Below are positions 1 through 64,000 of a DNA stretch of 64,000 nucleotides, piece by piece. A model generated the notes under the pieces. That model saw nothing but the letters and a program-made list of their open reading frames with translations. It ran no database searches and was not told the origin of the DNA. The position numbers and the translations under genes are program-made. This DNA is from a bacterium (GTDB taxonomy: Bacteria > Armatimonadota > Zipacnadia > Zipacnadales > UBA11051): assembly GCA_030604405.1 (NCBI GenBank), contig JAUVVY010000002.1:62001-126000 (forward strand), written 5' to 3'. The stretch's first letter is position 1; every line of letters begins with the position of its first letter.

Positions 1-30
1 AAAAGGCCATTCTTGGAGGAACATAATCCG

Positions 31-459
31 ATGATGGACATCAAAGAAATACAGGAGATACTGCCGCACCGGTATCCGTTTCTGCTCATAGATCGCGTTA
101 TCGAAGTGGAACCCGGTAAGCGGGCGGTCGCGATCAAGAACGTGACCTTCAACGAACCGCAATTCACCGGCCACTGGCCGGGGAACCCGATGATGCCGGG
201 CGTGTTGGTACTGGAAGCGATGGCGCAGACCGGTGGCATCATGCTCCTGACGGCTATCGGGGACTCCGGGAGAAACGCTCTGTTCGGCGGACTGGACAAT
301 GTGCGGTTCCGCCGCCAGGTGATTCCGGGGGATCAACTGCGCCTGGAGGCCACCATCATCAGGCGCAAGAGCGACGTCGGCAAGGTGCGTGTCGTAGCCA
401 CAGTAGATGGTGAGGTAGCCGCTGAGGGAGAATTCTTGTTCGCCCTGGTTGACAGGTAA
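31..459 (+). CDS. fabZ: 3-hydroxyacyl-ACP dehydratase FabZ
   Basis: Cytoplasmic hot-dog-fold enzyme that dehydrates 3-hydroxyacyl-ACP in fatty acid elongation. The protein has 142 residues, normal for FabZ. It shows the family opening LPHRYPFLLIDRV, then GHWPGNPMMPGVLVLEAMAQ, which carries the catalytic pair His48 and Glu62. An in-frame TTG lies at 13, but GGAGGA at 15-20 sits inside that extension and is correctly spaced for ATG 31, so I chose 31. It heads the lipid A operon, directly before lpxA, as in many Gram-negative bacteria, where FabZ and the Lpx acyltransferases use the same hydroxyacyl-ACP pool. The operon may begin upstream of the window. Confidence 0.95.
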   Translation: MMDIKEIQEILPHRYPFLLIDRVIEVEPGKRAVAIKNVTFNEPQFTGHWPGNPMMPGVLVLEAMAQTGGIMLLTAIGDSGRNALFGGLDNVRFRRQVIPGDQLRLEATIIRRKSDVGKVRVVATVDGEVAAEGEFLFALVDR

Positions 460-497
460 TAGCGGGCATCAAATCAGTCGAGGCAGAGAGCAGCTAT

Positions 498-1286
498 ATG
501 AACATTGATCCAACGGCGATTGTTGACCAACAAGCCGAGCTGGGTAGCGGGGTGAAGGTCAAAGCATTTACCATAATCGAGGCTGAGGTTGAGGTCGGGG
601 ACGGATGCGTTGTCGGCCCGCACGCTGTAATTCGCACCGGCACCATTGTTGGGGAGAATACGCACGTCCATACCGGCGCTGTCCTGGGTGAACCACCTCA
701 GGACGCCAAGTACCAGGGGGAACCGACCAAGCTCATCATCGGACGCAACAATACCATCCGTGAGTATGTGACCGTACACAGGGCCTCCGGCGAGGGCACC
801 GAGACGGTGCTGGGCGATGACAACATGTTGATGGCGTACTCCCATCTCGGTCACAACTGCCGGATCGGTAACGGAACTCTGATAGCTAACTCGGCAGCGT
901 TAGGCGGGCATTGTGTCGTCGAGGATTTCGTGAATATCGGCGGCCTGGTTGGAATGCACCAGTATGTGACCGTCGGCATGATGGCGATGGTGGGAGGGAT
1001 GTCGCGCATCGTTGGCGATGTGCCTCCCTATATGATGGTGGAGGGTAACCCGGCTGAGCCACGCGGACTGAACTGGCGAGGGCTGGCGCGGCACGGCGTG
1101 TCTGAGGAAGATCGCGCCGAACTCAAGAGGGCTTACCGATTCCTGTACCGCTCGGAATACAACATCAGCGACGCTCTAGCGGTCATTGAGAGGGAGCTCA
1201 GAGAGACAGAGCAAGTCGTGTATATCGCCGAATTTCTCCGCCGCGTGGACGCCGGCTACGCCGGCCGACAGATTGATCCCCACTAA
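498..1286 (+). CDS. lpxA: UDP-N-acetylglucosamine 3-O-acyltransferase LpxA
   Basis: First step of lipid A synthesis: transfer of a 3-hydroxyacyl chain from ACP to UDP-GlcNAc. The protein has 262 residues, the usual LpxA length. Residues 1-190 show the hexapeptide periodicity of a left-handed beta-helix. PPQDAKYQGEPT (about 66-77) and IREYVTVHR (about 87-95) match the family. His119 in HLGHNC corresponds to the catalytic His125 of the E. coli enzyme. The C-terminal helical part, with AYRFLYRSEYNISDA, is also typical. It starts 38 bp after fabZ and is followed by lpxB. Acyl-chain length cannot be judged by eye. Confidence 0.96.
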   Translation: MNIDPTAIVDQQAELGSGVKVKAFTIIEAEVEVGDGCVVGPHAVIRTGTIVGENTHVHTGAVLGEPPQDAKYQGEPTKLIIGRNNTIREYVTVHRASGEGTETVLGDDNMLMAYSHLGHNCRIGNGTLIANSAALGGHCVVEDFVNIGGLVGMHQYVTVGMMAMVGGMSRIVGDVPPYMMVEGNPAEPRGLNWRGLARHGVSEEDRAELKRAYRFLYRSEYNISDALAVIERELRETEQVVYIAEFLRRVDAGYAGRQIDPH

Positions 1287-1312
1287 CCTGCCGGCTCACC
1301 TGGAGAACCCCG

Positions 1313-2458
1313 ATGAAGGACCGCTCGCAGGTTTTCATTGTTACCGGTGAGCCGTCCGGTGACCTGCACGCGTCTTTGCTGTCCGAAGAGTTGCGGCTGG
1401 CCGGTAATGTCGCCATCACAGCGGTCGGCGGAGCCAGGTTGAAGACCGTCGGGGCCGACATATTCATAGACAGCAGCCGCTGGGGTGCAGTCGGCATACC
1501 GGACGTACTGCGTAAGTACCCTACGTACTGGCTAGGGTTGCGTAGAGTTGTCGCCAGGTTGCTTGCACAGCCGCCCGATCTACTGGTACTGGTGGATTTC
1601 GGCGCCTTCAACATGCGGCTGCTCAAACGTCTGGGCGCCGAACGCAGGCCGAAGTCTTTCTATTTTTTCCCGCCCGGTTCCTGGGGCCGCAACCCGCGCG
1701 ACTTCTCGGACATGGTGCAGCTCACCGACTGTGTCGCCACCCCCTTTCCCTGGTCAGAACAGATCCTGCGCCAACAGGGCGTAAATGCGCATTTCGTCGG
1801 CCATCCGGTCATAGACCGCGTCAAGCCTGCAGAGGACGTTGGGGCGCTGCGCAGGGAGTTGGGGGTTCCTGAAGAGGCTTTCTGCCTCGGGCTGCTGCCG
1901 GGCTCGCGGCTAATCGAGCGACGCCTACTCGGTCCGCAGATGATTGGAACAGCGGCCCGCCTCAGGCGGCGGTATCCGGAGTTGCACTCGCTCTTTTCGC
2001 CGCCACCCTCAGCCGCGGGGGGCACTGACCGCAATATCAACCTGGCTCAACTCGGCGACCGGGTGACCGTGGTGGATGACAGCTTGAAGATAGTGCAGGC
2101 TGCGGATCTCATCGTCACGGCCTTCGGCACCGCGACCTTGGAGGCTGCTGCAGCCTTGTGCCCGATGATCGCGATATACAGGGGCACACAGGCAATGTGG
2201 TTGCAGTTCCGCTTGACAAAGCTGGACACTGAGTTTTTCGCCATGCCCAACATCATTGCCGGCGAGAAGGTCGTACCGGAAACGATTAAACCGGACGAGA
2301 CAAACGCCGAGGCCCTGGCGAGGATGATAAGAGAATTGATCGAAGACGAGGCAGCGCGTCTCGACATGAAAAGACGCCTGGCTGCGGTGCGAGAGATGCT
2401 CGGGCCGCCCGGAGTGGCCAAGCGGGCTGCCGAGCTGGCCCTGGCCACTATGACATAA
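1313..2458 (+). CDS. lpxB: lipid-A-disaccharide synthase LpxB (divergent)
   Basis: GT19 glycosyltransferase that joins UDP-2,3-diacylglucosamine to lipid X at the inner face of the inner membrane. The protein has 381 residues. Family landmarks are VTGEPSGD at the N terminus, VDFGAFNMRLLK, FVGHPVIDR, LLPGSR, FGTATLEAA and MPNIIAGEKVVPE. It is divergent: the usual S-P-x-V-W-A-W stretch reads PPGSWGRNPRDF here, and the residues after PGSR are LIERR rather than the common E-V. Position after lpxA and before an MsbA-like transporter supports the call. GGAGA lies 7 nt before ATG 1313. No lpxH or lpxI, the step before LpxB, is seen in the window. Confidence 0.9.
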   Translation: MKDRSQVFIVTGEPSGDLHASLLSEELRLAGNVAITAVGGARLKTVGADIFIDSSRWGAVGIPDVLRKYPTYWLGLRRVVARLLAQPPDLLVLVDFGAFNMRLLKRLGAERRPKSFYFFPPGSWGRNPRDFSDMVQLTDCVATPFPWSEQILRQQGVNAHFVGHPVIDRVKPAEDVGALRRELGVPEEAFCLGLLPGSRLIERRLLGPQMIGTAARLRRRYPELHSLFSPPPSAAGGTDRNINLAQLGDRVTVVDDSLKIVQAADLIVTAFGTATLEAAAALCPMIAIYRGTQAMWLQFRLTKLDTEFFAMPNIIAGEKVVPETIKPDETNAEALARMIRELIEDEAARLDMKRRLAAVREMLGPPGVAKRAAELALATMT

Positions 2459-2531
2459 GCAGCTCGCCACCTCTGGACAACACGTTGACTTGTCACCTAA
2501 TCGCAATAAAGATGTTGAAGATGTGTTGATA

Positions 2532-4334
2532 ATGCTATCGCGTTCTGCGCTTTGGAAATTGAGAGAGTTCTTACACGGCATCAAACTGGCGTTGCTGGCG
2601 GCTCTGCTGGTAATGGGGCTTTCCGCGTGGCTTAATGCCAGTGTTTTGTTCAAGACGAAGGACGTATTTCAGCCGATTTTTGAAAGTATCGTAACGGTAA
2701 CTGATGTAGCGACGATGGCGCAGTATAGGGCCGAGCTTTTTAGCGCGGCGCTTCAACTGTTCGCCATCATACTGATGGCCGCGCTTGCCAATGGAGCGGC
2801 GCTATATCTTGGCAATTGGATAGGACAGCGGCTGCTCTTCGAACTGCGGTGCAAGCTGTTCGACAAGCTCCAGTCCCTGTCACTTGGCTACTTCGATCGG
2901 CACCGTATTGGGGATTTCATATCGCGGATCAATAACGATACTGCGCTGATTCAGGGGACTATTGGCTCTGATCTGACGAGATTCATAGTGACACCGCTGA
3001 CGGCTTTGGCGATGACCATTTTGATGATATACATATCGTGGCGACTCACATTGGGCCTGGCTGTCGCCTTCCCGGTCGTGGCCATGGTGACGGTCGTGGT
3101 GGGCCGCTATATCCGGCGATATGCTCTCCGCGTCCAGGAGCGGCTGGCAGACCTCACGTCAGCGACGGAGGAGACACTGGGCGCGATGCGTGTGGTAAAG
3201 GTTTTCGGTCTGGAAGCCCGGGTTCGCGAGCGCTTTGGGCGGGAGAACGAAGGTGTATTCCGCGGGCAGATGAAAGCCGCAGTGGTTAGAGCGTTGACCA
3301 GTCCTGTTGTGATGGGCCTGGTTGGGCTGGCGCTGTGTGCGGCGCTGGTCTTTGGCGGTTATGAATTGGTCGCCGGCCGGATAGAAGACGGGGCTGGCGG
3401 CCTGATGGCTTTCATCCTGCTGCTTCAGGGCACGGGCAGCCATGTGAATCGGCTTTCCAGACTGTACCTCGGGCTGCAGCAGGCAGATGCGGCCGCCGGA
3501 CGCATATACGAGATACTCGGCGAACAGCCCGATATCGTCGAAGCCGAGGACGCCGTCGAGATCGAAGACGTTAGCGGCGCTGTCAGCTTTGAACACGTAC
3601 AGTTCAGTTACAGTGAGGGCTATCCGGTGCTCAGAGAATTCACGCTGGAGATTGCTCCCGGCGAGAAGGTAGCCATCGCGGGCCCTTCCGGCGCCGGCAA
3701 GACCACCGTCGCCAACCTGGTGCCCCGGCTCTACGATGTGGACCACGGCGCAGTGAGAATTGATGGGGTAGATGTCCGTGAACTCCGCAATGCCTTCCTG
3801 AAGTCGATTATGGGTATCGTTCCGCAGGAAACCTCACTTTTCAGCACTACCGTACGCGACAATATCGCTTTCGGCAAGTCGAATGCCAGCGAAGAGGAGA
3901 TCATTGCTGCAGCGAAAGCAGCGCGCGCACACGAATTCATCACCGGGTTGCCACACGGCTATGACACTCAGGTCGGGGAACGGGGTGTGATGCTGTCCGG
4001 AGGCCAGAGGCAGCGTATTGCGATCGCTCGCGCACTGCTGAGAGCACCGAAGATCATCATTCTTGACGAAGCGACATCTTCGCTGGATACTGAGACGGAG
4101 TCGGCAATTCGTGCCGCCCTGCAAACACTGCTGCGGAACCGCACTGCCATCATCATCGCCCACCGACTGTCAACTATCAGAGACGCCGACCGCATCATCG
4201 TCATTGATGAGGGGCGAATTGTAGAACAAGGCACGCATGATGAACTGATGGCCCGCGACGGGCTTTACCGGAGACTGTACGAAACTAAGGAGCTGCTTGC
4301 CCCCAACGACCTGCATGACACCGACGCGGAGTAG
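2532..4334 (+). CDS. MsbA-like lipid A/lipid ABC exporter
   Basis: Half-size ABC exporter, 600 residues from ATG 2532. The N-terminal half has about six membrane segments (about 15-35, 70-95, 150-200 and 250-310). The nucleotide-binding domain has Walker A GPSGAGKTT at about 384-392, signature LSGGQRQR at about 488, Walker B IIILDEATSSLD and H-loop IAHRLSTI. Placement between lpxB and waaA points to flipping of the lipid A core across the inner membrane (MsbA), which is inference because exporters of other substrates share this architecture. TTG 2490 and GTG 2523 are in-frame alternatives; none has a good ribosome-binding site, so the start is uncertain. Confidence 0.9.
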   Translation: MLSRSALWKLREFLHGIKLALLAALLVMGLSAWLNASVLFKTKDVFQPIFESIVTVTDVATMAQYRAELFSAALQLFAIILMAALANGAALYLGNWIGQRLLFELRCKLFDKLQSLSLGYFDRHRIGDFISRINNDTALIQGTIGSDLTRFIVTPLTALAMTILMIYISWRLTLGLAVAFPVVAMVTVVVGRYIRRYALRVQERLADLTSATEETLGAMRVVKVFGLEARVRERFGRENEGVFRGQMKAAVVRALTSPVVMGLVGLALCAALVFGGYELVAGRIEDGAGGLMAFILLLQGTGSHVNRLSRLYLGLQQADAAAGRIYEILGEQPDIVEAEDAVEIEDVSGAVSFEHVQFSYSEGYPVLREFTLEIAPGEKVAIAGPSGAGKTTVANLVPRLYDVDHGAVRIDGVDVRELRNAFLKSIMGIVPQETSLFSTTVRDNIAFGKSNASEEEIIAAAKAARAHEFITGLPHGYDTQVGERGVMLSGGQRQRIAIARALLRAPKIIILDEATSSLDTETESAIRAALQTLLRNRTAIIIAHRLSTIRDADRIIVIDEGRIVEQGTHDELMARDGLYRRLYETKELLAPNDLHDTDAE

Positions 4335-4357
4335 GCACAAGATTGGTGCAAGGCCCA

Positions 4358-5737
4358 ATGGATACGCCCACACAACAGCAGCCCTACAAGCCCTGTAAAA
4401 CCTGGCTCTATAACCTGCTGCTTGCTCTGCTGTCACCGCTGCTGCTGTTGTGGCTGGCCTGGCGTCTGGTGGTCAGGAAGAAGTCGCGGGAAGGGCTGGC
4501 CGAGCGTCTGGGTAGTCTGCCTGAGCACATCCTGGAGCTTTGTGACACCACTGATGCTGTAGTCTGGTTTCATGCCGCCTCGGTGGGCGAGGTCGCGGCT
4601 GCCGAACCGATAATCGCCGCCTTCCGCATGCAAGAGCCGCTGGCTCACATCATCCTCAGCACCATCACACCCACCGGCCGGGCCCGGGCGGAGAAGATCG
4701 AGGGTCATGTGGACGGTATCATCTACTTCCCGTTTGACATGCCCTTCGTGGTGCAGCGGGTTCTCTCACAGATTAAGCCGGACCTCTTCGTAATGGTCGA
4801 GACCGAGTTGTGGCCCAATGCTCTGGCCGAAGCCCGCCGCCGAGGCGTCAAGGTTGCGATGGTCAACGCACGACTTTCCGGCCGGTCATGGAGCAGCGGA
4901 CAGTTTCTGGGTCATTTGTACAAGTGGATGCTGGACGGTATCTCGGTAATCTGCGCGCAGTCGGAGCTGGATGCCGAACGCTTTGTGAAGCTGGGAGCAG
5001 CGCCGGAGCGGGTGCTGGTGGCCGGCAATTCCAAGTTCGACCAGAACTTCCCGATCATCGCCAGCGCACAGGCCGACAAATGGCACCATGACTTCGGCTT
5101 CGGCCTGGACGACAGGGTGCTGCTTGCCGGTAGCACTCATCCTGGCGAGGAGCAGCAGATCCTGCACATATTTCAGCAATTGCGCACCGAGTTCGGCGAC
5201 CTGCAGTTGATCATTGCACCCCGCCATCCCGAGCGCGGCGATGCAGTCGAAGCCCTTATTCGCGAGATGGGTTATGACGTTGTTCGTCGCACACGCGTAC
5301 TTGCGGAGGACGCAGAGCCGGTGCCGCTGGTGGCCGAATCCGCCGTCGCACGCGTCGGCCTGCTGGACACCATCGGCGAGCTGGCTTCGCTTTACTCGGC
5401 CGCTGACGTCGTATTCGTGGGCGGAAGCCTGGCTAACATCGGGGGCCACGACATCCTGCAGCCGCTTGCACAGGGCAAGCCAGTGATCTTCGGGCCACAC
5501 ATGCATAAGACAAAGGACATAACTGAGCTCGCGCTGCGCGACAACGTGGCCTTTCAGGTGCGCAACGCCGAAGAGTTGCTGCTGAAGATCGCCGAACTCC
5601 TCACCGACCAACAAGAGCTCCTCCGCTTGGCCGCTGAGGCCCCCACCATGATTGAAAAGTACGCGGGCGCTTCTGAACGCTGCGCATCGGAATTGGCCCG
5701 GCTCCTGGAGGCTGGGACGGCGGAAGGTGAGCAGTAA
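4358..5737 (+). CDS. waaA: 3-deoxy-D-manno-octulosonic acid (Kdo) transferase
   Basis: GT30 enzyme that adds Kdo to lipid IVA at the inner membrane. The protein has 459 residues, with an N-terminal membrane anchor (about 17-37). It has the family motif WFHAASVGEVAAAEPII, where Glu78 is the expected catalytic base, then TPTGRARAE, FVMVETELWPN, IIAPRHPERGDAV and GGSLANIGGHD. An in-frame TTG at 4343 precedes ATG 4358. I prefer ATG because AAGG lies just upstream. It follows the msbA-like gene by 23 bp and nearly abuts lpxK. Whether it adds one or two Kdo residues cannot be read from sequence. Confidence 0.94.
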   Translation: MDTPTQQQPYKPCKTWLYNLLLALLSPLLLLWLAWRLVVRKKSREGLAERLGSLPEHILELCDTTDAVVWFHAASVGEVAAAEPIIAAFRMQEPLAHIILSTITPTGRARAEKIEGHVDGIIYFPFDMPFVVQRVLSQIKPDLFVMVETELWPNALAEARRRGVKVAMVNARLSGRSWSSGQFLGHLYKWMLDGISVICAQSELDAERFVKLGAAPERVLVAGNSKFDQNFPIIASAQADKWHHDFGFGLDDRVLLAGSTHPGEEQQILHIFQQLRTEFGDLQLIIAPRHPERGDAVEALIREMGYDVVRRTRVLAEDAEPVPLVAESAVARVGLLDTIGELASLYSAADVVFVGGSLANIGGHDILQPLAQGKPVIFGPHMHKTKDITELALRDNVAFQVRNAEELLLKIAELLTDQQELLRLAAEAPTMIEKYAGASERCASELARLLEAGTAEGEQ

Positions 5738-5739
5738 AG

Positions 5740-6891
5740 ATGTCATACAGGCCCGGCAACTTCTCAATCGAGAGCTGCTGGCGCAACATGGTGGCAAGGC
5801 GCTCCCCGTGGAGTTGGCTATTGCTGCCTCTATTGTGGCTTCTTTGCGTGCCCTGGTGGCTTGTCGTGTGCGCCAGCCACCACATATACCGGCTGGGCAT
5901 GAAAAACTCCCGAAAAGCTGTTTTGCCGGTGGTCAGTGTCGGCAATATATCCGTCGGCGGGACAGGCAAGACAACCACCTGCATGTACCTGGCACGTGAA
6001 CTCGGCGAAAGCGGCGTGGTAGCTGGAATCGTCTTGCGTGGCTACAGGCGCAGAAGCAGGGGAGCGCTGTTGGTTTCAGATGGCCGTAACATTCTGGTGA
6101 CCGCTGAGCAGGCGGGCGACGAGGCATGGCTTTTGGCCAAGCAACTTCCTGAATGTCCGGTAGCTGTCGCCAAACGGCGTGAAGCGGCCGTCGAGCTTAT
6201 CGCCGAAGAGACCGAAGCACAGATAGTGCTGCTCGACGACGGTTTCCAGTATTATCGGATGGCCCGCGATGTTGACCTGGTATTGCTGGATGCGTACACG
6301 CCACCGGGCTCCGACTGTCTCTTCCCAGCGGGGCTGTTGCGGGAACCGTACTTGCACCTGTCGCGCGCTAGCGACATCTGGATCACTCACAGCGACATCG
6401 CCTCTGAACAGCAGTTGGCACACATGCAAAAGATTACCCGCCGTTACGCGCCAGGCGCTTCGGTGGTTATTACAAGTCACGCTCTGGACCGGCTTACCAC
6501 CTGGGACGGAGAGCCGGTTGGTATTGAGTTGCTGAGCGAGCGTCCAGTGATCGCGGTCGCGGGCATCGGCAATCCGGAGGCGTTCTTCAGTCTCGTGGCA
6601 AAGCTGGCCAAACAGTCCGTCAGCGGGCTGGCCTTCCCCGACCATCATGACTATAGGAGCGCGGATTGGGATACTATTGCCGCCTCAGCGGCACCTTGTG
6701 AGCATGCGGTAATCGTCACCACCCCGAAAGACGCAGTAAAAATGCCCGACCCGCCAGCGCGATTGGACGTGTACGTAATGCACCCCAGGTTGGACGTTCA
6801 GGCAGGTCACGCAGCCGTAGAAGAACTCCTACAACGCATCTGCACGCTGGCGAGGTCTGCCGCTGGATCGGCCAAGGAGGTGTGGCAGTGA
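5740..6891 (+). CDS. lpxK: tetraacyldisaccharide 4'-kinase LpxK
   Basis: Phosphorylates the 4' position of the lipid A disaccharide. The protein has 383 residues. A hydrophobic N-terminal helix (about 25-45) is followed by the P-loop SVGNISVGGTGKTT (66-79), LRGYRRRS (99-106), DDGFQYYRMARDVDLVLLDA starting near 166, and LFPAGLLREP; all are LpxK hallmarks. GGAAGGTGA ends about 9 nt before the ATG. The gene starts 2 bp after waaA and ends in a 4-nt GTGA overlap with the next gene, suggesting translational coupling. DDGFQ near 166-170 is the expected metal and phosphate site. Confidence 0.95.
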   Translation: MSYRPGNFSIESCWRNMVARRSPWSWLLLPLLWLLCVPWWLVVCASHHIYRLGMKNSRKAVLPVVSVGNISVGGTGKTTTCMYLARELGESGVVAGIVLRGYRRRSRGALLVSDGRNILVTAEQAGDEAWLLAKQLPECPVAVAKRREAAVELIAEETEAQIVLLDDGFQYYRMARDVDLVLLDAYTPPGSDCLFPAGLLREPYLHLSRASDIWITHSDIASEQQLAHMQKITRRYAPGASVVITSHALDRLTTWDGEPVGIELLSERPVIAVAGIGNPEAFFSLVAKLAKQSVSGLAFPDHHDYRSADWDTIAASAAPCEHAVIVTTPKDAVKMPDPPARLDVYVMHPRLDVQAGHAAVEELLQRICTLARSAAGSAKEVWQ

Positions 6892-7805
6892 GCGGCCAGC
6901 CGTACGGCTTCAGCCTCCGTGGCCTCAAGCACATCCTCACAAGCTGGCTGGTTCGCGCAGTGGCCTGGTCAGTGCGGCGGATGCCCGTAAGCTGGCTGCG
7001 GGGGCTCAGCAGGCTGTTTGCCGCGCTCTTGGTGTTCTTCACCCCCAAACGTCAGGCGATCGCGGAGCAGAACATCAGACTCGCACTCGGCGACGACATT
7101 TCCGACCAACGTGTCCGGCAGATCCGCCACGAGTGCGTCCGCAACTTGACTCGTGCGATGCTGACGATGCTGCGCCTGCCGGCGATGAGCAGAGGGGAAA
7201 TCATCGAGCGGGTCCCGGCCAGGGGGTGGGAGTATGTCGAGGAGGCGCTGGCCCGCGGCAAAGGCGTGCTCTGGGTTACGGCCCATTTTGGCAACTGGGA
7301 GCTACTAGGGGCAAGGATTGGCGCCCAGGGCTATTCTCTGGTGGTGGTCGCGCGTGATGCGGCTCACGCGGCCACTGCGGAGGTAGTCAACTTGGCCCGG
7401 AAAAGTGCCGGCATGCGCGTGATTGGGCGCGAAGATGTCCGGGCGATGCTCCGTACGCTGCGCTCCAACGGCCTGTTAGCTATTTTACCGGACCAGCACG
7501 TCGCTGAAGGCGGCATCGTGGCGGATTTCATGGGCGGGCCCGCAATGACAGCCACCGGCCCGGCCAACCTCGCAGCACGCACCGGCTGCGTTGTTCTGCC
7601 GGCCTTTTGTCGCTACGACGCAGACGGCTCAATGCAGATGGAAATCCTGCCCCCGCTTGACCTGGTGGACAGCGGCGACCGCGACCACGACCTCATCACC
7701 AATACGCAACTCATTAACGACGCCATCGGCGACTACATAAGAAAGTACCCCGAGCAGTGGCTGTGGCTGCACAGGCGCTGGAGGGTTGCTGAGAACCAGC
7801 AATAA
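6888..7805 (+). CDS. LpxL/HtrB-like lysophospholipid (Kdo2-lipid A) acyltransferase
   Basis: LABLAT-type acyltransferase of 305 residues that in this context would add a secondary acyl chain to Kdo-lipid A. Landmarks are a hydrophobic N terminus, AEQNIRLALGDD, the catalytic H-x4-E motif HFGNWE (His133, Glu138), RLNG-like RTLRSNG, LPDQ, and TGPANLAARTGCVVLPAF. AAGGAGG at 6874-6880 is correctly spaced for GTG 6888 but too close to GTG 6882. It overlaps lpxK by 4 nt and ends the lipid A gene block. It could be the LpxL or LpxM functional type, so I give no symbol. Confidence 0.9.
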   Translation: MSGQPYGFSLRGLKHILTSWLVRAVAWSVRRMPVSWLRGLSRLFAALLVFFTPKRQAIAEQNIRLALGDDISDQRVRQIRHECVRNLTRAMLTMLRLPAMSRGEIIERVPARGWEYVEEALARGKGVLWVTAHFGNWELLGARIGAQGYSLVVVARDAAHAATAEVVNLARKSAGMRVIGREDVRAMLRTLRSNGLLAILPDQHVAEGGIVADFMGGPAMTATGPANLAARTGCVVLPAFCRYDADGSMQMEILPPLDLVDSGDRDHDLITNTQLINDAIGDYIRKYPEQWLWLHRRWRVAENQQ

Positions 7806-7827
7806 TGAATCCAGAGGAGGAATAGAC

Positions 7828-10800
7828 ATGTGGCGTTCTGAAGTGCGCTTTGTCCTGATTATGGTGTTCACACTTACTGGAGGGCTGTCAACCGTTATGG
7901 CCAAGGAAAAGAGTATTCTGGTGACCCAGGAAATGCGGCAAAATGCTGTGGCCAACGCAGAGCGCTTTGAATGGGCGGAGAAGCAGCGTGACCGGGCAGT
8001 GGTCCGGGCCCAGCGCTGGCTCGAAAAATCCGACGAGGAACTATGGGAATTCGTACCGAGCCCCGACACCCCGCGCGACGCTTCGGTCAACAGAACAGGC
8101 ATCGGTTGTCCCGAGTGCGGCAAAGAGCAATTCACCAAACAGCCATACTGGCTGATTGACTTTGAGAATCTTCCCTGGAAGGTGAAGTGCAACAACTGTG
8201 GCGAGGTCTTCCCGAAAAACGATTTTGAAGCATACTACAAGTCAGCCCTGGACGAGCACAATATCTATCAGGAGGGCGCAGGCGACCGCTCGCTTCTGTT
8301 CAACACGGACCACCCGGACCCCAACGACCCGCTACACATGTACGCGGTGGACGATGGGCTGGGCTACAAGGAGGACGACAAGCGCTGGGACTTTGCGGCC
8401 TATTACGGTTACCAGATGTGGATGGATTGCATCCACGGGGTGACCGCACTGGCGAGAGCCTACAGTCTGACTGATGATGCGGCCTATGCCCACAAGGCGG
8501 GCGTGATACTGGCCCGGATCGCCGATGTGTATCCTGACATGGACTACAACCCGCAGGTGCACCGGAAGGGCTTTTGCATTTCCTGTGGTGGTGGTGGCAA
8601 GGGCCGCATCCAGGGCTGTATCTGGGAGTGTTTCACGGCCGATGAGCTCGCCCTTGGCTATGACATAGTCTATGACGCGATCAAAGACGACCAGAAACTG
8701 GCAGATCTCCTCAACAGAATGGCCCAGGAACACAAGCTGGCGCATTCAGGCGGCTCGGCCGCTGTCTGCAAGCATATCGAGCAGAACCTGCTGGTGGAGT
8801 TTGCCATAAGCGTCCAGGACCGCCGCATTCACGGCAACGCCGGGATGCACCAGCGCGCCATGGTGGGCACCGCCATTGCGCTTGATGACCTCGAACTTAC
8901 TCCGCAGTATCTGGACTGGGTGTTTGCCCCCGACGGCGGGGAGGTACCTACGGTGCTGACCGATGTAATATGCCGCGACGGTCTGTCCTATGAAGCGGGC
9001 ATTGGCTATTGTAGTCTTCCCGGCAGGTCGCTGTACAACGCCGCGGATATGCTGCATAGATACGGCAAGTACCAGCGGTACGATATGTACCGGGATTTCC
9101 CGAAGTTCAAGAAATGCTTCACGATGAACCAGGCGGTGCGGATGCTGGACCAGGTAAACCCCAAGATCGGCGATTCGGGCAAGACGCAGAACTGGAGCGG
9201 CGGCGGCGGACTGCCCCTCGCTATGTCTATGACCGGATACCGGGTTTATGGCGAACTAGCTAACGCAATGGCCGTCGGCTTTTCGTGCTCCTGGGACTCA
9301 ACCTACCTGGCCGGCGACATCTATGATGCCGAGCCTGACGCAATACTTGAGCGCGTCAAAGCGGACTGGGAAAAGCGCGATAGGCGCCTGCGCAGCTTCA
9401 ATTCCGGCGGCTACGGCCTGGGAGTGCTGCAGACGGCGAAGGCGGATTACGGTACCGCGGCATATCTCTACCACGGCCGTTCCATTTTCCACGGTCACGA
9501 AGACCGCCTCAGCTTCGGAATCATGTCCGAGCAGGTGGTGATGAACCCCGACCTGGCCTACCCGCAGTACACCGGCCACTGGCCAAAACGAGTAGGCTGG
9601 GTAAGCCACACCGTCAGCCACAACACGGTAATGGTCAACGACAAGGGCCAGAAGCGTGGCTGGGGTGGCAAGTGCGAACTGTTTGAGCGCCAAGGTCCGG
9701 TGCGGCTCATTATCGCTGACGGCGGACATGTGTATGACAGCGTCAGCACTTACAAGCGCGCTTTGAGCCTCATAGACGTTTCCGACGACGACAGCTATGT
9801 CCTGGATGTGTTTTGGGTCCGCGGCGGGTCGAATCACCGCATGATCAACAACGGCGCGGCCCCGGACGTCACTTGCACGAATCTAGCCCTGGAGCGGCAG
9901 GCAACCGGGACCTACGCCGGGCCGGATGTCGAGCTCGGCCAGTTCTATGACGGGCCTGAGAATTGGGACTACGACGGCTCCGGTTTCATGTACCTCTATG
10001 ATGTCGAAAAGGGCAAGGCGGCGCTGCCGTTCACGATTGACTGGGACCTCGTGGACAAGCGCGGCTACATCAAGGCGGGCAAGGACCCGCACTTGCGCAT
10101 GTATTGCCTCAGTGAAGTTGACGAAGTGGCGATCGCCAGCGGGGACCCGCCCCGCAACAGCCCCGGCAACCCCGATTCGCTGCGCTATATCATGCGTTCC
10201 CGCTTCGGAGATAACCTGCAGACCCAGTTCGTCACGGTTCATGAGCCATACGAGGCAGAACCGTTCATCAACAATGTCATGGCCCTGCCGGTTGCCAGCC
10301 ACCAGGGGCAAGGCTTTGTGGCGGCGGTGCAAGTAGAACTGGCCGATGGCCGCCGCGATGTGATGATTCTGGCCGAGCAGCCTGGCGTCATCACGGCGGG
10401 AGATATGACACTCGATGGCCGGTTCGGCCTTGTGCGACTGAATCCTGACGGCGAAGTCGTGTTTGCCAAGCTGGTGGCCGGAACCTCGCTGAGATACGGA
10501 GATTTCGCTTTGACCCAGTCGCTGGCGGCTTTCACCGGCGAACTGGTGTCCGCTGACGATTCTGACCCGGACGATGTAGTCCTCAAGCTCGATCAGCCTC
10601 TGCAGGACCAGGGCGTCTCAGCACAAGGTCTGGTCGGACGCTATATCATATTTGACAATGCCGAACGCTCTGATGCGAGCTATGAGATCATGGCTGTTCG
10701 GGACGACAACACCATATCCATCGGCGACATGACTCTGATCGAGCGCTTTGTTGACCCAGAGCAGTACGACAAGGGCGTTGTGTACAATGTGGTACCCGGC

Positions 10801-10842
10801 GAAGCCTATGCGATTCACTTAAGCACAACCTGGAGCAAGTAG
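7828..10842 (+). CDS. secreted heparinase II/III-like polysaccharide lyase
   Basis: A protein of 1004 residues with a signal peptide (1-25, cleavage near VMA/KE). A helical alpha-toroid-like middle is followed by a heparinase II/III-type beta region containing YLYHGRSIFHGHEDRLSFG, where His555, His557 and Asp559 stand out. This fold is used by lyases of families such as PL12, 15, 17 and 21, which cleave uronate-containing polysaccharides; the substrate is not predictable here. Unusually, an early segment has two CxxC pairs (Cys94/97, Cys121/124) like a zinc ribbon, and another Cys-rich stretch begins near residue 250. GAGGAGGAA precedes ATG 7828; the upstream in-frame ATG 7786 would bury the signal peptide. 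It lies 22 bp after the lipid A operon. Confidence 0.8.
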   Translation: MWRSEVRFVLIMVFTLTGGLSTVMAKEKSILVTQEMRQNAVANAERFEWAEKQRDRAVVRAQRWLEKSDEELWEFVPSPDTPRDASVNRTGIGCPECGKEQFTKQPYWLIDFENLPWKVKCNNCGEVFPKNDFEAYYKSALDEHNIYQEGAGDRSLLFNTDHPDPNDPLHMYAVDDGLGYKEDDKRWDFAAYYGYQMWMDCIHGVTALARAYSLTDDAAYAHKAGVILARIADVYPDMDYNPQVHRKGFCISCGGGGKGRIQGCIWECFTADELALGYDIVYDAIKDDQKLADLLNRMAQEHKLAHSGGSAAVCKHIEQNLLVEFAISVQDRRIHGNAGMHQRAMVGTAIALDDLELTPQYLDWVFAPDGGEVPTVLTDVICRDGLSYEAGIGYCSLPGRSLYNAADMLHRYGKYQRYDMYRDFPKFKKCFTMNQAVRMLDQVNPKIGDSGKTQNWSGGGGLPLAMSMTGYRVYGELANAMAVGFSCSWDSTYLAGDIYDAEPDAILERVKADWEKRDRRLRSFNSGGYGLGVLQTAKADYGTAAYLYHGRSIFHGHEDRLSFGIMSEQVVMNPDLAYPQYTGHWPKRVGWVSHTVSHNTVMVNDKGQKRGWGGKCELFERQGPVRLIIADGGHVYDSVSTYKRALSLIDVSDDDSYVLDVFWVRGGSNHRMINNGAAPDVTCTNLALERQATGTYAGPDVELGQFYDGPENWDYDGSGFMYLYDVEKGKAALPFTIDWDLVDKRGYIKAGKDPHLRMYCLSEVDEVAIASGDPPRNSPGNPDSLRYIMRSRFGDNLQTQFVTVHEPYEAEPFINNVMALPVASHQGQGFVAAVQVELADGRRDVMILAEQPGVITAGDMTLDGRFGLVRLNPDGEVVFAKLVAGTSLRYGDFALTQSLAAFTGELVSADDSDPDDVVLKLDQPLQDQGVSAQGLVGRYIIFDNAERSDASYEIMAVRDDNTISIGDMTLIERFVDPEQYDKGVVYNVVPGEAYAIHLSTTWSK

Positions 10843-10918
10843 TTTGCGTCCAGCTCTGTCATGGCACTGTGTGGGCTCGTGAAGGAACTGAGGCCAGGTC
10901 CAGAGAAACTCAGAAGTG

Positions 10919-12910
10919 ATGGATACTGTGACCGACACTGAGCAGAGGCAAGATACGCCGACGCGGGGCTACCCGTTACGGCTGCGGACGCTGGTTCTAG
11001 CGCTGGTTATTTCGGTTCTGAGTGTGAAACTGAAGATCTACCAGAGCATGGTGCAGTCGTGTGGGGGTGGTGTAGATACCGGCTTGGCCGTGCTGGTGCT
11101 GTTGGTTCTGCTGGAGCCGCTGGTCGAGCGCACGCTGCGGATGGAGCGGCGCGACTTCTTGTACATATATGTCGCTGCCGTCGTTGCTGGCGGCGTTTAC
11201 ATGGGCGTCGAGCGCTTCTTGCCAGTCTATACGGCGGCTCAGTATCTTGCTGCGCCGGACAACAACTATGACGCAATTACTGACCTGTACCCCTCCTGGT
11301 TCATCCCCAAGGACCCCGAGCTGATCAGGCAGTTCTACGAAGGAGCCACCGGCAGAGTCGATCTGACGCCATGGCTCTTGCCTATGGCCCTGTGGACGGT
11401 GTTTTTCGTTGTGCTGTGGTTCACGCTGTTGTGCATCTGTTCGCTGCTACGGCGGCATTGGGTGGAAAATGAGCGCCTGGCCTTCCCACTGGTTACCGTC
11501 CCGCTGTACATCACAGCTCTTACGCCTGAGCGTATCCGCCCACGCAAGACCATCTGGCATGAGCCGCTGATGTGGGCCGGCTTCGGCATTGTCACAATTC
11601 ACTTTATCACTATTATGCTTCATGCCGCCAACCCAGCCGTGCCGACGCTGGGTCCCCGCTACAACGTGGGCCAGTTCTTTACTGAGAAGCCGTTGGATGC
11701 GCTCAGCGGGTATTTCCTGTTCGTCCACAACCCGCAGCTTCTGGGGTTGGCCTATTTTGCCCCCCAGGACATCTGCTTTTCGATGTTTTTCTTCTTCTTT
11801 TTGATCAAGCTGCTGATGCTTACTTATCGCGTCGCCGGTTGGCAGCAGCCCAGCGGCTTTCCGTTTTTCTGGCCGATGGCGGCCGGCGCTTTTAGCGGCA
11901 TCGCGCTGTACTACACCTGGGCCGGCCGCGAATATATCATCAAACTCTGGCGTAGTGTGCGGCTCATTACGAAAGCCAAACAGGCCGCGCCACCGGATCC
12001 GGAGGCTCCGTTCTCATACCGTTTCGCTGCCATCGGCGCAGTGTTGGGCTTTGGCTTTTTGTGCGGATGGTACATACTGGCAGGCATGACCTGGTGGGTG
12101 CCGCTGGTATTCTTCTTCTTAATCATTCTGTTTGCGACCATTTTCACGCGCGGCCGGGCCGAAGCCGGAATCGGCTCGCTGACATCGTGGCCGTTCTGGC
12201 AGGCCAGCCGCCAGATTAAGAGCTTTCTGGGCACCAGAGCCCTGGCCCCTAACAATGACTTCACCAACCTCTCAATGCTTGGCAGTCTGATATTCCTCCA
12301 CTTCAGCAGCTACCCGGAGACCATGACTTATCAGATCGAGGGGCTCAAGATCAGCAGCGACGCCCGTCTGAATACCAAACAGACCACCGCCATTATGCTC
12401 TTTGCCGTTGTCCTGGGTGTGGCAGCTATGTTGTGGTTCTCGATCCAGACTTTTTACACATGGGGCGGCAACACGCTGTCCGGCGGCATAACACAAGGCA
12501 GTTACGCGACCACCATCACACATCGGGAACTGAGCGAGATCAACCGCGTAATGGACGGCACTCACGTAAAGCCGGATTGGAATAGCAACGGCTACACTAT
12601 CGGCGCGCTCTTGTTCACCCTCATACTGGTCGCAATTCGCATCCGCTATCTGCGTTTCCCGCTGCACCCGCTCGGCTGGGTGATGACCTTGCCATACGGA
12701 TACGCCTATTGGGGGCCGTTTATGGCCGCCTGGGCTATGAAGTGGGTAATCCTGAAGATCGGGGGGGTGCGCCTGTACAATAATTTGGTGCCCTTTGTCA
12801 TCGGCATGATCATCGGTCAGATCTTCTCGACTGCTATCGTGTGGCAAGTCGTAGCGCTGTTCATGAGCGAGCAGTGGCGCACACTCGCCGACCCGCTCAG
12901 GTACTTCTGA
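10919..12910 (+). CDS. polytopic membrane protein, DUF6785/DUF6784-like
   Basis: A protein of 663 residues with roughly a dozen hydrophobic segments, starting about residue 20. Charged loops include YPSWFIPKDPELIRQFYEG and RRHWVENERLAFPLVTVPLY. I recognise the pattern as the uncharacterised DUF6785/DUF6784 family that occurs beside polysaccharide lyases and secreted hydrolases in several little-studied phyla. The family resembles oligopeptide-type transporters only loosely, so a transport role is a guess. It lies between the heparinase-like lyase and a secreted glycosidase-like protein, which suggests a link to uptake or sensing of breakdown products. GTG 10916 immediately precedes ATG 10919; the ribosome site is weak. 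Confidence 0.65.
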   Translation: MDTVTDTEQRQDTPTRGYPLRLRTLVLALVISVLSVKLKIYQSMVQSCGGGVDTGLAVLVLLVLLEPLVERTLRMERRDFLYIYVAAVVAGGVYMGVERFLPVYTAAQYLAAPDNNYDAITDLYPSWFIPKDPELIRQFYEGATGRVDLTPWLLPMALWTVFFVVLWFTLLCICSLLRRHWVENERLAFPLVTVPLYITALTPERIRPRKTIWHEPLMWAGFGIVTIHFITIMLHAANPAVPTLGPRYNVGQFFTEKPLDALSGYFLFVHNPQLLGLAYFAPQDICFSMFFFFFLIKLLMLTYRVAGWQQPSGFPFFWPMAAGAFSGIALYYTWAGREYIIKLWRSVRLITKAKQAAPPDPEAPFSYRFAAIGAVLGFGFLCGWYILAGMTWWVPLVFFFLIILFATIFTRGRAEAGIGSLTSWPFWQASRQIKSFLGTRALAPNNDFTNLSMLGSLIFLHFSSYPETMTYQIEGLKISSDARLNTKQTTAIMLFAVVLGVAAMLWFSIQTFYTWGGNTLSGGITQGSYATTITHRELSEINRVMDGTHVKPDWNSNGYTIGALLFTLILVAIRIRYLRFPLHPLGWVMTLPYGYAYWGPFMAAWAMKWVILKIGGVRLYNNLVPFVIGMIIGQIFSTAIVWQVVALFMSEQWRTLADPLRYF

Positions 12911-12940
12911 GCACTCAGTCGCGACAAGGAGCAATGGGCA

Positions 12941-15385
12941 ATGCACAGCAGATTCTGGCTGGCAGCTACGCTAGCGCTATTGTTTCTCAGTGCATGCATA
13001 GCCAGCGCGGATACAGTGACATTGATTGGCGGCGAGACAAAGCTGGAGTACGGTGGGGAATTGGAATACAGCATTCCGCCGCCTGATGACTGCAAATCGG
13101 TGCTACTGACCATCAGTGCCCGCATGGATTATCCTTCTGCAGCCGGCAGCACCTACGTCATGTCCATACTGCTAAATGGCCAGCCGGTCACACCCGAGAT
13201 CAACCGCAGACTCAGCCGACTGCTCAATAAGCCCTTGAACTTTGAGATGGCCTCCGGCCTGAAACTTACGTGGTTCCGCTCTCCAAAATGGCGGGTTGTC
13301 TATTCGCCGGATTTTGAGACCGCACAAAGCGAAAAAGCGGGCGGCAGTAGGATACTCGATGTGGATCCGTACAAGCTGGTCATTGATGTGACCGATTTCA
13401 TCAGATTAGGCGAGCAGAACACGCTCAAAATAGCCCACGCGGGCGAGGCGATGAACCTACGCAGCCATTTCGCGGATAACCCCTCGCTGGATTTCTTATT
13501 GAAGGAGCTTTCGCTGGAGTTTTCGGACCAGCCAGCGATTGCAGGTCCCGCGAAGATGAGCCGACACACGGCCGATACCCTGATGGTGGACCCGCCGCAG
13601 CCGGCAGACGTGCGCAGTGTTTGTACGATTGGCAAACATGGGGCCCTGAATATCGCACTGCCGGGTGCGGAACTCAAGTTGACAAGTCGGCTTTCATACC
13701 CGGGTGGCGGCTACAACTATATCGGCAGGCCCGCGGACGAAAGCTCTGAAGAGAATTTTACCATTGCGTTGGAGGCAACTGAGGCCGTTTCGAGGATTGT
13801 GGCAACCGGCAAGGCCTACTCGCTTACACGCACGATCAAGCTGCTGGGAGACCATATCGAAATTGCCGACACGTTCACGAACCTGCGCGACGAAGTGACC
13901 GGCATCAAGTATGACAATCGTCTTCAAGCGCCCAAGGATTCGGTTATTGACGCTTATCTGGGCGGTGACGACAGTCCGGGCAAGGCCGGGGTAAGCGGCC
14001 TGGAGAACACTTCCCTGTACCTGGCGCTGGAAGACTGTGGCTGCGGCATGGTGGCCCTGGATGACGTTTCGCGCTATCAGGGCGTCATTTACTACGATAC
14101 CGACGGCGGCGGGATACGCAGCGATCATTTCGGGCTGGCTCCGGGGGCTTCGCATACCTTCCGCTTCAACATTTACCCGACGGCTCGCGCCAACTACTGG
14201 GACATGATCAACCTGGCTCGCCGCGACATGGGGGTGAACTTCACCATCCCCGGCGGGTTCTCGTTCTCGGGCCCAGGAGTCATACTTGACTCGACTAGGG
14301 AAGAGCTGAATAAGTGGCTCGACATGCGTGGCGTGAAGATATTGTCCAGCGGCGTGTGGTTTGACAGCAGCAAAGACGCGCAAGTGCCGTGCTATCATGG
14401 CAGCCACATGCTTAAGGCTGCCAGCCTGCGGCAGCGACTCAAGGCTGGCGTCGCCAGATTGCGCGAGTGGTTCCCGGATGTCGAATACCTCATCTATATA
14501 CATAGCTACATCAATACCGACGAGACAGCGGCCCAACGATACGCTGACGCCCGCCTCATGACCCCGGAGGGACAGCACTACATCAACCCGGGATATACTG
14601 AGCGCATCGGCATCCCGTTTGCCTACTTCTACATGACGCCGGAGAACAGCTATTTCGAGGCCATGAAGGAAGTGGTGGACATGTGCCTGGATGAGAATAA
14701 GATACACGCACATGGCATCTACTGGGACGAAATGGCGTGGTGTTCTTCGCGACACGCTTACGACACCTGGGATGGCTACAGCGTTGAGATTGACGATCAA
14801 GGCGAGGTTACTCGCAAATTCGCATACAGCGGGCTGATAAGCCTTGACGCGAAGCGCCAATTGGCGGAGTATATTCTGAGCAGGGGCAAGCTGATCGGGA
14901 ATTCGTGCCCGACGAGCCAGACGATGACAGAGCTGCATTTCCCGCGTTTTGTTGAGACAGCGGCAGGTTGGTACCCGGCTCGGTCGCACCTTTATACACC
15001 TATCTCGCTGGGCGACCACAGGACCGTCAACGACTGGCCGACGCTGATTGCCGATATTCGCAACAAGCTTGACCTGGGCACGGTCTATTACTACTATGCA
15101 CGTCCGGATCAGCCTGCCCCGACGATTACGCAGCAGATGTTTCCGTTCACGCCGGTCGAGCTTCACTCGGGGTGGCTGCTTGGTGAAGAAAGGATTCTCA
15201 CGAAGCTTCCCGGCACTTATACTTTCGGCGATGATGCGGAAGTGAAGGTGTACTGGTACGGCAAAGAGGGCGGACCGGTCTCCAAAGCGGCGAGCCAGGA
15301 AGTCAAGCAAGGCCGCCGGCTGGTTCGCCTGGACCTTGGCGAAGGCGAAATGGCAGTGATAGTGCGAGCCGATGCAGACAGATAG
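12941..15385 (+). CDS. secreted glycoside-hydrolase-like protein
   Basis: A protein of 814 residues with a lipoprotein-like or type I signal peptide (MHSRFWLAATLALLFLSACI; a Cys at 19 could be a lipobox). Residues 25-200 look like a beta-rich domain with a GEQNTLKIAHAG carbohydrate-binding flavour. Residues about 430-760 look like a TIM barrel with GIYWDEMAW, where Asp596 and Glu597 are candidate catalytic residues. I cannot assign a CAZy family. AAGGAG lies 9 nt before ATG 12941. It follows the membrane protein by 30 bp and overlaps the next gene by 14 nt, so it belongs to the polysaccharide operon. Confidence 0.6.
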   Translation: MHSRFWLAATLALLFLSACIASADTVTLIGGETKLEYGGELEYSIPPPDDCKSVLLTISARMDYPSAAGSTYVMSILLNGQPVTPEINRRLSRLLNKPLNFEMASGLKLTWFRSPKWRVVYSPDFETAQSEKAGGSRILDVDPYKLVIDVTDFIRLGEQNTLKIAHAGEAMNLRSHFADNPSLDFLLKELSLEFSDQPAIAGPAKMSRHTADTLMVDPPQPADVRSVCTIGKHGALNIALPGAELKLTSRLSYPGGGYNYIGRPADESSEENFTIALEATEAVSRIVATGKAYSLTRTIKLLGDHIEIADTFTNLRDEVTGIKYDNRLQAPKDSVIDAYLGGDDSPGKAGVSGLENTSLYLALEDCGCGMVALDDVSRYQGVIYYDTDGGGIRSDHFGLAPGASHTFRFNIYPTARANYWDMINLARRDMGVNFTIPGGFSFSGPGVILDSTREELNKWLDMRGVKILSSGVWFDSSKDAQVPCYHGSHMLKAASLRQRLKAGVARLREWFPDVEYLIYIHSYINTDETAAQRYADARLMTPEGQHYINPGYTERIGIPFAYFYMTPENSYFEAMKEVVDMCLDENKIHAHGIYWDEMAWCSSRHAYDTWDGYSVEIDDQGEVTRKFAYSGLISLDAKRQLAEYILSRGKLIGNSCPTSQTMTELHFPRFVETAAGWYPARSHLYTPISLGDHRTVNDWPTLIADIRNKLDLGTVYYYYARPDQPAPTITQQMFPFTPVELHSGWLLGEERILTKLPGTYTFGDDAEVKVYWYGKEGGPVSKAASQEVKQGRRLVRLDLGEGEMAVIVRADADR

Positions 15386-15872
15386 GACACAGGACCAAAC
15401 AACGGAAGCGCCATTGCAAGGGCAGCGGGCCGGCGTGTCCGACCAGTCGCGGGCGGTGACGAGGACTGACCGTCTCATCATATTGTTCGTCGCGGCAGCG
15501 GTAATCATCGGCAGCAGGGCACTGACGCCCGACCCCAGTGGCTATGGAACACACCGCCAGTTTTTTATGCTGCCATGCTTCTTTCGCGCGCTGACACATC
15601 TTCCGTGTCCCCTGTGCGGGCTGACGACGGCATTCACGCTGACGGCTCGGGGGCAGATTATTGAGGGTTTCGAATCGCACGTGTTGGGGCCGCCACTCTT
15701 CGCGGCAGCCGGGCTGGTAGCACTCGTAAGCGGACTATCGCTGCTGCCGGGAATGTCGTGTCTGGGGCGCGCGATGGGTATTCTGCATAGCCCTAAAGCG
15801 GCTCGCTGGCTTCTGTTGCTCGTCCTAGTCGCCTGGCCGGTGAACGTGTACCTGTGCGTTGCTCAACACTAA
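15372..15872 (+). CDS. DUF2752 small membrane protein
   Basis: A protein of 166 residues. After a polar N terminus it has a membrane helix (about 34-50), then PDPSGYGTHRQFFMLPCFF and the diagnostic CPLCGLTTAF of DUF2752, then two more hydrophobic helices (about 103-125 and 143-162). The Cys-x-x-Cys is conserved in the family, but no function is established. It begins inside the end of the preceding secreted hydrolase gene (14-nt overlap), so it is co-transcribed. Confidence 0.8.
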   Translation: MQTDRTQDQTTEAPLQGQRAGVSDQSRAVTRTDRLIILFVAAAVIIGSRALTPDPSGYGTHRQFFMLPCFFRALTHLPCPLCGLTTAFTLTARGQIIEGFESHVLGPPLFAAAGLVALVSGLSLLPGMSCLGRAMGILHSPKAARWLLLLVLVAWPVNVYLCVAQH

Positions 15873-15901
15873 GCGCAGCGCGTTGGCGGTGATGTAGGCT
15901 A

Positions 15902-16504
15902 ATGTGGCATATTATAAAAAACGTGAGGTCGCTGCTAAAAACACACTGGCGCGTAGCTGTGCTGATCGGCCTTGGTGTGGCCCTGGGCGGCGTCTATTTG
16001 TCGGGCCGGCTGGCAGAGCGTAGCGTCGTCGAGCAGACCGGCGGCCCCAGCGTGGCGGCAGCGGTCGTCGGCGAGGCGGGCGGTGTGGCCATCTTCGAAA
16101 CATTTCAGATCGCAATTCCTGACGGATGGGAGCGGGTGCCGGAGCGCGAAGGGGGAGATGGCGGCGTACTTCTTTACCTGCGCGGACCGATGACAGGTGA
16201 CCAGCATCTAGTTGTTGCCGCCGAGGTTTATCCTGTAGCAAAGGGTGTCACTCTGTCCGGCTTCGCGGGGAGCTACACTGCTGAATGGCCCATCGAGAGC
16301 TTTCCAGTGGACAGGGAGGTCAAACTTTGCGGGCAAGCGGCACGAATAGTTGGTTTCACCAATGCCGATGGTGACAACTTAGTACTCTTTTGCGTGCATC
16401 AGCAGCAGGCCTATGTAATTGTGATGATCGCGCCCGCCGAGACCATGCCAGAGCACGCCGAATTCTTCCACAAGGTGCTTGCCGGCCTGCAGTTGTATGA
16501 GTAG
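15902..16504 (+). CDS. membrane-anchored protein of unknown function
   Basis: A protein of 200 residues. One N-terminal membrane helix (about 18-37) is followed by an extracytoplasmic domain beginning FETFQIAIPDGWERVPE and ending in EHAEFFHKVLAGLQLYE. The beginning of that domain (a hydrophobic strand, then I-P-x-G-W) and the end resemble the small alpha/beta domains in proteins that contain the PsbP/DUF1795 fold, but I would not name it on this. It starts 30 bp after the DUF2752 gene and is the last gene before convergent DUF302. Confidence 0.45.
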   Translation: MWHIIKNVRSLLKTHWRVAVLIGLGVALGGVYLSGRLAERSVVEQTGGPSVAAAVVGEAGGVAIFETFQIAIPDGWERVPEREGGDGGVLLYLRGPMTGDQHLVVAAEVYPVAKGVTLSGFAGSYTAEWPIESFPVDREVKLCGQAARIVGFTNADGDNLVLFCVHQQQAYVIVMIAPAETMPEHAEFFHKVLAGLQLYE

Positions 16505-16575
16505 TATGGTGCCCGATGTGCTTCAAGCTGGGATTGCCCATATCAAGGTGAACAGGCTGATACTCGCCCGGTAAT

Positions 16576-16610
16576 GGGGCCGCCTTTGTCAGTGCGGCTC
16601 AAGCGGCCCC
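16576..16610. terminator. possible bidirectional terminator hairpin
   Basis: GGGGCCGC (16576-16583) and GCGGCCCC (16603-16610) form a perfect 8-bp inverted repeat with a 19-nt loop, in the gap between two convergent genes. There is no T-run on either side, so intrinsic termination would be weak. The position is its main support. Confidence 0.35.
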
Positions 16611-16669
16611 GACGGAGGGCGTCCCCGCTATTCAGACGGTATGTGCTGCAACGAGCATTGGCGAGGCCA

Positions 16670-17074
16670 TCAGGCTCCTGTGACGGCCTCCAGTGCTTTC
16701 TGTAGCCGCGCCTTTGCCTCACCAGGAAGGCCGGCCAGGGCGGCTTGGACCCGCGAGTCCACGACCCCAAACATCACCTCCGGGTCCTGGATGCTGACCT
16801 CCACTACTTCACCGAGGCCACGCAGAACTACATTGCAGGGCAGCAGTAGGCCGATCGAGCGGTCAGCCTCAAGCGCTCGGTGAGCCAACTCAGGATTGCA
16901 GGCGCCCAGAATCTGGTAGGGCTCGAAGTCAACGTTGAGCTTCTCCTTCATGGCTTTCTGGACGTCGATCTCAGTGAGAATGCCGAAGCCCTGCATCTTC
17001 AGCGCCTCAACGACCTTCCCCTTCACCTCCTCAAACGACCCGCTTATGGTGGCCTTCATGGCATAAATGGCCAT
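16670..17074 (-). CDS. DUF302 domain protein
   Basis: A protein of 134 residues that matches the DUF302 pattern: MKATISGSFEEVKGKVVEALKMQGFGILTEIDVQKAMKEK, shown here only in part, then YQILGACNPELAHRALEADRSIGLLLPCNVVLR. Members are small alpha/beta proteins of unknown function, often linked to redox or sulfur metabolism. AGGAG lies about 10 nt before ATG 17074; the upstream in-frame start at 17125 lacks support. It is a single gene, convergent with the preceding operon and divergent from the shikimate-type operon. Confidence 0.85.
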   Translation of the reverse strand: MAIYAMKATISGSFEEVKGKVVEALKMQGFGILTEIDVQKAMKEKLNVDFEPYQILGACNPELAHRALEADRSIGLLLPCNVVLRGLGEVVEVSIQDPEVMFGVVDSRVQAALAGLPGEAKARLQKALEAVTGA

Positions 17075-17423
17075 GGTCTTCACGCTCCTGCTGGGGCAGG
17101 CGATGGGCCCGCCCTGGATGGACAACGCCGCTCGGTGCTCGCGAGAGAAGTCAGGGGCTCACCGGGGTCACCCGTATCAAATCGGGTCGCCTCTGTTGTT
17201 GGGCCCCTCACACCCACTTGCCTCCAGGATTAGGCATCCAGGGCCCAATCTCCTTCTTTCGCGCTGTCAGAGACCTTCAAATCGGCGGCTTTCGCAAATG
17301 GACGACTATGACAGGGAGGAATCCGGGCTTGATTCACGGAATACTGTACGCAGCAAAGAGCAATCGGAGAGATCCCAGCGACATTTGCTCAAGTAAGAGA
17401 ACTGGAGTTGGGCGTCGCGTGTG
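17075..17423. other. intergenic stretch, no gene seen
   Basis: About 350 bp between the DUF302 gene and the promoter of the ADH synthase operon. Open frames here are short and have no recognisable product or ribosome site. I see no repeat or RNA gene. It must hold the DUF302 promoter on the minus strand, but I could not pick a convincing one. Confidence 0.4.
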
Positions 17424-17432
17424 TGGTAGAAT
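17424..17432 (+). promoter_or_regulatory. extended -10 promoter of the ADH synthase operon
   Basis: TGG followed by TAGAAT (17427-17432, five of six matches to TATAAT) gives an extended -10 element 67 bp before the ADH synthase start. No good -35 hexamer lies 16-18 bp upstream, which is tolerable for the extended type. Confidence 0.4.
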
Positions 17433-17498
17433 ATGGGTCGAGGCGGGCATGGCACGTTGGACAGCGACAAATGCTGGGAGTCGCATCAAGGAGTTGAG

Positions 17499-18320
17499 AT
17501 GAGAATGCTGGGAAAAGACATTCGGATGGAGCGAATCAGTAATCGTGAGGACGGCCGGACGGTGATCGTGCCGATGGACCACGGGGTGACGCTGGGGCCG
17601 ATTGAGGGTCTGATTGATATGCCGGTCGCGGTCAACAAGGCTGCCGAGGGCGGCGCGGATGCAGTCCTCGGGCACGTCGGCCTGCCGCTGCTGGGACATC
17701 GAGGATATGGTCGCGATATCGGGCTGATCCTGCATCTTTCCGGCAGCACCAGCCTCGCACCTGACCCGAACCGAAAGGTACTGGTGAGCAGCGTTGAACG
17801 TGCGATGAAGTACGGGGCTGATGCTGTTTCGGTACACGTGAATCTGGGCGCGGCAGATGAGAGCCAAATGCTGCAAGATCTGGGACAGGTGGCGATGAAG
17901 TGCGAGGAATGGGGAATGCCGCTGGCGGCGATGGTATATACCCGGGGGGCTAAGATCGAGAGCGAATACGACGTGGAGGTCGTCAAGCACGCCGCGCGCG
18001 TTGGGGCGGAATTGGGCGCAGACCTGGTCAAGGTCAACTACACCGGCAGCGCAGAGACTTTCCACGAGGTGGTTGAGGGCTGTGGCGGCCGGAAGCCGGA
18101 CGGAATCAAAGTGGTTATTGCGGGTGGCGAGAAAATGGAAACCGATCGGGAGATCCTCGAAATGGTGGACGGTGCCCTCGAGGGCGGCGCATCGGGTGTC
18201 TCCATCGGCAGGAATGCGTTCCAACACCGTGCGCCCGAGAAGATAGTCGCCGCGATCGTGGGGATGGTGCATGGTGGAATGAGCGTAGATGAGGCCCTGA
18301 AAGCCCTCGAGGCAGGCTGA
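17499..18320 (+). CDS. 2-amino-3,7-dideoxy-D-threo-hept-6-ulosonate (ADH) synthase, archaeal type
   Basis: Class I aldolase (LsrF/FbaB-like, MJ0400 type) that condenses a deoxyketohexose phosphate with aspartate semialdehyde to make ADH, the precursor of 3-dehydroquinate in the archaeal route. The protein has 273 residues. It has [23 protein letters not shown] (Asp27), [19 protein letters not shown], and the Schiff-base lysine in LVKVNYTG (Lys178), closely following MJ0400 as I remember it. AAGGAG lies 5 nt before ATG 17499. The next gene is DHQ synthase II, the following step, which separates this from the related fructose-bisphosphate and autoinducer-2 aldolases. Confidence 0.92.
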
Positions 18321-18403
18321 GCCAAGTCGCAGCCACAACAGCGCTGCTGCGTTGGCTGTTGCCGGCACAGCACCTGGGCTACGGGCGGGAGGACTGACTT
18401 GCT

Positions 18404-19396
18404 ATGAAACAAGTGTGGGTCAAGGTTGATCCGTGGCAGAAGCAACTCGTGACCGCGGCCCTGGAGGCCGGCGCCGACGCGGTCCTGGTGCCCGAGGGAA
18501 AGAGCGCGGAGGTCAAGAGCCTCGGCCTCATCCAGACCGTGGCACCTGACGGAGACCTGCGGCTGGGGGAGGATGTCGTGGAGGTGGAAATTGCGGACAA
18601 GGAGAGTGAACGCCTGGCGCTGTCTTTGGGGCAAGCCAAGATAGTTATCGTTCGTGCGACTGACTGGACGGTTATTCCGCTGGAAAACCTGATTGCCGAG
18701 GGGGCAATGGTGATCGCGGAGGTGACAAACGCGGCTGAGGCACAGGTGGCGGCAAGCACCCTTGAAAAGGGAACCGCCGGCGTTCTGCTGGTCACTGATG
18801 ACCCTGCGGAGATCAAACGCACGGTCGCTGCCCTGAAGAGCGAGGCCGAAGAGCTCGCGCTTGAGCCGGCAGAGATTACCGAGGTGCAGGTTCTTGGTAT
18901 GGGCGACCGGGTATGCGTGGACACGTGCAGCAATATGTCGGTGGGTGAGGGGATGCTGGTCGGTAACAGCAGTGCGGCCATGTTCCTGGTGCACGCGGAG
19001 TGTGTTGACAACCCGTATGTGGAGCAGCGGCCGTTCCGCGTCAACGCAGGGCCGGTTCACGCCTACATTCGCGTGCCGGGTGCAAGGACCAGGTACCTCT
19101 CAGAAGTCCGCGGAGGCGACGAGGCGCTCATCGTCGGTCACGGCGGAAGGACACGGACGACCATCGTAGGTCGCTCGAAGGTCGAGCGCCGGCCGCTGTT
19201 GCTTATCAAGGCTCAGGCGCAGGCCACGGAGGTCTCCATCATCCTGCAAAACGCCGAGACCATTCGCCTGGTCACGCCAGAGGGCCAGCCTATCAGCGTT
19301 GTGGAACTCAAGCCCGGCAGCAAGGTGCTGGTCATGCTCGAGGCGAGCGGACGGCATTTCGGGGTCAAGGTCGAGGAGACCATCGAGGAGAAATAA
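18404..19396 (+). CDS. 3-dehydroquinate synthase II (archaeal type)
   Basis: NAD-dependent oxidative deamination and cyclisation of ADH to 3-dehydroquinate; not homologous to classical AroB. The protein has 330 residues with family landmarks VWVKVDPWQKQ, GDRVCVDTCSNMSVGEGMLV, FLVHAE, RPFRVNAGPVHAYI, PGARTRYLSE and RKVE-like SKVERRPLLLIKA. It is the second gene of the operon, 83 bp after ADH synthase and 43 bp before the aspartate-kinase-like gene. Together with the upstream gene it makes a complete archaeal-type entry into aromatic amino acid synthesis in a bacterium with LPS. Confidence 0.94.
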   Translation: MKQVWVKVDPWQKQLVTAALEAGADAVLVPEGKSAEVKSLGLIQTVAPDGDLRLGEDVVEVEIADKESERLALSLGQAKIVIVRATDWTVIPLENLIAEGAMVIAEVTNAAEAQVAASTLEKGTAGVLLVTDDPAEIKRTVAALKSEAEELALEPAEITEVQVLGMGDRVCVDTCSNMSVGEGMLVGNSSAAMFLVHAECVDNPYVEQRPFRVNAGPVHAYIRVPGARTRYLSEVRGGDEALIVGHGGRTRTTIVGRSKVERRPLLLIKAQAQATEVSIILQNAETIRLVTPEGQPISVVELKPGSKVLVMLEASGRHFGVKVEETIEEK

Positions 19397-19439
19397 GTCA
19401 ACAGAGAGCACTGATAAGAGCTAGAATGGAGCTCGCACT

Positions 19440-20306
19440 ATGCCCGAGCAGGTTCCGATACTTAAATTCGGCGGATTGACACTTCAAGGCCTGAGGCGTT
19501 TCGGCCCTGACGAACAGCGTCTGCTGGAGAACTGCAAGCAGCAGGAAACTGTCAATGACATCTATCGGCTGCTTGCTGAACGGCGCAACATTGCCAGAAG
19601 CCAGCGGCTGCATCAGATCGCCCGCCAGTTCATTCTTCCGCTTTATGAGGAGGGCCTGACGCCGATAGTAGTGGTGTCGGCTTTCGACTGGGCTACTGAC
19701 AAGCTCAGCCAGCTCGCCGCCTGTATCAGTCCCGACCCATCACTTCGAGAGTATGCCCGGCTGCTGATGTCCGGCGAGTTACGTGCCAATGCAGCACTGT
19801 CCATAACCCTGGAGGCGATCGGCATTCCGGCACGCTCCATGACCGGTCGCGAAGCCGGCATCGTCACCGCCAGCGGGCCTGTGGACGGGGTAATCTCCGA
19901 GATTAAGAAAGGTCACATCGTTGGCCTTCTGGAGAAGAAGATCGTTCCCGTAGTCGCGGGCTTCCAGGGCTACTACTACGACCCGGAGGAGCAGCGCGAC
20001 GAGGTGTCAATTCTCGGGCGTGGTGGCAGCAACCTGACTGCGGTGGCCCTGGCCGACGCCCTGGACCAGCCTGACTGTGTCATGTTAAGCAATGTTGACG
20101 GCCTCTACGACAAGGACCCGAATGCTTTCGACGACGCGAAGAAGATTGACGAGGTCACTGCCCACGAGCTGATGACATGGGACCCCTTTCCACACATCAT
20201 TCAACGGGAGGCCGTAGAATATGCAGTGGCAAGGCAGGTGGACATCTGGATACGCAGCGGATTTGCCCCCGACTTGTCCGGCACACTAATCAGGTGTAAA
20301 GAGTAG
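19440..20306 (+). CDS. aspartate-kinase-like amino acid kinase without ACT domains
   Basis: A protein of 288 residues with the aspartokinase kinase core: LKFGGLTL at the N terminus (usual form KFGGTSV), a helical region, VVVVSAFDWATDKLSQLA, ARSMTGREAGIVTA, VVAGFQGYYYD, LGRGGSNLTAVALADAL, and SNVDGLYDKDPNAF. It stops where ACT regulatory domains normally start, so it should lack allosteric lysine or threonine control or rely on a partner. Aspartyl phosphate leads to aspartate semialdehyde, a substrate of the ADH synthase two genes upstream, which explains the operon. The altered FGGLT motif leaves some doubt about substrate. Confidence 0.8.
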   Translation: MPEQVPILKFGGLTLQGLRRFGPDEQRLLENCKQQETVNDIYRLLAERRNIARSQRLHQIARQFILPLYEEGLTPIVVVSAFDWATDKLSQLAACISPDPSLREYARLLMSGELRANAALSITLEAIGIPARSMTGREAGIVTASGPVDGVISEIKKGHIVGLLEKKIVPVVAGFQGYYYDPEEQRDEVSILGRGGSNLTAVALADALDQPDCVMLSNVDGLYDKDPNAFDDAKKIDEVTAHELMTWDPFPHIIQREAVEYAVARQVDIWIRSGFAPDLSGTLIRCKE

Positions 20307-20382
20307 GTAAATGGCCGCCATCCACAGGTTTCCACGAGCAAGCATTTGGGTAAGCTATATACAGAAACCCTCCCTTTAACGG

Positions 20383-20435
20383 ACTGAGCGCTGCAGAAAT
20401 CCCGGATGTCTCTGCAAGCGCTCAGTTGTTTTTTT
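20383..20435 (+). terminator. strong intrinsic terminator
   Basis: ACTGAGCGCTGCAGA (20383-20397) pairs with TCTGCAAGCGCTCAGT (20411-20426), interrupted by a one-base bulge, and is followed by TG and seven T. It closes the ADH synthase/DHQ synthase II/aspartate-kinase-like operon 77 bp after the last stop. Confidence 0.9.
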
Positions 20436-20560
20436 GGCATAAGCATTCCCCGGAATCAGTCCTGTCTTGCCTCGTGTTGTCTCCGTTGTGGCTTCAGAGA
20501 ACCGTGTGTGTGGTGAACAATTTCCACAGCAATAGCGTCAACCAGGACAGTTGTAAGCGC

Positions 20561-20589
20561 TTGACCCGAGGGTCTCGTTTTGCTATACT
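20561..20589 (+). promoter_or_regulatory. sigma-70-type promoter of the Gld-like ABC operon
   Basis: TTGACC (20561-20566), 17-bp spacer, TATACT (20584-20589). It leaves a leader of about 160 nt before the ABC ATPase start. The rest of the 450-bp gap between the terminator and this gene contains no convincing ORF. Confidence 0.8.
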
Positions 20590-20650
20590 CAGGCGCGCTA
20601 AAATCCCCAACAAAGCGAAATGTGCGCGTTACGCGATAGTGAAGTAGAAG

Positions 20651-20712
20651 GCGTGTGGCGACCGCGCTTCATGCGTGTACGGCTATGTGTCGTGACCGCG
20701 GTTTCGACACGC
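20651..20712 (+). promoter_or_regulatory. imperfect inverted repeat in the ABC-operon leader
   Basis: GCGTGTGGCGACCGCG (20651-20666) faces CGCGGTTTCGACACGC (20697-20712): two perfect 6-bp blocks with a partly mismatched centre. It lies in the transcribed leader, about 45 nt before the ABC ATPase start. It could be a leader RNA hairpin or a dyad-symmetric protein site. I recognise no riboswitch class. Confidence 0.3.
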
Positions 20713-20755
20713 TTTGCAGCCTCGAGAGCCACCATCGTCCAGGGAGGTTCGCAGT

Positions 20756-21694
20756 ATGATTCGTGTTGAGGGTCTGACCAAGTACTACGGTGCGCACCGG
20801 GCTATCCACGATGTGACGTTCCAGGTGGATAAGGGCGAAATTGTTGCATTCCTTGGGCCCAACGCCGCCGGCAAGACCACCACAATGCGCGTCCTGACCG
20901 GCTTTGCACCCGCCTCGGCAGGCAGTATTGAGATCGCCGGCTGCAACATATACACCCAATCAGTCGAGGCCCGCCGTCACATCGGCTATGTTCCCGAAAC
21001 CCCGGCACTTTACCCCGATATGCGGGTGAATCAGTACCTTAGCTTCTGCGGGCAACTGTACGGAATGTCCTCTGCACAGATCAAGGAGGGGCGTGAACGG
21101 GTGGTCGAGACGTGCGGGCTTGAGGAACGGTGCGATGACATCATCAGCCACCTCTCGATGGGCTACCGGCAGCGCGTTTGCCTGGCCCAGGCGCTCATCC
21201 ACGACCCCGACATTCTCATCCTCGACGAGCCCACCCTCGGTCTGGACCCTAACCAGATCAGGCAGGTGCGGGAGTTAATCAGGAGCCTGGCCGGCGACCA
21301 CACCGTTATGCTTTCCACTCACATACTGCCGGAGGCACAGGCCACCTGCGAGCGCGTAATCATCATCAACCACGGCGAAATCGTCGCTGAGGACACTCCG
21401 GAAGCGCTCACCGCACAATTGAGCCAGGCTCAGACGATACTGGTCAGGGTCGGCGAACCCTCGGACACTGTGCCACGCCGACTGCGCGACCTGGATGGGA
21501 TAACGGGAGTGGAGCCGGTGCGCGGCGAGGCCGGGGCGTACTATGTGGACACCGAAATTGATGCGGATATACGCAGCGAGATCGCGAAGTTCATTGTTGA
21601 GAATGACTGGGGCTTGCTGGAACTGCGCGCCATTGAAATGAGTCTCGAAGACGTGTTCCGTCATCTAACGACCGAGGAGAAGGGTGTAGCCTAG
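20756..21694 (+). CDS. ABC transporter ATP-binding protein, GldA-like
   Basis: A protein of 312 residues: full ABC ATPase with Walker A GPNAAGKTT (about 36-44), signature LSMGYRQRV, Walker B ILILDEPTLGLD and H-loop STHILPEA, then a C-terminal domain of about 90 residues as in ABC-2-type exporters. GGGAGG lies about 6 nt before ATG 20756. It is followed after 2 bp by its membrane partner, and then by GldG-like and DUF4340 proteins, the GldA-GldF-GldG-type arrangement. In Bacteroidetes this system supports gliding; in most other phyla its cargo is unknown, so no gliding claim is made. Confidence 0.93.
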   Translation: MIRVEGLTKYYGAHRAIHDVTFQVDKGEIVAFLGPNAAGKTTTMRVLTGFAPASAGSIEIAGCNIYTQSVEARRHIGYVPETPALYPDMRVNQYLSFCGQLYGMSSAQIKEGRERVVETCGLEERCDDIISHLSMGYRQRVCLAQALIHDPDILILDEPTLGLDPNQIRQVRELIRSLAGDHTVMLSTHILPEAQATCERVIIINHGEIVAEDTPEALTAQLSQAQTILVRVGEPSDTVPRRLRDLDGITGVEPVRGEAGAYYVDTEIDADIRSEIAKFIVENDWGLLELRAIEMSLEDVFRHLTTEEKGVA

Positions 21695-21696
21695 AT

Positions 21697-22410
21697 ATGC
21701 GCAACATCATCAGCATTACCGCACGCGAGATCCGCAGTTATTTCGTATCGCCGCTTGCCTACGTAGCCATATTCTTCTTCGTGTTTATCTGCGGGTTTAT
21801 TTTCACACTGGCAGTCGCCAGCGGCTACACGCAGGCTGACATGTCGCCGCTTTTCCACAGCATGATCTTCGTCAGTCTGATACTGGCGCCGGTGTTGACT
21901 ATGGGCCTGCTGGCGCAGGAAACCAGCAGCGGCTCGATCGAACTGCTGATGACCAAGCCGGTGCGCGACGCCGAAGTGGCCGTGGGCAAATTCCTCGGTG
22001 CCCTCGCCGTCTATTGCTTCATTTTGCTAGTGACCCTGGAGTTCCCCATAATGTACGAAATCTGGGGCAATCCGGACTGGGGCATGATCGCCGCCGGCTA
22101 TATCGGGCTTTTGGCCTGTGGCATAGCGTTCATGGCCATCGGCACCTTTGCCAGTTCAGTCACCGACAGTCAGATCGCCGCCTGGCTTATCGGCACTGCA
22201 ATTCTGCTGTTCTTCTGGCTGGTTGGCTGGCTAGGGTATTCCTCGACTAGCTGGGTTACGGATGTCGCCAAGCGCCTTTCCATCTACGAAAACTTTGGTG
22301 ATTTTTCACGCGGCATTGTGGATGGCAAGAACTTACTCTTCTTCCTGAGCGTGGCGATCGTATTCCTATTCATGAGTGTACGTGCCATCGAAAACCGTCG
22401 CACAGTCTGA
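21697..22410 (+). CDS. ABC-2 type permease, GldF-like
   Basis: A protein of 237 residues with about six membrane segments. It opens with TAREIRSYFVSPLAYVAIFF, a classic GldF/NosY-like start, and has LLMTKPVRDAEVAVGKFLGA between helices 2 and 3. It forms the membrane part of the exporter powered by the preceding ATPase (2-bp gap). The gene is followed by an aldo/keto reductase rather than directly by the GldG-like gene. Confidence 0.9.
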   Translation: MRNIISITAREIRSYFVSPLAYVAIFFFVFICGFIFTLAVASGYTQADMSPLFHSMIFVSLILAPVLTMGLLAQETSSGSIELLMTKPVRDAEVAVGKFLGALAVYCFILLVTLEFPIMYEIWGNPDWGMIAAGYIGLLACGIAFMAIGTFASSVTDSQIAAWLIGTAILLFFWLVGWLGYSSTSWVTDVAKRLSIYENFGDFSRGIVDGKNLLFFLSVAIVFLFMSVRAIENRRTV

Positions 22411-22490
22411 GCTGGTGAATCAAAGACCAGGGGAACTGGCGCAAAGAGCCATAACGCCAATATACGCGACTTCGGAAAGCGGTGAGGAAA

Positions 22491-23462
22491 GTGCAATATC
22501 GTCAATTGGGCAAATGGGGAGTGCGCATCAGTACCATCGGCCTGGGCAGCTATCTGACCATCGGGATGCATGTGGACGAGGAGACCGCCAAGCAGTGCGT
22601 GAAATTCGCATTCGACTCCGGCATCAACTGGATTGACACCGCCAACGCATACAATCGGGGACAGGCCGAAATCACGGTGGGCAAGTTGCTCGCGGACTAC
22701 GATCGCGATGACTACGTGCTTGCCACCAAGGTTTGGGGACCAATGGGCGATGGCCCCAACGACAGGGGCCTTTCGGCAAAGCACGTATTCGAGCAGTGCC
22801 ATGCCAGTCTGAAGCGACTGCAGACCGACTACATTGATCTCTACCAGTGCCATCGCCCGGACCCCGACACGCCCCTGGAAGAGACCATCCGCATCATGGA
22901 AGACCTGGCGCGCCAGGGGAAGATTCTCTACTGGGGCGTCAGCGAATGGCCGGCCGAGCTGATTCAGGAGGCTGTTGACCTGGCCGCGATTATGGGCTGT
23001 CGGCCGCCGATCTCCAACCAGCCGCGCTACAGCCTGATGTGGCGTGTGCCGGAAGAGGCAGTATTCCCGACATGCCTCAAAAACGGCCTGGGCAACGTAG
23101 TCTTCTCGCCACTGGCGCATGGCGTCCTGACGGGCAAGTACGAACCCGGCCAGCCGCCGCCGGCTGGCACGCGGGCTGCCGATGACACCCAGAACCAGAT
23201 AATGATGGACATGTACTGGACCGACGAAAAGCTGCAGAAGGCGCAACAAGCCAAGGCGATGGCAGGGGACATTGGCCTGACTGCGGCTCAGCTTGCCATG
23301 GCCTGGTGTCTGAGGCACGATGCGGTCACGTCGGTCATCAGCGGCGTGACGAAGGTGGCACAGCTCGAGGACAATGTAGCTGCGGCAGATGCTGAAATCC
23401 CTGACGATGTGTACGAGGCGTTGTGCGAGCTCTTCCCGCTGCCGACCGTTGAGGCACCATGA
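22491..23462 (+). CDS. aldo/keto reductase (Kv-beta-like group)
   Basis: A TIM-barrel NADPH-dependent oxidoreductase of 323 residues. Catalytic tetrad residues are visible: Asp in WIDTANAY, Tyr in the same motif, Lys in LATKVWG, and His in YQCHRPD. YRQLGKWGVRISTIGLGS at the N terminus and SVISGVTKVAQLEDNV at the C terminus (NADP phosphate site) are typical. I chose GTG 22491 because family members normally begin two or three residues before YRxLG; GTG 22482 is in frame. It is inserted between GldF-like and GldG-like genes, and its substrate and its link to the exporter are unknown. Confidence 0.9.
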   Translation: MQYRQLGKWGVRISTIGLGSYLTIGMHVDEETAKQCVKFAFDSGINWIDTANAYNRGQAEITVGKLLADYDRDDYVLATKVWGPMGDGPNDRGLSAKHVFEQCHASLKRLQTDYIDLYQCHRPDPDTPLEETIRIMEDLARQGKILYWGVSEWPAELIQEAVDLAAIMGCRPPISNQPRYSLMWRVPEEAVFPTCLKNGLGNVVFSPLAHGVLTGKYEPGQPPPAGTRAADDTQNQIMMDMYWTDEKLQKAQQAKAMAGDIGLTAAQLAMAWCLRHDAVTSVISGVTKVAQLEDNVAAADAEIPDDVYEALCELFPLPTVEAP

Positions 23463-23565
23463 TCTGCGAGCGTGCAATCAAGGATTGGCGGGCAATTCAC
23501 GCCGTGCAGCGGCAACTGAGCCAATACAAACAGAGTGTCAACCTCCTTCGGGCAGGTGAACCGTA

Positions 23566-25263
23566 ATGGGCGAACGGGAAAACCACGTGGATGATTCAAG
23601 TACGGACGGCGCTGCCGCCAGAAAGGAACTTGCGGACCCGCGTCTGGTTGCTGCTGAAGTCGCGCCCAGCTCCCCGCTGATGCTGGCGGGCAAGATCGCC
23701 GCATGGGTTGGTCTGGCGGCCCTGTTGATAGGTCTGTTCTGGACCGGCATCACCAAGACCATGGGTGCAGCGCCCAAGGTGCTGCTTATCCTGGGGCTGG
23801 TTGGCGTCATCTTCTGGCTGGTGACCAATATCACGGCCGTCGTCAAACAGGTGCAGGCTCGTGGCTTCCAGGCGGTGCTCAACTCTGTGCTGTTCACCGT
23901 TTTTGTGATCGGCATAATCGTGATGGCCAACTACATCGCAGGGCGCCATCACATGTTCCGGGCGGACTGGTCGGAGGCGAAGCTGCACTCACTGGCCGCA
24001 GGCACATTGGACATAATCAGAAACCTCGAAGAAGATGTCACGATCACCGCCTTCATCTCTCCTGAGCTGTACGGCGCAGACCAGATACGCAACATGCTCA
24101 ACGAGTATCAGATTCACGGCAAGCGCATTAAGCTGCATATCTATGACCCCAAGCTGGCGCTGGCGAAGGTTGAGGAGTACGAGCGGCCCTTCGATGGCAC
24201 CATCTTCGTTGAGACCGAAAACCGCAAGGAAGAGGTGCAGGGCGGCACCGAAGAGCAGATCTCAAGCGCGATACTGGCCGTCACCACCGGCCAGAAGACG
24301 AAGGTCTATTTCCTCACCGGCCATGGCGAACAAAGTCTTGACGCCTTCGGGGAGCAAGGCCTTACGGTGCTGAAGCGCTATCTCGAAAACGAGCAGTACG
24401 AGGTCGCTGGTCTGTCACTGGCGACAGAAAAGGAGCCGCAGGTGCCTGGCGACTGCGCGGTGCTGGCCATCGTCGGGGCCAAACAGGAGCTGCTGGACAG
24501 GGAGCAGACGGCAATCAAGCAGTATGTTGAGCAGGGCGGGAATCTGTTTCTAGCTTTGGCTTCGCCGCCTGCTCCGGATTTCGCCGACATTCTGGAGCCT
24601 TACGGAGTTCGCGCGCTGAGCGGCCTGGTAATGGACCCCGCACGCTCTCTGCAAGGCAACGCGCAGGTGCCGGCGATATTGGAACCGAAGGGCCATGACA
24701 TTGTAAATAACTTGACAATGATCGCCCTGCCAACCGTCATGGCCTTCGAAGTAGAAAGCCCGCAGCCGCCGATGCCTGGCCCGGGAGCGCCCCCGCCACC
24801 TCCCACAGCAGCCACGACCATCCTTGAATCAACCGGCTCCGCCTGGCTGGAGACCAGCACCTCCGGCCCGGTGTTGAGAGATGCCGATGAGAAGAGCGGG
24901 CCGCTGGCTATGGCTGTTGCCGTTGATCTGAGCCGCGAAGAGCAACCGCCGCAATACCCGGGCGCCCCGCCGCTACCTGAGCCCGATGAGCGTAAAGCGC
25001 GCATTGTGGCCGTGGGTGACTACGACTTCATGCGTGATGACTTCTATCAGATGGGCCTCCGAAGCAATATCTTCCTGGCCACCAGCTCTATCGCCTGGCT
25101 GACAAAGAACGAGAAGCTCGTCACAATTCCGCCGCAGGAGCCACTGGATCGGACGATGATACTGGCTACTGCGCAGAGGAGTCTAGCTATACTGATATCG
25201 GCTGTCATCGTTCCGCTACTGGTGCTTGTCACCGGACTCGTCGTCTGGTGGCGAAGGAGGTAG
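23566..25263 (+). CDS. GldG-like ABC-associated extracytoplasmic protein
   Basis: A protein of 565 residues. Three N-terminal membrane segments (about 38-60, 70-90, 100-122) lead to a large outer domain: SLAAGTLDIIRNLEEDVTIT, ISSAILAVTTGQKTKVYFLTGHGEQSLD, then a Pro-rich linker near 400-412 (GPGAPPPPPT), ARIVAVGDYDF, and a final membrane helix (about 540-562) ending WWRRR. This is the ABC_transp_aux/GldG pattern. AGGTGAA precedes ATG 23566. The extended cytoplasmic-looking N terminus and extra helices compared with compact GldG could be a fusion of a membrane subunit. Confidence 0.85.
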   Translation: MGERENHVDDSSTDGAAARKELADPRLVAAEVAPSSPLMLAGKIAAWVGLAALLIGLFWTGITKTMGAAPKVLLILGLVGVIFWLVTNITAVVKQVQARGFQAVLNSVLFTVFVIGIIVMANYIAGRHHMFRADWSEAKLHSLAAGTLDIIRNLEEDVTITAFISPELYGADQIRNMLNEYQIHGKRIKLHIYDPKLALAKVEEYERPFDGTIFVETENRKEEVQGGTEEQISSAILAVTTGQKTKVYFLTGHGEQSLDAFGEQGLTVLKRYLENEQYEVAGLSLATEKEPQVPGDCAVLAIVGAKQELLDREQTAIKQYVEQGGNLFLALASPPAPDFADILEPYGVRALSGLVMDPARSLQGNAQVPAILEPKGHDIVNNLTMIALPTVMAFEVESPQPPMPGPGAPPPPPTAATTILESTGSAWLETSTSGPVLRDADEKSGPLAMAVAVDLSREEQPPQYPGAPPLPEPDERKARIVAVGDYDFMRDDFYQMGLRSNIFLATSSIAWLTKNEKLVTIPPQEPLDRTMILATAQRSLAILISAVIVPLLVLVTGLVVWWRRR

Positions 25264-25274
25264 GCTGGCAGACC

Positions 25275-26639
25275 ATGAAGGCTTTGATCAGAAGCATTGC
25301 TGCCGCCGTAGTGTTCGCTATTCTGTTGTTTTACGTGTTTGCTTTCGAGCGCGGCCGGGTCCCTGAGAAGGACGAAATATTCGGCCTGAATGTCGAGCAG
25401 ACCAGCCGCTTGCAGGTCACTGGTCCGGGCATGGACCTGCTCATTGAAAAGCATGACGATACCTGGTACGTGAAAAAGCCATTCAAGGGCCTGGCAGATC
25501 AGGACGAGGCCGAAACACGCATCAAGGCGATTACTGAGCTAAAGCCATCCGGTACTCGCAGCGACCTTGACCTCGACGACGAAAAGTTCGGCCTCAAGGA
25601 GCCGCGCCTTACGGCAGTGTTGAACTACGGAAAAGGCAAAAAGATTAAGCTGCTAGTCGGAAAGAAGACACCGGTGGGCTCCGAGATTTATGCCAGGATC
25701 GAGGGCCGCAAGGACCTCTACATACTTCCCGCTACCGTCTTTAGTACGCTCAACCTGACCGCAGACAAGCTGCGGGAAAAGACAGTTGCCAAGATCGAGT
25801 CGGACAAAGTGCTCTCTCTGAGTCTTACCCACGGCGACACAACAATCAAGGTCGAGAACCGTGCTGAGGGCGATAAAGACAAATGGTTCATCACCTCCCC
25901 GATAAGCGCTCGCGCCGATGAGTTCCAGACCGAGCAGGTTGTCACCAAACTGGCGGGCCTCGAGGCGAAAGATTTCGTGGACGAGCCTGCGAAGGACGCC
26001 GACTACGGCTTCGATAAGCCCTCTCTGCTGGCCGAAGTGCTGGACGAAGAGGGCAACAAGGCCGCCATCACCATCGGCGCAAAATCCGACAAGCGCGACG
26101 AATCCTCACTTGATGGCGGGGAACTGTTCTATGCGAAGGTCGAGGGGCGCGATGAGATTCTACTGGTCGCTGCGGAGGATGTGGCTGAGTTGCGCAAGCA
26201 GCCTATTGACCTGCGCGACACGTTCATCGTGGAGTTGGATAAGCAGAACATCAACTATGTCCGCGTGCAGTCGACAAAGCGCCTGTCATTTGCGATCAAG
26301 CGCCTGCCCGACGGGTGGCATCTCGACCGTCCCATCAAGGCCGTCACCAAGGCGGGAAAAGTTGACGATATCCTGTATGACATCGTCCAGCTCGAAGCCC
26401 GCGAGTACATCGCTGACAAACCGGAAGACCTCAAGCAATACGGCCTGGCCATACCCAGTGACATCATCGAAGTCCACAGCATTGACACAGATGATGTGCT
26501 GAAGATAAAGATCGGCTATGCCTACGGCGCGGATGCCCACTACTGTCAGACATCAGAAAGCGATCAGGTCTATGTAGTCAGCGACATGCTGCTGCTGGAC
26601 CTGCCGAAGAAGCTCGAAGACATCCAGGCCTCGTCGTAA
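25275..26639 (+). CDS. DUF4340 protein, Gld-system partner
   Basis: A protein of 454 residues with one N-terminal membrane helix (about 4-22). It has repeated DUF4340 units such as W-Y-V-K-K-P-F-K, KFGLKEPRLTAVLNYGKGK, GFDKPSLLAEVLDEEGNK and QYGLAIPSDIIEVHS, each ending in a beta-strand pair that contains G-x-K and E-I-Y/E-L-F-Y-A type motifs. DUF4340 proteins regularly sit beside GldG-like genes, as here (11-bp gap). ATG 25275 is preferred; AAGGAGGT lies 13 nt upstream, slightly far. It is the last gene before the terminator at 26661. Confidence 0.88.
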   Translation: MKALIRSIAAAVVFAILLFYVFAFERGRVPEKDEIFGLNVEQTSRLQVTGPGMDLLIEKHDDTWYVKKPFKGLADQDEAETRIKAITELKPSGTRSDLDLDDEKFGLKEPRLTAVLNYGKGKKIKLLVGKKTPVGSEIYARIEGRKDLYILPATVFSTLNLTADKLREKTVAKIESDKVLSLSLTHGDTTIKVENRAEGDKDKWFITSPISARADEFQTEQVVTKLAGLEAKDFVDEPAKDADYGFDKPSLLAEVLDEEGNKAAITIGAKSDKRDESSLDGGELFYAKVEGRDEILLVAAEDVAELRKQPIDLRDTFIVELDKQNINYVRVQSTKRLSFAIKRLPDGWHLDRPIKAVTKAGKVDDILYDIVQLEAREYIADKPEDLKQYGLAIPSDIIEVHSIDTDDVLKIKIGYAYGADAHYCQTSESDQVYVVSDMLLLDLPKKLEDIQASS

Positions 26640-26660
26640 AGCGCATTCCGTGCTGTCCTG

Positions 26661-26696
26661 GGCGGCCTCCACGCAGCTTGTGAGGCCGCCTCTTTT
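26661..26696 (+). terminator. intrinsic terminator of the Gld-like operon
   Basis: GGCGGCCTC (26661-26669) and GAGGCCGCC (26682-26690) form a perfect 9-bp stem with a 12-nt loop, followed by TCTTTT. It lies 21 bp after the DUF4340 stop. Confidence 0.87.
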
Positions 26697-26720
26697 CATG
26701 TTAGAGGTGCGCCGGTATCC

Positions 26721-26749
26721 TTGACACCTCATATCGTCTGTGCTATACT
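26721..26749 (+). promoter_or_regulatory. sigma-70-type promoter of purA
   Basis: TTGACA (26721-26726), 17-bp spacer, TATACT (26744-26749), about 95 bp before the purA start. The leader contains a short GCCCC/GGGGC hairpin (26796-26813) of unknown meaning. The -10 and its flank resemble those of the promoter at 20561. Confidence 0.87.
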
Positions 26750-26844
26750 CCGTCAAAGGGTCGTTATCCTACGCAACATCAGGCGAATACAACAGGCCCC
26801 CGCATAGTGGGGCTATTTCTGTGTGTGCAGGTAGGTGGAGCCAA

Positions 26845-28131
26845 ATGTCCGTCAAAGTTGTCGTGGGCGCCCAGTGGGGCGATGAGGGAAAGGGTAAGGT
26901 CACAGACCTGCTGGCCGAGCAGGCCGATGTGGTAGTCCGCTACCAGGGCGGCAACAATGCCGGCCATACTGTCGTAGTGGGCAAGGATGAGTATAAGCTG
27001 CATCTGATACCATCGGGCATTCTGCATCCCGATACCCTGTGCATCATGGGCGACGGCACTGTTATTGACCCCGAGTGCCTTGCCAATGAACATCAGGGCC
27101 TGGTCGCCCGCGGCATAAGCTGCGACAACCTGCGCGTCAGCGGCAATGCCCACGTCATCATGCCCTATCACCGTCTGCTTGACGAGCTCCAGGAGACAGC
27201 GCGCGGTGCTGGGAGCATCGGTACCACCCGCTGTGGCATTGGGCCCGTATATACCGATAAGACCGCCCGCAAGCCGCTGCCGGTGCGGATGTGGGACCTG
27301 CTGGACAAAGACGTCCTGCGCGAGCGGGTTGAGGGCCAGCTTGCCCAGAAGAACATCATCCTACAGGCACTATACGACGCCGAGCCGCTGGAAGTTGAGG
27401 CTGTAGTGGAGCAAGTCTGGCAGCACGCAGAGATCATCTCAGACCACATCTGCGACACGCGGGCGCTGGTTCTTGAAAAGATTGAAGCAGGGGCCGACAT
27501 TGTGCTGGAGGGCGCCCAGGGGACGTTTCTGGACCTCGATTACGGCACCTATCCCTTCGTAACCAGTTCACACCCCACCGCCGGCGGAGCCTGCCTGGGT
27601 ACAGGCATCGGCCCAACCATGATCGCCTCGGTCATAATAGTGACCAAGGCCTACAGCACCCGCGTCGGAGCCGGCCCATTTCCGACCGAGCTGGAGAACG
27701 AGATCGGTGACCTGATCCGCGATAGGGGACAGGAGTACGGCACCACCACCGGCCGGCCACGCCGCTGTGGATGGCTTGATGGGGTAGCCCTGCGCACCTC
27801 GGGCCGCGTCAATGGCGCTACCGCCATTGCGCTGATGCTGCTGGATGTGCTCGACGTTTTTGAGACCATCAAGATTTGCACAGCCTACGAAATCGGCGGG
27901 AAGACCTACAGCATGATGCCGGCCAACGTCGAGCTACTGAGCGAGGCCACGCCGGTATTCGAGGAGCTGCCGGGCTGGGGCTGTGATCTCGGCGCAACTA
28001 CCGACTATGACGATCTTCCCCAGGCAACCCGCGAGTATATCAGCCTGATCGAGGAGGTCGCCGGCACACCTGTCGGGCTTATCTCTGTGGGACCGGGCCG
28101 CGCGCAGACTATTCGCAGGGCCCAGATCTGA
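26845..28131 (+). CDS. purA: adenylosuccinate synthetase
   Basis: GTP-dependent condensation of IMP and aspartate to adenylosuccinate, the first committed step to AMP. The protein has 428 residues, normal length. It has VVVGAQWGDEGKGKVTDLL at the N terminus (P-loop and catalytic Asp), GGNNAGHTVV, GTTRCGIGPVYTDK, LEGAQGTFLDLDYGTYPFVT and TTTGRPRRCGWLD. The in-frame start at 26740 lies inside the promoter -10 region, while GGTGGAG sits about 6 nt before ATG 26845, fixing the start. It is transcribed alone and stops just before a terminator. Confidence 0.97.
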   Translation: MSVKVVVGAQWGDEGKGKVTDLLAEQADVVVRYQGGNNAGHTVVVGKDEYKLHLIPSGILHPDTLCIMGDGTVIDPECLANEHQGLVARGISCDNLRVSGNAHVIMPYHRLLDELQETARGAGSIGTTRCGIGPVYTDKTARKPLPVRMWDLLDKDVLRERVEGQLAQKNIILQALYDAEPLEVEAVVEQVWQHAEIISDHICDTRALVLEKIEAGADIVLEGAQGTFLDLDYGTYPFVTSSHPTAGGACLGTGIGPTMIASVIIVTKAYSTRVGAGPFPTELENEIGDLIRDRGQEYGTTTGRPRRCGWLDGVALRTSGRVNGATAIALMLLDVLDVFETIKICTAYEIGGKTYSMMPANVELLSEATPVFEELPGWGCDLGATTDYDDLPQATREYISLIEEVAGTPVGLISVGPGRAQTIRRAQI

Positions 28132-28139
28132 GCAAAACA

Positions 28140-28182
28140 GGCTCCGGCATTGACAGCCGACGCATCTTACGCCGGGCCTTTT
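28140..28182 (+). terminator. probable terminator after purA
   Basis: GGCTCCGGC (28140-28148) can pair with GCCGGGCC (28171-28178) with one bulged base, followed by TTTT. The 22-nt loop is long. The loop is made mostly of the first copy of a 23-nt repeat that also carries the tRNA promoter -35 in its second copy. Confidence 0.55.
28146..28168 (+). repeat. 23-nt direct repeat, copy 1 (inside purA terminator)
   Basis: A 23-nt sequence containing GGCATTGACAGCCGACGC occurs identically at 28219-28241. This copy contains TTGACA (28150-28155), but no -10 lies at the right distance; it sits in the purA terminator loop. Confidence 0.85.
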
Positions 28183-28218
28183 GTGTTACACCTTTTTCAA
28201 TTCCCCGCTTTGGCAGTG

Positions 28219-28241
28219 GGCATTGACAGCCGACGCATCTT
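28219..28241 (+). repeat. 23-nt direct repeat, copy 2 (tRNA promoter -35)
   Basis: Exact second copy, 73 bp downstream of the first. Here the TTGACA (28223-28228) is followed at 18 bp by TATAAT and serves as the -35 of the tRNA operon promoter. Confidence 0.85.
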
Positions 28242-28252
28242 GTGCCTATAAT
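28223..28252 (+). promoter_or_regulatory. promoter of the tRNA operon
   Basis: TTGACA (28223-28228), 18-bp spacer, TATAAT (28247-28252): both hexamers are perfect, as expected for stable RNA. The first tRNA begins 46 bp downstream. Confidence 0.88.
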
Positions 28253-28298
28253 TCACACTGGCGCTACCACAATACCGGTGGCGCAGTTGGCCTAGTGG

Positions 28299-28374
28299 GT
28301 GCCGTTAGCTCAGGTGGTAGAGCATCTGACTTTTAATCAGAGGGTCGCAGGTTCGAGTCCTGCACGGCACACCA
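28299..28374 (+). tRNA. tRNA-Lys (anticodon TTT)
   Basis: 76 nt with encoded CCA. Acceptor GTGCCGT/ACGGCAC, anticodon loop CTTTTAA in the stem TCTGA/TCAGA, T-arm GCAGG-TTCGAGT-CCTGC. First of five tRNAs in one cluster. Confidence 0.97.
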
Positions 28375-28385
28375 GGTTATTGGGT

Positions 28386-28460
28386 GGTCCCATAGTCTAG
28401 GGGTTAGGACTCCGCTCTTTCAAGGCGGCGACACGGGTTCGAATCCCGTTGGGACCACCA
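28386..28460 (+). tRNA. tRNA-Glu (anticodon TTC)
   Basis: 75 nt with encoded CCA. Acceptor GGTCCCA/TGGGACC, anticodon loop CTTTCAA, T-arm CGGG-TTCGAAT-CCCG. It lies 11 bp after tRNA-Lys. Confidence 0.97.
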
Positions 28461-28468
28461 GATTTTTC

Positions 28469-28545
28469 GGGCGGGTAGCTCAGTTGGCAAGAGCGCATGC
28501 CTTACAAGCATGATGTCGCAGGTTCAAGTCCTGCTCCGCCCACCA
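28469..28545 (+). tRNA. tRNA-Val (anticodon TAC)
   Basis: 77 nt with encoded CCA. Acceptor GGGCGGG/TCCGCCC with one G-U pair, anticodon loop CTTACAA in the stem CATGC/GCATG, T-arm GCAGG-TTCAAGT-CCTGC. The 83 bp after it, before tRNA-Phe, hold nothing I recognise. Confidence 0.96.
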
Positions 28546-28628
28546 CAAAGCGCGCATTAGGTCGGCGGATGCGCCGGCGACTAACTGTCGGGCGGCCCAT
28601 CAGCCGACGGCCAGGCATCCTCTCAGGT

Positions 28629-28704
<76 letters not shown>

Positions 28705-28762
28705 GTTTCGTTCTATTGGCCCAGGCATTGCCATACGAAGTGACAGTGGCCGAGGAGCAAAA

Positions 28763-28838
28763 GCCGACGTAGCTCAGACGGCAGAGCGGGTCACTCGTAA
28801 TGACCAGGTCACCGGTTCGACTCCGGTCGTCGGCTCCA
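28763..28838 (+). tRNA. tRNA-Thr (anticodon CGT)
   Basis: 76 nt with encoded CCA. Acceptor GCCGACG/CGTCGGC, anticodon loop CTCGTAA in the stem GGTCA/TGACC, T-arm ACCGG-TTCGACT-CCGGT. Last tRNA of the cluster. Confidence 0.97.
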
Positions 28839-28858
28839 CCCATTCCCACCCTCCTGAA

Positions 28859-28883
28859 CCTGTCGATCCAGACAGGTCTTATT
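28859..28883 (+). terminator. possible terminator of the tRNA operon
   Basis: CCTGTC (28859-28864) and GACAGG (28871-28876) form a 6-bp hairpin with a 6-nt loop, followed by TCTTATT. It lies 20 bp after tRNA-Thr. The T-run is broken, so termination may be partial and galU could be co-transcribed. Confidence 0.5.
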
Positions 28884-28955
28884 GCTGCCGGCGGCGAAGG
28901 TATTCCTCAGCTACTACCAATCGTCTGCTTAATTCTCTGAGCCGGGAGCGAGTGT

Positions 28956-29756
28956 ATGAAACCCACCTGCGCAGTTATCCCTGCCGCCGGCAAAGGCACG
29001 CGCCTGTATCCGCTGACATACGCAGTCCCCAAGGAACTGCTGCCACTCGGGCCATGTCCGACGATTCAGCACGTCGTGGCCGACATAACCGCTGCCGGGG
29101 TCAACGATATCGTCATCGTCACCGCCCAGGGCAAGGACGCCATCCGAGAGCATTTTGATGCTTTGGGCGAGCGCGGGGAGATAGACGCCACCTTCACCTA
29201 CGTCATCCAGAAAGAGCAGCGCGGGCTGGGCCATGCAGTGCATACCGCCGAAGCTGCAGTGGGCGGACGGGCGTTCTTAGTTGCGCTGGGCGATGATGTA
29301 ATCGCCGGCTCGCAGCCGGGAGGATTCCTGCGGCGGATGCAGACGATTTTCGAGCAAAATGAGGCGGACGCCGTAGTCGCCGTCCACCAGATCGAGCCTG
29401 CCGACACAGTAAAGTATGGCATAGTGGCACCGGGCGAAGCCAGTGGTGACGGGATAAGGCTACTGGACCTGGTGGAAAAGCCTCAGCCCGAGAACGCCCC
29501 CAGTAACCTGGCCATCTGTGGCCGCTACCTCCTCAATCCCGTCATTTTCGAGTATCTGGCGAAGCAGGCCCCGGGAGTTGGCGGCGAGATTCAGATCACT
29601 GACGCACTGTCAAACCTGGCAAGCTGCGGCGGGGGGGTGTATGCCTGTCCGCTCCGCGACGACGAAAAGCGCCTTGATGTGGGCGATCTGCAGACCTACT
29701 ACCAGGCTGTGGTCGAACTAGCCGGCCCCATTCTTGGTGGCGGCGCTGGGGCCTGA
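28956..29756 (+). CDS. galU: UTP-glucose-1-phosphate uridylyltransferase (GalU-like)
   Basis: Nucleotidyltransferase making UDP-glucose for cell-envelope glycans. The protein has 266 residues with VIPAAGKGTRLYPLTYAVPKE (signature loop and nucleotide lysine, near 8-27), IQKEQRGLGHAV, VALGDDVI (metal Asp), DLVEKPQPENAPSNLAICGRYLL and GEIQITDAL. These match GalU rather than RmlA or GlgC. It is slightly shorter than E. coli GalU. GGGAGCGAG precedes ATG 28956. Other sugar-1-phosphate nucleotidyltransferases cannot be fully excluded. Confidence 0.9.
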   Translation: MKPTCAVIPAAGKGTRLYPLTYAVPKELLPLGPCPTIQHVVADITAAGVNDIVIVTAQGKDAIREHFDALGERGEIDATFTYVIQKEQRGLGHAVHTAEAAVGGRAFLVALGDDVIAGSQPGGFLRRMQTIFEQNEADAVVAVHQIEPADTVKYGIVAPGEASGDGIRLLDLVEKPQPENAPSNLAICGRYLLNPVIFEYLAKQAPGVGGEIQITDALSNLASCGGGVYACPLRDDEKRLDVGDLQTYYQAVVELAGPILGGGAGA

Positions 29757-29834
29757 GCGGTGTTTTCGCGCTGAGCTGCGTGCGGACAACAGGCAGTTGA
29801 GCTGCTGGACCGCACAGGTTTCGTGTGTGCCCAC

Positions 29835-29852
29835 GCCAGATTCTGGCCTTTT
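29835..29852 (+). terminator. weak hairpin after galU
   Basis: GCCAG (29835-29839) and CTGGC (29843-29847) with a 3-nt loop, followed by CTTTT. The stem is short, so termination is doubtful. Confidence 0.35.
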
Positions 29853-29879
29853 CGCTTTCCGTCCGGGCATGAATTCGGG

Positions 29880-29885
29880 TATAAT
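29880..29885 (+). promoter_or_regulatory. -10 element before the PRC-barrel gene
   Basis: A perfect TATAAT at 29880-29885, 48 bp before the gene. The -35 region (TTTCCG at 29856-29861) is poor, so this is a candidate only. Confidence 0.38.
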
Positions 29886-29932
29886 AGATTTGTATTCCCA
29901 AAGACTTCATAGGAGCAAGGGGGTATTGTGCA

Positions 29933-30781
29933 ATGCGAAAGACTAGCAGCATCGTGGGACTTTCCGTTATATCCAGTTGCGAGGGCGTTGACCTCGGTCG
30001 CGTGAGCGAGGTTGTCGTTGACCTTGCAAAGGGCGTGGTTGTGGGCATGGTCATCGGCTCCGGGCCGGCTGAGAAGGGCGTTTTGGCCGATGACATTGCC
30101 ATTATGGGGCCTGACGCTGTGATGATCCCCGACCAGTCAAAGGCTAAGAAGCTCGCAGACTTGCCCGGTCTGGTCGAGAAGCGTCCCGTCTCAGCCGAAG
30201 CAACGGTCACGGTAGTAAGTGAGTCCGGTTTCAAACTGGGTACGCTTGCCGAGGTCTATATTGAGCCGGCCGACAATACCGTCGTGCGCTACGAGATTTC
30301 CGGCGGCGCGGTTCGGGACTTGACTGATGGCACTCTGACCCTGGCGGTGATGAAGGGCATAGTTCATGGCCCTGACATTATCGTCGTACCCGACGCGGCT
30401 ATTGCCGAGCTGGACAAACAGGTCGGCGGGCTGAAGGGGGCCTGGGCGCAGCTTTCCCGTGCCTTGAAGGAAGATTACGAGGAAGCTTCGGAAAAGGCGG
30501 GCGAGCTGTACCAACGCTCGGTCGAGGGCGTCAGGGGTACTGTCGAACAGGCGAAGCAACGCTCCCAGGAGGCGCGCGAAGCGCTGGCAGCCAAGCCGGC
30601 CGAAGGCCAGGCGCAGGACGAAGTCCCCGCCGCAGAGGCTGCGGCAGAGGAAGCCAAAGGCGAAGCGACTGAAAAAGTGACAGCCAAAAAGAAGACGCCA
30701 AAGAAGAAAGCAGCAAAGAAGAAAACAACGAAAGCCAAGAAAGCCAAGAAGAAAAAGACCGACGCTTCGGGTGACAAATAG
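29933..30781 (+). CDS. PRC-barrel protein with lysine-rich histone-like tail
   Basis: A protein of 282 residues. Two PRC-barrel-like units occupy about 5-80 (IVGLSVISSCEGVDLGRVSE) and 88-160 (VSESGFKLGTLAEVYIE). A helical, charged segment follows (about 165-225), then a tail from about 240 rich in Lys, Ala and Thr (AKKKTPKKKAAKKKTTK), like histone H1 or AlgP tails. PRC barrels occur in RNA-processing and photosystem proteins. The tail suggests binding to DNA or another polyanion. It lies 38 bp before murB, possibly co-transcribed. The function is not known. Confidence 0.75.
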   Translation: MRKTSSIVGLSVISSCEGVDLGRVSEVVVDLAKGVVVGMVIGSGPAEKGVLADDIAIMGPDAVMIPDQSKAKKLADLPGLVEKRPVSAEATVTVVSESGFKLGTLAEVYIEPADNTVVRYEISGGAVRDLTDGTLTLAVMKGIVHGPDIIVVPDAAIAELDKQVGGLKGAWAQLSRALKEDYEEASEKAGELYQRSVEGVRGTVEQAKQRSQEAREALAAKPAEGQAQDEVPAAEAAAEEAKGEATEKVTAKKKTPKKKAAKKKTTKAKKAKKKKTDASGDK

Positions 30782-30819
30782 CCGCCGGCGGCAGCAAGGT
30801 TGGGAGAAGAACTTCGTTG

Positions 30820-31734
30820 ATGGATGCTGAACTGATCAGGTCTGCCCGGGCCCTCGAGGGTGTTGAGGTACTGGTAAACGAACCGCTGTCGAAGCACACC
30901 TCCTTGGGCGTCGGCGGGCCGGCAGACCTTTTCGTAGTTCCTCATTCGACGGACGCACTGTGCGCAGTGGTCAACTACGCAGTTGAGGCCCAGATCCCGT
31001 TTTTCGTTTTAGGCGAGGGCACCAATGTCATTGTCCGCGATGGTGGCATCCGGGGCATGGCCGTTAAGCTCGGCCAGAACCTGGCAGTCATATCGCGCGA
31101 TGGCAGTCTGGTCACGGCCCAGGCCGGCGCACGTCTGGCCATGCTATGTCGCAAGTGCTGCGAGTGGGGCCTCTCGGGACTGGAGTTTGCCGCCGGCATT
31201 CCTGGCTCCATCGGCGGCGCGCTGGTTATGAACGCCGGGGCCTACGATGGCGAGGTGGGGCATGTTGTGGATTGGGTCCTGGCCATTGACGGCGAGGGAC
31301 AAAAGCGCCGACTGTCCAGGGACGAGCTGGATATGAGGTATCGCCACAGCACGTTTCAGCACAACGGCATGATCATTGCCGAAGCCGGCTTCCTACTGCG
31401 CCCCGACGATCCCAAGGCCGTCCGCAGTCGTACCTACGCAGTCGTAGAGGACCGCTGCTGCAAACAGCCGGTTGCTCAGCGCAGCGCCGGGTCTATCTTC
31501 AGGCGACCCACGGGGGACTACGCCGGCCGGCTGCTCGACCAAGCAGGGGCCAAGGGGCTCGAGGTTGGCGGGGCAAAGATATCGGAGAAACACGCCAACT
31601 TCATCGTCAACTGCAACGCCGCTACGGCCGGGCAGATACTCGAGCTGATCGAACTGGCTCGCCAGCGCGTACACGACCAGTTTGACGTTTGGCTGGAGTC
31701 AGAGGTTATGGTGGTGGGCGAGGACCCACAATAG
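30820..31734 (+). CDS. murB: UDP-N-acetylenolpyruvoylglucosamine reductase
   Basis: FAD enzyme that reduces UDP-GlcNAc-enolpyruvate to UDP-MurNAc in peptidoglycan synthesis. The protein has 304 residues, the short (type II) class. It has LSKHTSLGVGGPADLFV, VLGEGTNVIVRDGGIRG, GIPGSIGGALVMNAGAYDGE (FAD binding), MRYRHSTF (catalytic Arg), the catalytic Ser in GSIFRRP, and the catalytic Glu in LESEV near the C terminus. TTG 30817 and ATG 30820 are adjacent starts after GGGAG; I use ATG. It implies a peptidoglycan wall. Confidence 0.96.
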   Translation: MDAELIRSARALEGVEVLVNEPLSKHTSLGVGGPADLFVVPHSTDALCAVVNYAVEAQIPFFVLGEGTNVIVRDGGIRGMAVKLGQNLAVISRDGSLVTAQAGARLAMLCRKCCEWGLSGLEFAAGIPGSIGGALVMNAGAYDGEVGHVVDWVLAIDGEGQKRRLSRDELDMRYRHSTFQHNGMIIAEAGFLLRPDDPKAVRSRTYAVVEDRCCKQPVAQRSAGSIFRRPTGDYAGRLLDQAGAKGLEVGGAKISEKHANFIVNCNAATAGQILELIELARQRVHDQFDVWLESEVMVVGEDPQ

Positions 31735-31824
31735 CGTTTCATGCGCGACTGGGCCGGCATGTATTTTCGCACCTTTGGGAACATGACGCTGCTGTAGGAT
31801 GGGCACAGTTACCGCGGCAGCTCT

Positions 31825-31854
31825 GTGCCAGCAAGTCGTTTAGCTGACTACAAT
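31825..31854 (+). promoter_or_regulatory. candidate promoter of cysK
   Basis: GTGCCA (31825-31830), 18-bp spacer, TACAAT (31849-31854), 31 bp before the cysK start. The -35 matches at four of six positions. Confidence 0.35.
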
Positions 31855-31885
31855 TGGACGACAGCTCGCGCGGAGACGTGATCAA

Positions 31886-32863
31886 ATGCCTGACATCCGG
31901 GACAACATAGTCGGCTGCATCGGAAATACCCCGCTGGTACGCCTCAACAAGGTCATTCCCCAGGACGCGGCAACTGTGTATGCGAAGCTCGAAGCTCATA
32001 ACGCGGGCGGCAGCGTCAAGAGCCGCATCGGCTTTGCCATGCTCGAGGCGGCCGCTAAGGCGGGCGATTTCATCTGGGGCGAGACCGTCATCATCGAGCC
32101 GACCAGCGGCAATACCGGCATCGCCCTGGCCCTGGCGGCTGCCGTTGGCGGGAACCGGATTATATTGACCATGCCCGAAGCGATGAGCGAGGAACGCCGC
32201 CGCTTGCTGGTCGGCTATGGGGCAGAGCTGGAGCTCACGGACGCTGCCAAGGGCATGAAGGGCGCGATCGAGCGAGCGCATGAACTTCTTCAGGAGATTG
32301 GTGACGCCTACATGCCGAATCAGTTTGAGAACCCCGCCAATCCGGCGGCCCACGAGACCACCACTGGCCCGGAGATCTGGCGCGATACCGGCGGCGCTGT
32401 GGACATCTTCGTAGCCGGCGTCGGCACTGGTGGAACGATCACCGGCGTGGGACGCTATCTGAGGCGTCACAACCCCCATGTGCAAATAATCGCCGTCGAA
32501 CCGGCCGGCAGCCCGGTGCTTTCCGGCGGGCAGCCGGGCAAACATGCCATTGCGGGGATCGGGGCGGGCTTTTGCCCAACTGTGCTCGATTTCAGCCTGA
32601 TTGACCGCGTCGTCACAGTGACCGACGAGCAGGCCAAATCCATGGCGCGTCGTCTGGCTGAGGAAGATGGCATATTCTGCGGCATCTCGTCCGGCGCGGC
32701 CGTTCACGTAGCCGTGGAGATCGCCACGGAGCCAAAATTATCACCGCGTGGGTCGGGCTTCCAGCCCGACTCCGTCGCAAACAAGGCCCAGACCATCGTC
32801 ACTGTCTTGCCTGACACCGGCGAGCGCTACCTGTCCACCGATCTTTTCCGCAGTCCGCCATAG
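31886..32863 (+). CDS. cysK: cysteine synthase (O-acetylserine sulfhydrylase)
   Basis: PLP enzyme that converts O-acetylserine and sulfide to cysteine. The protein has 325 residues. Landmarks are IGNTPLVRLN, GGSVKSRIG with PLP lysine Lys45, EPTSGNTGIALA, MPEAMSEERR, FVAGVGTGGTITGVG and GISSGAAV. Just before the conserved final strand and VLPDTGERYLST there is an insertion of about 15 residues (near 283-298, including PRGSGFQPDS). It is encoded by a short palindromic repeat whose relative lies at the end of the gene at 34234. The insertion is in frame, so the enzyme is probably intact. Cystathionine beta-synthase is an unlikely alternative. Confidence 0.94.
   Translation: MPDIRDNIVGCIGNTPLVRLNKVIPQDAATVYAKLEAHNAGGSVKSRIGFAMLEAAAKAGDFIWGETVIIEPTSGNTGIALALAAAVGGNRIILTMPEAMSEERRRLLVGYGAELELTDAAKGMKGAIERAHELLQEIGDAYMPNQFENPANPAAHETTTGPEIWRDTGGAVDIFVAGVGTGGTITGVGRYLRRHNPHVQIIAVEPAGSPVLSGGQPGKHAIAGIGAGFCPTVLDFSLIDRVVTVTDEQAKSMARRLAEEDGIFCGISSGAAVHVAVEIATEPKLSPRGSGFQPDSVANKAQTIVTVLPDTGERYLSTDLFRSPP
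32749..32774 (+). repeat. palindromic repeat inserted in cysK, copy 1
   Basis: GTCGGGCT-TCC-AGCCCGAC (32752-32770) is a perfect 8-bp inverted repeat. The surrounding 26 nt match positions 35622-35647 at 23 of 26 bases. It is read here as G-S-G-F-Q-P-D-S. Confidence 0.85.
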
Positions 32864-32977
32864 TGCCACGCCGCAGTTTTCCCCCGTATGCCCGTGTCCT
32901 TGCGGCATTCCTTGCCCTGCATTGCGTTTGGCATCCCGGCGCTTGCATCATGCGCGCGCCAGGCCTCGGGTGTCGTG

Positions 32978-33006
32978 TGGACACGGTGCCTTGTTTCCGT
33001 TACAAT
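32978..33006 (+). promoter_or_regulatory. promoter of the glycan-type cluster
   Basis: TGGACA (32978-32983, five of six), 17-bp spacer, TACAAT (33001-33006, five of six), 50 bp before the GT4 gene start. Confidence 0.65.
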
Positions 33007-33056
33007 GACGGCGTGCCGGTTCACGCTCGGGGTTTGCTGATTCAAGGGAGCCGCAG

Positions 33057-34196
33057 GTGCGCATTTTGCTGTTGAATTACGAGTTTCCCCCTTTGGGTGG
33101 AGGCGCGGGCAGGGCGACCTATCACCTCGCCCGGGGGCTTGCCGAGAGCGGCCATGAGGTCCACGTCGTCACCTCCAAATGGCGCGAGCATGAGCCCTGG
33201 CAAATTGAGGGCGTTACCATTGACGCGGTGGAGACGACCCGCAAGGGTATCCACGATTGCGGCCTGAAGGGAGCGGCTCAGTACGTCCTCAGAGCGCGGG
33301 AATTGCTCCGGCGTATCATCCGCGAAAAGAGCTTTGATGTTTCGCACTCGTTCTTTTCACTACCCACTGGCCCGCTGTCGTTGTGGCTGAAGAACAAGAT
33401 CGGCGTGCCGTACATCGTATCACTGCGCGGCTCCGATGTACCAGGATATGACCCTTATGCCGAGCAGATCACCCATAGACTGCTGCTCCCGCTCACGCGT
33501 CGCATCTGGCAGAAGGCGCACCGCGTCGTGGCGCTTTCCGAGGGCTTAAAGGAGCTGGCTCAGAAGGCACTTCCGAGCTGTGAGATGGATGTCATCTACA
33601 ATGGCATAGACGCATCGCTCTTTCGGCCTTTGGTGCCTTACGAAGAGCGTCCTACGCCCCCGCTGCGCATCTTGTGCGTCTCGCGGCTGCTAGAGAGAAA
33701 GGGCATTCACGTTCTGCTTGAAACATTCAGCCGTATTGTGACGCCTGACCTGACACTAACAATCGTCGGCGAAGGCAATTACGAGCAACGGCTCAGGCAA
33801 CTGGCCAAAGCGCTGAATCTGGACGCCTCGGTCAGCTTTGCCGGCTACATACCTAACGAGAAGCTGGCGCAGGTTTACTCCGAAGGTCACATCTTCGCCC
33901 TGCCTACTGAGGCAGAGTCATTCGGGATAGTGTTCGCAGAGGCGATGGCCTGCGAGCTTCCGGTAATCGGCACCAATATCGGCGGGGTGCCGGAAGTCGT
34001 CCGCGAGGGGCAGGATGGCCTGCTCATACCTCCAGCCGACGCGGACGCATTGGAAGCTGCCTTGCTGCACCTGATAGAAGACGAGCCGCTGCGCACGAAG
34101 ATGGCGCACAACGCCCGCCAGCGGGCTGAGACTTGTTTCACTTGGGATGCCGTCGTCAACGGCTATGAGCAACTGTATTTTTCCGCTATTTCCTGA
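33057..34196 (+). CDS. GT4-family glycosyltransferase
   Basis: A protein of 379 residues with two Rossmann domains. The N-terminal domain begins LLLNYEFPPLGGGAGRATYHLA. The C-terminal domain has GIDASLFRP, ILCVSRLLERKGIHVLLE, IVGEGNYE, FAGYIP, and the GT4 donor site PTEAESFGIVFAEAMACELPVIGTNIGGVPEVV with the usual E-x7-E. It is a retaining enzyme using a nucleotide sugar; donor and acceptor are unknown. The start is GTG 33057 with GGGAG upstream. It opens a run of five genes likely to build or export an envelope glycan. Confidence 0.92.
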   Translation: MRILLLNYEFPPLGGGAGRATYHLARGLAESGHEVHVVTSKWREHEPWQIEGVTIDAVETTRKGIHDCGLKGAAQYVLRARELLRRIIREKSFDVSHSFFSLPTGPLSLWLKNKIGVPYIVSLRGSDVPGYDPYAEQITHRLLLPLTRRIWQKAHRVVALSEGLKELAQKALPSCEMDVIYNGIDASLFRPLVPYEERPTPPLRILCVSRLLERKGIHVLLETFSRIVTPDLTLTIVGEGNYEQRLRQLAKALNLDASVSFAGYIPNEKLAQVYSEGHIFALPTEAESFGIVFAEAMACELPVIGTNIGGVPEVVREGQDGLLIPPADADALEAALLHLIEDEPLRTKMAHNARQRAETCFTWDAVVNGYEQLYFSAIS

Positions 34197-34233
34197 TTAC
34201 TTAATCTGACAGAGTTTGGCTTCTAGTGTGTCT

Positions 34234-35655
34234 ATGCTGAGACGAGCCCACAGCGCAGTTGTGAACCTGGCCACCAGAGCGGTGCATTTGGCGGATGGCA
34301 CGACCGCCAGACGCGCTGAACTGGACCGCTTTGACTGTCTGCCGCGCGAAGAGCAAGAACGCATCGCGATGAGCCGTTTGCGCAAACTGCTGGCCCACGC
34401 TTTTGAGCGGGTGCCATACTACGCTCAGGTCGCTCAGCAGCGCGGCCTGAAGCCGGAACACTTTCAGACCTACGACGACCTGCGCAAGCTCCCCTTGTTG
34501 ACCAAGCAAATCGTTCAGCGCAGGTGGGATGATCTGGTCGCGCGCGGTGGGCCGTCTAAGCACATCAAGGCAAGCTTTACGGGCGGCTCCACCGGTACTC
34601 CGCTGAGTTTTCTACTCGACCAGCAGTACCGGGGCTATGGCGCAGCTGACAAGGCGCGCTGCTACGAGCGATGTGACTACTCATTTGGTGAGCCTCTGGT
34701 GTTTATCTGGGGTTCAGACTATGATTCGGCCGCCCACAAGTCGCTCCCTCAGAAGCTACTTGACCGCATCGGTCGTAACCTGCTATGGGTGGATACCTTC
34801 AACCTGTCTGAGGAGCTTCTGGAGCGTCACTCAGAGCGAATAGTCGCGCATGATCCGGTACTCATAGTGGGTTATCTAGTCTCGTTGACGATGTACGCCA
34901 GGTTCCTCAGAACTCGCGGCGGCCGGCGGCCCTCACCCCGCGCTTTGCAGGCAACCGCCGAAACGCTCACTCAACCCGATCGCAAGTTGCTTGAAGAGAC
35001 ATTTGACTGCCGTGTGTTTGATCGCTACGGATCCCGCGAGGTCGGATTGATAGGCCACGAATGTGAAGCTCATGAAGGCCTGCATCTATCCCCGATGTGC
35101 AATCTCACCGAGGTAGTGGACGCTAACGACAAGCCCGTTGCCCCTGGGCAAACAGGCAGGATAGTCGTTACGAACCTCCATAACTACGCGATGCCGTTCA
35201 TACGATACGAAGTAGAGGATATGGCCGTACCTATCCAACGATTCTGCTCGTGTGGGCGCGCGAGTCCTTTGCTGGAGCGCATAATCGGCCGTGCCGGCGA
35301 CGTGATTATCTCTCCCTCGGGCAAACTGATACCAGGGGTGTTTTTCGTTCACAACTTCGGCCGGCTGCTGTCTGGCCGTGACCTTGTAAAGCAGTACCAA
35401 GTCGTGCAGGAATCCCGTGCCGAGTTGACCATACGACTGGTGCCATCCGAGGGCGCCGACGTCGCCACACTGCAGAACGAACTCACTGATATGATCCATC
35501 AACATGCGGATAGCGCATTCGTACTCACATTTGAGATTTGCGACACCATCCCCTCCACCAGTTCAGGCAAGTACCGCTTCACCATATCAAAACTTGATCA
35601 ACCATTCACTGGCAATTCGCCTGGGTCGGACTGCCAGCCCGACACCGATAGGTAG
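34234..35655 (+). CDS. PaaK/CapK-like adenylate-forming ligase
   Basis: A protein of 473 residues of the phenylacetate-CoA ligase/CapK group. It has RVPYYAQV, the phosphate loop SFTGGSTGTPLSF (near 110), YGSREVGLIGHECE, GQTGRIVVTNLHNYAMPFIRYE, IIGRAGDVI and the C-terminal TSSGKYRF lysine region. CapK-type members occur in capsule and surface-polysaccharide clusters, which fits this neighbourhood, but the substrate is unknown. The last eight or so residues (near 464-473) come from a palindromic repeat and probably are not part of the original protein. The start is uncertain: TTG 34216 and GTG 34228 are in frame and no clear ribosome site is seen. Confidence 0.85.
   Translation: MLRRAHSAVVNLATRAVHLADGTTARRAELDRFDCLPREEQERIAMSRLRKLLAHAFERVPYYAQVAQQRGLKPEHFQTYDDLRKLPLLTKQIVQRRWDDLVARGGPSKHIKASFTGGSTGTPLSFLLDQQYRGYGAADKARCYERCDYSFGEPLVFIWGSDYDSAAHKSLPQKLLDRIGRNLLWVDTFNLSEELLERHSERIVAHDPVLIVGYLVSLTMYARFLRTRGGRRPSPRALQATAETLTQPDRKLLEETFDCRVFDRYGSREVGLIGHECEAHEGLHLSPMCNLTEVVDANDKPVAPGQTGRIVVTNLHNYAMPFIRYEVEDMAVPIQRFCSCGRASPLLERIIGRAGDVIISPSGKLIPGVFFVHNFGRLLSGRDLVKQYQVVQESRAELTIRLVPSEGADVATLQNELTDMIHQHADSAFVLTFEICDTIPSTSSGKYRFTISKLDQPFTGNSPGSDCQPDTDR
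35622..35647 (+). repeat. palindromic repeat, copy 2, at end of PaaK-like gene
   Basis: GTCGGACT-GCC-AGCCCGAC (35625-35643), one mismatch in the 8-bp arms. It matches the copy in cysK at 23 of 26 bases, in the same orientation and read in the same frame (G-S-D-C-Q-P-D-T). Confidence 0.85.
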
Positions 35656-35679
35656 GCGATACCTGCTGAGGTCCAAAGA

Positions 35680-36714
35680 GTGAACGCAATAAATGATGAC
35701 CTGAAGCGCACGGTATTCCTGCGACGGTTAGGTGCACAGTCGGTGCAGGCCGAAGTGCGAGAATTACTCGATGCCAGCGGCCTGGGCGACAGGCTGCAGG
35801 GCGTCTCCCAGGTCTTTCTCAAGCCGAATCTTGTATCTGACGTGCCCGAGTACATCGCCGCCGGCTGCAATACGGACATCCATGTCATAGAAGGAGTACT
35901 GACCTACCTGGCAGATTTCGGCCTCAAGGCCATCATCGGCGAGAGCGAGGTTGGTACTCGCCTCAAGGGACGACGACTTGAAAAGGCCCTGGAGTACATG
36001 GGCATCTACGACCTGCAAAAAAGATATGATTTCGAGATAGTGAATCTTACTCAAGCCCCGCAGATAGATGTTGAGATTCCAGGCGCATTGGCTCTCAAGT
36101 CGGTGAAGCTTTCGACCCCGCTGCTTGACAGCGACCTTATTATTAACCTGCCAAAGCTGAAAACCCACAAGTACGCGGTGATCACCTGCTCGCTGAAGAA
36201 CATGTTTGGCGCCATCCCGGACCCGATGCGCATCCGCTACCATTATACGCTGGCCCGCGTCCTGGCAGACATCAACTCGCTGTTCGATGAGAAGATGTTC
36301 ATCGCGCTTGACGCCATTGTAGCCATGGAAGGGCAAGGGCCTACGTACGGGACTCCGGTGCAAATGAATCTGCTCCTGGCCGCTCATGACCCGGCTGCAG
36401 CAGACGTGGTGGCCGCCAGGCTTATGGGGTTTGAGCCAACTGAGGTACCGCACCTGAAGTGTTTTCTGCAGAGCTTTTCTGACGTGGGGGGAGACGACAT
36501 CGAGGTAGTGGGCGCGCAGGTGGCCGACCTTGCTCGAGATTTCAAGCCCGCCACACGCAATCTCTATGTCAAGTTTGAATCCTGGATGTGCCACCATCCG
36601 ATGATTATCAAGGTCATTTTCAGCGATACATTCCGGCGTTACGTTGCCCGTCCGCTGCATCCATTGCTCAGCCGCTTGCGCGGCGGCTCATTCACTTGGT
36701 ATGACGATAAATAG
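35680..36714 (+). CDS. DUF362 protein
   Basis: A protein of 344 residues with DUF362 landmarks: VFLKPNLVSDVP near residue 46, a Rossmann-like core with IIGESEVG, LLDSDLIINLPKLKTHKYAVITCSLKNMFGAI split here by position, and DPAAADVVAARLMGF. These proteins often carry Fe-S clusters; I see no ferredoxin-type Cys cluster here. The function is not established. The start is GTG 35680 with GAGG upstream. It lies 24 bp after the ligase and overlaps the next gene by 14 nt, so it is firmly part of this operon. Confidence 0.85.
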   Translation: MNAINDDLKRTVFLRRLGAQSVQAEVRELLDASGLGDRLQGVSQVFLKPNLVSDVPEYIAAGCNTDIHVIEGVLTYLADFGLKAIIGESEVGTRLKGRRLEKALEYMGIYDLQKRYDFEIVNLTQAPQIDVEIPGALALKSVKLSTPLLDSDLIINLPKLKTHKYAVITCSLKNMFGAIPDPMRIRYHYTLARVLADINSLFDEKMFIALDAIVAMEGQGPTYGTPVQMNLLLAAHDPAAADVVAARLMGFEPTEVPHLKCFLQSFSDVGGDDIEVVGAQVADLARDFKPATRNLYVKFESWMCHHPMIIKVIFSDTFRRYVARPLHPLLSRLRGGSFTWYDDK

Positions 36715-37693
36715 TCAGGCAGGCAAACACGTTTCTCGCCCTTTGTGGCCTTTGCGGCTGTTGCAGATTGCTGTGACGGTCGGACTGATCGCCTACATCC
36801 TCTACAAGGTGCCGCTTGGCGACGCCTGGGCGGCGATGCTGCAAGCCGAGCCGCTCTATATTGGCCTGGCAGTCATCAGCCTTCTCGGCGTCTATATAAC
36901 ATTCATATTTCGCTGGCACGTGCTGCTTGGGCCGATTGGCGTTACTCACTCATTTCTCCACACCCTTGGTTTGGGGCTTATCGCGATATTCTACAATAGC
37001 TTTATGCCCTCAACGCTGGGCGGTGATGCAGCGAAGAGTTACCTGGTCACCAGAGGCCACGACGTGGGGGTGGCGCAAGTAGTGGCATCGGTGGTGACAG
37101 ATCGCGTCCTGGGTCTGGTAGCACTGCTGATAATGGGTTTTGCAGTTACCTTTGGCATCAGCCTGCCCGGCATCCGCGAGCTACTGTTCGGCCTTCTGGC
37201 GGTCGCGCTGGTCTTTTTCCTGCTGGTCATCTTGATGGCCCGCGCAGGCCGCGGCAAATCAGCCCACCCTCAGGACGATAGCCGCAGGCATTGGCTTGGC
37301 ACGGTAATCGAAAAGGCTACCGAGACGGCGCAGGCGCTTGTGCACTATCGCAAGTACAAGCTGCACCTGGTGGCAGGAATTGTCATCTCGTGCGTGGGGA
37401 TACTTATCGCCGGGCTAACGTTCAAGTTGTGGTGCCTGGCTTTCCAGTTTGATCTGTCGCTGGCCGAGGGTGTCGCCATTACGGTCGCGATGTCGGTAGT
37501 GACGATGATCCCGATCACTGTCAATGGATTGGGGCTGGCAGGTGGCACCAATATCGTACTGTTGGCGGCCGCGGGCCTGGGCGAACCGGCGGCACTGGCC
37601 ATAGCCGTTTTGCAGCGGGTGGCTGTGACACTGCTGGGGCTGCTGGGTGGCGCCTTGCAGTTGCTTCCGAAGCCCTATCGGCCGACTTCCTAG
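36701..37693 (+). CDS. flippase-like membrane protein (LPG synthase TM / UPF0104)
   Basis: A protein of 330 residues with about eight membrane segments. It has YNSFMPSTLGGDAAKSYLVT (near 90-110), VTDRVLGLVALL and TVNGLGLAGGTNIVLL, all diagnostic of the lysylphosphatidylglycerol synthetase transmembrane/AglD-like family. Without the soluble aminoacyl-transfer domain these proteins are thought to move or modify lipid-linked sugars. It overlaps DUF362 by 14 nt; the in-frame start at 36644 would overlap far more. Context suggests handling of the glycan lipid made by neighbours. Confidence 0.88.
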   Translation: MTINSQAGKHVSRPLWPLRLLQIAVTVGLIAYILYKVPLGDAWAAMLQAEPLYIGLAVISLLGVYITFIFRWHVLLGPIGVTHSFLHTLGLGLIAIFYNSFMPSTLGGDAAKSYLVTRGHDVGVAQVVASVVTDRVLGLVALLIMGFAVTFGISLPGIRELLFGLLAVALVFFLLVILMARAGRGKSAHPQDDSRRHWLGTVIEKATETAQALVHYRKYKLHLVAGIVISCVGILIAGLTFKLWCLAFQFDLSLAEGVAITVAMSVVTMIPITVNGLGLAGGTNIVLLAAAGLGEPAALAIAVLQRVAVTLLGLLGGALQLLPKPYRPTS

Positions 37694-37718
37694 AGCGTGT
37701 CCGATCAGGAGCAGGACG

Positions 37719-39335
37719 GTGAACGCACCAGACGAACACACTGAGGCTGAGGACAGCACACGAGATAGGGTAACGTGGTGGTACTGGGCGGCCCTGGCGG
37801 TTTGCCTTGTCATCATGGCCGCAGTGATGCTCGTGGCAGTGCCAAGGGCCGATACCATCTATGACGAGGGCGGGTATCTATATGAGGGCTGGATGGCCGT
37901 CGCCCACGGCTGGCGCCCTTATGCCGACTTCCACGCCAAGACGCTGCCGCTATTGTACTATCTTTATGGCGTTCCCCAGGCGCTGTTCGGGCCGAGCGTG
38001 CTGGTGGGCCGCATTGAGGCGACGCTGTTTGCCCTGATTGCGCTGCTTGTAGCCGCTCGGCTGGCCGATCGCCTGAGCAGCCGCTGGGCGGCGATCATTG
38101 TGGTGGCGCTGTTCGCCTTTAGCCTGCACGCGGCTACCGCGTATTACCGCGCCCTGGCAATGGCGCCGACGGCGTTCTTTTTCATGCTGGCTCTGTACCT
38201 TGTGATCGCCGACAAGCCCCGGCCGTGGCGTCTATATGCGGCCAGCTTGGCCGCCGCTGCGTTGGTGCTCTGCCGCCATGACATGATCGTGGTCTCGGCA
38301 GTAATCTGGATATATCTGTGGTGGCGACATAGAGGCCAGAGGGAGCACGCTGTCACAGCCGTGGCGGCCGGGATTGCGCTGTTGGTTGCAGTATGCGTTT
38401 ACTTCTACGTTCTTGCGCCCTTCAAGTTCCTGGATGTCATCTTCGCCGGCAGGTTTACCACCGCGGATATGTCTGCTCCGTATGCAGAGGCGGTGGCGGC
38501 CACTCCGACAGCCATAGCCTGGCACGTGATGATGTTCTTGCGCTGGCATCTGGCCGCCATAATCCTGCTGGCCCCTGCTGTGGGATATCTGCTACGGAGA
38601 GCAGGTCAGGGCGTGTCGGACGCCAGGTTGATACTGGTTCGGCACAGCGGCATCGTGCTACTGTTTTGCGTGGCGGCAGCCAACTACCTGGCCCACCTGC
38701 TCGGCAGTGTCTTGTTTGGCTTCAACGTGTTCTATCTGCTTGACTTTTACATATTCTTTCCGCTGGCAGCCGGGGCCGCGGCGAGCTTCATACTCGCTGT
38801 GAGGGTTGCTCGCACTCAGGATGTAAAGTCGCAACTAGCTGCTCTTGGCATTGTCGCTCTGCTCACCCCAGTGTTGGTCAACGGCATACCGGCCGCCCTC
38901 AGCGGCCGGCAGCCAACACATCTGGAGCAGATAGCCGTCGGCGCAGAGGCTATAAGGAGACTGATACCCCCAGATGCCACGGTTTTCTCGCTCGACGATC
39001 CTCACCAGTTTCTCGTGGCAGGAAGGAAGCTTTTCCCCGAGCTGACGCACCAGTTATTCCTCTTCGCTGCCAGCGGGGATCCCGATATCGTGCGGGCGCG
39101 ACATTACTACGACAAACAGATGATTGACGAGTGGCTCAGCGGGAAGGCAGAGTATGTGGTCATCGGTGACAGGCTTGTGGACTGGATGTTGCACAGTGGC
39201 CGCTACGAGGGTGGGGAGGAGCTACACGACTTCATCTCTGCACGACTCGAGGCCGACTATACGCTGCTTGAGACCGTCGAAGGCAGCTACATGGGCCCCA
39301 CCCGCATCTACAGATTTGGCACGAAAAACCCCTGA
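37719..39335 (+). CDS. GT39/ArnT-like membrane glycosyltransferase
   Basis: A protein of 538 residues. The first membrane helix (about 22-42) is followed by the catalytic-type acidic pair in TIYDEGGYLYEGW (Asp49, Glu50), then WRPYADFHAKTLPLLYYLYG, about ten more membrane segments to about 420, and a C-terminal outer domain with FSLDDPHQF. This is the PMT/ArnT GT-C architecture, which uses polyprenyl-phosphate sugars. AGGAG precedes GTG 37719; the longer frame from 37647 overlaps the previous gene. It ends the five-gene cluster before a bidirectional terminator. Confidence 0.82.
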   Translation: MNAPDEHTEAEDSTRDRVTWWYWAALAVCLVIMAAVMLVAVPRADTIYDEGGYLYEGWMAVAHGWRPYADFHAKTLPLLYYLYGVPQALFGPSVLVGRIEATLFALIALLVAARLADRLSSRWAAIIVVALFAFSLHAATAYYRALAMAPTAFFFMLALYLVIADKPRPWRLYAASLAAAALVLCRHDMIVVSAVIWIYLWWRHRGQREHAVTAVAAGIALLVAVCVYFYVLAPFKFLDVIFAGRFTTADMSAPYAEAVAATPTAIAWHVMMFLRWHLAAIILLAPAVGYLLRRAGQGVSDARLILVRHSGIVLLFCVAAANYLAHLLGSVLFGFNVFYLLDFYIFFPLAAGAAASFILAVRVARTQDVKSQLAALGIVALLTPVLVNGIPAALSGRQPTHLEQIAVGAEAIRRLIPPDATVFSLDDPHQFLVAGRKLFPELTHQLFLFAASGDPDIVRARHYYDKQMIDEWLSGKAEYVVIGDRLVDWMLHSGRYEGGEELHDFISARLEADYTLLETVEGSYMGPTRIYRFGTKNP

Positions 39336-39385
39336 GGCATGTCATCCAACGCCTCGGGGAGAAGTTTGGCCGAATAGGCACAAAG

Positions 39386-39415
39386 AAAGGGCCGCTCATT
39401 CGAGGTGGCCCTTTT
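39386..39415. terminator. bidirectional intrinsic terminator
   Basis: AAAGGGCC (39386-39393) and GGCCCTTT (39407-39414) form a perfect 8-bp stem, followed by TTTT on the plus strand, with A-rich sequence (CTTT on the minus strand) on the other side. It separates the convergent GT39-like gene and histidine kinase gene. Confidence 0.78.
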
Positions 39416-39445
39416 GCAGAGCTTGAGGTTAAGGGAATAAAGCTA

Positions 39446-40909
39446 CTATTGCTGTTTAGGCAGAATGGCTGTAAAGAGACTGCCCTTGCCGAGTTCGCTT
39501 TCGATCTCCATTTGCCCGCCGTGAGTTTCGATGACGCGCCTGGTATATACCATCCCGAGGCCTATGCCACCGGCCTGCCCCTTGGATACATCGGTGCGAA
39601 AGCCCGGCTCTCTGCCGATACGCTCGATTGCGTCGGCGGGGATACCGATGCCCTCGTCTTCTACCGAAAGCGCCACCATCCCGTCCTCCGACTTCAGCCG
39701 GACCGTAACGGTGGTACCGGGGTCGGCATACTTGGTGGCGTTCTTCAGAAAGTTGTCGGCTATGGAGATTATCTTCCCGCGATCGCCCTCGATCATCAGG
39801 CTGTCAGGCATATCTGCAACCAATTCATAGCGCACCAGGCGATCATCGAGTTCGAGAAAGACCTGATTAACGGCTGCCACTAAGTCGAACTCCTCGATGT
39901 CCAGTTCAAGTTCTTTGCCGACATGAATGCGAGACAGATTGAGGGTCTCGTCAATCATCCGGTACATGCGGCTGGCCTGAATTAGTGATGTGCTGAGAAA
40001 CTCCGCTATCAGTTCAATGTCTTCTTCCTGGACATCGCCTTCAAATAACGCCTCCACCGTCTGCAGGTTGCCCTGAATGACGGTCAGGGGAGTCCGGAGT
40101 TCATGGGCTACCTGACCGACCAGTTCTTCGGCATCCTGATTGACGGCAGAACTGCTGAAGGCGAGGATGATCTGGCTATCGTTGGTGGACTGACCGTTGG
40201 CGACAAAGTTGGCGCCGTCGGGGGATACGAATGTGCTTCGTCCAGCGCGTCCGCTACGCACATCTGCCAGCAGTTTTGCCAACTGGTCCTGGTAGTCAAT
40301 CTGGTTAAGCGGACGAGCGGTGAGGTTGGTCTGGCCCAGGATTTGTCTGGCCGCCTGGTTTGCAACTACGATCCGGTCGTCGAGGGCCACCAGCACCAGG
40401 CCGATCGGGACAGTGGCGAAGGTGGCCTGAATATCATCGAACTCCGCCAACTGCTCTTCCATAAGTAGGGCAGCGGCGTTGGCGCTGAGGGTGTCTGCAA
40501 GGTCATGGTCATCGGCATCGAACTTGTCGGCCCCGCGCTTGTCCCACAACATCATGAGCCCAACAGGCCGGCGCAGTGGTTTTTCGCCTTCTTCGAGCGG
40601 CTCGCGACTCCAGACGATGGGCAGAATCAACACGGGCGGGAGAAGTTGGTGACCGGAAAGGTCAAGTGGCTCCTCACTGACTTGGTGCGCTTCCTGCGCC
40701 AGCGCCTGCCAGATCTGTAGGGAAAGCGCCGTCTCATCCTCAATATCAATGGGTTCGACCTTGTCCAGTTCGACGGGTGCCGAGCCGTTTCGCAGCACTT
40801 GAGGATAGAGCCGGTTATCTGCTGCCGAGAGAGAGAATATTCCGATGCCGTTGGCGCGTACAATCTGTACGACTTTGTCGCTAAAGCGTTCCAGGATCGT
40901 CGAATTCAT
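39446..40909 (-). CDS. soluble histidine kinase with GAF-like and PAS domains
   Basis: A protein of 487 residues with no membrane helix. An N-terminal GAF-like domain (about 1-155) leads to a PAS domain (about 158-250, with GLVLVALDDRIVVANQAARQILG). HisKA follows with phospho-acceptor His269 in QVAHELRTPLTV, then the HATPase with N-box DNFLKNATKYADPG, G1 VEDEGIGIP, and GGIGLGMVYTRRVIETHGG. It should sense a cytoplasmic signal. No response regulator is adjacent, so it is an orphan. AGGAG lies 12 nt before ATG 40909. A promoter is visible upstream on this strand. Confidence 0.93.
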   Translation of the reverse strand: MNSTILERFSDKVVQIVRANGIGIFSLSAADNRLYPQVLRNGSAPVELDKVEPIDIEDETALSLQIWQALAQEAHQVSEEPLDLSGHQLLPPVLILPIVWSREPLEEGEKPLRRPVGLMMLWDKRGADKFDADDHDLADTLSANAAALLMEEQLAEFDDIQATFATVPIGLVLVALDDRIVVANQAARQILGQTNLTARPLNQIDYQDQLAKLLADVRSGRAGRSTFVSPDGANFVANGQSTNDSQIILAFSSSAVNQDAEELVGQVAHELRTPLTVIQGNLQTVEALFEGDVQEEDIELIAEFLSTSLIQASRMYRMIDETLNLSRIHVGKELELDIEEFDLVAAVNQVFLELDDRLVRYELVADMPDSLMIEGDRGKIISIADNFLKNATKYADPGTTVTVRLKSEDGMVALSVEDEGIGIPADAIERIGREPGFRTDVSKGQAGGIGLGMVYTRRVIETHGGQMEIESELGKGSLFTAILPKQQ

Positions 40910-40962
40910 ACTTCAAATGACTCCTGTAGCATTACGAATTATAGCAATCAGTAGCATGTATG

Positions 40963-40991
40963 ATTATACAGCATGCCGCTGTCTTTGGCAA
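40963..40991 (-). promoter_or_regulatory. promoter of the histidine kinase gene
   Basis: On the minus strand: TTGCCA (40991-40986), 17-bp spacer, TATAAT (40968-40963), about 54 bp before the start codon. A second TATAAT lies closer, without a good -35. Confidence 0.68.
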
Positions 40992-41064
40992 ACTCAAAAT
41001 ACCATTGCCCCGGCTTCGATCGCCGTGTGGGTGTTTGGAGCGCTCTGTGAGGATTCTTGGCTTA

Positions 41065-42177
41065 TTACTTGATCTCCAGCTCAGAAATCCATATATACTC
41101 GGGCTCGATGGGGTTGCCGGCCACGGCCGGCTGCCACAGACGCAGCGCCTTGGTCGTCACAGGCCCAAAAGTGTGCCTCGAAAGCTGCGTGGCCTTCTGG
41201 TCTTTCACAGCCACCTGCGTTACCCACTTCTCTCCGTCCCAGGTCTGTATATCATAGGCGACGGAGCTACGAAAGCCCCCATAATAGGCCCACCAGATCG
41301 TAACTTCGCTGACCGGTCTCGGCTCCGGGAACTCCATACGCACCCAGTGCGGCATGGCATTGCCCTCGGATAGCCACGTCTTACCCGCCGTCGTCCCTCC
41401 GCTGGCATCCATCTTCAAGCCGTCAAAGATCACCCACCACTCGGCCCACCCCGAACTGGAGGTGATGCTATCCACTGACGCCACCGTACCATCGGCTAGC
41501 GTGTGAGGCCCCTCATAGCGGTACGAAAGCGTGCACGCGAGCGCATCTTCGTCAATCGCGTAGTCGTCAATACGCACCGAAACGTTGTTCTGCCGACCGA
41601 CGGTCGCCATGAGCTGTTTGAGGTCAATGGTGATGATGCCGCGCTTTGGGTTGAGGCGCTCGAAGCTGACACCCGGATGGGAAAGCTCAAAAGACTTACC
41701 ATTAACACTTACGCGCAGGGACTTGGTCTGCAGCCAGTTGAGTTCGTCTTTCACCTCGATGACCAGTTTCTGCGGCGCTTTCTCCACTCCGCCCATGGCG
41801 ACGGAACTGACGGCACCGTAAGAGCTCCCATCAACCTCGAAGCGCACAACCTCCGGCGGCTCCTGGTCGTCCAAGTTGATGCGTTTCGACACACCTAACA
41901 CCAATATAGTGCGCCCGTTCTTGATGTCGGCAAGCTCTATGTCCATCTGCAGCAAGCCGTTCTTGATAGATCCGGGCACAACCGTCCAGGTGCCGGCGGA
42001 ATTCCGGTACATCACTTGCTTAACATTGGCCTCCACAGGGAGAGAGAGCGTCAGAGACCCCATAGTCTGCAGGCGGTAAATCTGAACCGCAGGCGCGCTG
42101 CGTGCGCCGCTGGCGGCGAGCACGGAAAGAGCCAACGAGACAGCGGCTGCAATGGCGGCAGCCTTCAGGTATTTCAC
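41065..42177 (-). CDS. secreted protein with discoidin-like C-terminal domain, paralog A
   Basis: A protein of 370 residues with a signal peptide (1-28, cut near ARS/AP). The beta-rich N-terminal part contains KNGRTILVLGVSKRINLDDQEPP. The C-terminal part (about 225-370) contains TSSSGWAEWWVIFDGLKMD, MPHWVRMEFPEPRPVSEVTIWW and DIQTWDGEKWVTQV, the pattern of F5/8 type C (discoidin) carbohydrate-binding domains. The start is GTG 42177, with AGAGGGG 7 nt upstream. It is a tandem duplicate of the gene at 42258. No catalytic domain is apparent, so it may be a surface glycan-binding protein. Confidence 0.7.
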   Translation of the reverse strand: MKYLKAAAIAAAVSLALSVLAASGARSAPAVQIYRLQTMGSLTLSLPVEANVKQVMYRNSAGTWTVVPGSIKNGLLQMDIELADIKNGRTILVLGVSKRINLDDQEPPEVVRFEVDGSSYGAVSSVAMGGVEKAPQKLVIEVKDELNWLQTKSLRVSVNGKSFELSHPGVSFERLNPKRGIITIDLKQLMATVGRQNNVSVRIDDYAIDEDALACTLSYRYEGPHTLADGTVASVDSITSSSGWAEWWVIFDGLKMDASGGTTAGKTWLSEGNAMPHWVRMEFPEPRPVSEVTIWWAYYGGFRSSVAYDIQTWDGEKWVTQVAVKDQKATQLSRHTFGPVTTKALRLWQPAVAGNPIEPEYIWISELEIK

Positions 42178-42257
42178 TTCATTTCCCCTCTTTTTCGGTG
42201 GAGTTATGCGCAGACCTGGAACCTGCGTTCTAGTTGTTCTACCGCGCAGCTAGTGCC

Positions 42258-43373
42258 TCAGAGCACTTCGATCTCCGATAGCCACATGTAGTCGGCGCGG
42301 CCGGGATGGCCCGACATCGAGGGCTGCCACACTCGCACCGCCGTAGTGGTGACCGGCTCAAAGGCGTGCTTCGAGCACTGTATTTCGCCCTGGTCCTTGA
42401 CCTGCACTTGTGTGACCCATGCCTCGCCGTCCCAGGTCTGCACCTCGTAAGCCACCGAGGTGCGGAAGCACTGGTAATGGGACCACCATAGCGCCACGCC
42501 GCTGACCTTGCGCGCCTCCGGAAACTCCAGACGAATCCAATGTGGCTGAGCGCTCTGCTCGGAAAGCCAGGTGCAGCCGGCGGTCGTGCCGGAGCTCGCG
42601 TCCATCTTGATACCGTCCACAACGACCCACCACTCTGCCCAGCCGGAACTGGAGGTTACGGTGTCCACCGCAAGTAGCGATCCGTCCGGCAGCTTGTACG
42701 GAGGAGTGTAGCGGAAAGACAGCGAGCAATTGAGCGAATCCTCGTCGAGGGCATAGTCGTCAATCCTGACAGTCACTGTGTTGTCGCTACTCATCGAGTC
42801 GAGAAGCTCCCCCACGTCCACAGATACGATGCCGTGCTTGGGCGAGATGCGCTCGAAGCTCACGCCGGCGTCGCGCAGAGTGTATCGCCTGCCGTTGACA
42901 GTCACCAGCAAAGAGCGCGTCTGCAAGCTGTTGAGGTCATCCTTGACCTCTACAGTGATGTTTCGGGGTGCCATTTCGACCCCGCCCAGCGCCACGGTCT
43001 GGACGGTCCCGTGGTCTTTGCCATCAATTTCGAAGCGCACTACCCGGGGAGGCTCCTGGTCGTCCATGTTCACACCCTCGGGCACATTGAGAATTATCAT
43101 TGTGCGACCGTTCTTAATCTTGGCCACCTCTATCCGCAGATGCAACGCGTCATCTGAAATGTCAACCGGCAGTGAGCTCCATTTGCCACTGGCATCGCGG
43201 TACAGGACCTGGGTGAGATCGGCTATCGGCGGCAGCGAAAGCTGCACGTTGCCTGTAGTCTGCAGGCGATAGGCGGCGGTCTTCGGCGCTCTGTCGGCCC
43301 AGGCGCCGCAAGTCACCAGCGCAACCGCGGCAATTAACGCAACTATCAATGAAATGGCCCGCATCGGTTTCAT
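42258..43373 (-). CDS. secreted protein with discoidin-like C-terminal domain, paralog B
   Basis: A protein of 371 residues, similar over its whole length to the product of the next gene (41065-42177). It shares KNGRTMIILNVPEGVNMDDQ, RIDDYALDEDSLNCSLSFRY, TSSSGWAEWWVVVDGIKMD and YEVQTWDGEAWVTQVQVKDQ. Signal peptide 1-27. AGAGGG precedes ATG 43373; the longer frame to 43523 has no ribosome site. The two genes are 80 bp apart on the same strand, a clear tandem duplication. This gene is divergent from the trp operon. Confidence 0.7.
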   Translation of the reverse strand: MKPMRAISLIVALIAAVALVTCGAWADRAPKTAAYRLQTTGNVQLSLPPIADLTQVLYRDASGKWSSLPVDISDDALHLRIEVAKIKNGRTMIILNVPEGVNMDDQEPPRVVRFEIDGKDHGTVQTVALGGVEMAPRNITVEVKDDLNSLQTRSLLVTVNGRRYTLRDAGVSFERISPKHGIVSVDVGELLDSMSSDNTVTVRIDDYALDEDSLNCSLSFRYTPPYKLPDGSLLAVDTVTSSSGWAEWWVVVDGIKMDASSGTTAGCTWLSEQSAQPHWIRLEFPEARKVSGVALWWSHYQCFRTSVAYEVQTWDGEAWVTQVQVKDQGEIQCSKHAFEPVTTTAVRVWQPSMSGHPGRADYMWLSEIEVL

Positions 43374-43508
43374 TCGGAGCACCCTCTCAAGTGTCGAGTC
43401 TCGTTTGCTGTGGTGAATTTGCTCATAGCGCCGGGCATTTCCTCCCTTGACAGAAAACTTTTTTTCACAAAGCGTTATTGCACAATTGCATGCGACTGAG
43501 AAAAAAGG

Positions 43509-43537
43509 TTTGACAGATTGCACCGTACGTGGTACGC
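43509..43537 (+). promoter_or_regulatory. candidate trp operon promoter
   Basis: A perfect TTGACA at 43509-43514 with a 17-bp spacer to TACGCT (43532-43537), a poor -10 with three of six matches. Transcription would start about 14 bp before the leader peptide. The palindrome CGTAC-GTG-GTACG (43524-43536) spans the spacer and -10 and could be a repressor site; TrpR-type binding is speculative. Confidence 0.5.
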
Positions 43538-43557
43538 TCCGCGATCAAGTGATAGAA

Positions 43558-43620
43558 ATGTACAGTACTCGTGCTACCAACTACATCAACAGAGACTGCT
43601 CGAGCTGGTGCTGGCCATAG
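43558..43620 (+). CDS. trpL: trp leader peptide (20 aa, ends CSSWCWP)
   Basis: A 20-codon ORF: ATG 43558, stop TAG 43618-43620. It has Trp codons at 17 and 19 (43606-43608 and 43612-43614), separated by Cys, the arrangement expected of an attenuation leader peptide. It lies 238 bp before trpE and directly before two terminator hairpins. The ribosome site is weak (AAGTGA about 8 nt upstream). Two Trp codons in 20 is far above background, and the position makes chance unlikely. Confidence 0.8.
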   Translation: MYSTRATNYINRDCSSWCWP

Positions 43621-43673
43621 GCGAGCCGGCGCCAGCGTGCCTGGATTAAGCTAGAGGCCGTGAGCCGGTTCGC
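43621..43673 (+). promoter_or_regulatory. antiterminator pairing before trp terminator 1
   Basis: GCGAGCCGGC (43621-43630) can pair with GCCGGTTCGC (43664-43673), 10 bp including one G-U. It starts one base after the leader stop codon. It overlaps the ascending arm of terminator 1 by 2 nt and takes up its loop, so the two structures conflict. A ribosome at the stop codon would cover 43621-43630; one stalled at Trp17 would mostly leave it free. A competing early hairpin is GCTGGC (43610-43615) with GCCAGC (43631-43636). Confidence 0.6.
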
Positions 43674-43694
43674 CGCGAAGCTCGCGGCCTTTTT
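43656..43694 (+). terminator. trp leader terminator 1 (attenuator)
   Basis: GGCCGTGAGC (43656-43665) pairs with GCTCGCGGCC (43680-43689), 10 bp with one G-U, followed by TTTTT. It lies 36 nt after the leader peptide stop codon. Confidence 0.85.
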
Positions 43695-43749
43695 GTTTGT
43701 CTTGCCTGGTATGTAGTCAGATCCGACGTTGTTCTCGAAGGCCGTGGGC
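43680..43749 (+). promoter_or_regulatory. alternative pairing linking the two trp terminators
   Basis: The descending arm of terminator 1 (GCTCGCGGCC, 43680-43689) can also pair with the ascending arm of terminator 2 (GGCCGTGGGC, 43740-43749): 10 bp with two G-U pairs. When terminator 1 is not formed this pairing would block terminator 2. Confidence 0.5.
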
Positions 43750-43776
43750 GGATAGTAGCCGCTCGCGGCCTTTTTT
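43738..43776 (+). terminator. trp leader terminator 2 (attenuator)
   Basis: AAGGCCGTGGGCGG (43738-43751) pairs with CCGCTCGCGGCCTT (43759-43772), 14 bp with two G-U pairs, followed by further T to 43776. It is homologous to terminator 1 (both carry an AGGCCGTG ascending arm and a GCTCGCGGCCTTTTT descending arm), suggesting local duplication. It lies 82 bp before trpE. Confidence 0.87.
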
Positions 43777-43857
43777 GCTATCACACCGAAGCCGCGACCT
43801 ACTCGACAAAAGCGGCGGCTGCTTTTCGGCCCCCGGCCCTAAAAGGAGACACACAAC

Positions 43858-45357
43858 ATGTACACGCCAACGCTTCAGGAGTTTATAGAGAAGGCGCAAC
43901 ACGGCAACCTCATTCCGGTCTATCGCGAATTGGTAGCCGATATTGACACACCGGTGTCAGCCTATCTCAAACTCAGCGAGATAGGCAATGGCTACAGTTT
44001 CTTGCTGGAGAGTGTCGAGGGTAGCGAGAATGTGGCGCGCTATTCGTACCTGGGCTGTGCGCCATACCAGTCGCTGGCCTCACGCGGCACGGAGGTGACC
44101 GTTACCGCCGGGGCCGCGCAGCACAAGCGCACACTCAAGCAGGGACAGGACGCGCTCCACGTTGTCAAGGAGCTGATGTCGCAGTACGACTTCGTGCCCC
44201 CTGACACGCCTGACCGCTTCTATGGCGGCGCGGTAGGCTATCTCAGCTACGACATGGTCCGATTCTTCGAGGACCTGCCCGACGAGAACCCCGACGACCT
44301 TCAGCTTCCCGATTGCGAATTGATGTTCACCGATACATTGGTCATCTTCGATCACGTAATGCACCGGCTGCGCATCGTCGCCAACGCTCACGTGACCGAC
44401 GATCCGCAAGCGGCTTACTGGGAGGCGACCGAGCGGATCGATCGGCTTGTGGAGGCCTTGCAGGGCCCGCTGCCCGAGCAGCCGCGGCGACCGCTGACGC
44501 CCCGAATCCCCGATGACCCGACGGCGATGAAGTCAACGATGACCAAGAGCCGGCACCGCGATGCCGTCCTGCAGGCCAAGGAGTATATCGCCGCCGGTGA
44601 CGTGATCCAGGTGGTGATATCGCATCGGCTTTCTGCAGAGTTGCAGGTGCCACCGTTTGATCTGTACCGCGCTCTGCGTGTCATCAACCCCTCGCCCTAC
44701 ATGTACTATCTCAGCTTCGGCGAGACGAAAATAATCGGCGCTTCGCCGGAGCTGCTTGTGCGCGAGGAGGACGGAAAAGTGGTGACCCGGCCTATTGCCG
44801 GCACTCGGCGACGCGGAAAAGACGCCGCCGAGGACAAGTACCTGGCTGAGGACCTGCTTGCCGACGAAAAGGAGCGCGCCGAGCACATCATGCTGGTTGA
44901 CCTCCACCGCAACGACATCGGCCGTGTCTGTAAGCCCGGGACCGTGGAGGTGGACCTGCTCATGAAGGTCGAGCACTACAGCCATGTCATGCACATCGTT
45001 ACCAACGTGATTGGCGAGCTGGCCGACGGATATGACCAGTACGACCTGCTGCGGGCGGTATTCCCTGCCGGCACTGTCAGCGGGGCCCCCAAGATCCGCG
45101 CCATGGAGATTATCGAGGAACTGGAGCCGGTGCGACGCGGTCCGTATGCCGGAGTTATCGGCTACTTTAGCTTCTCCGGCACCATGGACACCTGCATCAC
45201 CCTGCGGACCATCATCGGCAAGAACGGCACCTACTATTTCCAGGCCGGCGGCGGCATTGTTGCCGATTCCGTGCCGGAGAACGAGTACGAGGAAACGTTG
45301 CTGAAGATAGGCGCTTTACTTGATTCGGCGCGGTTGGCCGAGAGGGGGTTCGTCTGA
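43858..45357 (+). CDS. trpE: anthranilate synthase component I
   Basis: Converts chorismate and ammonia (from TrpG) to anthranilate. The protein has 499 residues. The N-terminal Trp-binding region includes GYSFLLESVEGSENVARYS; LLES is the feedback-inhibition motif. The C-terminal chorismate-binding domain has GDVIQVVISHRLS, ASPELLVREEDGKVVTRPIAGT, LADEKERAEHIMLVDLHRND and GAPKIRAMEIIEELEP. AAAGGAG precedes ATG 43858. It is the first gene of trpEGDCBA, controlled by the leader at 43558-43776. Presence of LLES implies inhibition by tryptophan as well. Confidence 0.97.
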   Translation: MYTPTLQEFIEKAQHGNLIPVYRELVADIDTPVSAYLKLSEIGNGYSFLLESVEGSENVARYSYLGCAPYQSLASRGTEVTVTAGAAQHKRTLKQGQDALHVVKELMSQYDFVPPDTPDRFYGGAVGYLSYDMVRFFEDLPDENPDDLQLPDCELMFTDTLVIFDHVMHRLRIVANAHVTDDPQAAYWEATERIDRLVEALQGPLPEQPRRPLTPRIPDDPTAMKSTMTKSRHRDAVLQAKEYIAAGDVIQVVISHRLSAELQVPPFDLYRALRVINPSPYMYYLSFGETKIIGASPELLVREEDGKVVTRPIAGTRRRGKDAAEDKYLAEDLLADEKERAEHIMLVDLHRNDIGRVCKPGTVEVDLLMKVEHYSHVMHIVTNVIGELADGYDQYDLLRAVFPAGTVSGAPKIRAMEIIEELEPVRRGPYAGVIGYFSFSGTMDTCITLRTIIGKNGTYYFQAGGGIVADSVPENEYEETLLKIGALLDSARLAERGFV

Positions 45358-45409
45358 TGGACGGGCGACGACGGACACACCGTGACAAATCGTGCGCGGA
45401 GGTGCGAAG

Positions 45410-46012
45410 ATGATAGTTCTGATAGACAATTATGATTCATTCACTTACAACCTGTACCAGTATCTCGCCGAACTGGGGGCGGTGGTTGTTGTTCACCGCA
45501 ATGACAAGGTATCGGTTGACGAGGTCCTGGGGGCTCAGCCGCAGGGCATCGTTATCTCTCCTGGGCCGTGCGTCCCCGACGACGCCGGCATCTGCTGCGA
45601 CCTGATAGAGGAGGCTGCCGGCCAGGTGCCGATATTGGGCGTATGTCTGGGGCATCAGTGCATCGGCCAGGTCTTTGGCGGCCGTATCGTCCGGGCCCCG
45701 CGCCTGATGCATGGCAAGACCTCGGAGATACTCCATGATGGCATGGGCGTCTTTAGCGACATTCCCAGTCCTTTCACCGCCATTCGCTACCACTCCCTGG
45801 TCATAGGGCCGGACAGTATGCCCGATTGCCTAGAGCTCTCCGCGCGCACCGAGATGGGCGAAATAATGGGTGTGCGGCACGTGCACCACCCCATTGAGGG
45901 AGTTCAGTTTCATCCCGAATCGATCATGACCGAGCACGGCAAAAGGCTGCTGGCAAATTTCCTGGAAAAAACAGGAGTAAGCATTGCCCGCGGCGTTCTG
46001 GAGCCATGTTAA
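45410..46012 (+). CDS. trpG: anthranilate synthase component II (glutamine amidotransferase)
   Basis: Class I glutamine amidotransferase of 200 residues that supplies ammonia to TrpE. It opens with VLIDNYDSFTYNLYQYL. The catalytic triad is visible: Cys79 in GVCLGHQCIG, His168 and Glu170 in QFHPESI. GGAGGTG lies 6 nt before ATG 45410, ruling out the start at 45392. It is not fused to trpD. In some bacteria the same subunit also serves p-aminobenzoate synthase (PabA); its place in the operon supports TrpG. Confidence 0.96.
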   Translation: MIVLIDNYDSFTYNLYQYLAELGAVVVVHRNDKVSVDEVLGAQPQGIVISPGPCVPDDAGICCDLIEEAAGQVPILGVCLGHQCIGQVFGGRIVRAPRLMHGKTSEILHDGMGVFSDIPSPFTAIRYHSLVIGPDSMPDCLELSARTEMGEIMGVRHVHHPIEGVQFHPESIMTEHGKRLLANFLEKTGVSIARGVLEPC

Positions 46013-46027
46013 GGAGGCGCTGAGATA

Positions 46028-47053
46028 ATGCTTAAAGAGATATTGACAAAGCTGATCGAAGGGCGCGACATAACTGCTGATGAGGCCGAGGCGGCGATGA
46101 CGCAAATCATGACCGGGGAGGCATCCGAAGCCGAGATCGGTGCTTTCCTGGTGGCGATGCGGATTCGCGGCGAGAAACCCGACCACATCGAGGGCTTTGC
46201 TCGTTGCATGCGTGCAACCTGCGTCCCAATACGCCCGAAAAGCACCGACTTGGTTGACACCTGCGGTACCGGCGGCGACAAGCTGCAGACCTTCAATATC
46301 TCGACCGCCGCCGCTCTAGTAGCTGCCGGCGCGGGCGTCAAGATCGCCAAACACGGCAACCGCTCGGTATCCAGCCAGTGCGGCAGTGCCGACGTGCTGG
46401 CGGCGCTTGGTGTTAATATGGATCAGTCGCCTGAGCAGGCGGCCGACTCGATTGACAATTGTGGCCTCGGATTTCTTTTCGCACCGAATTTGCACCCGGC
46501 GATGAAGTACGCCATCGGGCCGCGGCGGGCGCTGGGAATTCGCACGGTATTCAACGTACTCGGCCCGCTTACCAATCCGGCCGGCGCCTCGCGGCAACTG
46601 CTGGGCGTTTTTGCGCCGGAGCTTACCCAGACGCTGGCGGAGACGCTCGGCCGCTTAGGCTCGGTTCATGCCCTGGTAGTCCACGGTCTCGATGGCATAG
46701 ACGAGCTTTCCACGATCGGCCCGACCCAGGTGTCGGAGCTTTCCGGTGGCGAAGTGCAGACGTATCAACTGGATGCGGCGGATTTCGGCTTTGAGCGGGC
46801 CGCAGCCGAGGACATCGCTGGCGGCAGCCCGCAGACCAACGCGCAGATAATCGAAGACCTGCTCGATGGCGAGCCAGGCCCGCGCCGCGACATTGTGCTA
46901 TACAACGCCGGCGCGGCGATATACGTGGGTGCAGAGGCCGATGACATTGCCTCCGGTATCCTAATGGCGGCCGAAAGCATGGACAGCGGTGCGGCGCGAT
47001 GCGTGCTCGAATGTCTGCGCGGGGCATCAGGTGAAAGCCCAGAGGCGGACTGA
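46028..47053 (+). CDS. trpD: anthranilate phosphoribosyltransferase
   Basis: Adds phosphoribose to anthranilate. The protein has 341 residues with DEAEAAMTQIMTGEASEAEIGAFL (shown here as the family N-terminal helical region), DTCGTGGDKLQTFNISTAAAL (PRPP-binding region, near 77-97), KHGNRSVSSQCGSADVLAALG, and HPAMKYAIGPRRALGIRTVFN in pieces, all family hallmarks. AAGGAGG lies about 12 nt before ATG 46028. It begins 15 bp after trpG and ends 1 bp before trpC. Confidence 0.97.
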   Translation: MLKEILTKLIEGRDITADEAEAAMTQIMTGEASEAEIGAFLVAMRIRGEKPDHIEGFARCMRATCVPIRPKSTDLVDTCGTGGDKLQTFNISTAAALVAAGAGVKIAKHGNRSVSSQCGSADVLAALGVNMDQSPEQAADSIDNCGLGFLFAPNLHPAMKYAIGPRRALGIRTVFNVLGPLTNPAGASRQLLGVFAPELTQTLAETLGRLGSVHALVVHGLDGIDELSTIGPTQVSELSGGEVQTYQLDAADFGFERAAAEDIAGGSPQTNAQIIEDLLDGEPGPRRDIVLYNAGAAIYVGAEADDIASGILMAAESMDSGAARCVLECLRGASGESPEAD

Positions 47054-47054
47054 C

Positions 47055-47861
47055 ATGTCAATACTCACCGAGATTGTGCGCAGCAAGCAGCGCCACTTGA
47101 ACGGGCTCATAACTGCGGCCTCGTCGGCCTATATGCGCGATGCGGCTGACTCGGCGCCGGCGCCACGAGATTTCATCGCCGCACTGCAGGCCGATACGGT
47201 GCAGGTCATCGCTGAGATAAAGCGGGCTAGCCCGTCGCAAGGTGCTATCAATGCGAAACTGGATGTGTCTGCGCTGGCAGCGGAGTATCAGCGAAATGGC
47301 GCAGCGGCTATCAGCGTGCTTACTGACGAGAACTATTTTGGCGGGAGCATCGAGGACCTCAGACAGGCGCGAGACGCGGTGAATCTGCCTCTATTGCGGA
47401 AGGATTTCATAATCTCTGAGTATCAGATCTACGAAGCACGTGCGGCTGGTGCTGACGCGGCTCTGCTGATAGTGGCGGCTCTTGATCCGGCGACGCTGGC
47501 GGCGATGCTGGGCCTCACGCACCAGCTGGGCATGGCCGCACTGGTCGAGGCGCACACGCATCAGGAGTTAGATATCGCACTGGCCGGCGGCGCCAGGCTG
47601 GTCGGCATCAACAACCGCGACTTGAATACTCTCCAGGTGTCGCTGGATACGTTCGCGGACCTGGCGCAGCGGGTGCCGCCGGAATGCACGCTGGTCAGCG
47701 AAAGCGGAATACACAGCCGGGCTGATGTCGAGTATGTGGCGCAGAGCGGGGCAGAGGCGGTGCTGGTCGGCACGAGTCTGGTCGCTGCCAGATCACCTGG
47801 CGATGCTTTGAAAGAGCTATTGGGAGTCCCGATAAGTCCACGACGGACGGGGCGAGCTTGA
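47055..47861 (+). CDS. trpC: indole-3-glycerol-phosphate synthase
   Basis: TIM-barrel enzyme forming indole-3-glycerol phosphate. The protein has 268 residues with VQVIAEIKRASPSQGAI (catalytic Lys and phosphate site), AAAISVLTDENYFGG, LLRKDFIISEYQIYEARAAG, LVEAHTHQELDIAL, GINNRDLNTLQV and LVSESGIHSRAD. It is monofunctional; no TrpF domain is fused. ATG 47055 directly follows the trpD stop. A 120-bp gap with a possible internal promoter separates it from trpB. Confidence 0.97.
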   Translation: MSILTEIVRSKQRHLNGLITAASSAYMRDAADSAPAPRDFIAALQADTVQVIAEIKRASPSQGAINAKLDVSALAAEYQRNGAAAISVLTDENYFGGSIEDLRQARDAVNLPLLRKDFIISEYQIYEARAAGADAALLIVAALDPATLAAMLGLTHQLGMAALVEAHTHQELDIALAGGARLVGINNRDLNTLQVSLDTFADLAQRVPPECTLVSESGIHSRADVEYVAQSGAEAVLVGTSLVAARSPGDALKELLGVPISPRRTGRA

Positions 47862-47892
47862 GCGAACAGCCCGGCTGGCGCCTGGCCCAGCC

Positions 47893-47922
47893 TTGAAAGA
47901 CACGGCCCTTAGGCAGTATAGT
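47893..47922 (+). promoter_or_regulatory. possible internal promoter before trpB
   Basis: TTGAAA (47893-47898), 18-bp spacer, TATAGT (47917-47922), in the 120-bp gap between trpC and trpB, about 60 bp before the trpB start. It would give trpBA expression independent of the attenuated leader. Confidence 0.5.
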
Positions 47923-47981
47923 GATTGCTCATCCCTTCTAAGTTGATCGGGTTGCTGTCGCTATCATGGAGGTGCACTCTA

Positions 47982-49178
47982 TTGTCTCAGGCAGCTACAG
48001 ACGCGGGACGTTTCGGTCGCTTCGGCGGCCAGTACGTACCGGAGAATTTGATGGCCGCAGTGGAAGAGCTGGCCGCGGCCTTTGATGTTGCGATGGCGGA
48101 CCCGCAGTTCGTAGAGGAGTTCAATGATTACCTCCGAGATTACGCCGGGCGCCCGAGTCTGTTGTACCGCGCCGACCGCCTGTCCGAAGAAGTCGGCGCT
48201 ACGGTCTATCTTAAGCGTGAGGACCTCAATCATACGGGTTCGCACAAGATAAACAATACCCTCGGCCAGGCCTTGCTGGCTCGGCGCATGGGCAAGCGCC
48301 GTCTCATTGCCGAGACCGGTGCCGGAATGCACGGTGTCGCCACAGCCACTGTCGCGGCGCTGTTCGGCATGGAATGTGTCGTATATATGGGCACTGAGGA
48401 TGTTCGCCGCCAGGAGCTGAACGTGTTTCGGATGCAGCTTTTGGGCAGCGAAATGGTGCCCGTTTCGGCGGGCAGCGGCACCCTCAAGGAGGCCATCAAC
48501 GAGGCCATCCGCGACTGGATGGAAAACTGTCAACGGAGCCACTATGTCCTGGGCAGTGTGTGCGGGACGCACCCGTATCCGACCATGGTCCGCGAATTTC
48601 AGACAGTGATTGGCCGCGAGACACGCCAGCAGTGCCTGGAACGCGAAGGTCGCCTGCCAAGCCACATCCTGGCATGTGTTGGCGGCGGCTCCAACGCTAT
48701 CGGCATATTCCATGCCTTCCTCGCTGATACTGAGGTACAGCTTATCGGCGTGGAGGCGGCCGGGCGCGGGCTCGACACTGACCTGCACTGCGCCAGCATC
48801 GGGCGCGGCACGTTTGGGGTTTTGCACGGTGCCGCAAGCCTGATGTTGCAGGATGAAGATGGTCAGGTGGCGCCATCACATTCGGTGTCTGCCGGACTCG
48901 ATTATCCGGCTGTCGGCCCGGAGCATGCTTATTTGCACGAAACCGGCCGCGCTGAGTATGTTGCGGCGACCGATGAGCAGGCAATTGACGCCTTCGTGCG
49001 GCTTTCGGAGCTCGAGGGCATCATCCCCGCGCTGGAGTCGGCGCATGCAGTGGCGCATCTGTTCGCGATGAAAGACCAGCTCGACCCGGACAGCCTGGTC
49101 ATCGTCAATCTATCGGGGCGTGGCGACAAGGATTGCCAGGAGGTACGGCAGATACTGGAGCAGCGAGGCAATGAATAG
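47982..49178 (+). CDS. trpB: tryptophan synthase beta chain
   Basis: PLP enzyme that joins indole and serine. The protein has 398 residues with [32 protein letters not shown] (PLP Lys), [26 protein letters not shown], and [16 protein letters not shown]. This is the TrpB1 type that works with TrpA. The start is TTG 47982: GGAGGTG at 47968-47974 is spaced 7 nt from it, and the protein then begins [11 protein letters not shown] as family members do. It overlaps trpA by 8 nt. Confidence 0.96.
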
Positions 49179-49983
49179 AATCCACGAGGCATTTGCAAAC
49201 ACACGGCAAGACGGCCGCGGGGCGCTGATCATTTATCTGACCGGCGGCTTTCCGAATATCGAGGAATCGGCAGAATTCATCATTACTGCTGCCAATTCGG
49301 GCGCTGATATTATCGAGGTCGGAGTCCCGTTCAGCGACCCTATCGCCGACGGCCCTACCATCCAGGCAGCCGGCGAGCAGGCCTTGGCCGCCGGCGCCAG
49401 CGTCAGGAAGGTCATCGCGATGGTAAGCGAAGTCAGCCGCCAGGTCGCCGCGCCGCTGGTAATAATGACCTGCTATAACCCCATCCTGGCTTACGGCCCC
49501 GACAGATTTGCAGCAGATGCCGTCGCTGCCGGTGTTTGCGGCGTGCTCATAGCGGACATGCCGCCGGCGGAAAGTCAGCAATGGTGCGCCAGCGCGGCAG
49601 GCAGTGGGCTCGCGACCGTCTTTCTGCTTGCCCCTACGACCAGAGAAGAACGCTTTGCGGAGATCATCGAGCTGACCACGGGGTTTGTATATATCCTCTC
49701 GCGCCAGGGCGTGACCGGAGTACGCGACAGCCTGCCGCCCGGTCTGCCGGAACTAGTCACCCGCGTCAAGCAACACACCGACATCCCGGTCGCCGTAGGC
49801 TTTGGGATTAGCAACGCTGAGCAGGTTGCTTCCGTGTGCGAGGTGGCGGATGGGGCGATAGTGGGCAGCGCGGTTGTCGGGGCGATTGCGCAGCAACAAA
49901 GCCGCGAAGCTCGGTTGGAAGCCGTGCAAAGCACTGTGTCAGAGCTAAGCAAGGGGACAGAGCCCTTTCTGTCACAGAAGTGA
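49171..49983 (+). CDS. trpA: tryptophan synthase alpha chain
   Basis: Cleaves indole-3-glycerol phosphate to indole, which is channelled to TrpB. The protein has 270 residues with [33 protein letters not shown] (catalytic Glu and Asp), [29 protein letters not shown] and [13 protein letters not shown]. It overlaps trpB by 8 nt (ATGAATAG). The final nine residues (GTEPFLSQK) are encoded by a small hairpin sequence containing GGGGACAG and look like an added tail. It ends the operon. Confidence 0.96.
49956..49973 (+). repeat. small hairpin at the 3' end of trpA
   Basis: GACAGA (49956-49961) and TCTGTC (49968-49973) with a 6-nt loop, inside the last codons of trpA. The sequence begins GGGGACAG, as does the 72-bp element at 55250. 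No T-run follows, so it is not a convincing terminator. Confidence 0.4.
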
Positions 49984-50045
49984 GCGATGCTTCCGACCTT
50001 CATCGTTTTCAAAGAAAGCCTCTGTCCGCTTTTTGCGCTGCACAT

Positions 50046-50074
50046 TTGCAATAATTGGCGATCTCAGCTATAAT
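50046..50074 (+). promoter_or_regulatory. promoter of the homocitrate/isopropylmalate synthase-like gene
   Basis: TTGCAA (50046-50051), 17-bp spacer, TATAAT (50069-50074). It predicts a leader of about 240 nt before the gene, within the 338-bp gap after trpA. Confidence 0.62.
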
Positions 50075-50178
50075 TTGACCTGTAATGCCATGTGCAATCT
50101 GACCACGCAGGGAAAAAACTTCTTGATGCATCTCGAACAGAGCCTCTGGAGAGGGCGATGCGGCCCCATCCCTAGGCA

Positions 50179-50219
50179 CGCCGTGGCGCCCCATGTCCCA
50201 GGGTCCTAGGGCCACGGCG
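50179..50219 (+). promoter_or_regulatory. structured leader hairpin before the homocitrate synthase-like gene
   Basis: CGCCGTGGC (50179-50187) and GCCACGGCG (50211-50219) are a perfect 9-bp inverted repeat. Just outside and inside it, CCCTAGG (50170-50176) and CCTAGGG (50205-50211) can pair in competition. No T-run follows. It may be a regulatory leader RNA; I recognise no known class, and no convincing leader peptide. Confidence 0.42.
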
Positions 50220-50321
50220 ATACCCCAGCCTTTTGCATTCCCTGACAGCATTTCCACTTAACTGCACAGTTGAGCATAGCCCGACATTCTCGCCTATTGG
50301 CGCAACGGGGTGATATTTGAC

Positions 50322-51569
50322 ATGCCTAAGATTGAGTTCATTGACGTGACAAATCGTGATGGAGAGCAGACGGCCCGCATATCGCTCTCCAAACTTCAGA
50401 AAACGGTCATCAACTGGCTGCTGGACCAGATGGGCGTCTATCAGAGCGAAATGGGCTTCCCCCTGACCGCACACGAAGCCAACTACATCAACGCCAACGT
50501 AGCTCTCACCAAGCAGAACTGCGGTGAGAACGGTCCCCTCATCAAGCGGATCCAGCTTTCCGGCTGGTCGCGCGCTTTGGCCTCAGACGTAAAGATCGCC
50601 CAGGAACGCACGGATGTGGAGCATTTCAACCTCTCCATCTCCACCTCCGAGCAGATGCTGGAGTGGAAGTTCCAGGGCAAGTTCACCAATGAGGACATTA
50701 TCCGCATGATGGTTGACTCAGTGATAGCGGCGAAAGAGGGCGGGGCAGTTACCGCTGGTGTCAACGCCGAGGACGCCTCTCGCACGGATTTGGGCTTCCT
50801 CATCGAGTTCGCACAGGCAGGCAAGGAGGCGGGCGCGAACCGCTTCCGCTACTGCGATACTTTGGGCTATGACGACCCGGAGTCCACAGCCGAACGCATC
50901 AGCATTCTCGCCAAAGAGGTACAAATGCCTATCGAGATGCACTGCCACAACGATCTCGGCCTGGCTGTGGCGAATTCGTGCGCGGGTGCGGTCGCCTGTT
51001 GTGAGGCCGGTCAGGATGCCTATATCAACACCACGGTCAATGGTCTAGGGGAGAGGGCCGGCAACGCTGACTTGGTCTCATGTGTTCTGGCGCTGGAGTA
51101 CTCTGCCAAGTGGGGCAGGGAGAACTGGGTCACCGACGCAATTGATCTGAGCCAGGCCTGGAAGCTCGCCTATTACGTATCCAACGCATTCGGCGTGCCC
51201 ATCCCCATAAACCAGCCCGGCGTTGGTGACAACGCTTTCGCTCATGAAAGTGGCATCCACGCCGACGGCGCTTTGAAGGACCGCCATAACTACGAGCTGT
51301 ACGACTTCGAGGCACTTGGCCGCGGTGAGATCATCCACACCCAGACCGGCCGCGTTATTACTGCCGGAGCGCACAGCGGAGCCTCGGGGCTGGAGTATGT
51401 CTATAACCAGCTCGATTTGGGCTTCCGTGACGAGGAACACAAGCGCGAGATTCTCAAGCTCGCGCAGGTGGCCAACCTCCACAACCAGGCACCGTTGACT
51501 GAAGAGGAGCTGTGGTTCATTTACCATTGCCCGGAGATCGCCGCCCGACTGATAACGGTCACGGTGTAA
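50322..51569 (+). CDS. homocitrate/isopropylmalate synthase-family (HMGL-like) enzyme
   Basis: TIM-barrel acyl-CoA condensing enzyme of 415 residues. The start PKIEFIDVTNRDGEQTA holds the catalytic Arg-Asp of the family. RFRYCDTLGYDDPE, EMHCHNDLGLAVAN (metal His pair), NTTVNGLGERAGNADL and HESGIHADGALKD are conserved. It lacks the LeuA C-terminal regulatory domain, so homocitrate synthase, citramalate-type or a related synthase are all possible. GGGGTGAT precedes ATG 50322; GTG 50310 is an alternative. Single gene with its own promoter and a long leader. Confidence 0.85.
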   Translation: MPKIEFIDVTNRDGEQTARISLSKLQKTVINWLLDQMGVYQSEMGFPLTAHEANYINANVALTKQNCGENGPLIKRIQLSGWSRALASDVKIAQERTDVEHFNLSISTSEQMLEWKFQGKFTNEDIIRMMVDSVIAAKEGGAVTAGVNAEDASRTDLGFLIEFAQAGKEAGANRFRYCDTLGYDDPESTAERISILAKEVQMPIEMHCHNDLGLAVANSCAGAVACCEAGQDAYINTTVNGLGERAGNADLVSCVLALEYSAKWGRENWVTDAIDLSQAWKLAYYVSNAFGVPIPINQPGVGDNAFAHESGIHADGALKDRHNYELYDFEALGRGEIIHTQTGRVITAGAHSGASGLEYVYNQLDLGFRDEEHKREILKLAQVANLHNQAPLTEEELWFIYHCPEIAARLITVTV

Positions 51570-51629
51570 GCCGTCTTCCCGCAAGCCAGGCAGCAAGCGG
51601 CACGAGACAGCAGGGGACAATGCTCTTGT

Positions 51630-52376
51630 TCACGGCTTGTCACTTGGAATTCCGAACAGCCGCGCGGCGTTGTCCCAGAAGATCATCTGCTGTTGTTGCT
51701 CGGTCAGGTGTGCGCCTTCGAACATGCCCCTGGTGAATGCGGGCTCCAGTAGATCGCTGTCAGAGCCGAACACGATCTTCTCGGGGCCGCATGTTTCAAG
51801 CGCCCGCTCGATCTTGCCTGCGCCCGGCCACTCGCAGCAGAAGTCGAGGTAGATGTTTGGGTGCTCTCCAGCGACACGCGCCGCTACATCCGAGTCAGTG
51901 TGTGCCGAATGGCCCAGAATGATGTTGAGCTGCGGGTACTGCTCGGCGTATCGGCCCATCTGACGGGCGGCGTTCTGGTCCACGGTGTGCATCAAGAGCA
52001 CCGATGAGCGCCCGGCTACCTCGGCCATAAGCTCCTGCATCTGCGGGGCGTTCTCAGGCGTTCCGCTCAGGCGAGGGTGGATTTTTGCTCCGACGAAATA
52101 GTCCAGTGCCAGGTAGCGCTCCATTTCCGCCACCGACTCGGGCAGGAAATTGGGATTGACATAGACGTAGCCCAGAAGCTGTTCATGATCGCCGAAAGCC
52201 CCGGCCATTTCCTCGTTACCCGCCTGCATGTCATACAGAAGCGCCAGCGCCGAGGAGCAGACCATGTACTCAATGCACTCGCGCTCGCACAGTCGCAGCA
52301 GCCGCTCGGTCGGGTCGGCGACGGGAATGGTATAGGACCAGACTCCGTGGTGAGCGTGCACGTCAATCTTCTTCAT
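51630..52376 (-). CDS. amidohydrolase (TIM-barrel, amidohydro_2), metal site intact
   Basis: A metal-dependent hydrolase or decarboxylase-type protein of 248 residues. It keeps the family ligands: His7 and His9 in DVHAHHGVW, His in LLMHTVDQ, His in ILGHSAHTD, and the late Asp in FGSDSDLLEP. The reaction is unknown. GGAGGG lies 7 nt before ATG 52376, and the start overlaps the stop of the upstream paralog by 4 nt (ATGA), so the two are translationally coupled. Confidence 0.82.
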   Translation of the reverse strand: MKKIDVHAHHGVWSYTIPVADPTERLLRLCERECIEYMVCSSALALLYDMQAGNEEMAGAFGDHEQLLGYVYVNPNFLPESVAEMERYLALDYFVGAKIHPRLSGTPENAPQMQELMAEVAGRSSVLLMHTVDQNAARQMGRYAEQYPQLNIILGHSAHTDSDVAARVAGEHPNIYLDFCCEWPGAGKIERALETCGPEKIVFGSDSDLLEPAFTRGMFEGAHLTEQQQQMIFWDNAARLFGIPSDKP

Positions 52377-53176
52377 TGTGGGCCCTCCAACCGCAGATAG
52401 CACAGTGCATTTTCGCCGAAGATGCCGCTCTTTTCTTGGTCGCGAACCTGCGCAACGTCAACCAGGTTATGCGCGGATTCGAAATACGACTCCGGCGAAT
52501 TGGAGCCAAACATGAGCTTATGTGCGCCGGCAGCTTGCGCAAACCCCTCGATGCTCGCGACCGTGTGGATGGCGCTGGTGTCGCAGAAGAAATTATCGTA
52601 CGCCGCGGCAACGGCGATGCTTTCGGCAACGACTGTGAACGTGGAGCCGATTGCCACCACAGGTACGCCAAGTGGGCAGAGCAGCTCCGCGATGCGGCTC
52701 TGCTGACCCCAGCCGCCGGCCGGCAGCATTATCGCCAAGCCATACTCGGCCAGCGCCTCGCAGATATGCAGGAAGGGCAGGCTGTCTATGGCCCATTCCT
52801 GCTCGTCCGGGAAAAAGCGAAATATGCGGAAACCGCGGTCGGCACAGCGGTCGACCTCCTCGAGGCAGTCGAAATGACGGCAGGGGTCTATAGTGGCGAT
52901 CGGTACAAGCTGCGGGTGCGTCTGCGCCGCCCGCCAGGTCTCGTGATTGCCGGTTACGAATTCGTATAGCTTCCCGCGCAGGTTGTAGGTCAGGGCCAGG
53001 TCAATGTGCTGTTCGTCAATTATGCGCAGCAGATTGTCGAGCGACCAGTCAACTTCCTGCGTCGTCGGCACCACAGGTCCGGGCTCATCGAACATCCGGG
53101 CGGCGGTGACGCCCTCAGCGTAGCGGACGCGCTGCTTGGGCGAGGTGCCGAAACACGTGTTTATGTCAACAAGCAT
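52373..53176 (-). CDS. amidohydrolase-like paralog lacking metal ligands
   Basis: A protein of 267 residues, the same fold as the next gene by its overall plan, with DINTCFG where active members have D-x-H-x-H (Asn6 and Cys8 in place of the two His). Near the C terminus FGSNSPESY has Asn where the family has the metal Asp. It is therefore probably catalytically dead, or uses another site. It is translated first and coupled by ATGA to its intact paralog, suggesting a heteromeric complex. GGAGAG precedes ATG 53176. Confidence 0.72.
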   Translation of the reverse strand: MLVDINTCFGTSPKQRVRYAEGVTAARMFDEPGPVVPTTQEVDWSLDNLLRIIDEQHIDLALTYNLRGKLYEFVTGNHETWRAAQTHPQLVPIATIDPCRHFDCLEEVDRCADRGFRIFRFFPDEQEWAIDSLPFLHICEALAEYGLAIMLPAGGWGQQSRIAELLCPLGVPVVAIGSTFTVVAESIAVAAAYDNFFCDTSAIHTVASIEGFAQAAGAHKLMFGSNSPESYFESAHNLVDVAQVRDQEKSGIFGENALCYLRLEGPQ

Positions 53177-53292
53177 ATACTCTCCGATCCAGGTCGAATC
53201 TAGCGCACCGCATCATCACACGCGGCTACCAGCACCGGCCACCAGCTACCATCGCGGGCTTGCCGTCGCATGTCAATCATCCCTCGGATTGC

Positions 53293-54375
53293 CTACGGCA
53301 CGAGGTTCTTCTTCAGCACGGTGTAGTTAAGGGTCACTTCTTGCCCGCGCGGCAGGGAGACGCTGAATTGTACCGTGTCGGCGTCAATCCGTTCGTGCTC
53401 AATGGAGCTGTTCTGCACCTGCCAGTCGCCTTCATAATGTGCGCGGAATGTCAGCTCAGCTTCGCGCGGGCCGCGATTGAAGAAGGCATACTCATACTCC
53501 TCGCGCAGGTTGTAGAGAGCCAGCTTCTTATAGACATCCACCTTGACCGATTGCTGTTCGCTAGCTGTCATGCCACCGCTGACGCTGATGTCGGGGAGCG
53601 TGTGGGCGGGCAGTTCTATCAGGCTGCCGGCCGGGCTGTAGGGCACGCTGGTAGCGCCCAGCATCTTTCCGATGCCGGCCTCAGTGCTGTAAAAGCTGAT
53701 GGGGCCGGCGAGCAACGAGCGGCTGTCGGGGGGCACTGCGAACTCGACTACATACATGACCTGCTTGCCGTAGGTCTTCTCGTCATACACATAGCATGCT
53801 GCATAGCTGATTTCATTGATGTCGAACAGGTCCTGCCGTACGGAGGTGGCCGGGGTAAGCGTGGTCACAAAGCTGTCGCCGGAGGGCAGTCTTACTGACA
53901 CGGATTTCATCTCAGTCTGGCCGGTATATTTCGTCGTCACCCGTCCCCGCAGGCCCATCAGGCTCTCGTCAGGGCGCAGTTGGGCTTCATAGGACACATT
54001 GATGGTGAGGTTGTTCGGACAATAACGGAACTGCAAGACCGCCGCCTGCTTCTGGGGGCAACGCAATTTCCAGAAGAGCTTGCCGGGAGCGTCCGGTCTG
54101 CGGTAGCGCTCGATGATAGAGACGCCGGCAGTTGGTTCCACTATCCGCAGCCGCAGGCTTTGCTCGTCCAGACCGTCGGCGGCGGCGAGTGCCAGTTCGG
54201 TCTCGCCGGCGGCAAGTTCCAGTTCGGCCTTCTGGTAAAAGTATATCTTGCCAGATGGCATCACCACCAGATCGGGCGGAGACAATGGTGGCAGCGAGCA
54301 GACTTCCAGCCCCATGGCGGCCGTCACGGTTAGTAGCAGACACGATAGCGCCAAACCGACTCTGTTGGGATTCAC
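53293..54375 (-). CDS. secreted DUF4139-like protein
   Basis: A protein of 360 residues with a signal peptide at the N terminus (VGLALSCLLLTVTAAMGLEV region). It is beta-rich. SYEAQLRPDESLMGLRGRVT in the middle and EYEYAFFNRGPREAELTFRA, DTVQFSVSLPRGQEVTLNYTV at the end follow the DUF4139 pattern, although the usual N-terminal coiled coil is replaced. The start is GTG 54375, with AAAGGTTGAG upstream; the long extension to 54645 runs across the divergent promoter. Function unknown. Confidence 0.65.
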   Translation of the reverse strand: MNPNRVGLALSCLLLTVTAAMGLEVCSLPPLSPPDLVVMPSGKIYFYQKAELELAAGETELALAAADGLDEQSLRLRIVEPTAGVSIIERYRRPDAPGKLFWKLRCPQKQAAVLQFRYCPNNLTINVSYEAQLRPDESLMGLRGRVTTKYTGQTEMKSVSVRLPSGDSFVTTLTPATSVRQDLFDINEISYAACYVYDEKTYGKQVMYVVEFAVPPDSRSLLAGPISFYSTEAGIGKMLGATSVPYSPAGSLIELPAHTLPDISVSGGMTASEQQSVKVDVYKKLALYNLREEYEYAFFNRGPREAELTFRAHYEGDWQVQNSSIEHERIDADTVQFSVSLPRGQEVTLNYTVLKKNLVP

Positions 54376-54459
54376 AATGCTCAACCTTTCCGGATGCCCT
54401 TGGATTGTGCATGCTATTTTCCCCCATTTGAGCGTATCTACCTGCCTGGTGTGTAACAT

Positions 54460-54488
54460 TTGTAATTCTGTGGCTACACGGGTATAAT
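54460..54488 (+). promoter_or_regulatory. promoter of the MTHFR C-terminal-domain gene
   Basis: TTGTAA (54460-54465), 17-bp spacer, TATAAT (54483-54488), 93 bp before the gene start, in the divergent gap. Confidence 0.65.
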
Positions 54489-54580
54489 TTGGGCGGCGGG
54501 AACGCATTACGCACAGAATAATGTATGGGCCGGCTGCATCAGGGTTATGGTCGGCGGCAATTGAATAAGGAGCTCGCATC

Positions 54581-55243
54581 GTGATCGCAACAAAGCCGAA
54601 AGACTTTGAAGAACTGCTCAACAGACTAGCGGAGGCCGATAGCATCTACATCGTCGGCTGCGGAGACTGTGCGACCGTCCTGCAGACCGGTGGCGAGTAC
54701 GAAGTCGCGGAGATGAAGAAGAAGCTCGAAGATGCCGGCAAGACGGTCAGCGGCACCATAGTCCCCGATATCACGTGCCAGGTGCTGGACATCAAGCGGC
54801 TGCTGCGAGGAGATAAGGAAGCCATCCAGAGCGCTGACGCAATACTGGTAATGGCCTGTGGTGCGGGCGTGCAGGCGGTGGCTGAGATCATAGATGACCG
54901 GGAGGTATTCGCCGCGCTGGATACGACCTTTGCAGCCGACAAGTTCCGTGGCGGCGAATTCTACGAATGGTGTTCCCTGTGCGGCGAATGCATCGTTGAT
55001 CAGTATGGCGGGGTGTGCCCGGTTACGCGCTGTCCAAAGGGTCAGCTCAACGGCCCCTGCGGCGGTTCCGAGAAGGGCAAGTGTGAGGTCGACACCGAAA
55101 GAGACTGTGTTTGGACGCTGATATATAACCGCCTGGACAAGGTCGGCGACAAGCAGGAAATCGAAGACCGCATGGCCGAGCCGAAAGACCACGAGAAGTC
55201 CACCAAGCCTCACGAGTATGTCTTCGAGGCGCGACGCGGATAG
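54581..55243 (+). CDS. methylene-tetrahydrofolate reductase C-terminal-domain protein
   Basis: A protein of 220 residues of the MTHFR_C family, which in acetogens and many anaerobes stands beside MetF or acts with methyltransferases. The N-terminal part has IVGCGDCATVLQTGGEYEV. ACGAGVQAV and the Cys-rich block CSLCGECIVDQYGGVCPVTRCPKG followed by LNGPCGG suggest metal or Fe-S binding. No MetF catalytic domain is adjacent. AAGGAG precedes GTG 54581. The URO-D-family genes nearby suggest a one-carbon role. Confidence 0.85.
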   Translation: MIATKPKDFEELLNRLAEADSIYIVGCGDCATVLQTGGEYEVAEMKKKLEDAGKTVSGTIVPDITCQVLDIKRLLRGDKEAIQSADAILVMACGAGVQAVAEIIDDREVFAALDTTFAADKFRGGEFYEWCSLCGECIVDQYGGVCPVTRCPKGQLNGPCGGSEKGKCEVDTERDCVWTLIYNRLDKVGDKQEIEDRMAEPKDHEKSTKPHEYVFEARRG

Positions 55244-55249
55244 GAAATT

Positions 55250-55321
55250 GGGGACAGTCACCTATTCCAGAGCAATAGGAATGGGGCTTAGAGAAGTGGC
55301 AATAAATAGGTGACTGTCCCC
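55250..55321. repeat. 72-bp element with 17-bp perfect inverted ends (REP/MITE-like)
   Basis: GGGGACAGTCACCTATT (55250-55266) and its exact reverse complement (55305-55321) enclose 38 bp. It lies 6 bp after the MTHFR C-terminal gene and 7 bp before the end of the convergent secreted hydrolase gene. GGGGACAG-type palindromes occur as dispersed elements in many bacterial genomes. Transcribed from either side it would fold into a long hairpin. Confidence 0.88.
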
Positions 55322-55328
55322 AGTTCAA

Positions 55329-56690
55329 TTACTGTCTGTGCGGCAGGCCGGCGGGCTTGGGAAACGCCGGCCGCAGCTTGTCCCAGAGATTGCCGACAAC
55401 AGCCTCGGTATTGTCTGGGAACATGCAATGATAGCGGAAAAACACTATGCCCTCCACCGGCCCCTCGCCTTCGTACTCGTCGGCCCCAGGCAGGCTCGTA
55501 TCGCGCCCGGCCCGCATCAGCCTGACGGCCTGCATTATCTCCTCGTCGGTGATGATGACATTGAGCATTCTGGCATACGTGTCTGTGCTGATGATGCCCT
55601 TGCGATACAGCCATGACGCCGATTGCAGCATCTGCGGGCCGGTACCGTAGCTCATAAGCTCGTTTTCGGTTACCTCCTCAGCAGTCAGCTTTCCCGCCTC
55701 TCTGGCCTCTCTCACTACTTGCACAATCCAGGTGCGGCAGCACGAGTGAGAATAGGTAGCCACTCCGGCATAGACGCGGCAGTTGGGGTTGGCGGCTTGA
55801 GCCTGGATGGCGATCTGTTGGCAACGGCGTATTGACCAGGCGGCGTTTTTGCCATAGCGGTTGTAGTAAGCCATCGGGGTGAAGAAATCCAGGTGCGGGG
55901 CCAGCAGCGCGTAATCCACCCCATAGTACAATCCACTGCCCCAGTCCGTCATGCACGCGTTCGACATGCTCAGTCGCGGGTCAGTCGCCTTGACTGCTTG
56001 TGCCACAGCGCCGAAAAGGTCGGCCACGACCTGGCAGCGCCAGCGCGCCCACGCCGTCAAATGCGGCCCGGCCCACTCGCGTGACTTGCCGACATTGTCC
56101 GGGCGCAGACTGTCCACCTTGATAATGTCAGTGCGGATGTCCTTTATCTCGGTGCCGGTATCTTTGGCAAACTGTGCAATGGCTTCCGGGCTTAGATTCG
56201 TCCAGGGCACGCCGTAGCGGACGCCATCCAGATGCAGGCCGTCGCATGGAATCGCCCCGACTATCTCAACAGCGCCCGCAGCAGCCAGTTGCTTGTATCC
56301 CTCCATGAAAAAAGCCGGACGCAGCGCTGTGAAATCCTTGGCCTTGGTGCTGTAAGCATGAAGCTTCAACTCGTCGGGACACTCGGGCACCAGGCTCCTG
56401 GGGACCACCCATATATGCACTTCGATGCCCGCTTGCCTGCACGCCTCCGCGAACTCCTTCATAGGTTGGTCGGCCTGATAGGACACTAGCACCAGGTTAA
56501 GATTGTGCTGATGCAACTGGTTCACGATCTCTGGCAGCGTCTGCTTGCTTAGCGCCAGGCTAAGCGTTATCCAGACGCCGCGCGCTTCATACTCAACGTC
56601 CGGCCCAATCTCCTGAGCAAATGCAAAAGTGCATAAAGATGTAGTCAGAATGAGCATACCCAGCAGAACTGCAGTGTGCGTTCGGTACAT
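55329..56690 (-). CDS. secreted GHL10-like glycoside-hydrolase-family protein
   Basis: A protein of 453 residues with a signal peptide (1-25, cut near AFA/QE). A TIM barrel starts EYEARGVWITLSLALSK, with NLVLVSYQAD, CDGLHLDGVRYGVPW (the GHL10/DUF187 H-x-D-x-x-R-Y signature), LSMSNACMTDWGSG and DFFTPMAYYNRYG. The family acts on glycans, possibly cell-wall-linked. AAAGGGG precedes ATG 56690. It is convergent with the MTHFR C-terminal gene and divergent from the next. Confidence 0.78.
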   Translation of the reverse strand: MYRTHTAVLLGMLILTTSLCTFAFAQEIGPDVEYEARGVWITLSLALSKQTLPEIVNQLHQHNLNLVLVSYQADQPMKEFAEACRQAGIEVHIWVVPRSLVPECPDELKLHAYSTKAKDFTALRPAFFMEGYKQLAAAGAVEIVGAIPCDGLHLDGVRYGVPWTNLSPEAIAQFAKDTGTEIKDIRTDIIKVDSLRPDNVGKSREWAGPHLTAWARWRCQVVADLFGAVAQAVKATDPRLSMSNACMTDWGSGLYYGVDYALLAPHLDFFTPMAYYNRYGKNAAWSIRRCQQIAIQAQAANPNCRVYAGVATYSHSCCRTWIVQVVREAREAGKLTAEEVTENELMSYGTGPQMLQSASWLYRKGIISTDTYARMLNVIITDEEIMQAVRLMRAGRDTSLPGADEYEGEGPVEGIVFFRYHCMFPDNTEAVVGNLWDKLRPAFPKPAGLPHRQ

Positions 56691-56833
56691 GTCAGGCACC
56701 CCTTTCCGCGCGTGTGAAGATATAGTTAGCGCCCCAGATGCCAACACCTGCAAGCAGAAGGATTGGGATTGCAGTTGAGAGAATGTTACCTCGTGATGAT
56801 CGCAGCTCGTACCCGCATGGAAAGGGCAGATAG

Positions 56834-57619
56834 ATGATCCCGAGCATAGAATTCTGCGGCATTGAGGTATCCAGATTGATATTGGGCGGCAATCCCTTCA
56901 GTGGCTTCAGCCATCAGAGCCCTGAGCGCGACGCTGAGATGGTCAACTACTATACGACCGCACGCATCAAGGATGCGCTCGGTCGCGCCGAAGCAGCAGG
57001 GATTAACACGTCTGTGCTGCGCTCCGACGGCCACATCGAGCGCATTTTGCGGGAATACTACAACGAGGGCGGCCGGATCCAATGGATAGTGCAGATCGGC
57101 GATCGGCCGGAGGAGTTCGCCGGCGCTGTCGGGCGTGCTGTCAGCCTCGGGGCCAAGGCCGCCTACATCCACGGTGGCATGGGGGACAAGGCATACCTGG
57201 AGCAGGATTTTGACATATTGGCCCAACTGCTCGGCCATATTCACGAACATGGCATCCCTGCTGGTGTCGGCTCACACGCACCCAGGGCGCACCGCTGGGT
57301 CTATGAATCTGACTTGGCAGTAGATTTTCATGTCGTTAGTTTCTACAATTGCGGCAGTCTGCATGATGGCAAGGGCGAGAAATTCAGGGCCGAGGACCCG
57401 GCGCTGGCGTGCGAGGTGATTCGTGAGATACAGCGGCCCTGCATCGGCTACAAGATCATGGGCGCGGGGCGAGTGGCAGCGCGCGATGCCTTCGAGTTCG
57501 CGTTTGCCAATATCAAGCCCAGTGATTGTGTCAACGTGGGGATGTATCTGGGCGACAACGAAAACATGGTCGAAGAGAACGCTGCAATGGTTTCAGAGAT
57601 TCTCGCAAGCACCGGGTGA
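56834..57619 (+). CDS. conserved hypothetical protein, probable TIM barrel
   Basis: A protein of 261 residues, no signal peptide. Segments such as SRLILGGNPFSGFSHQS, RAEAAGINTSVLRSDGHIE, AAYIHGGMGDKAYLEQDF, IPAGVGSHAPRAHRW, VDFHVVSFYNCGS and PCIGYKIMGAGRV give the spacing of an eight-stranded barrel, with loose likeness to aldo/keto reductase or sugar isomerase folds. I do not know its reaction. It is followed after 3 bp by a URO-D-family gene, so the two are co-transcribed. Confidence 0.6.
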   Translation: MIPSIEFCGIEVSRLILGGNPFSGFSHQSPERDAEMVNYYTTARIKDALGRAEAAGINTSVLRSDGHIERILREYYNEGGRIQWIVQIGDRPEEFAGAVGRAVSLGAKAAYIHGGMGDKAYLEQDFDILAQLLGHIHEHGIPAGVGSHAPRAHRWVYESDLAVDFHVVSFYNCGSLHDGKGEKFRAEDPALACEVIREIQRPCIGYKIMGAGRVAARDAFEFAFANIKPSDCVNVGMYLGDNENMVEENAAMVSEILASTG

Positions 57620-57622
57620 ACT

Positions 57623-58801
57623 GTGACGGAAGGGATTCAAGCAGCAATCAACGGGAAGCAATTGCTGGAACAGACGCTTCGTGGCGAAGCGGCTGAGGCA
57701 GTGCCGGCAGCGCCCCTCTATATGGGGCTGTTCTGTGAGCCGATCCGCCGCCGGAAGCTGGCTGAAGTTTATCGGGAGATGGCAGGCGGCAACGGCGAAA
57801 TCAAGCTAAGCTTCGATGACGAAGTGGCGGCTCGCCTCGAAGCATGGGATCGGACTTATGCGCTTTTTGGCAGCCCGCCGGACTGGATGCCCTGCACCTG
57901 GGGGCCGCCGCGCTCACAGGCCGATGGATGCCGCGTAGAGATTACCGAAGCCTCGTGTTTATGGCACAGCGCCGACGGGAGCACCGCAGTGGACTATGAC
58001 GCCGACCATGCCGCGACGGCTGGCTCCTCGGTGGATGTGTGGGACACGGAAATCACTATCACCTACGACAGCGATATCGAGGCGCTGGTGCCAGTGCAGT
58101 CGTGGGAGAGCTGGCTTGATGACGGCCAGGAGATCATGATACAGCGCGCCCAGGAGAGGTGGGGAGACAGATTCCTGCTCAGCGGCAGCACTGGCACGCC
58201 ATTCTGGGGCGGTTACAGCGTGTTTGGATTCGCCGGTCTCATGCGCATGGTGCGGCAGGAGCCGGAGATGCTGGAAAGATTGTTTGCCCGTTTGCTACAA
58301 AACAGGCTTGCTTGCATACGAGCAATGCGCGAGGTCGGGCTGGGGTGCCTGTTTGTCGAGGAATGTCTCACGAGCGCGGACATGATCTCGGAAAGCGATT
58401 TTGAGCGCCTGGTATGGCCGTTCTTGCGCGACATGCTGGCCGCCGCAGTGGCTATGGGGATGCTGACGGTCTTTTATTTCTGCGGCGAGATACAGGGACG
58501 GATACCGTACCTGGCACAGTCCGCGGCCCATGCACTGGCCTTTGAAGAGAACAAGAAGAATATCGTCATTGACCTGGCCGCGATACGCAAAGAGACAGGT
58601 CCGGGGAAAGTGCTGTTTGGGAATCTTGATGTCGTGATGCTGCGCGATGCGCCGAAGCAAGCCATATTTGCCGAGATAGCCGCCCAAGCCGAGGCCGCCG
58701 GCCAGCCGTTCGTGGCCAGCATCGGCAGCCCGGTTACGCTCGACACCGATCCCGAGCGCGTATCATGGATTACCGAGGCGGCCAGAGCCCTGTCAGTTTG
58801 A
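57623..58801 (+). CDS. URO-D-family protein with altered metal site
   Basis: A protein of 392 residues of the uroporphyrinogen decarboxylase/methyltransferase superfamily, by its plan and by LSGSTGTPFWGGYSV, LGCLFVEECLTSADMIS and VIDLAAIRKETGPGKVLFGNLD. Methyltransferase members (MtaA-type) bind zinc with H-x-C plus a later Cys. Here the first motif reads YFC (Tyr285, Cys287) and the later Cys is absent (ASIGSPVTL). It is probably not a standard corrinoid methyltransferase. GTG start 57623; it lies 3 bp after the hypothetical TIM-barrel gene and is convergent with mtnA. Confidence 0.75.
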   Translation: MTEGIQAAINGKQLLEQTLRGEAAEAVPAAPLYMGLFCEPIRRRKLAEVYREMAGGNGEIKLSFDDEVAARLEAWDRTYALFGSPPDWMPCTWGPPRSQADGCRVEITEASCLWHSADGSTAVDYDADHAATAGSSVDVWDTEITITYDSDIEALVPVQSWESWLDDGQEIMIQRAQERWGDRFLLSGSTGTPFWGGYSVFGFAGLMRMVRQEPEMLERLFARLLQNRLACIRAMREVGLGCLFVEECLTSADMISESDFERLVWPFLRDMLAAAVAMGMLTVFYFCGEIQGRIPYLAQSAAHALAFEENKKNIVIDLAAIRKETGPGKVLFGNLDVVMLRDAPKQAIFAEIAAQAEAAGQPFVASIGSPVTLDTDPERVSWITEAARALSV

Positions 58802-58817
58802 GCACTGGCAATGCCCT

Positions 58818-59894
58818 CTAATCCAACTCCTCGAAGCGGGCAAGAGCTTCTTCGTAAGGCGGGCGTGCCACCCCTCTGTCAGTGATTATGGCACTGATCA
58901 GCTTATTCGGCGTCACGTCAAACGCCGGGTTGAAGACTTCAACTCCAATCGGCACCACCGGGAGGTGGCTGTGGCCGCCGAGGTGAGTGATCTCCTGCGG
59001 GCCGCGCTCTTCGATCGGTATGTCGTCGCCCGAGGTAATCTGGTAATCCACCGTTGAGATCGGCGCAGCCACATAGAACGGGATGTCGTGATAATCTGCC
59101 AGCACCGCCAGGCCATAGGTGCCAATCTTATTGGCCACATCGCCGTAAGCGGTGATACGGTCGGCGCCGACGACGATTGCATCAACCAGCCCCCGGGCCA
59201 TGAGTGATGCGGGCATGTTGTCGGTAATCACCACGCAGTCTATGTCTTCCTGTGCCAGCTCCCAGGCCGTCAGGCGCGCCCCCTGCAGCAACGGACGAGT
59301 TTCGTCAACCCAGACCATGTTGAGTAGGCCGGCTTCGTCGGCGGCACGGATTACTCCCAGAGCGGTGCCGTAGCCGGCGGTGGCCAAGGCACCGGCGTTG
59401 CAGTGGGTCAGTATTCGTGAATTCGGTTCGAGCAACCGCGCTCCGTACTTGCCGATGGCATGACACCGCGCCAGGTCGTCGGCGATGATCTTGCTCGCTT
59501 CGAGGGCCAGAGCCTCGGCGAGTTGCTCGCGAGCGGGCAGAGGCCGGCGGGCAACGATCGTTCTCACCCGCTCCAGTGCCCAGAACAGGTTCACAGCCGT
59601 TGGCCGCGTGGCGGCAAGCTGAGCAATTGCGCTCTCAAGCTGGCCGATGAGGGCATCTTCGGCGGCGGCCCGGGAGCGGCTCGCACAGAGCGCCACACCG
59701 GCGGCGGCTGCGCAGCCGATAGCGGGCGCGCCGCGAATTCGTAGCGACTCTATCGCCTCGCATACCTCCGTGACCGTGCGCAGTCCCAATATACTGGTCT
59801 CGTTCGGCAGCAGCGTCTGATCTATAATCTGCACGACCAGTCCTTCATCGTCGCTGTCAAGTGCAATCGTTGGGGGCAAGTTCAAAGCAGCCAT
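58818..59894 (-). CDS. mtnA: S-methyl-5-thioribose-1-phosphate isomerase
   Basis: Methionine-salvage isomerase of 358 residues. Conserved features are SLRIRGAPAIGCAAA, RPTAVNLFWALERV, catalytic Cys165 in THCNAGALATAGYGTA, VDETRPLLQGARLTAWEL, catalytic Asp245 in VVGADRI, NKIGTYGLA and NPAFDVTP. GAGGTG lies 6 nt before ATG 59894. The related eIF2B-like and ribose-1,5-bisphosphate isomerases lack this full set. No other mtn gene is adjacent. Nearby one-carbon genes make a methyl-cycle context plausible. Confidence 0.96.
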   Translation of the reverse strand: MAALNLPPTIALDSDDEGLVVQIIDQTLLPNETSILGLRTVTEVCEAIESLRIRGAPAIGCAAAAGVALCASRSRAAAEDALIGQLESAIAQLAATRPTAVNLFWALERVRTIVARRPLPAREQLAEALALEASKIIADDLARCHAIGKYGARLLEPNSRILTHCNAGALATAGYGTALGVIRAADEAGLLNMVWVDETRPLLQGARLTAWELAQEDIDCVVITDNMPASLMARGLVDAIVVGADRITAYGDVANKIGTYGLAVLADYHDIPFYVAAPISTVDYQITSGDDIPIEERGPQEITHLGGHSHLPVVPIGVEVFNPAFDVTPNKLISAIITDRGVARPPYEEALARFEELD

Positions 59895-60051
59895 ACTGCA
59901 CCTCGGCAACTACCGTCTGGTTTGGCCTGGTGACTCGTGCTACTCTTCTACTCTGTAACGCCGTGAACCTGCAAACGCGGCGGGCGGCTTTATCGTCATT
60001 GCGAGAAGGAGTCTGCATGGCTAGTGTCAAATTCGCTATCAGGAGGCGATG

Positions 60052-61056
60052 ATGAATAGCCTGGAGAGAACGGTCAATCTGGTCGAGGGACAGCCGACAG
60101 ACAGCCTGCCCGCGATGCCGATATTCATGCTGTGGGCGGCGAAGCACTACGGCGTGAGTTACGCCGATTACGTGCAGGATTATCGTGTACTCGGCGAGTG
60201 TCAGTTGCGGCTGGCGGAAGAATTTGATCTGGACATATTGCAACTTATATCCGACCCCGTGCGCGAGACGGCCGACTGCGGGGCGGAGATGATCTACTTT
60301 GATGACGCGCCGCCCCGAGCCGCCGACTACATCCTGGCTGACAAAGCCGCTCTTGCCGACCTGCAGTACCCTGACCCGATCGTTGCTCGTATGGGCGACC
60401 GGGTAGCCGGGGCGGCGTACTTGGCTGAGAAAGCCGGAGATGCCTATCCGATCATGGGCTGGGTCGAGGGACCTATCGCCGAAGCCGTGTGTATGCGCGG
60501 GATGACGGAATTTATGATTGATTTGCTGGATGACATCGGCTTTGCCCGCAACCTGATGGACTGGATCGTGGAGATGGAAATAGAATTCGCCCGCGCGCAG
60601 ATAGAGGCCGGCTGTCACATCATCGGGATCGGTGACGCGGCCTCATCGCTGATATCAGCCGAGCTATACGAAACAGAGATCCTGCCGCGTGAGCAGCGAA
60701 TTGTGGCAGCAATACACGCAGCCGGTGCGCTGGCGAGGCTGCACATATGCGGGGATACCAATCATATCCTGCGGCAGATGGCGGAAACCGGTTGCGACAT
60801 TATTGACCTCGATCACCTGGTCGAAATGGAGAAAGCGCGGCCGGAGATGGGACCAGAACCGATACTCCTGGGTAACTTCGATCCTGTGAGCGTGTTGTAC
60901 GATGGCACGCCGCAACAAGTATATGAGGCGTGCAGGCAATGTCATGAGTGGGCCGGGGGGCGCTATATCGTCGGCTCTGGCTGCGAGACGCCGCCTGATA
61001 CGCCCGAAGAGAATATTCGCGCAATGGTGCGCTACGCCCGAGAAGCGAAGGTCTAA
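60052..61056 (+). CDS. URO-D-family methyltransferase (MtaA/CmuA-like)
   Basis: A protein of 334 residues. The zinc-site pattern of corrinoid:thiol methyltransferases is present: His231 and Cys233 in RLHICGDT and Cys311 in GSGCETPPDTP. MGWVEGPIAEA and ILLGNFDPVSVLYDG are also typical. It may move a methyl group from a corrinoid protein to a thiol or similar acceptor. No corrinoid-binding protein is seen in the window. GGAGG fits ATG 60052 (5 nt) better than ATG 60049. Confidence 0.82.
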   Translation: MNSLERTVNLVEGQPTDSLPAMPIFMLWAAKHYGVSYADYVQDYRVLGECQLRLAEEFDLDILQLISDPVRETADCGAEMIYFDDAPPRAADYILADKAALADLQYPDPIVARMGDRVAGAAYLAEKAGDAYPIMGWVEGPIAEAVCMRGMTEFMIDLLDDIGFARNLMDWIVEMEIEFARAQIEAGCHIIGIGDAASSLISAELYETEILPREQRIVAAIHAAGALARLHICGDTNHILRQMAETGCDIIDLDHLVEMEKARPEMGPEPILLGNFDPVSVLYDGTPQQVYEACRQCHEWAGGRYIVGSGCETPPDTPEENIRAMVRYAREAKV

Positions 61057-61076
61057 TATAGAAGGAGGCTCGTATC

Positions 61077-61286
61077 ATGAAGCGCAGGGCGTTGCTCGCC
61101 CTGCTGCTGCTTGGCTTCGTCGCAGTGATAGCGCAGATTGGCGCAGATGAAGCTGGTATTCTTGAGGTCAGAGGGAGAAATGCAAGAGAGAAGGGCTATC
61201 CGATCGGGAAGATCGAATTTCTGGATGTCACGCTGGCTGACAGCTTGTGCATTTCGATGGGGGAGAGGAGATTCCGCTGCGGCTGA
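61077..61286 (+). pseudogene. small secreted-protein gene, probably broken
   Basis: Reads as 69 residues: signal peptide (MKRRALLALLLLGFVAVIAQI), then ILEVRGRNAREKGYPIGKIE. It has a strong ribosome site (AGAAGGAGG) 20 bp after the methyltransferase. After SLCISMG the frame soon ends, but a 1-nt shift in the purine run at 61259-61270 (GGGGAGAGGAG) lets it continue as EEIPLRLSIKYNVLETARR to a stop at 61352-61354, inside the 3' end of the convergent gene. That suggests a frameshift and truncation. A sequencing error is the alternative. Confidence 0.45.
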
Positions 61287-61327
61287 GTATCAAGTATAAC
61301 GTGCTTGAGACAGCGCGGCGTACTTGC

Positions 61328-62590
61328 TTAACTCTTGCCGCCGGAACCCGCTAGTTGGAGGTATCGGTGGAATAACTTCGAGTAAGTCGAGACAAAACCT
61401 CGCTCTTCCCTGCTCCCAACGATAGGGCAATCGCCCATTTCGTTCCAACTATAGAAGCCTATGCCGTTGGCGTGCTCTAGGGCCTGCCTGGCGGCAGCAT
61501 CAATCACGGACTGCTTCTGCAGGTCGGCTATAAGTCCGCCCTGGCCGGTGCGATGGGCTAACAACAGCTTCTGTCCGCGTGCCAGGAGTTTATCGCACTC
61601 ACCGGTTGCAACGGAGGAGGGGCCTGCGGTCCTGAACACGATCAGGTCGGCGTACTCAACCGTCTCGGGGAAACTCGCGGCCTTCCATTTGTATGAAAGC
61701 GAGGGCGGGGCTATCCAACCGAAGGGATAGGGAACTTCCGCCACAATCACCAAATCCGGATAGCGCCTCAGCAACCGCGATTTCAGGGCGCTCATTGCCT
61801 TGTTTATGACCTCGGCGCGGAAATACGCGTGATCGATCACCGCTTGCGGCATACGTTGCTTATCTGCAAAAGCGTAATCGAAGATCGTCTTGTCGCGGGC
61901 ATCTATCTCGGCGAAGTGCTTGTATCCAGTGCCCCAGGCACGGTTGAGCGTTGTAAGATCACCGTACTTGTGCTTGAGCCGTCCCCTGAAAAGCCCAAGT
62001 GTTTCCGTATCGAATCCGGAGTTGTCCCAGCCTACCTCTACCGAGGGCGCAATGGCCAACTTTTGCTTATCGGCGTCCAGCAGCGTCAGAATCGTGCCAT
62101 TTTGGCGATAACGTTCTATATACTCGCAGATATAGTCAAAGAGCATGTCCTGATAGGCCTTGTGCCACAATTTGCAGTTGCAAGGTTCGCCAAGCTGGTT
62201 TGTGGACAATGGCACTGGATACCAGAAGCGGCTTTCCGCCTCCTTGTGGTGGGCCGCCAAGTCACTGCCGCACTTGAGTTCAAGCCAGGGGAGAATCTGC
62301 ATGCCATACTTTTTTGCGAACTTGTGTTCTCTATCCAGGTACTCCCAGTTATGGTCCCAGGACTGGGAAGGTTCGTGATCGCAAAAAAGCGTGTTGACAC
62401 CCATATCGCGAAGTGTGGCCAAGTCGCGGTCCATAGGGGCGTCGTTGGACCGCCAGGGATCCCACCAATGCCCGAAGAAGTAAGTCCCCACGAGTGGCCG
62501 GCCATCCGCCAGGCGCACAGGCTGTGCGAGGGCAAGATTCCCCAGCACTCCAAAAAGAGATGCGACTATGAAAGCCAGTTTCCGATTCAT
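61328..62590 (-). CDS. secreted glycosidase-like TIM-barrel protein (GH42-like)
   Basis: A protein of 420 residues with a signal peptide (1-22, cut near ALA/QP). The barrel starts VGTYFFGHWWDPW; LRDMGVNTLFCDHEP, YGMQILPWLELKCG, LAIAPSVEVGWDNSGFD, LNRAWGTGYKHFAEID (the LNxxWGT element typical of GH42 beta-galactosidase-like enzymes) and GIGFYSWNEMGDC follow. Candidate acids are Glu in PSVEVGW and Glu in the final SWNEMGD. GAGGTGA precedes ATG 62590. Substrate unknown. Confidence 0.7.
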   Translation of the reverse strand: MNRKLAFIVASLFGVLGNLALAQPVRLADGRPLVGTYFFGHWWDPWRSNDAPMDRDLATLRDMGVNTLFCDHEPSQSWDHNWEYLDREHKFAKKYGMQILPWLELKCGSDLAAHHKEAESRFWYPVPLSTNQLGEPCNCKLWHKAYQDMLFDYICEYIERYRQNGTILTLLDADKQKLAIAPSVEVGWDNSGFDTETLGLFRGRLKHKYGDLTTLNRAWGTGYKHFAEIDARDKTIFDYAFADKQRMPQAVIDHAYFRAEVINKAMSALKSRLLRRYPDLVIVAEVPYPFGWIAPPSLSYKWKAASFPETVEYADLIVFRTAGPSSVATGECDKLLARGQKLLLAHRTGQGGLIADLQKQSVIDAAARQALEHANGIGFYSWNEMGDCPIVGSREERGFVSTYSKLFHRYLQLAGSGGKS

Positions 62591-62664
62591 TTGTCATTCA
62601 CCTCGCCATATCACATCTCGGCTCGCGGAACTTGTGGGCCGACACTGTTGCAAGATTCCATTTT

Positions 62665-62693
62665 AGACTATCGATATGGGGGCTGAATGTCAA
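62665..62693 (-). promoter_or_regulatory. candidate promoter of the GH42-like gene
   Basis: On the minus strand: perfect TTGACA (62693-62688), 17-bp spacer, TAGTCT (62670-62665), a weak -10, about 75 bp before the start codon. Confidence 0.4.
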
Positions 62694-62766
62694 ATCCGAG
62701 ATGTACTAGCGTAGTGTTACTCTCACTTGAAAACATATGAAACAGGCGAGGCTCTTTATCTATAGA

Positions 62767-64000
62767 TTACTCGGAGTGCTCTGCGGACGCATCTCCAAAT
62801 TCGTATGCCAGCCTCATCTGGCACGCCTTCAGGCAAGGCTCCAGGATGCAGGTGAAGTGCTTCTGAATCGGGTCTTTCTGCTGATACGCAGAGCTTAGCA
62901 CATCGGGCGTGATCTCACCTTCAGGTGGCATCACATTCGTTGTCTGTCCGCCCCAGCGTGGGCCCTCGTCGGCGACCAGTGCATAACGCTTGGCCCACTC
63001 GCAGCGGAGCCGGTCCCAGACCGCCATCTTGGCACAGTAGTGGTCGCTGCAGACCTCGATAGTCTCGTCCGCCAGCGCCTGCACCGGGCACTCAAAGACG
63101 CACGGTCGCTCGCAGAAGGTGCAGGGGCCTTCCATGAGCAGTGGCGCGTCGGCGGGCAGGTCGGCGTCGGTCACCAGACTGATGAAGCGCTGTGCGATGC
63201 CGAACTCGGGCGTGATGACCGCGCCGTGAAGACCTATGTGGCCCAGGCCTGCGGCGACGGCAGCAAAACGGTTGCTCAGTGCATCAGGCTGCGGGCCGCG
63301 AGGGTTGGCCACCAGCGTCCCGCTGTCGCACAGGTCCTGGCTCACCACGGCCTTGTACCCGAGACGTTGCAGCACTCTTGCCAGTGAAACGCCCATGTAT
63401 CGCAGCCAGCGATTGGTCTGATATACCGCATAGCTGTAAGGCCCGACGGCCTCTGCAGGTGGCTCAGCAGCACGCAGGATATTGTTGAACGGGAAGTGGT
63501 AGCCGATTACGATAACCGACCGTACATCGGATAGCACCTCGTCAACCTCGCGTATATGGCGCTGCTCATCGCGCTCCACCGCAGGGATCACTGCCCCGTG
63601 GTAGCCGGCAGTGTCGCACACTGACCACTTCATCTCGGCCTCGTCAATCTCTTGGCGATAACTCCGAGCCAGTTCCGACACCACCTGCGGATCGGCCACG
63701 CCAAACAGGTCGCCGCCCCAGGCCGTCACATGCCCTTGCAACAGGGAGCGCAGTTCATCCGCATACAAGTCTTCTCTCAGGGCCGCGATCGGGTATGTGC
63801 GCATCCCCGGCTGCAGAGGCGCACTGGTAAGAATGCAGCCGAACGTCGCACGGGAGCCGAATTCTGGCGTGACGGGCCTTCCGACATCATTGAATTCACT
63901 GATGAGCCCCGAGGCGGCCGCCACCTTATCAATCGGTAGATGCAGCCCCGGCAGTGCCGAATAGCCCAGCCTCTCCAGATACTGGCACAGCTCCAACTGT
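62767..64000 (-). CDS. QueG-like Fe-S oxidoreductase, 5' end beyond window
   Basis: At least 409 residues; the frame is open to the window edge and the visible start lies mid-protein, so the gene is partial. Fe-S ligands are seen in CTFCERPCVFECPVQAL, with further Cys in CSDHYCAKM and CILEPCLKACQM. VRSVIVIGYHFPF and LGYKAVVSQDLC, LGHIGLHGAVITPEFG fit the epoxyqueuosine reductase (QueG) and related corrinoid-dependent reductase fold. The first Cys motif spacing (C-x2-C-x3-C-x3-C) is unusual. It may be a relative of QueG and not QueG itself. A role with the nearby methyltransferases is possible. Confidence 0.65.
   Translation of the reverse strand, partial: QLELCQYLERLGYSALPGLHLPIDKVAAASGLISEFNDVGRPVTPEFGSRATFGCILTSAPLQPGMRTYPIAALREDLYADELRSLLQGHVTAWGGDLFGVADPQVVSELARSYRQEIDEAEMKWSVCDTAGYHGAVIPAVERDEQRHIREVDEVLSDVRSVIVIGYHFPFNNILRAAEPPAEAVGPYSYAVYQTNRWLRYMGVSLARVLQRLGYKAVVSQDLCDSGTLVANPRGPQPDALSNRFAAVAAGLGHIGLHGAVITPEFGIAQRFISLVTDADLPADAPLLMEGPCTFCERPCVFECPVQALADETIEVCSDHYCAKMAVWDRLRCEWAKRYALVADEGPRWGGQTTNVMPPEGEITPDVLSSAYQQKDPIQKHFTCILEPCLKACQMRLAYEFGDASAEHSE

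Follow-up and report, generated by a model that had tools for sequence, protein, structure and literature searches.

The leader of the E. coli trp operon, trpL, carries one terminator. One attenuator per biosynthetic leader is treated as normal (PMC3641672). The Salmonella mgtCBR leader contains tandem attenuators with two leader ORFs, which answer two signals and act independently (PMC3641672), and the double attenuator of mefA/msrD has been called a double lock that guards against leakage (PMC10314930). For erm(K) of Bacillus licheniformis, a passage in PMC4335068 (citing Kwak et al. 1991) mentions two adjacent Rho-independent terminators behind a single leader peptide. The literature we searched, in which subscription journals were thinly covered, yielded no account of an amino acid operon governed by a shared-strand relay and none of attenuation in Armatimonadetes; these absences are weak evidence. 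Here we describe a trp leader from an Armatimonadota genome, located in a stretch of 64,000 nucleotides of contig JAUVVY010000002.1 that was analysed as a whole (hereafter the window). We consider it reasonably probable that this leader is a ribosome-mediated trp attenuator in which one sensor governs two output hairpins coupled in series.

The source assembly of the analysed genome comprises 4.37 Mb, and its nearest named relatives are MAGs that carry the labels Candidatus Zipacnadia and Armatimonadetes; TrpE at locus L041 is 95% identical over the portion of TrpE present there. Directly 3' of the leader, NCBIfam models identify an operon in the order trpE-trpG-trpD-trpC-trpB-trpA (Table 1). 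No trpF lies between trpC and trpB (47861-47925), so that the operon as read is trpEGDCBA and phosphoribosylanthranilate isomerase activity must come from a gene located elsewhere or from a different enzyme. A promoter-like element precedes the leader; it was missed by a strict consensus promoter scan, and its TTGACA hexamer is aligned and kept in four genomes of the genus and found upstream in the fifth (G004). Two adjacent paralogous proteins without an NCBIfam match are encoded on the minus strand at 41065-43523, upstream of the trp operon and divergent from it, and related DNA also occurs upstream of trpE in L003. As the gene upstream is transcribed divergently from the minus strand, we dropped the idea that either hairpin marks its end. 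On the same strand as the operon and after it lies a gene of the homocitrate/isopropylmalate synthase family (50310-51569; best NCBIfam match TIGR02660, below its cut-off), and five tRNA genes are clustered at 28299-28835.

Table 1 Features of the trp leader and operon, in positions of the window
Feature	Position	Strand	Basis
Promoter-like element: TTGACA (43510-43515), 17 nt, TACGCT (43533-43538)	43510-43538	+	read from sequence
Leader peptide ORF MYSTRATNYINRDCSSWCWP, 20 codons	43558-43620	+	sequence reading
Trp codons of the leader ORF	43606-43608, 43612-43614
Stop codon TAG of the leader ORF	43618-43620
Segment 1, within leader ORF; helix 1:2 with 43625-43636	43604-43615	+	helix mapping
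Segment 2, antiterminator strand; helix 2:3 is 43620-43630/43664-43674	43620-43636	+	helix mapping
Segment 3, T1 ascending arm, also used in helix 2:3	43656-43674	+	helix mapping
Segment 4, T1 descending arm, shared strand able to pair with segment 5; helix 4:5 is 43680-43689/43740-43749, 2 of 10 pairs G-U	43680-43689	+	
Terminator 1 (T1), stem 43656-43665/43680-43689, U5 at 43690-43694	43656-43694	+	terminator call, helix mapping
Segment 5, T2 ascending arm; AGGCCGUGGGCGG starts at 43739	43740-43751	+	
Segment 6, T2 descending arm	43759-43770	+	helix mapping
Terminator 2 (T2), stem 43740-43751/43759-43770, U6 at 43771-43776	43738-43776	+	terminator call, helix mapping
trpE (first operon gene)	43858-45357	+	NCBIfam TIGR00564, 581.8 bits, above its cut-off
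trpG, trpD, trpC, trpB, trpA (gene starts)	45392, 46028, 46989, 47925, 49120	+	NCBIfam

The leader displays the hallmarks of classical trp attenuation: a leader ORF rich in Trp codons (2 of its 20), mutually exclusive helices 2:3 and 3:4, a 1:2 hairpin that overlaps the ORF, and trp genes directly downstream. It departs from the textbook single-terminator form, which is usual but not a strict requirement, in having two terminators, which have a GGCCGUG..GCGGCC core in common. Its six segments form a chain in which each is complementary to its neighbour (1:2, 12 bp; 2:3, 11; 3:4 or T1, 10; 4:5, 10; 5:6 or T2, 12), and segments 3 and 6 are likewise fully complementary. The predicted fold of the leader is better than that of 99 of 100 dinucleotide shuffles (z -3.4). 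The sequence-only reading had proposed one Trp leader ORF, two similar intrinsic terminators and chained pairings, all borne out by the sequence and the helix coordinates; its 10-bp helix 4:5 was exact, its helix 2:3 is present and one pair longer than the 43621-43630/43664-43673 it gave, and helix 1:2, which it lacked, completes the chain. Terminators of this genome do not commonly use the 5' arm of T2, AGGCCGUGGGCGG. The one further exact copy (G000:C44) is not part of a terminator and apparently lies inside a coding region, and no other terminator carrying the arm was found among the genome copies examined.

Up to T1 the layout is that of E. coli trpL, with a short leader ORF, Trp codons near its end, alternative helices 1:2, 2:3 and 3:4 and an intrinsic terminator before trpE, and we propose the same logic for the starved, fed and untranslated states. 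Unlike trpL, the window leader adds T2, whose opening would depend on the strand freed from T1. The arrangement had been thought non-standard from the sequence. That may hold for the shared-strand relay, which we did not find for an amino acid operon in the literature searched, whereas two terminators after one leader peptide are not new, given what PMC4335068 mentions of erm(K). As far as that mention goes, the resemblance is one of layout, not descent; erm(K) senses macrolide stalling and serves a resistance gene, whereas the window leader belongs to a biosynthetic operon and an amino acid, and its gene context and its Trp codons both speak against induction by macrolide stalling. The mgtCBR leader also has two attenuators in one RNA; the window leader differs in the one ORF noted and, probably, one signal. 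In mefA/msrD, unlike here, a separate leader peptide (msrDL) serves the second attenuator, whose control extends to msrD alone.

These pairings suggest the following mechanism. With tryptophan available, the ribosome would reach the stop codon and cover segment 2, and T1 would form and terminate transcription; should polymerase pass T1, segment 4 would stay locked in T1, and T2 would form and terminate too. With tryptophan short, the ribosome would halt at the first of the Trp codons, 2:3 would form instead of T1, and the freed segment 4 would capture segment 5 once made, by which T2 would be delayed or prevented. Without any translation, 1:2 would form and both terminators would close. The two linked stop signals probably open and close like a row of dominoes, and we infer termination at both sites and its response to tryptophan.

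To follow the alternative pairings, we folded the nascent RNA 3' of the ribosome at successive transcript lengths, placing the leading edge 12 nt downstream of the A-site codon's first base. With the ribosome stalled at the first Trp codon of the window leader, the probability of T1 is 0.29 at the T1 end (0.1 with the edge two bases further), and after synthesis of segment 5 both 2:3 and 4:5 stand at 0.9-1.0, with P(4:5) at 0.99. At the stop codon P(T1) is 0.93-1.0 and P(4:5) 0.00, in agreement with the earlier expectation that a ribosome masking segment 2 would close both terminators; without a ribosome, the RNA adopts 1:2 and T1. Helix 4:5 is lost when segment 2 is blocked, and T1 returns when segment 5 is blocked, so that 2:3 and 4:5 support each other. 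A stall at the second Trp codon resembles the stop codon and leaves T1 unopened, which makes the first Trp codon the informative one and confines to it the earlier claim that a Trp stall could open both hairpins. Until segment 5 is made, the nascent RNA is thus a thermodynamic switch. In the full-length equilibrium, by contrast, T2 forms in every state; the claimed opening of T2, and with it control of T2, would need 4:5 to persist while segment 6 emerges, over about 25 nt of transcription (kinetic trapping). The E. coli trp leader fails the equilibrium test as well (terminator probability about 0.95 in all states under the same model), and therefore the failure is not specific to the window leader and equilibrium is a poor judge.

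The same calculation was applied to a hand-curated set of two-hairpin leaders. P(4:5) at the best Trp stall exceeded that at the stop codon by at least 0.5 in 19 of 28 leaders (68%), compared with 45% for a segment 5 borrowed from a different family and 18% for a shuffled one. With two further positives from Desulfobacterota (L073 and L098) the tally becomes 21 of 30, and the other 9 have no equilibrium switch. The high cross-family rate arises because the arms have a CCGNGG-like core in common, and the swap may accordingly be read as supportive, not decisive. Within the genus of the window, the equilibrium model predicts that 4:5 persists at the stop position in G002 and G004. By arm energies, 4:5 is stronger than 3:6 in 20 of 29 leaders (Wilcoxon p = 0.008 per genome, the genomes being related, and 0.10 per family); family f5 and G051 depart from this pattern, 3:6 there equalling or bettering 4:5.

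Conservation was examined in five genomes of the genus (the window genome, G001, G002, G003 and G004; the G001 leader is identical to that of L041). The sequence-only reading would have fallen had relatives lost the leader peptide or helix 4:5; both are conserved in all five. Each genome has, in the same place, a W-rich leader peptide with two or more W in a span of a few residues, and each has both hairpins, a constancy that makes a chance origin of the layout unlikely. In G004 (L005 1644-1893, minus strand), the TAG that ends the leader ORF in the other genus members reads CAG, which extends the peptide (MKRRSMRLTQISSLTGWCWPQAGRLLYT) and brings its stop close to T1; this is either a sequence error or a shifted release point. 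Helix 1:2 retains 9-11 of its 12 pairs in the relatives, all 12 being present in the window, and across the five genomes paired cells number 54/55 for 2:3, 46/50 for T1, 49/50 for 4:5 (the missing cell is a gap, hence 49/49 scorable) and 56/60 for T2. None of the five genomes departs from AGGCCGUGGGCGG where T2 starts, though the linker around it has diverged.

These counts bear on the view that the leader peptide controls T1 in the classical manner while T2 is an uncoupled back-up that lowers leakage, the complementarity of segments 4 and 5 being a by-product of homologous or similarly composed terminators. The common core, the complete 3:6 complementarity in the window, the strength of the 3:6 control in f5 and the constant preference for T2 at equilibrium in the window all fit such a back-up. 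Against it, the 3:6 pairing, which has no role in our model, is kept in 41/50 cells vs. 49/49 for 4:5. If the terminators were merely homologous and unconnected, equal decay would be expected. Helix 4:5 also survives drift in either outer arm: in G003 and G004 the 5' arm of T1 is mutated against segment 4, which is still fully complementary to segment 5, and segment 6 varies, with one mismatch to segment 5 in four of the five genomes, where segment 5 retains a G that is mismatched in T2 but paired in 4:5. Moreover, a T2 blind to tryptophan would limit expression at times when the operon is required. We therefore regard an uncoupled back-up as unlikely. The covariance that the sequence-only reading had looked for in relatives did not appear within the genus: 4:5 is conserved and no compensatory substitution was found in the five-genome alignment, its variation amounting to one G-U/A-U alternation. 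A helix that hardly varies offers no proof of pairing by covariation within the genus, and its invariance could have another cause.

Beyond the genus we surveyed regions upstream of trpE. Two-hairpin trp leaders occur in eight family-level lineages of Armatimonadota, namely f1 (which holds the window genus), f3, f5, f11, f16, f26, f40 and f41, some calls of the automatic survey being based on short W-containing ORFs and possibly wrong. They are also found in three Desulfobacterota MAGs (L073 1197-1600, L074 1308-1560 and L098 242-520), whose leader peptides contain WSWWW, WWWW and WYWWW, respectively, followed by two terminators of GCCGUGG type 12-24 nt apart and the same predicted switch. Single-terminator trp leaders are present in many other lineages, among them L142 (f4), L130 and L131 (f6), L024 and the sister genera G005 and G006. 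In the sister genera (L118 803-960 and L117 210-400, respectively) a Trp leader peptide and one terminator lie upstream of trpS, followed by trpE, and in the window genus the leader stands directly before trpE. The linker between T1 and T2 measures roughly 50 nt in the window and 8 to 76 nt across families, and its sequence is poorly conserved in the genus alignment. This variability speaks against the linker as the site at which another signal or factor (polymerase pausing, NusA/NusG, Rho or an RNA-binding protein) controls T2 separately from a T1 under the leader peptide. The mgtCBR leader, in which tandem attenuators answer different signals (PMC3641672), provides a precedent for such separate control. 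No second Trp-rich ORF was noted between T1 and T2 in the window, and Rfam, at gathering and permissive thresholds (E up to 5), returned no relevant element and no T-box match, which further leads us to judge separate control very improbable.

Six leaders retain hairpin 1 and lack a U-run after it. Five are from f5 (G015, G019, G022, G025 and G035; loci L128, L125, L126, L123 and L124) and one from f11 (G060; L155). Judged by its sequence, hairpin 1 is hardly a standard intrinsic terminator in these leaders, and its descending arm has kept its pairing with segment 5; the switch is predicted in five of the six, G022 being the exception. The leader peptide would then be tied to the remaining terminator only by the relay or by direct contact between segments 2 and 5. 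A pure relay explains directly why a hairpin without a U-run is kept, whereas an uncoupled back-up leaves it unexplained, and the relay first proposed from the window is further favoured by these leaders, which it predicts. The same six could be taken to mean that hairpin 1 is mainly a pause or RNA-stability element and T2 the sole terminator. Most leaders, including that of the window with its U5, have a good U-tract after a hairpin 1 that is called as an intrinsic terminator, and we hold a mere pause or stability role to be most unlikely.

A more far-reaching form of the relay, which we put forward only tentatively, has two checkpoints at which the same stalled ribosome is tested twice. Should the ribosome resume between T1 and T2, segment 2 would be masked and T1 would re-form, withdrawing segment 4 and allowing T2 to terminate. 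This tentative proposal also places the relay in at least eight family-level lineages of Armatimonadota and in Desulfobacterota, possibly by convergence, with hairpin 1 reduced in some lineages to a relay element that does not terminate.

The recurrence of the two-hairpin leader across the phylum and in Desulfobacterota looks like that of a real variant of the textbook switch. We regard it as a conserved new variant of ribosome-mediated attenuation, for which the relay is the likeliest, as yet unproven, mechanism. If true, a relay with one sensor and two outputs would be an example of RNA alone multiplying leakage down and re-checking a decision, and ribosome-mediated attenuation would extend to a little-studied phylum. 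It also makes testable the question whether a stalled ribosome can signal to a site more than 100 nt away by the hand-over of a strand between consecutive terminators.
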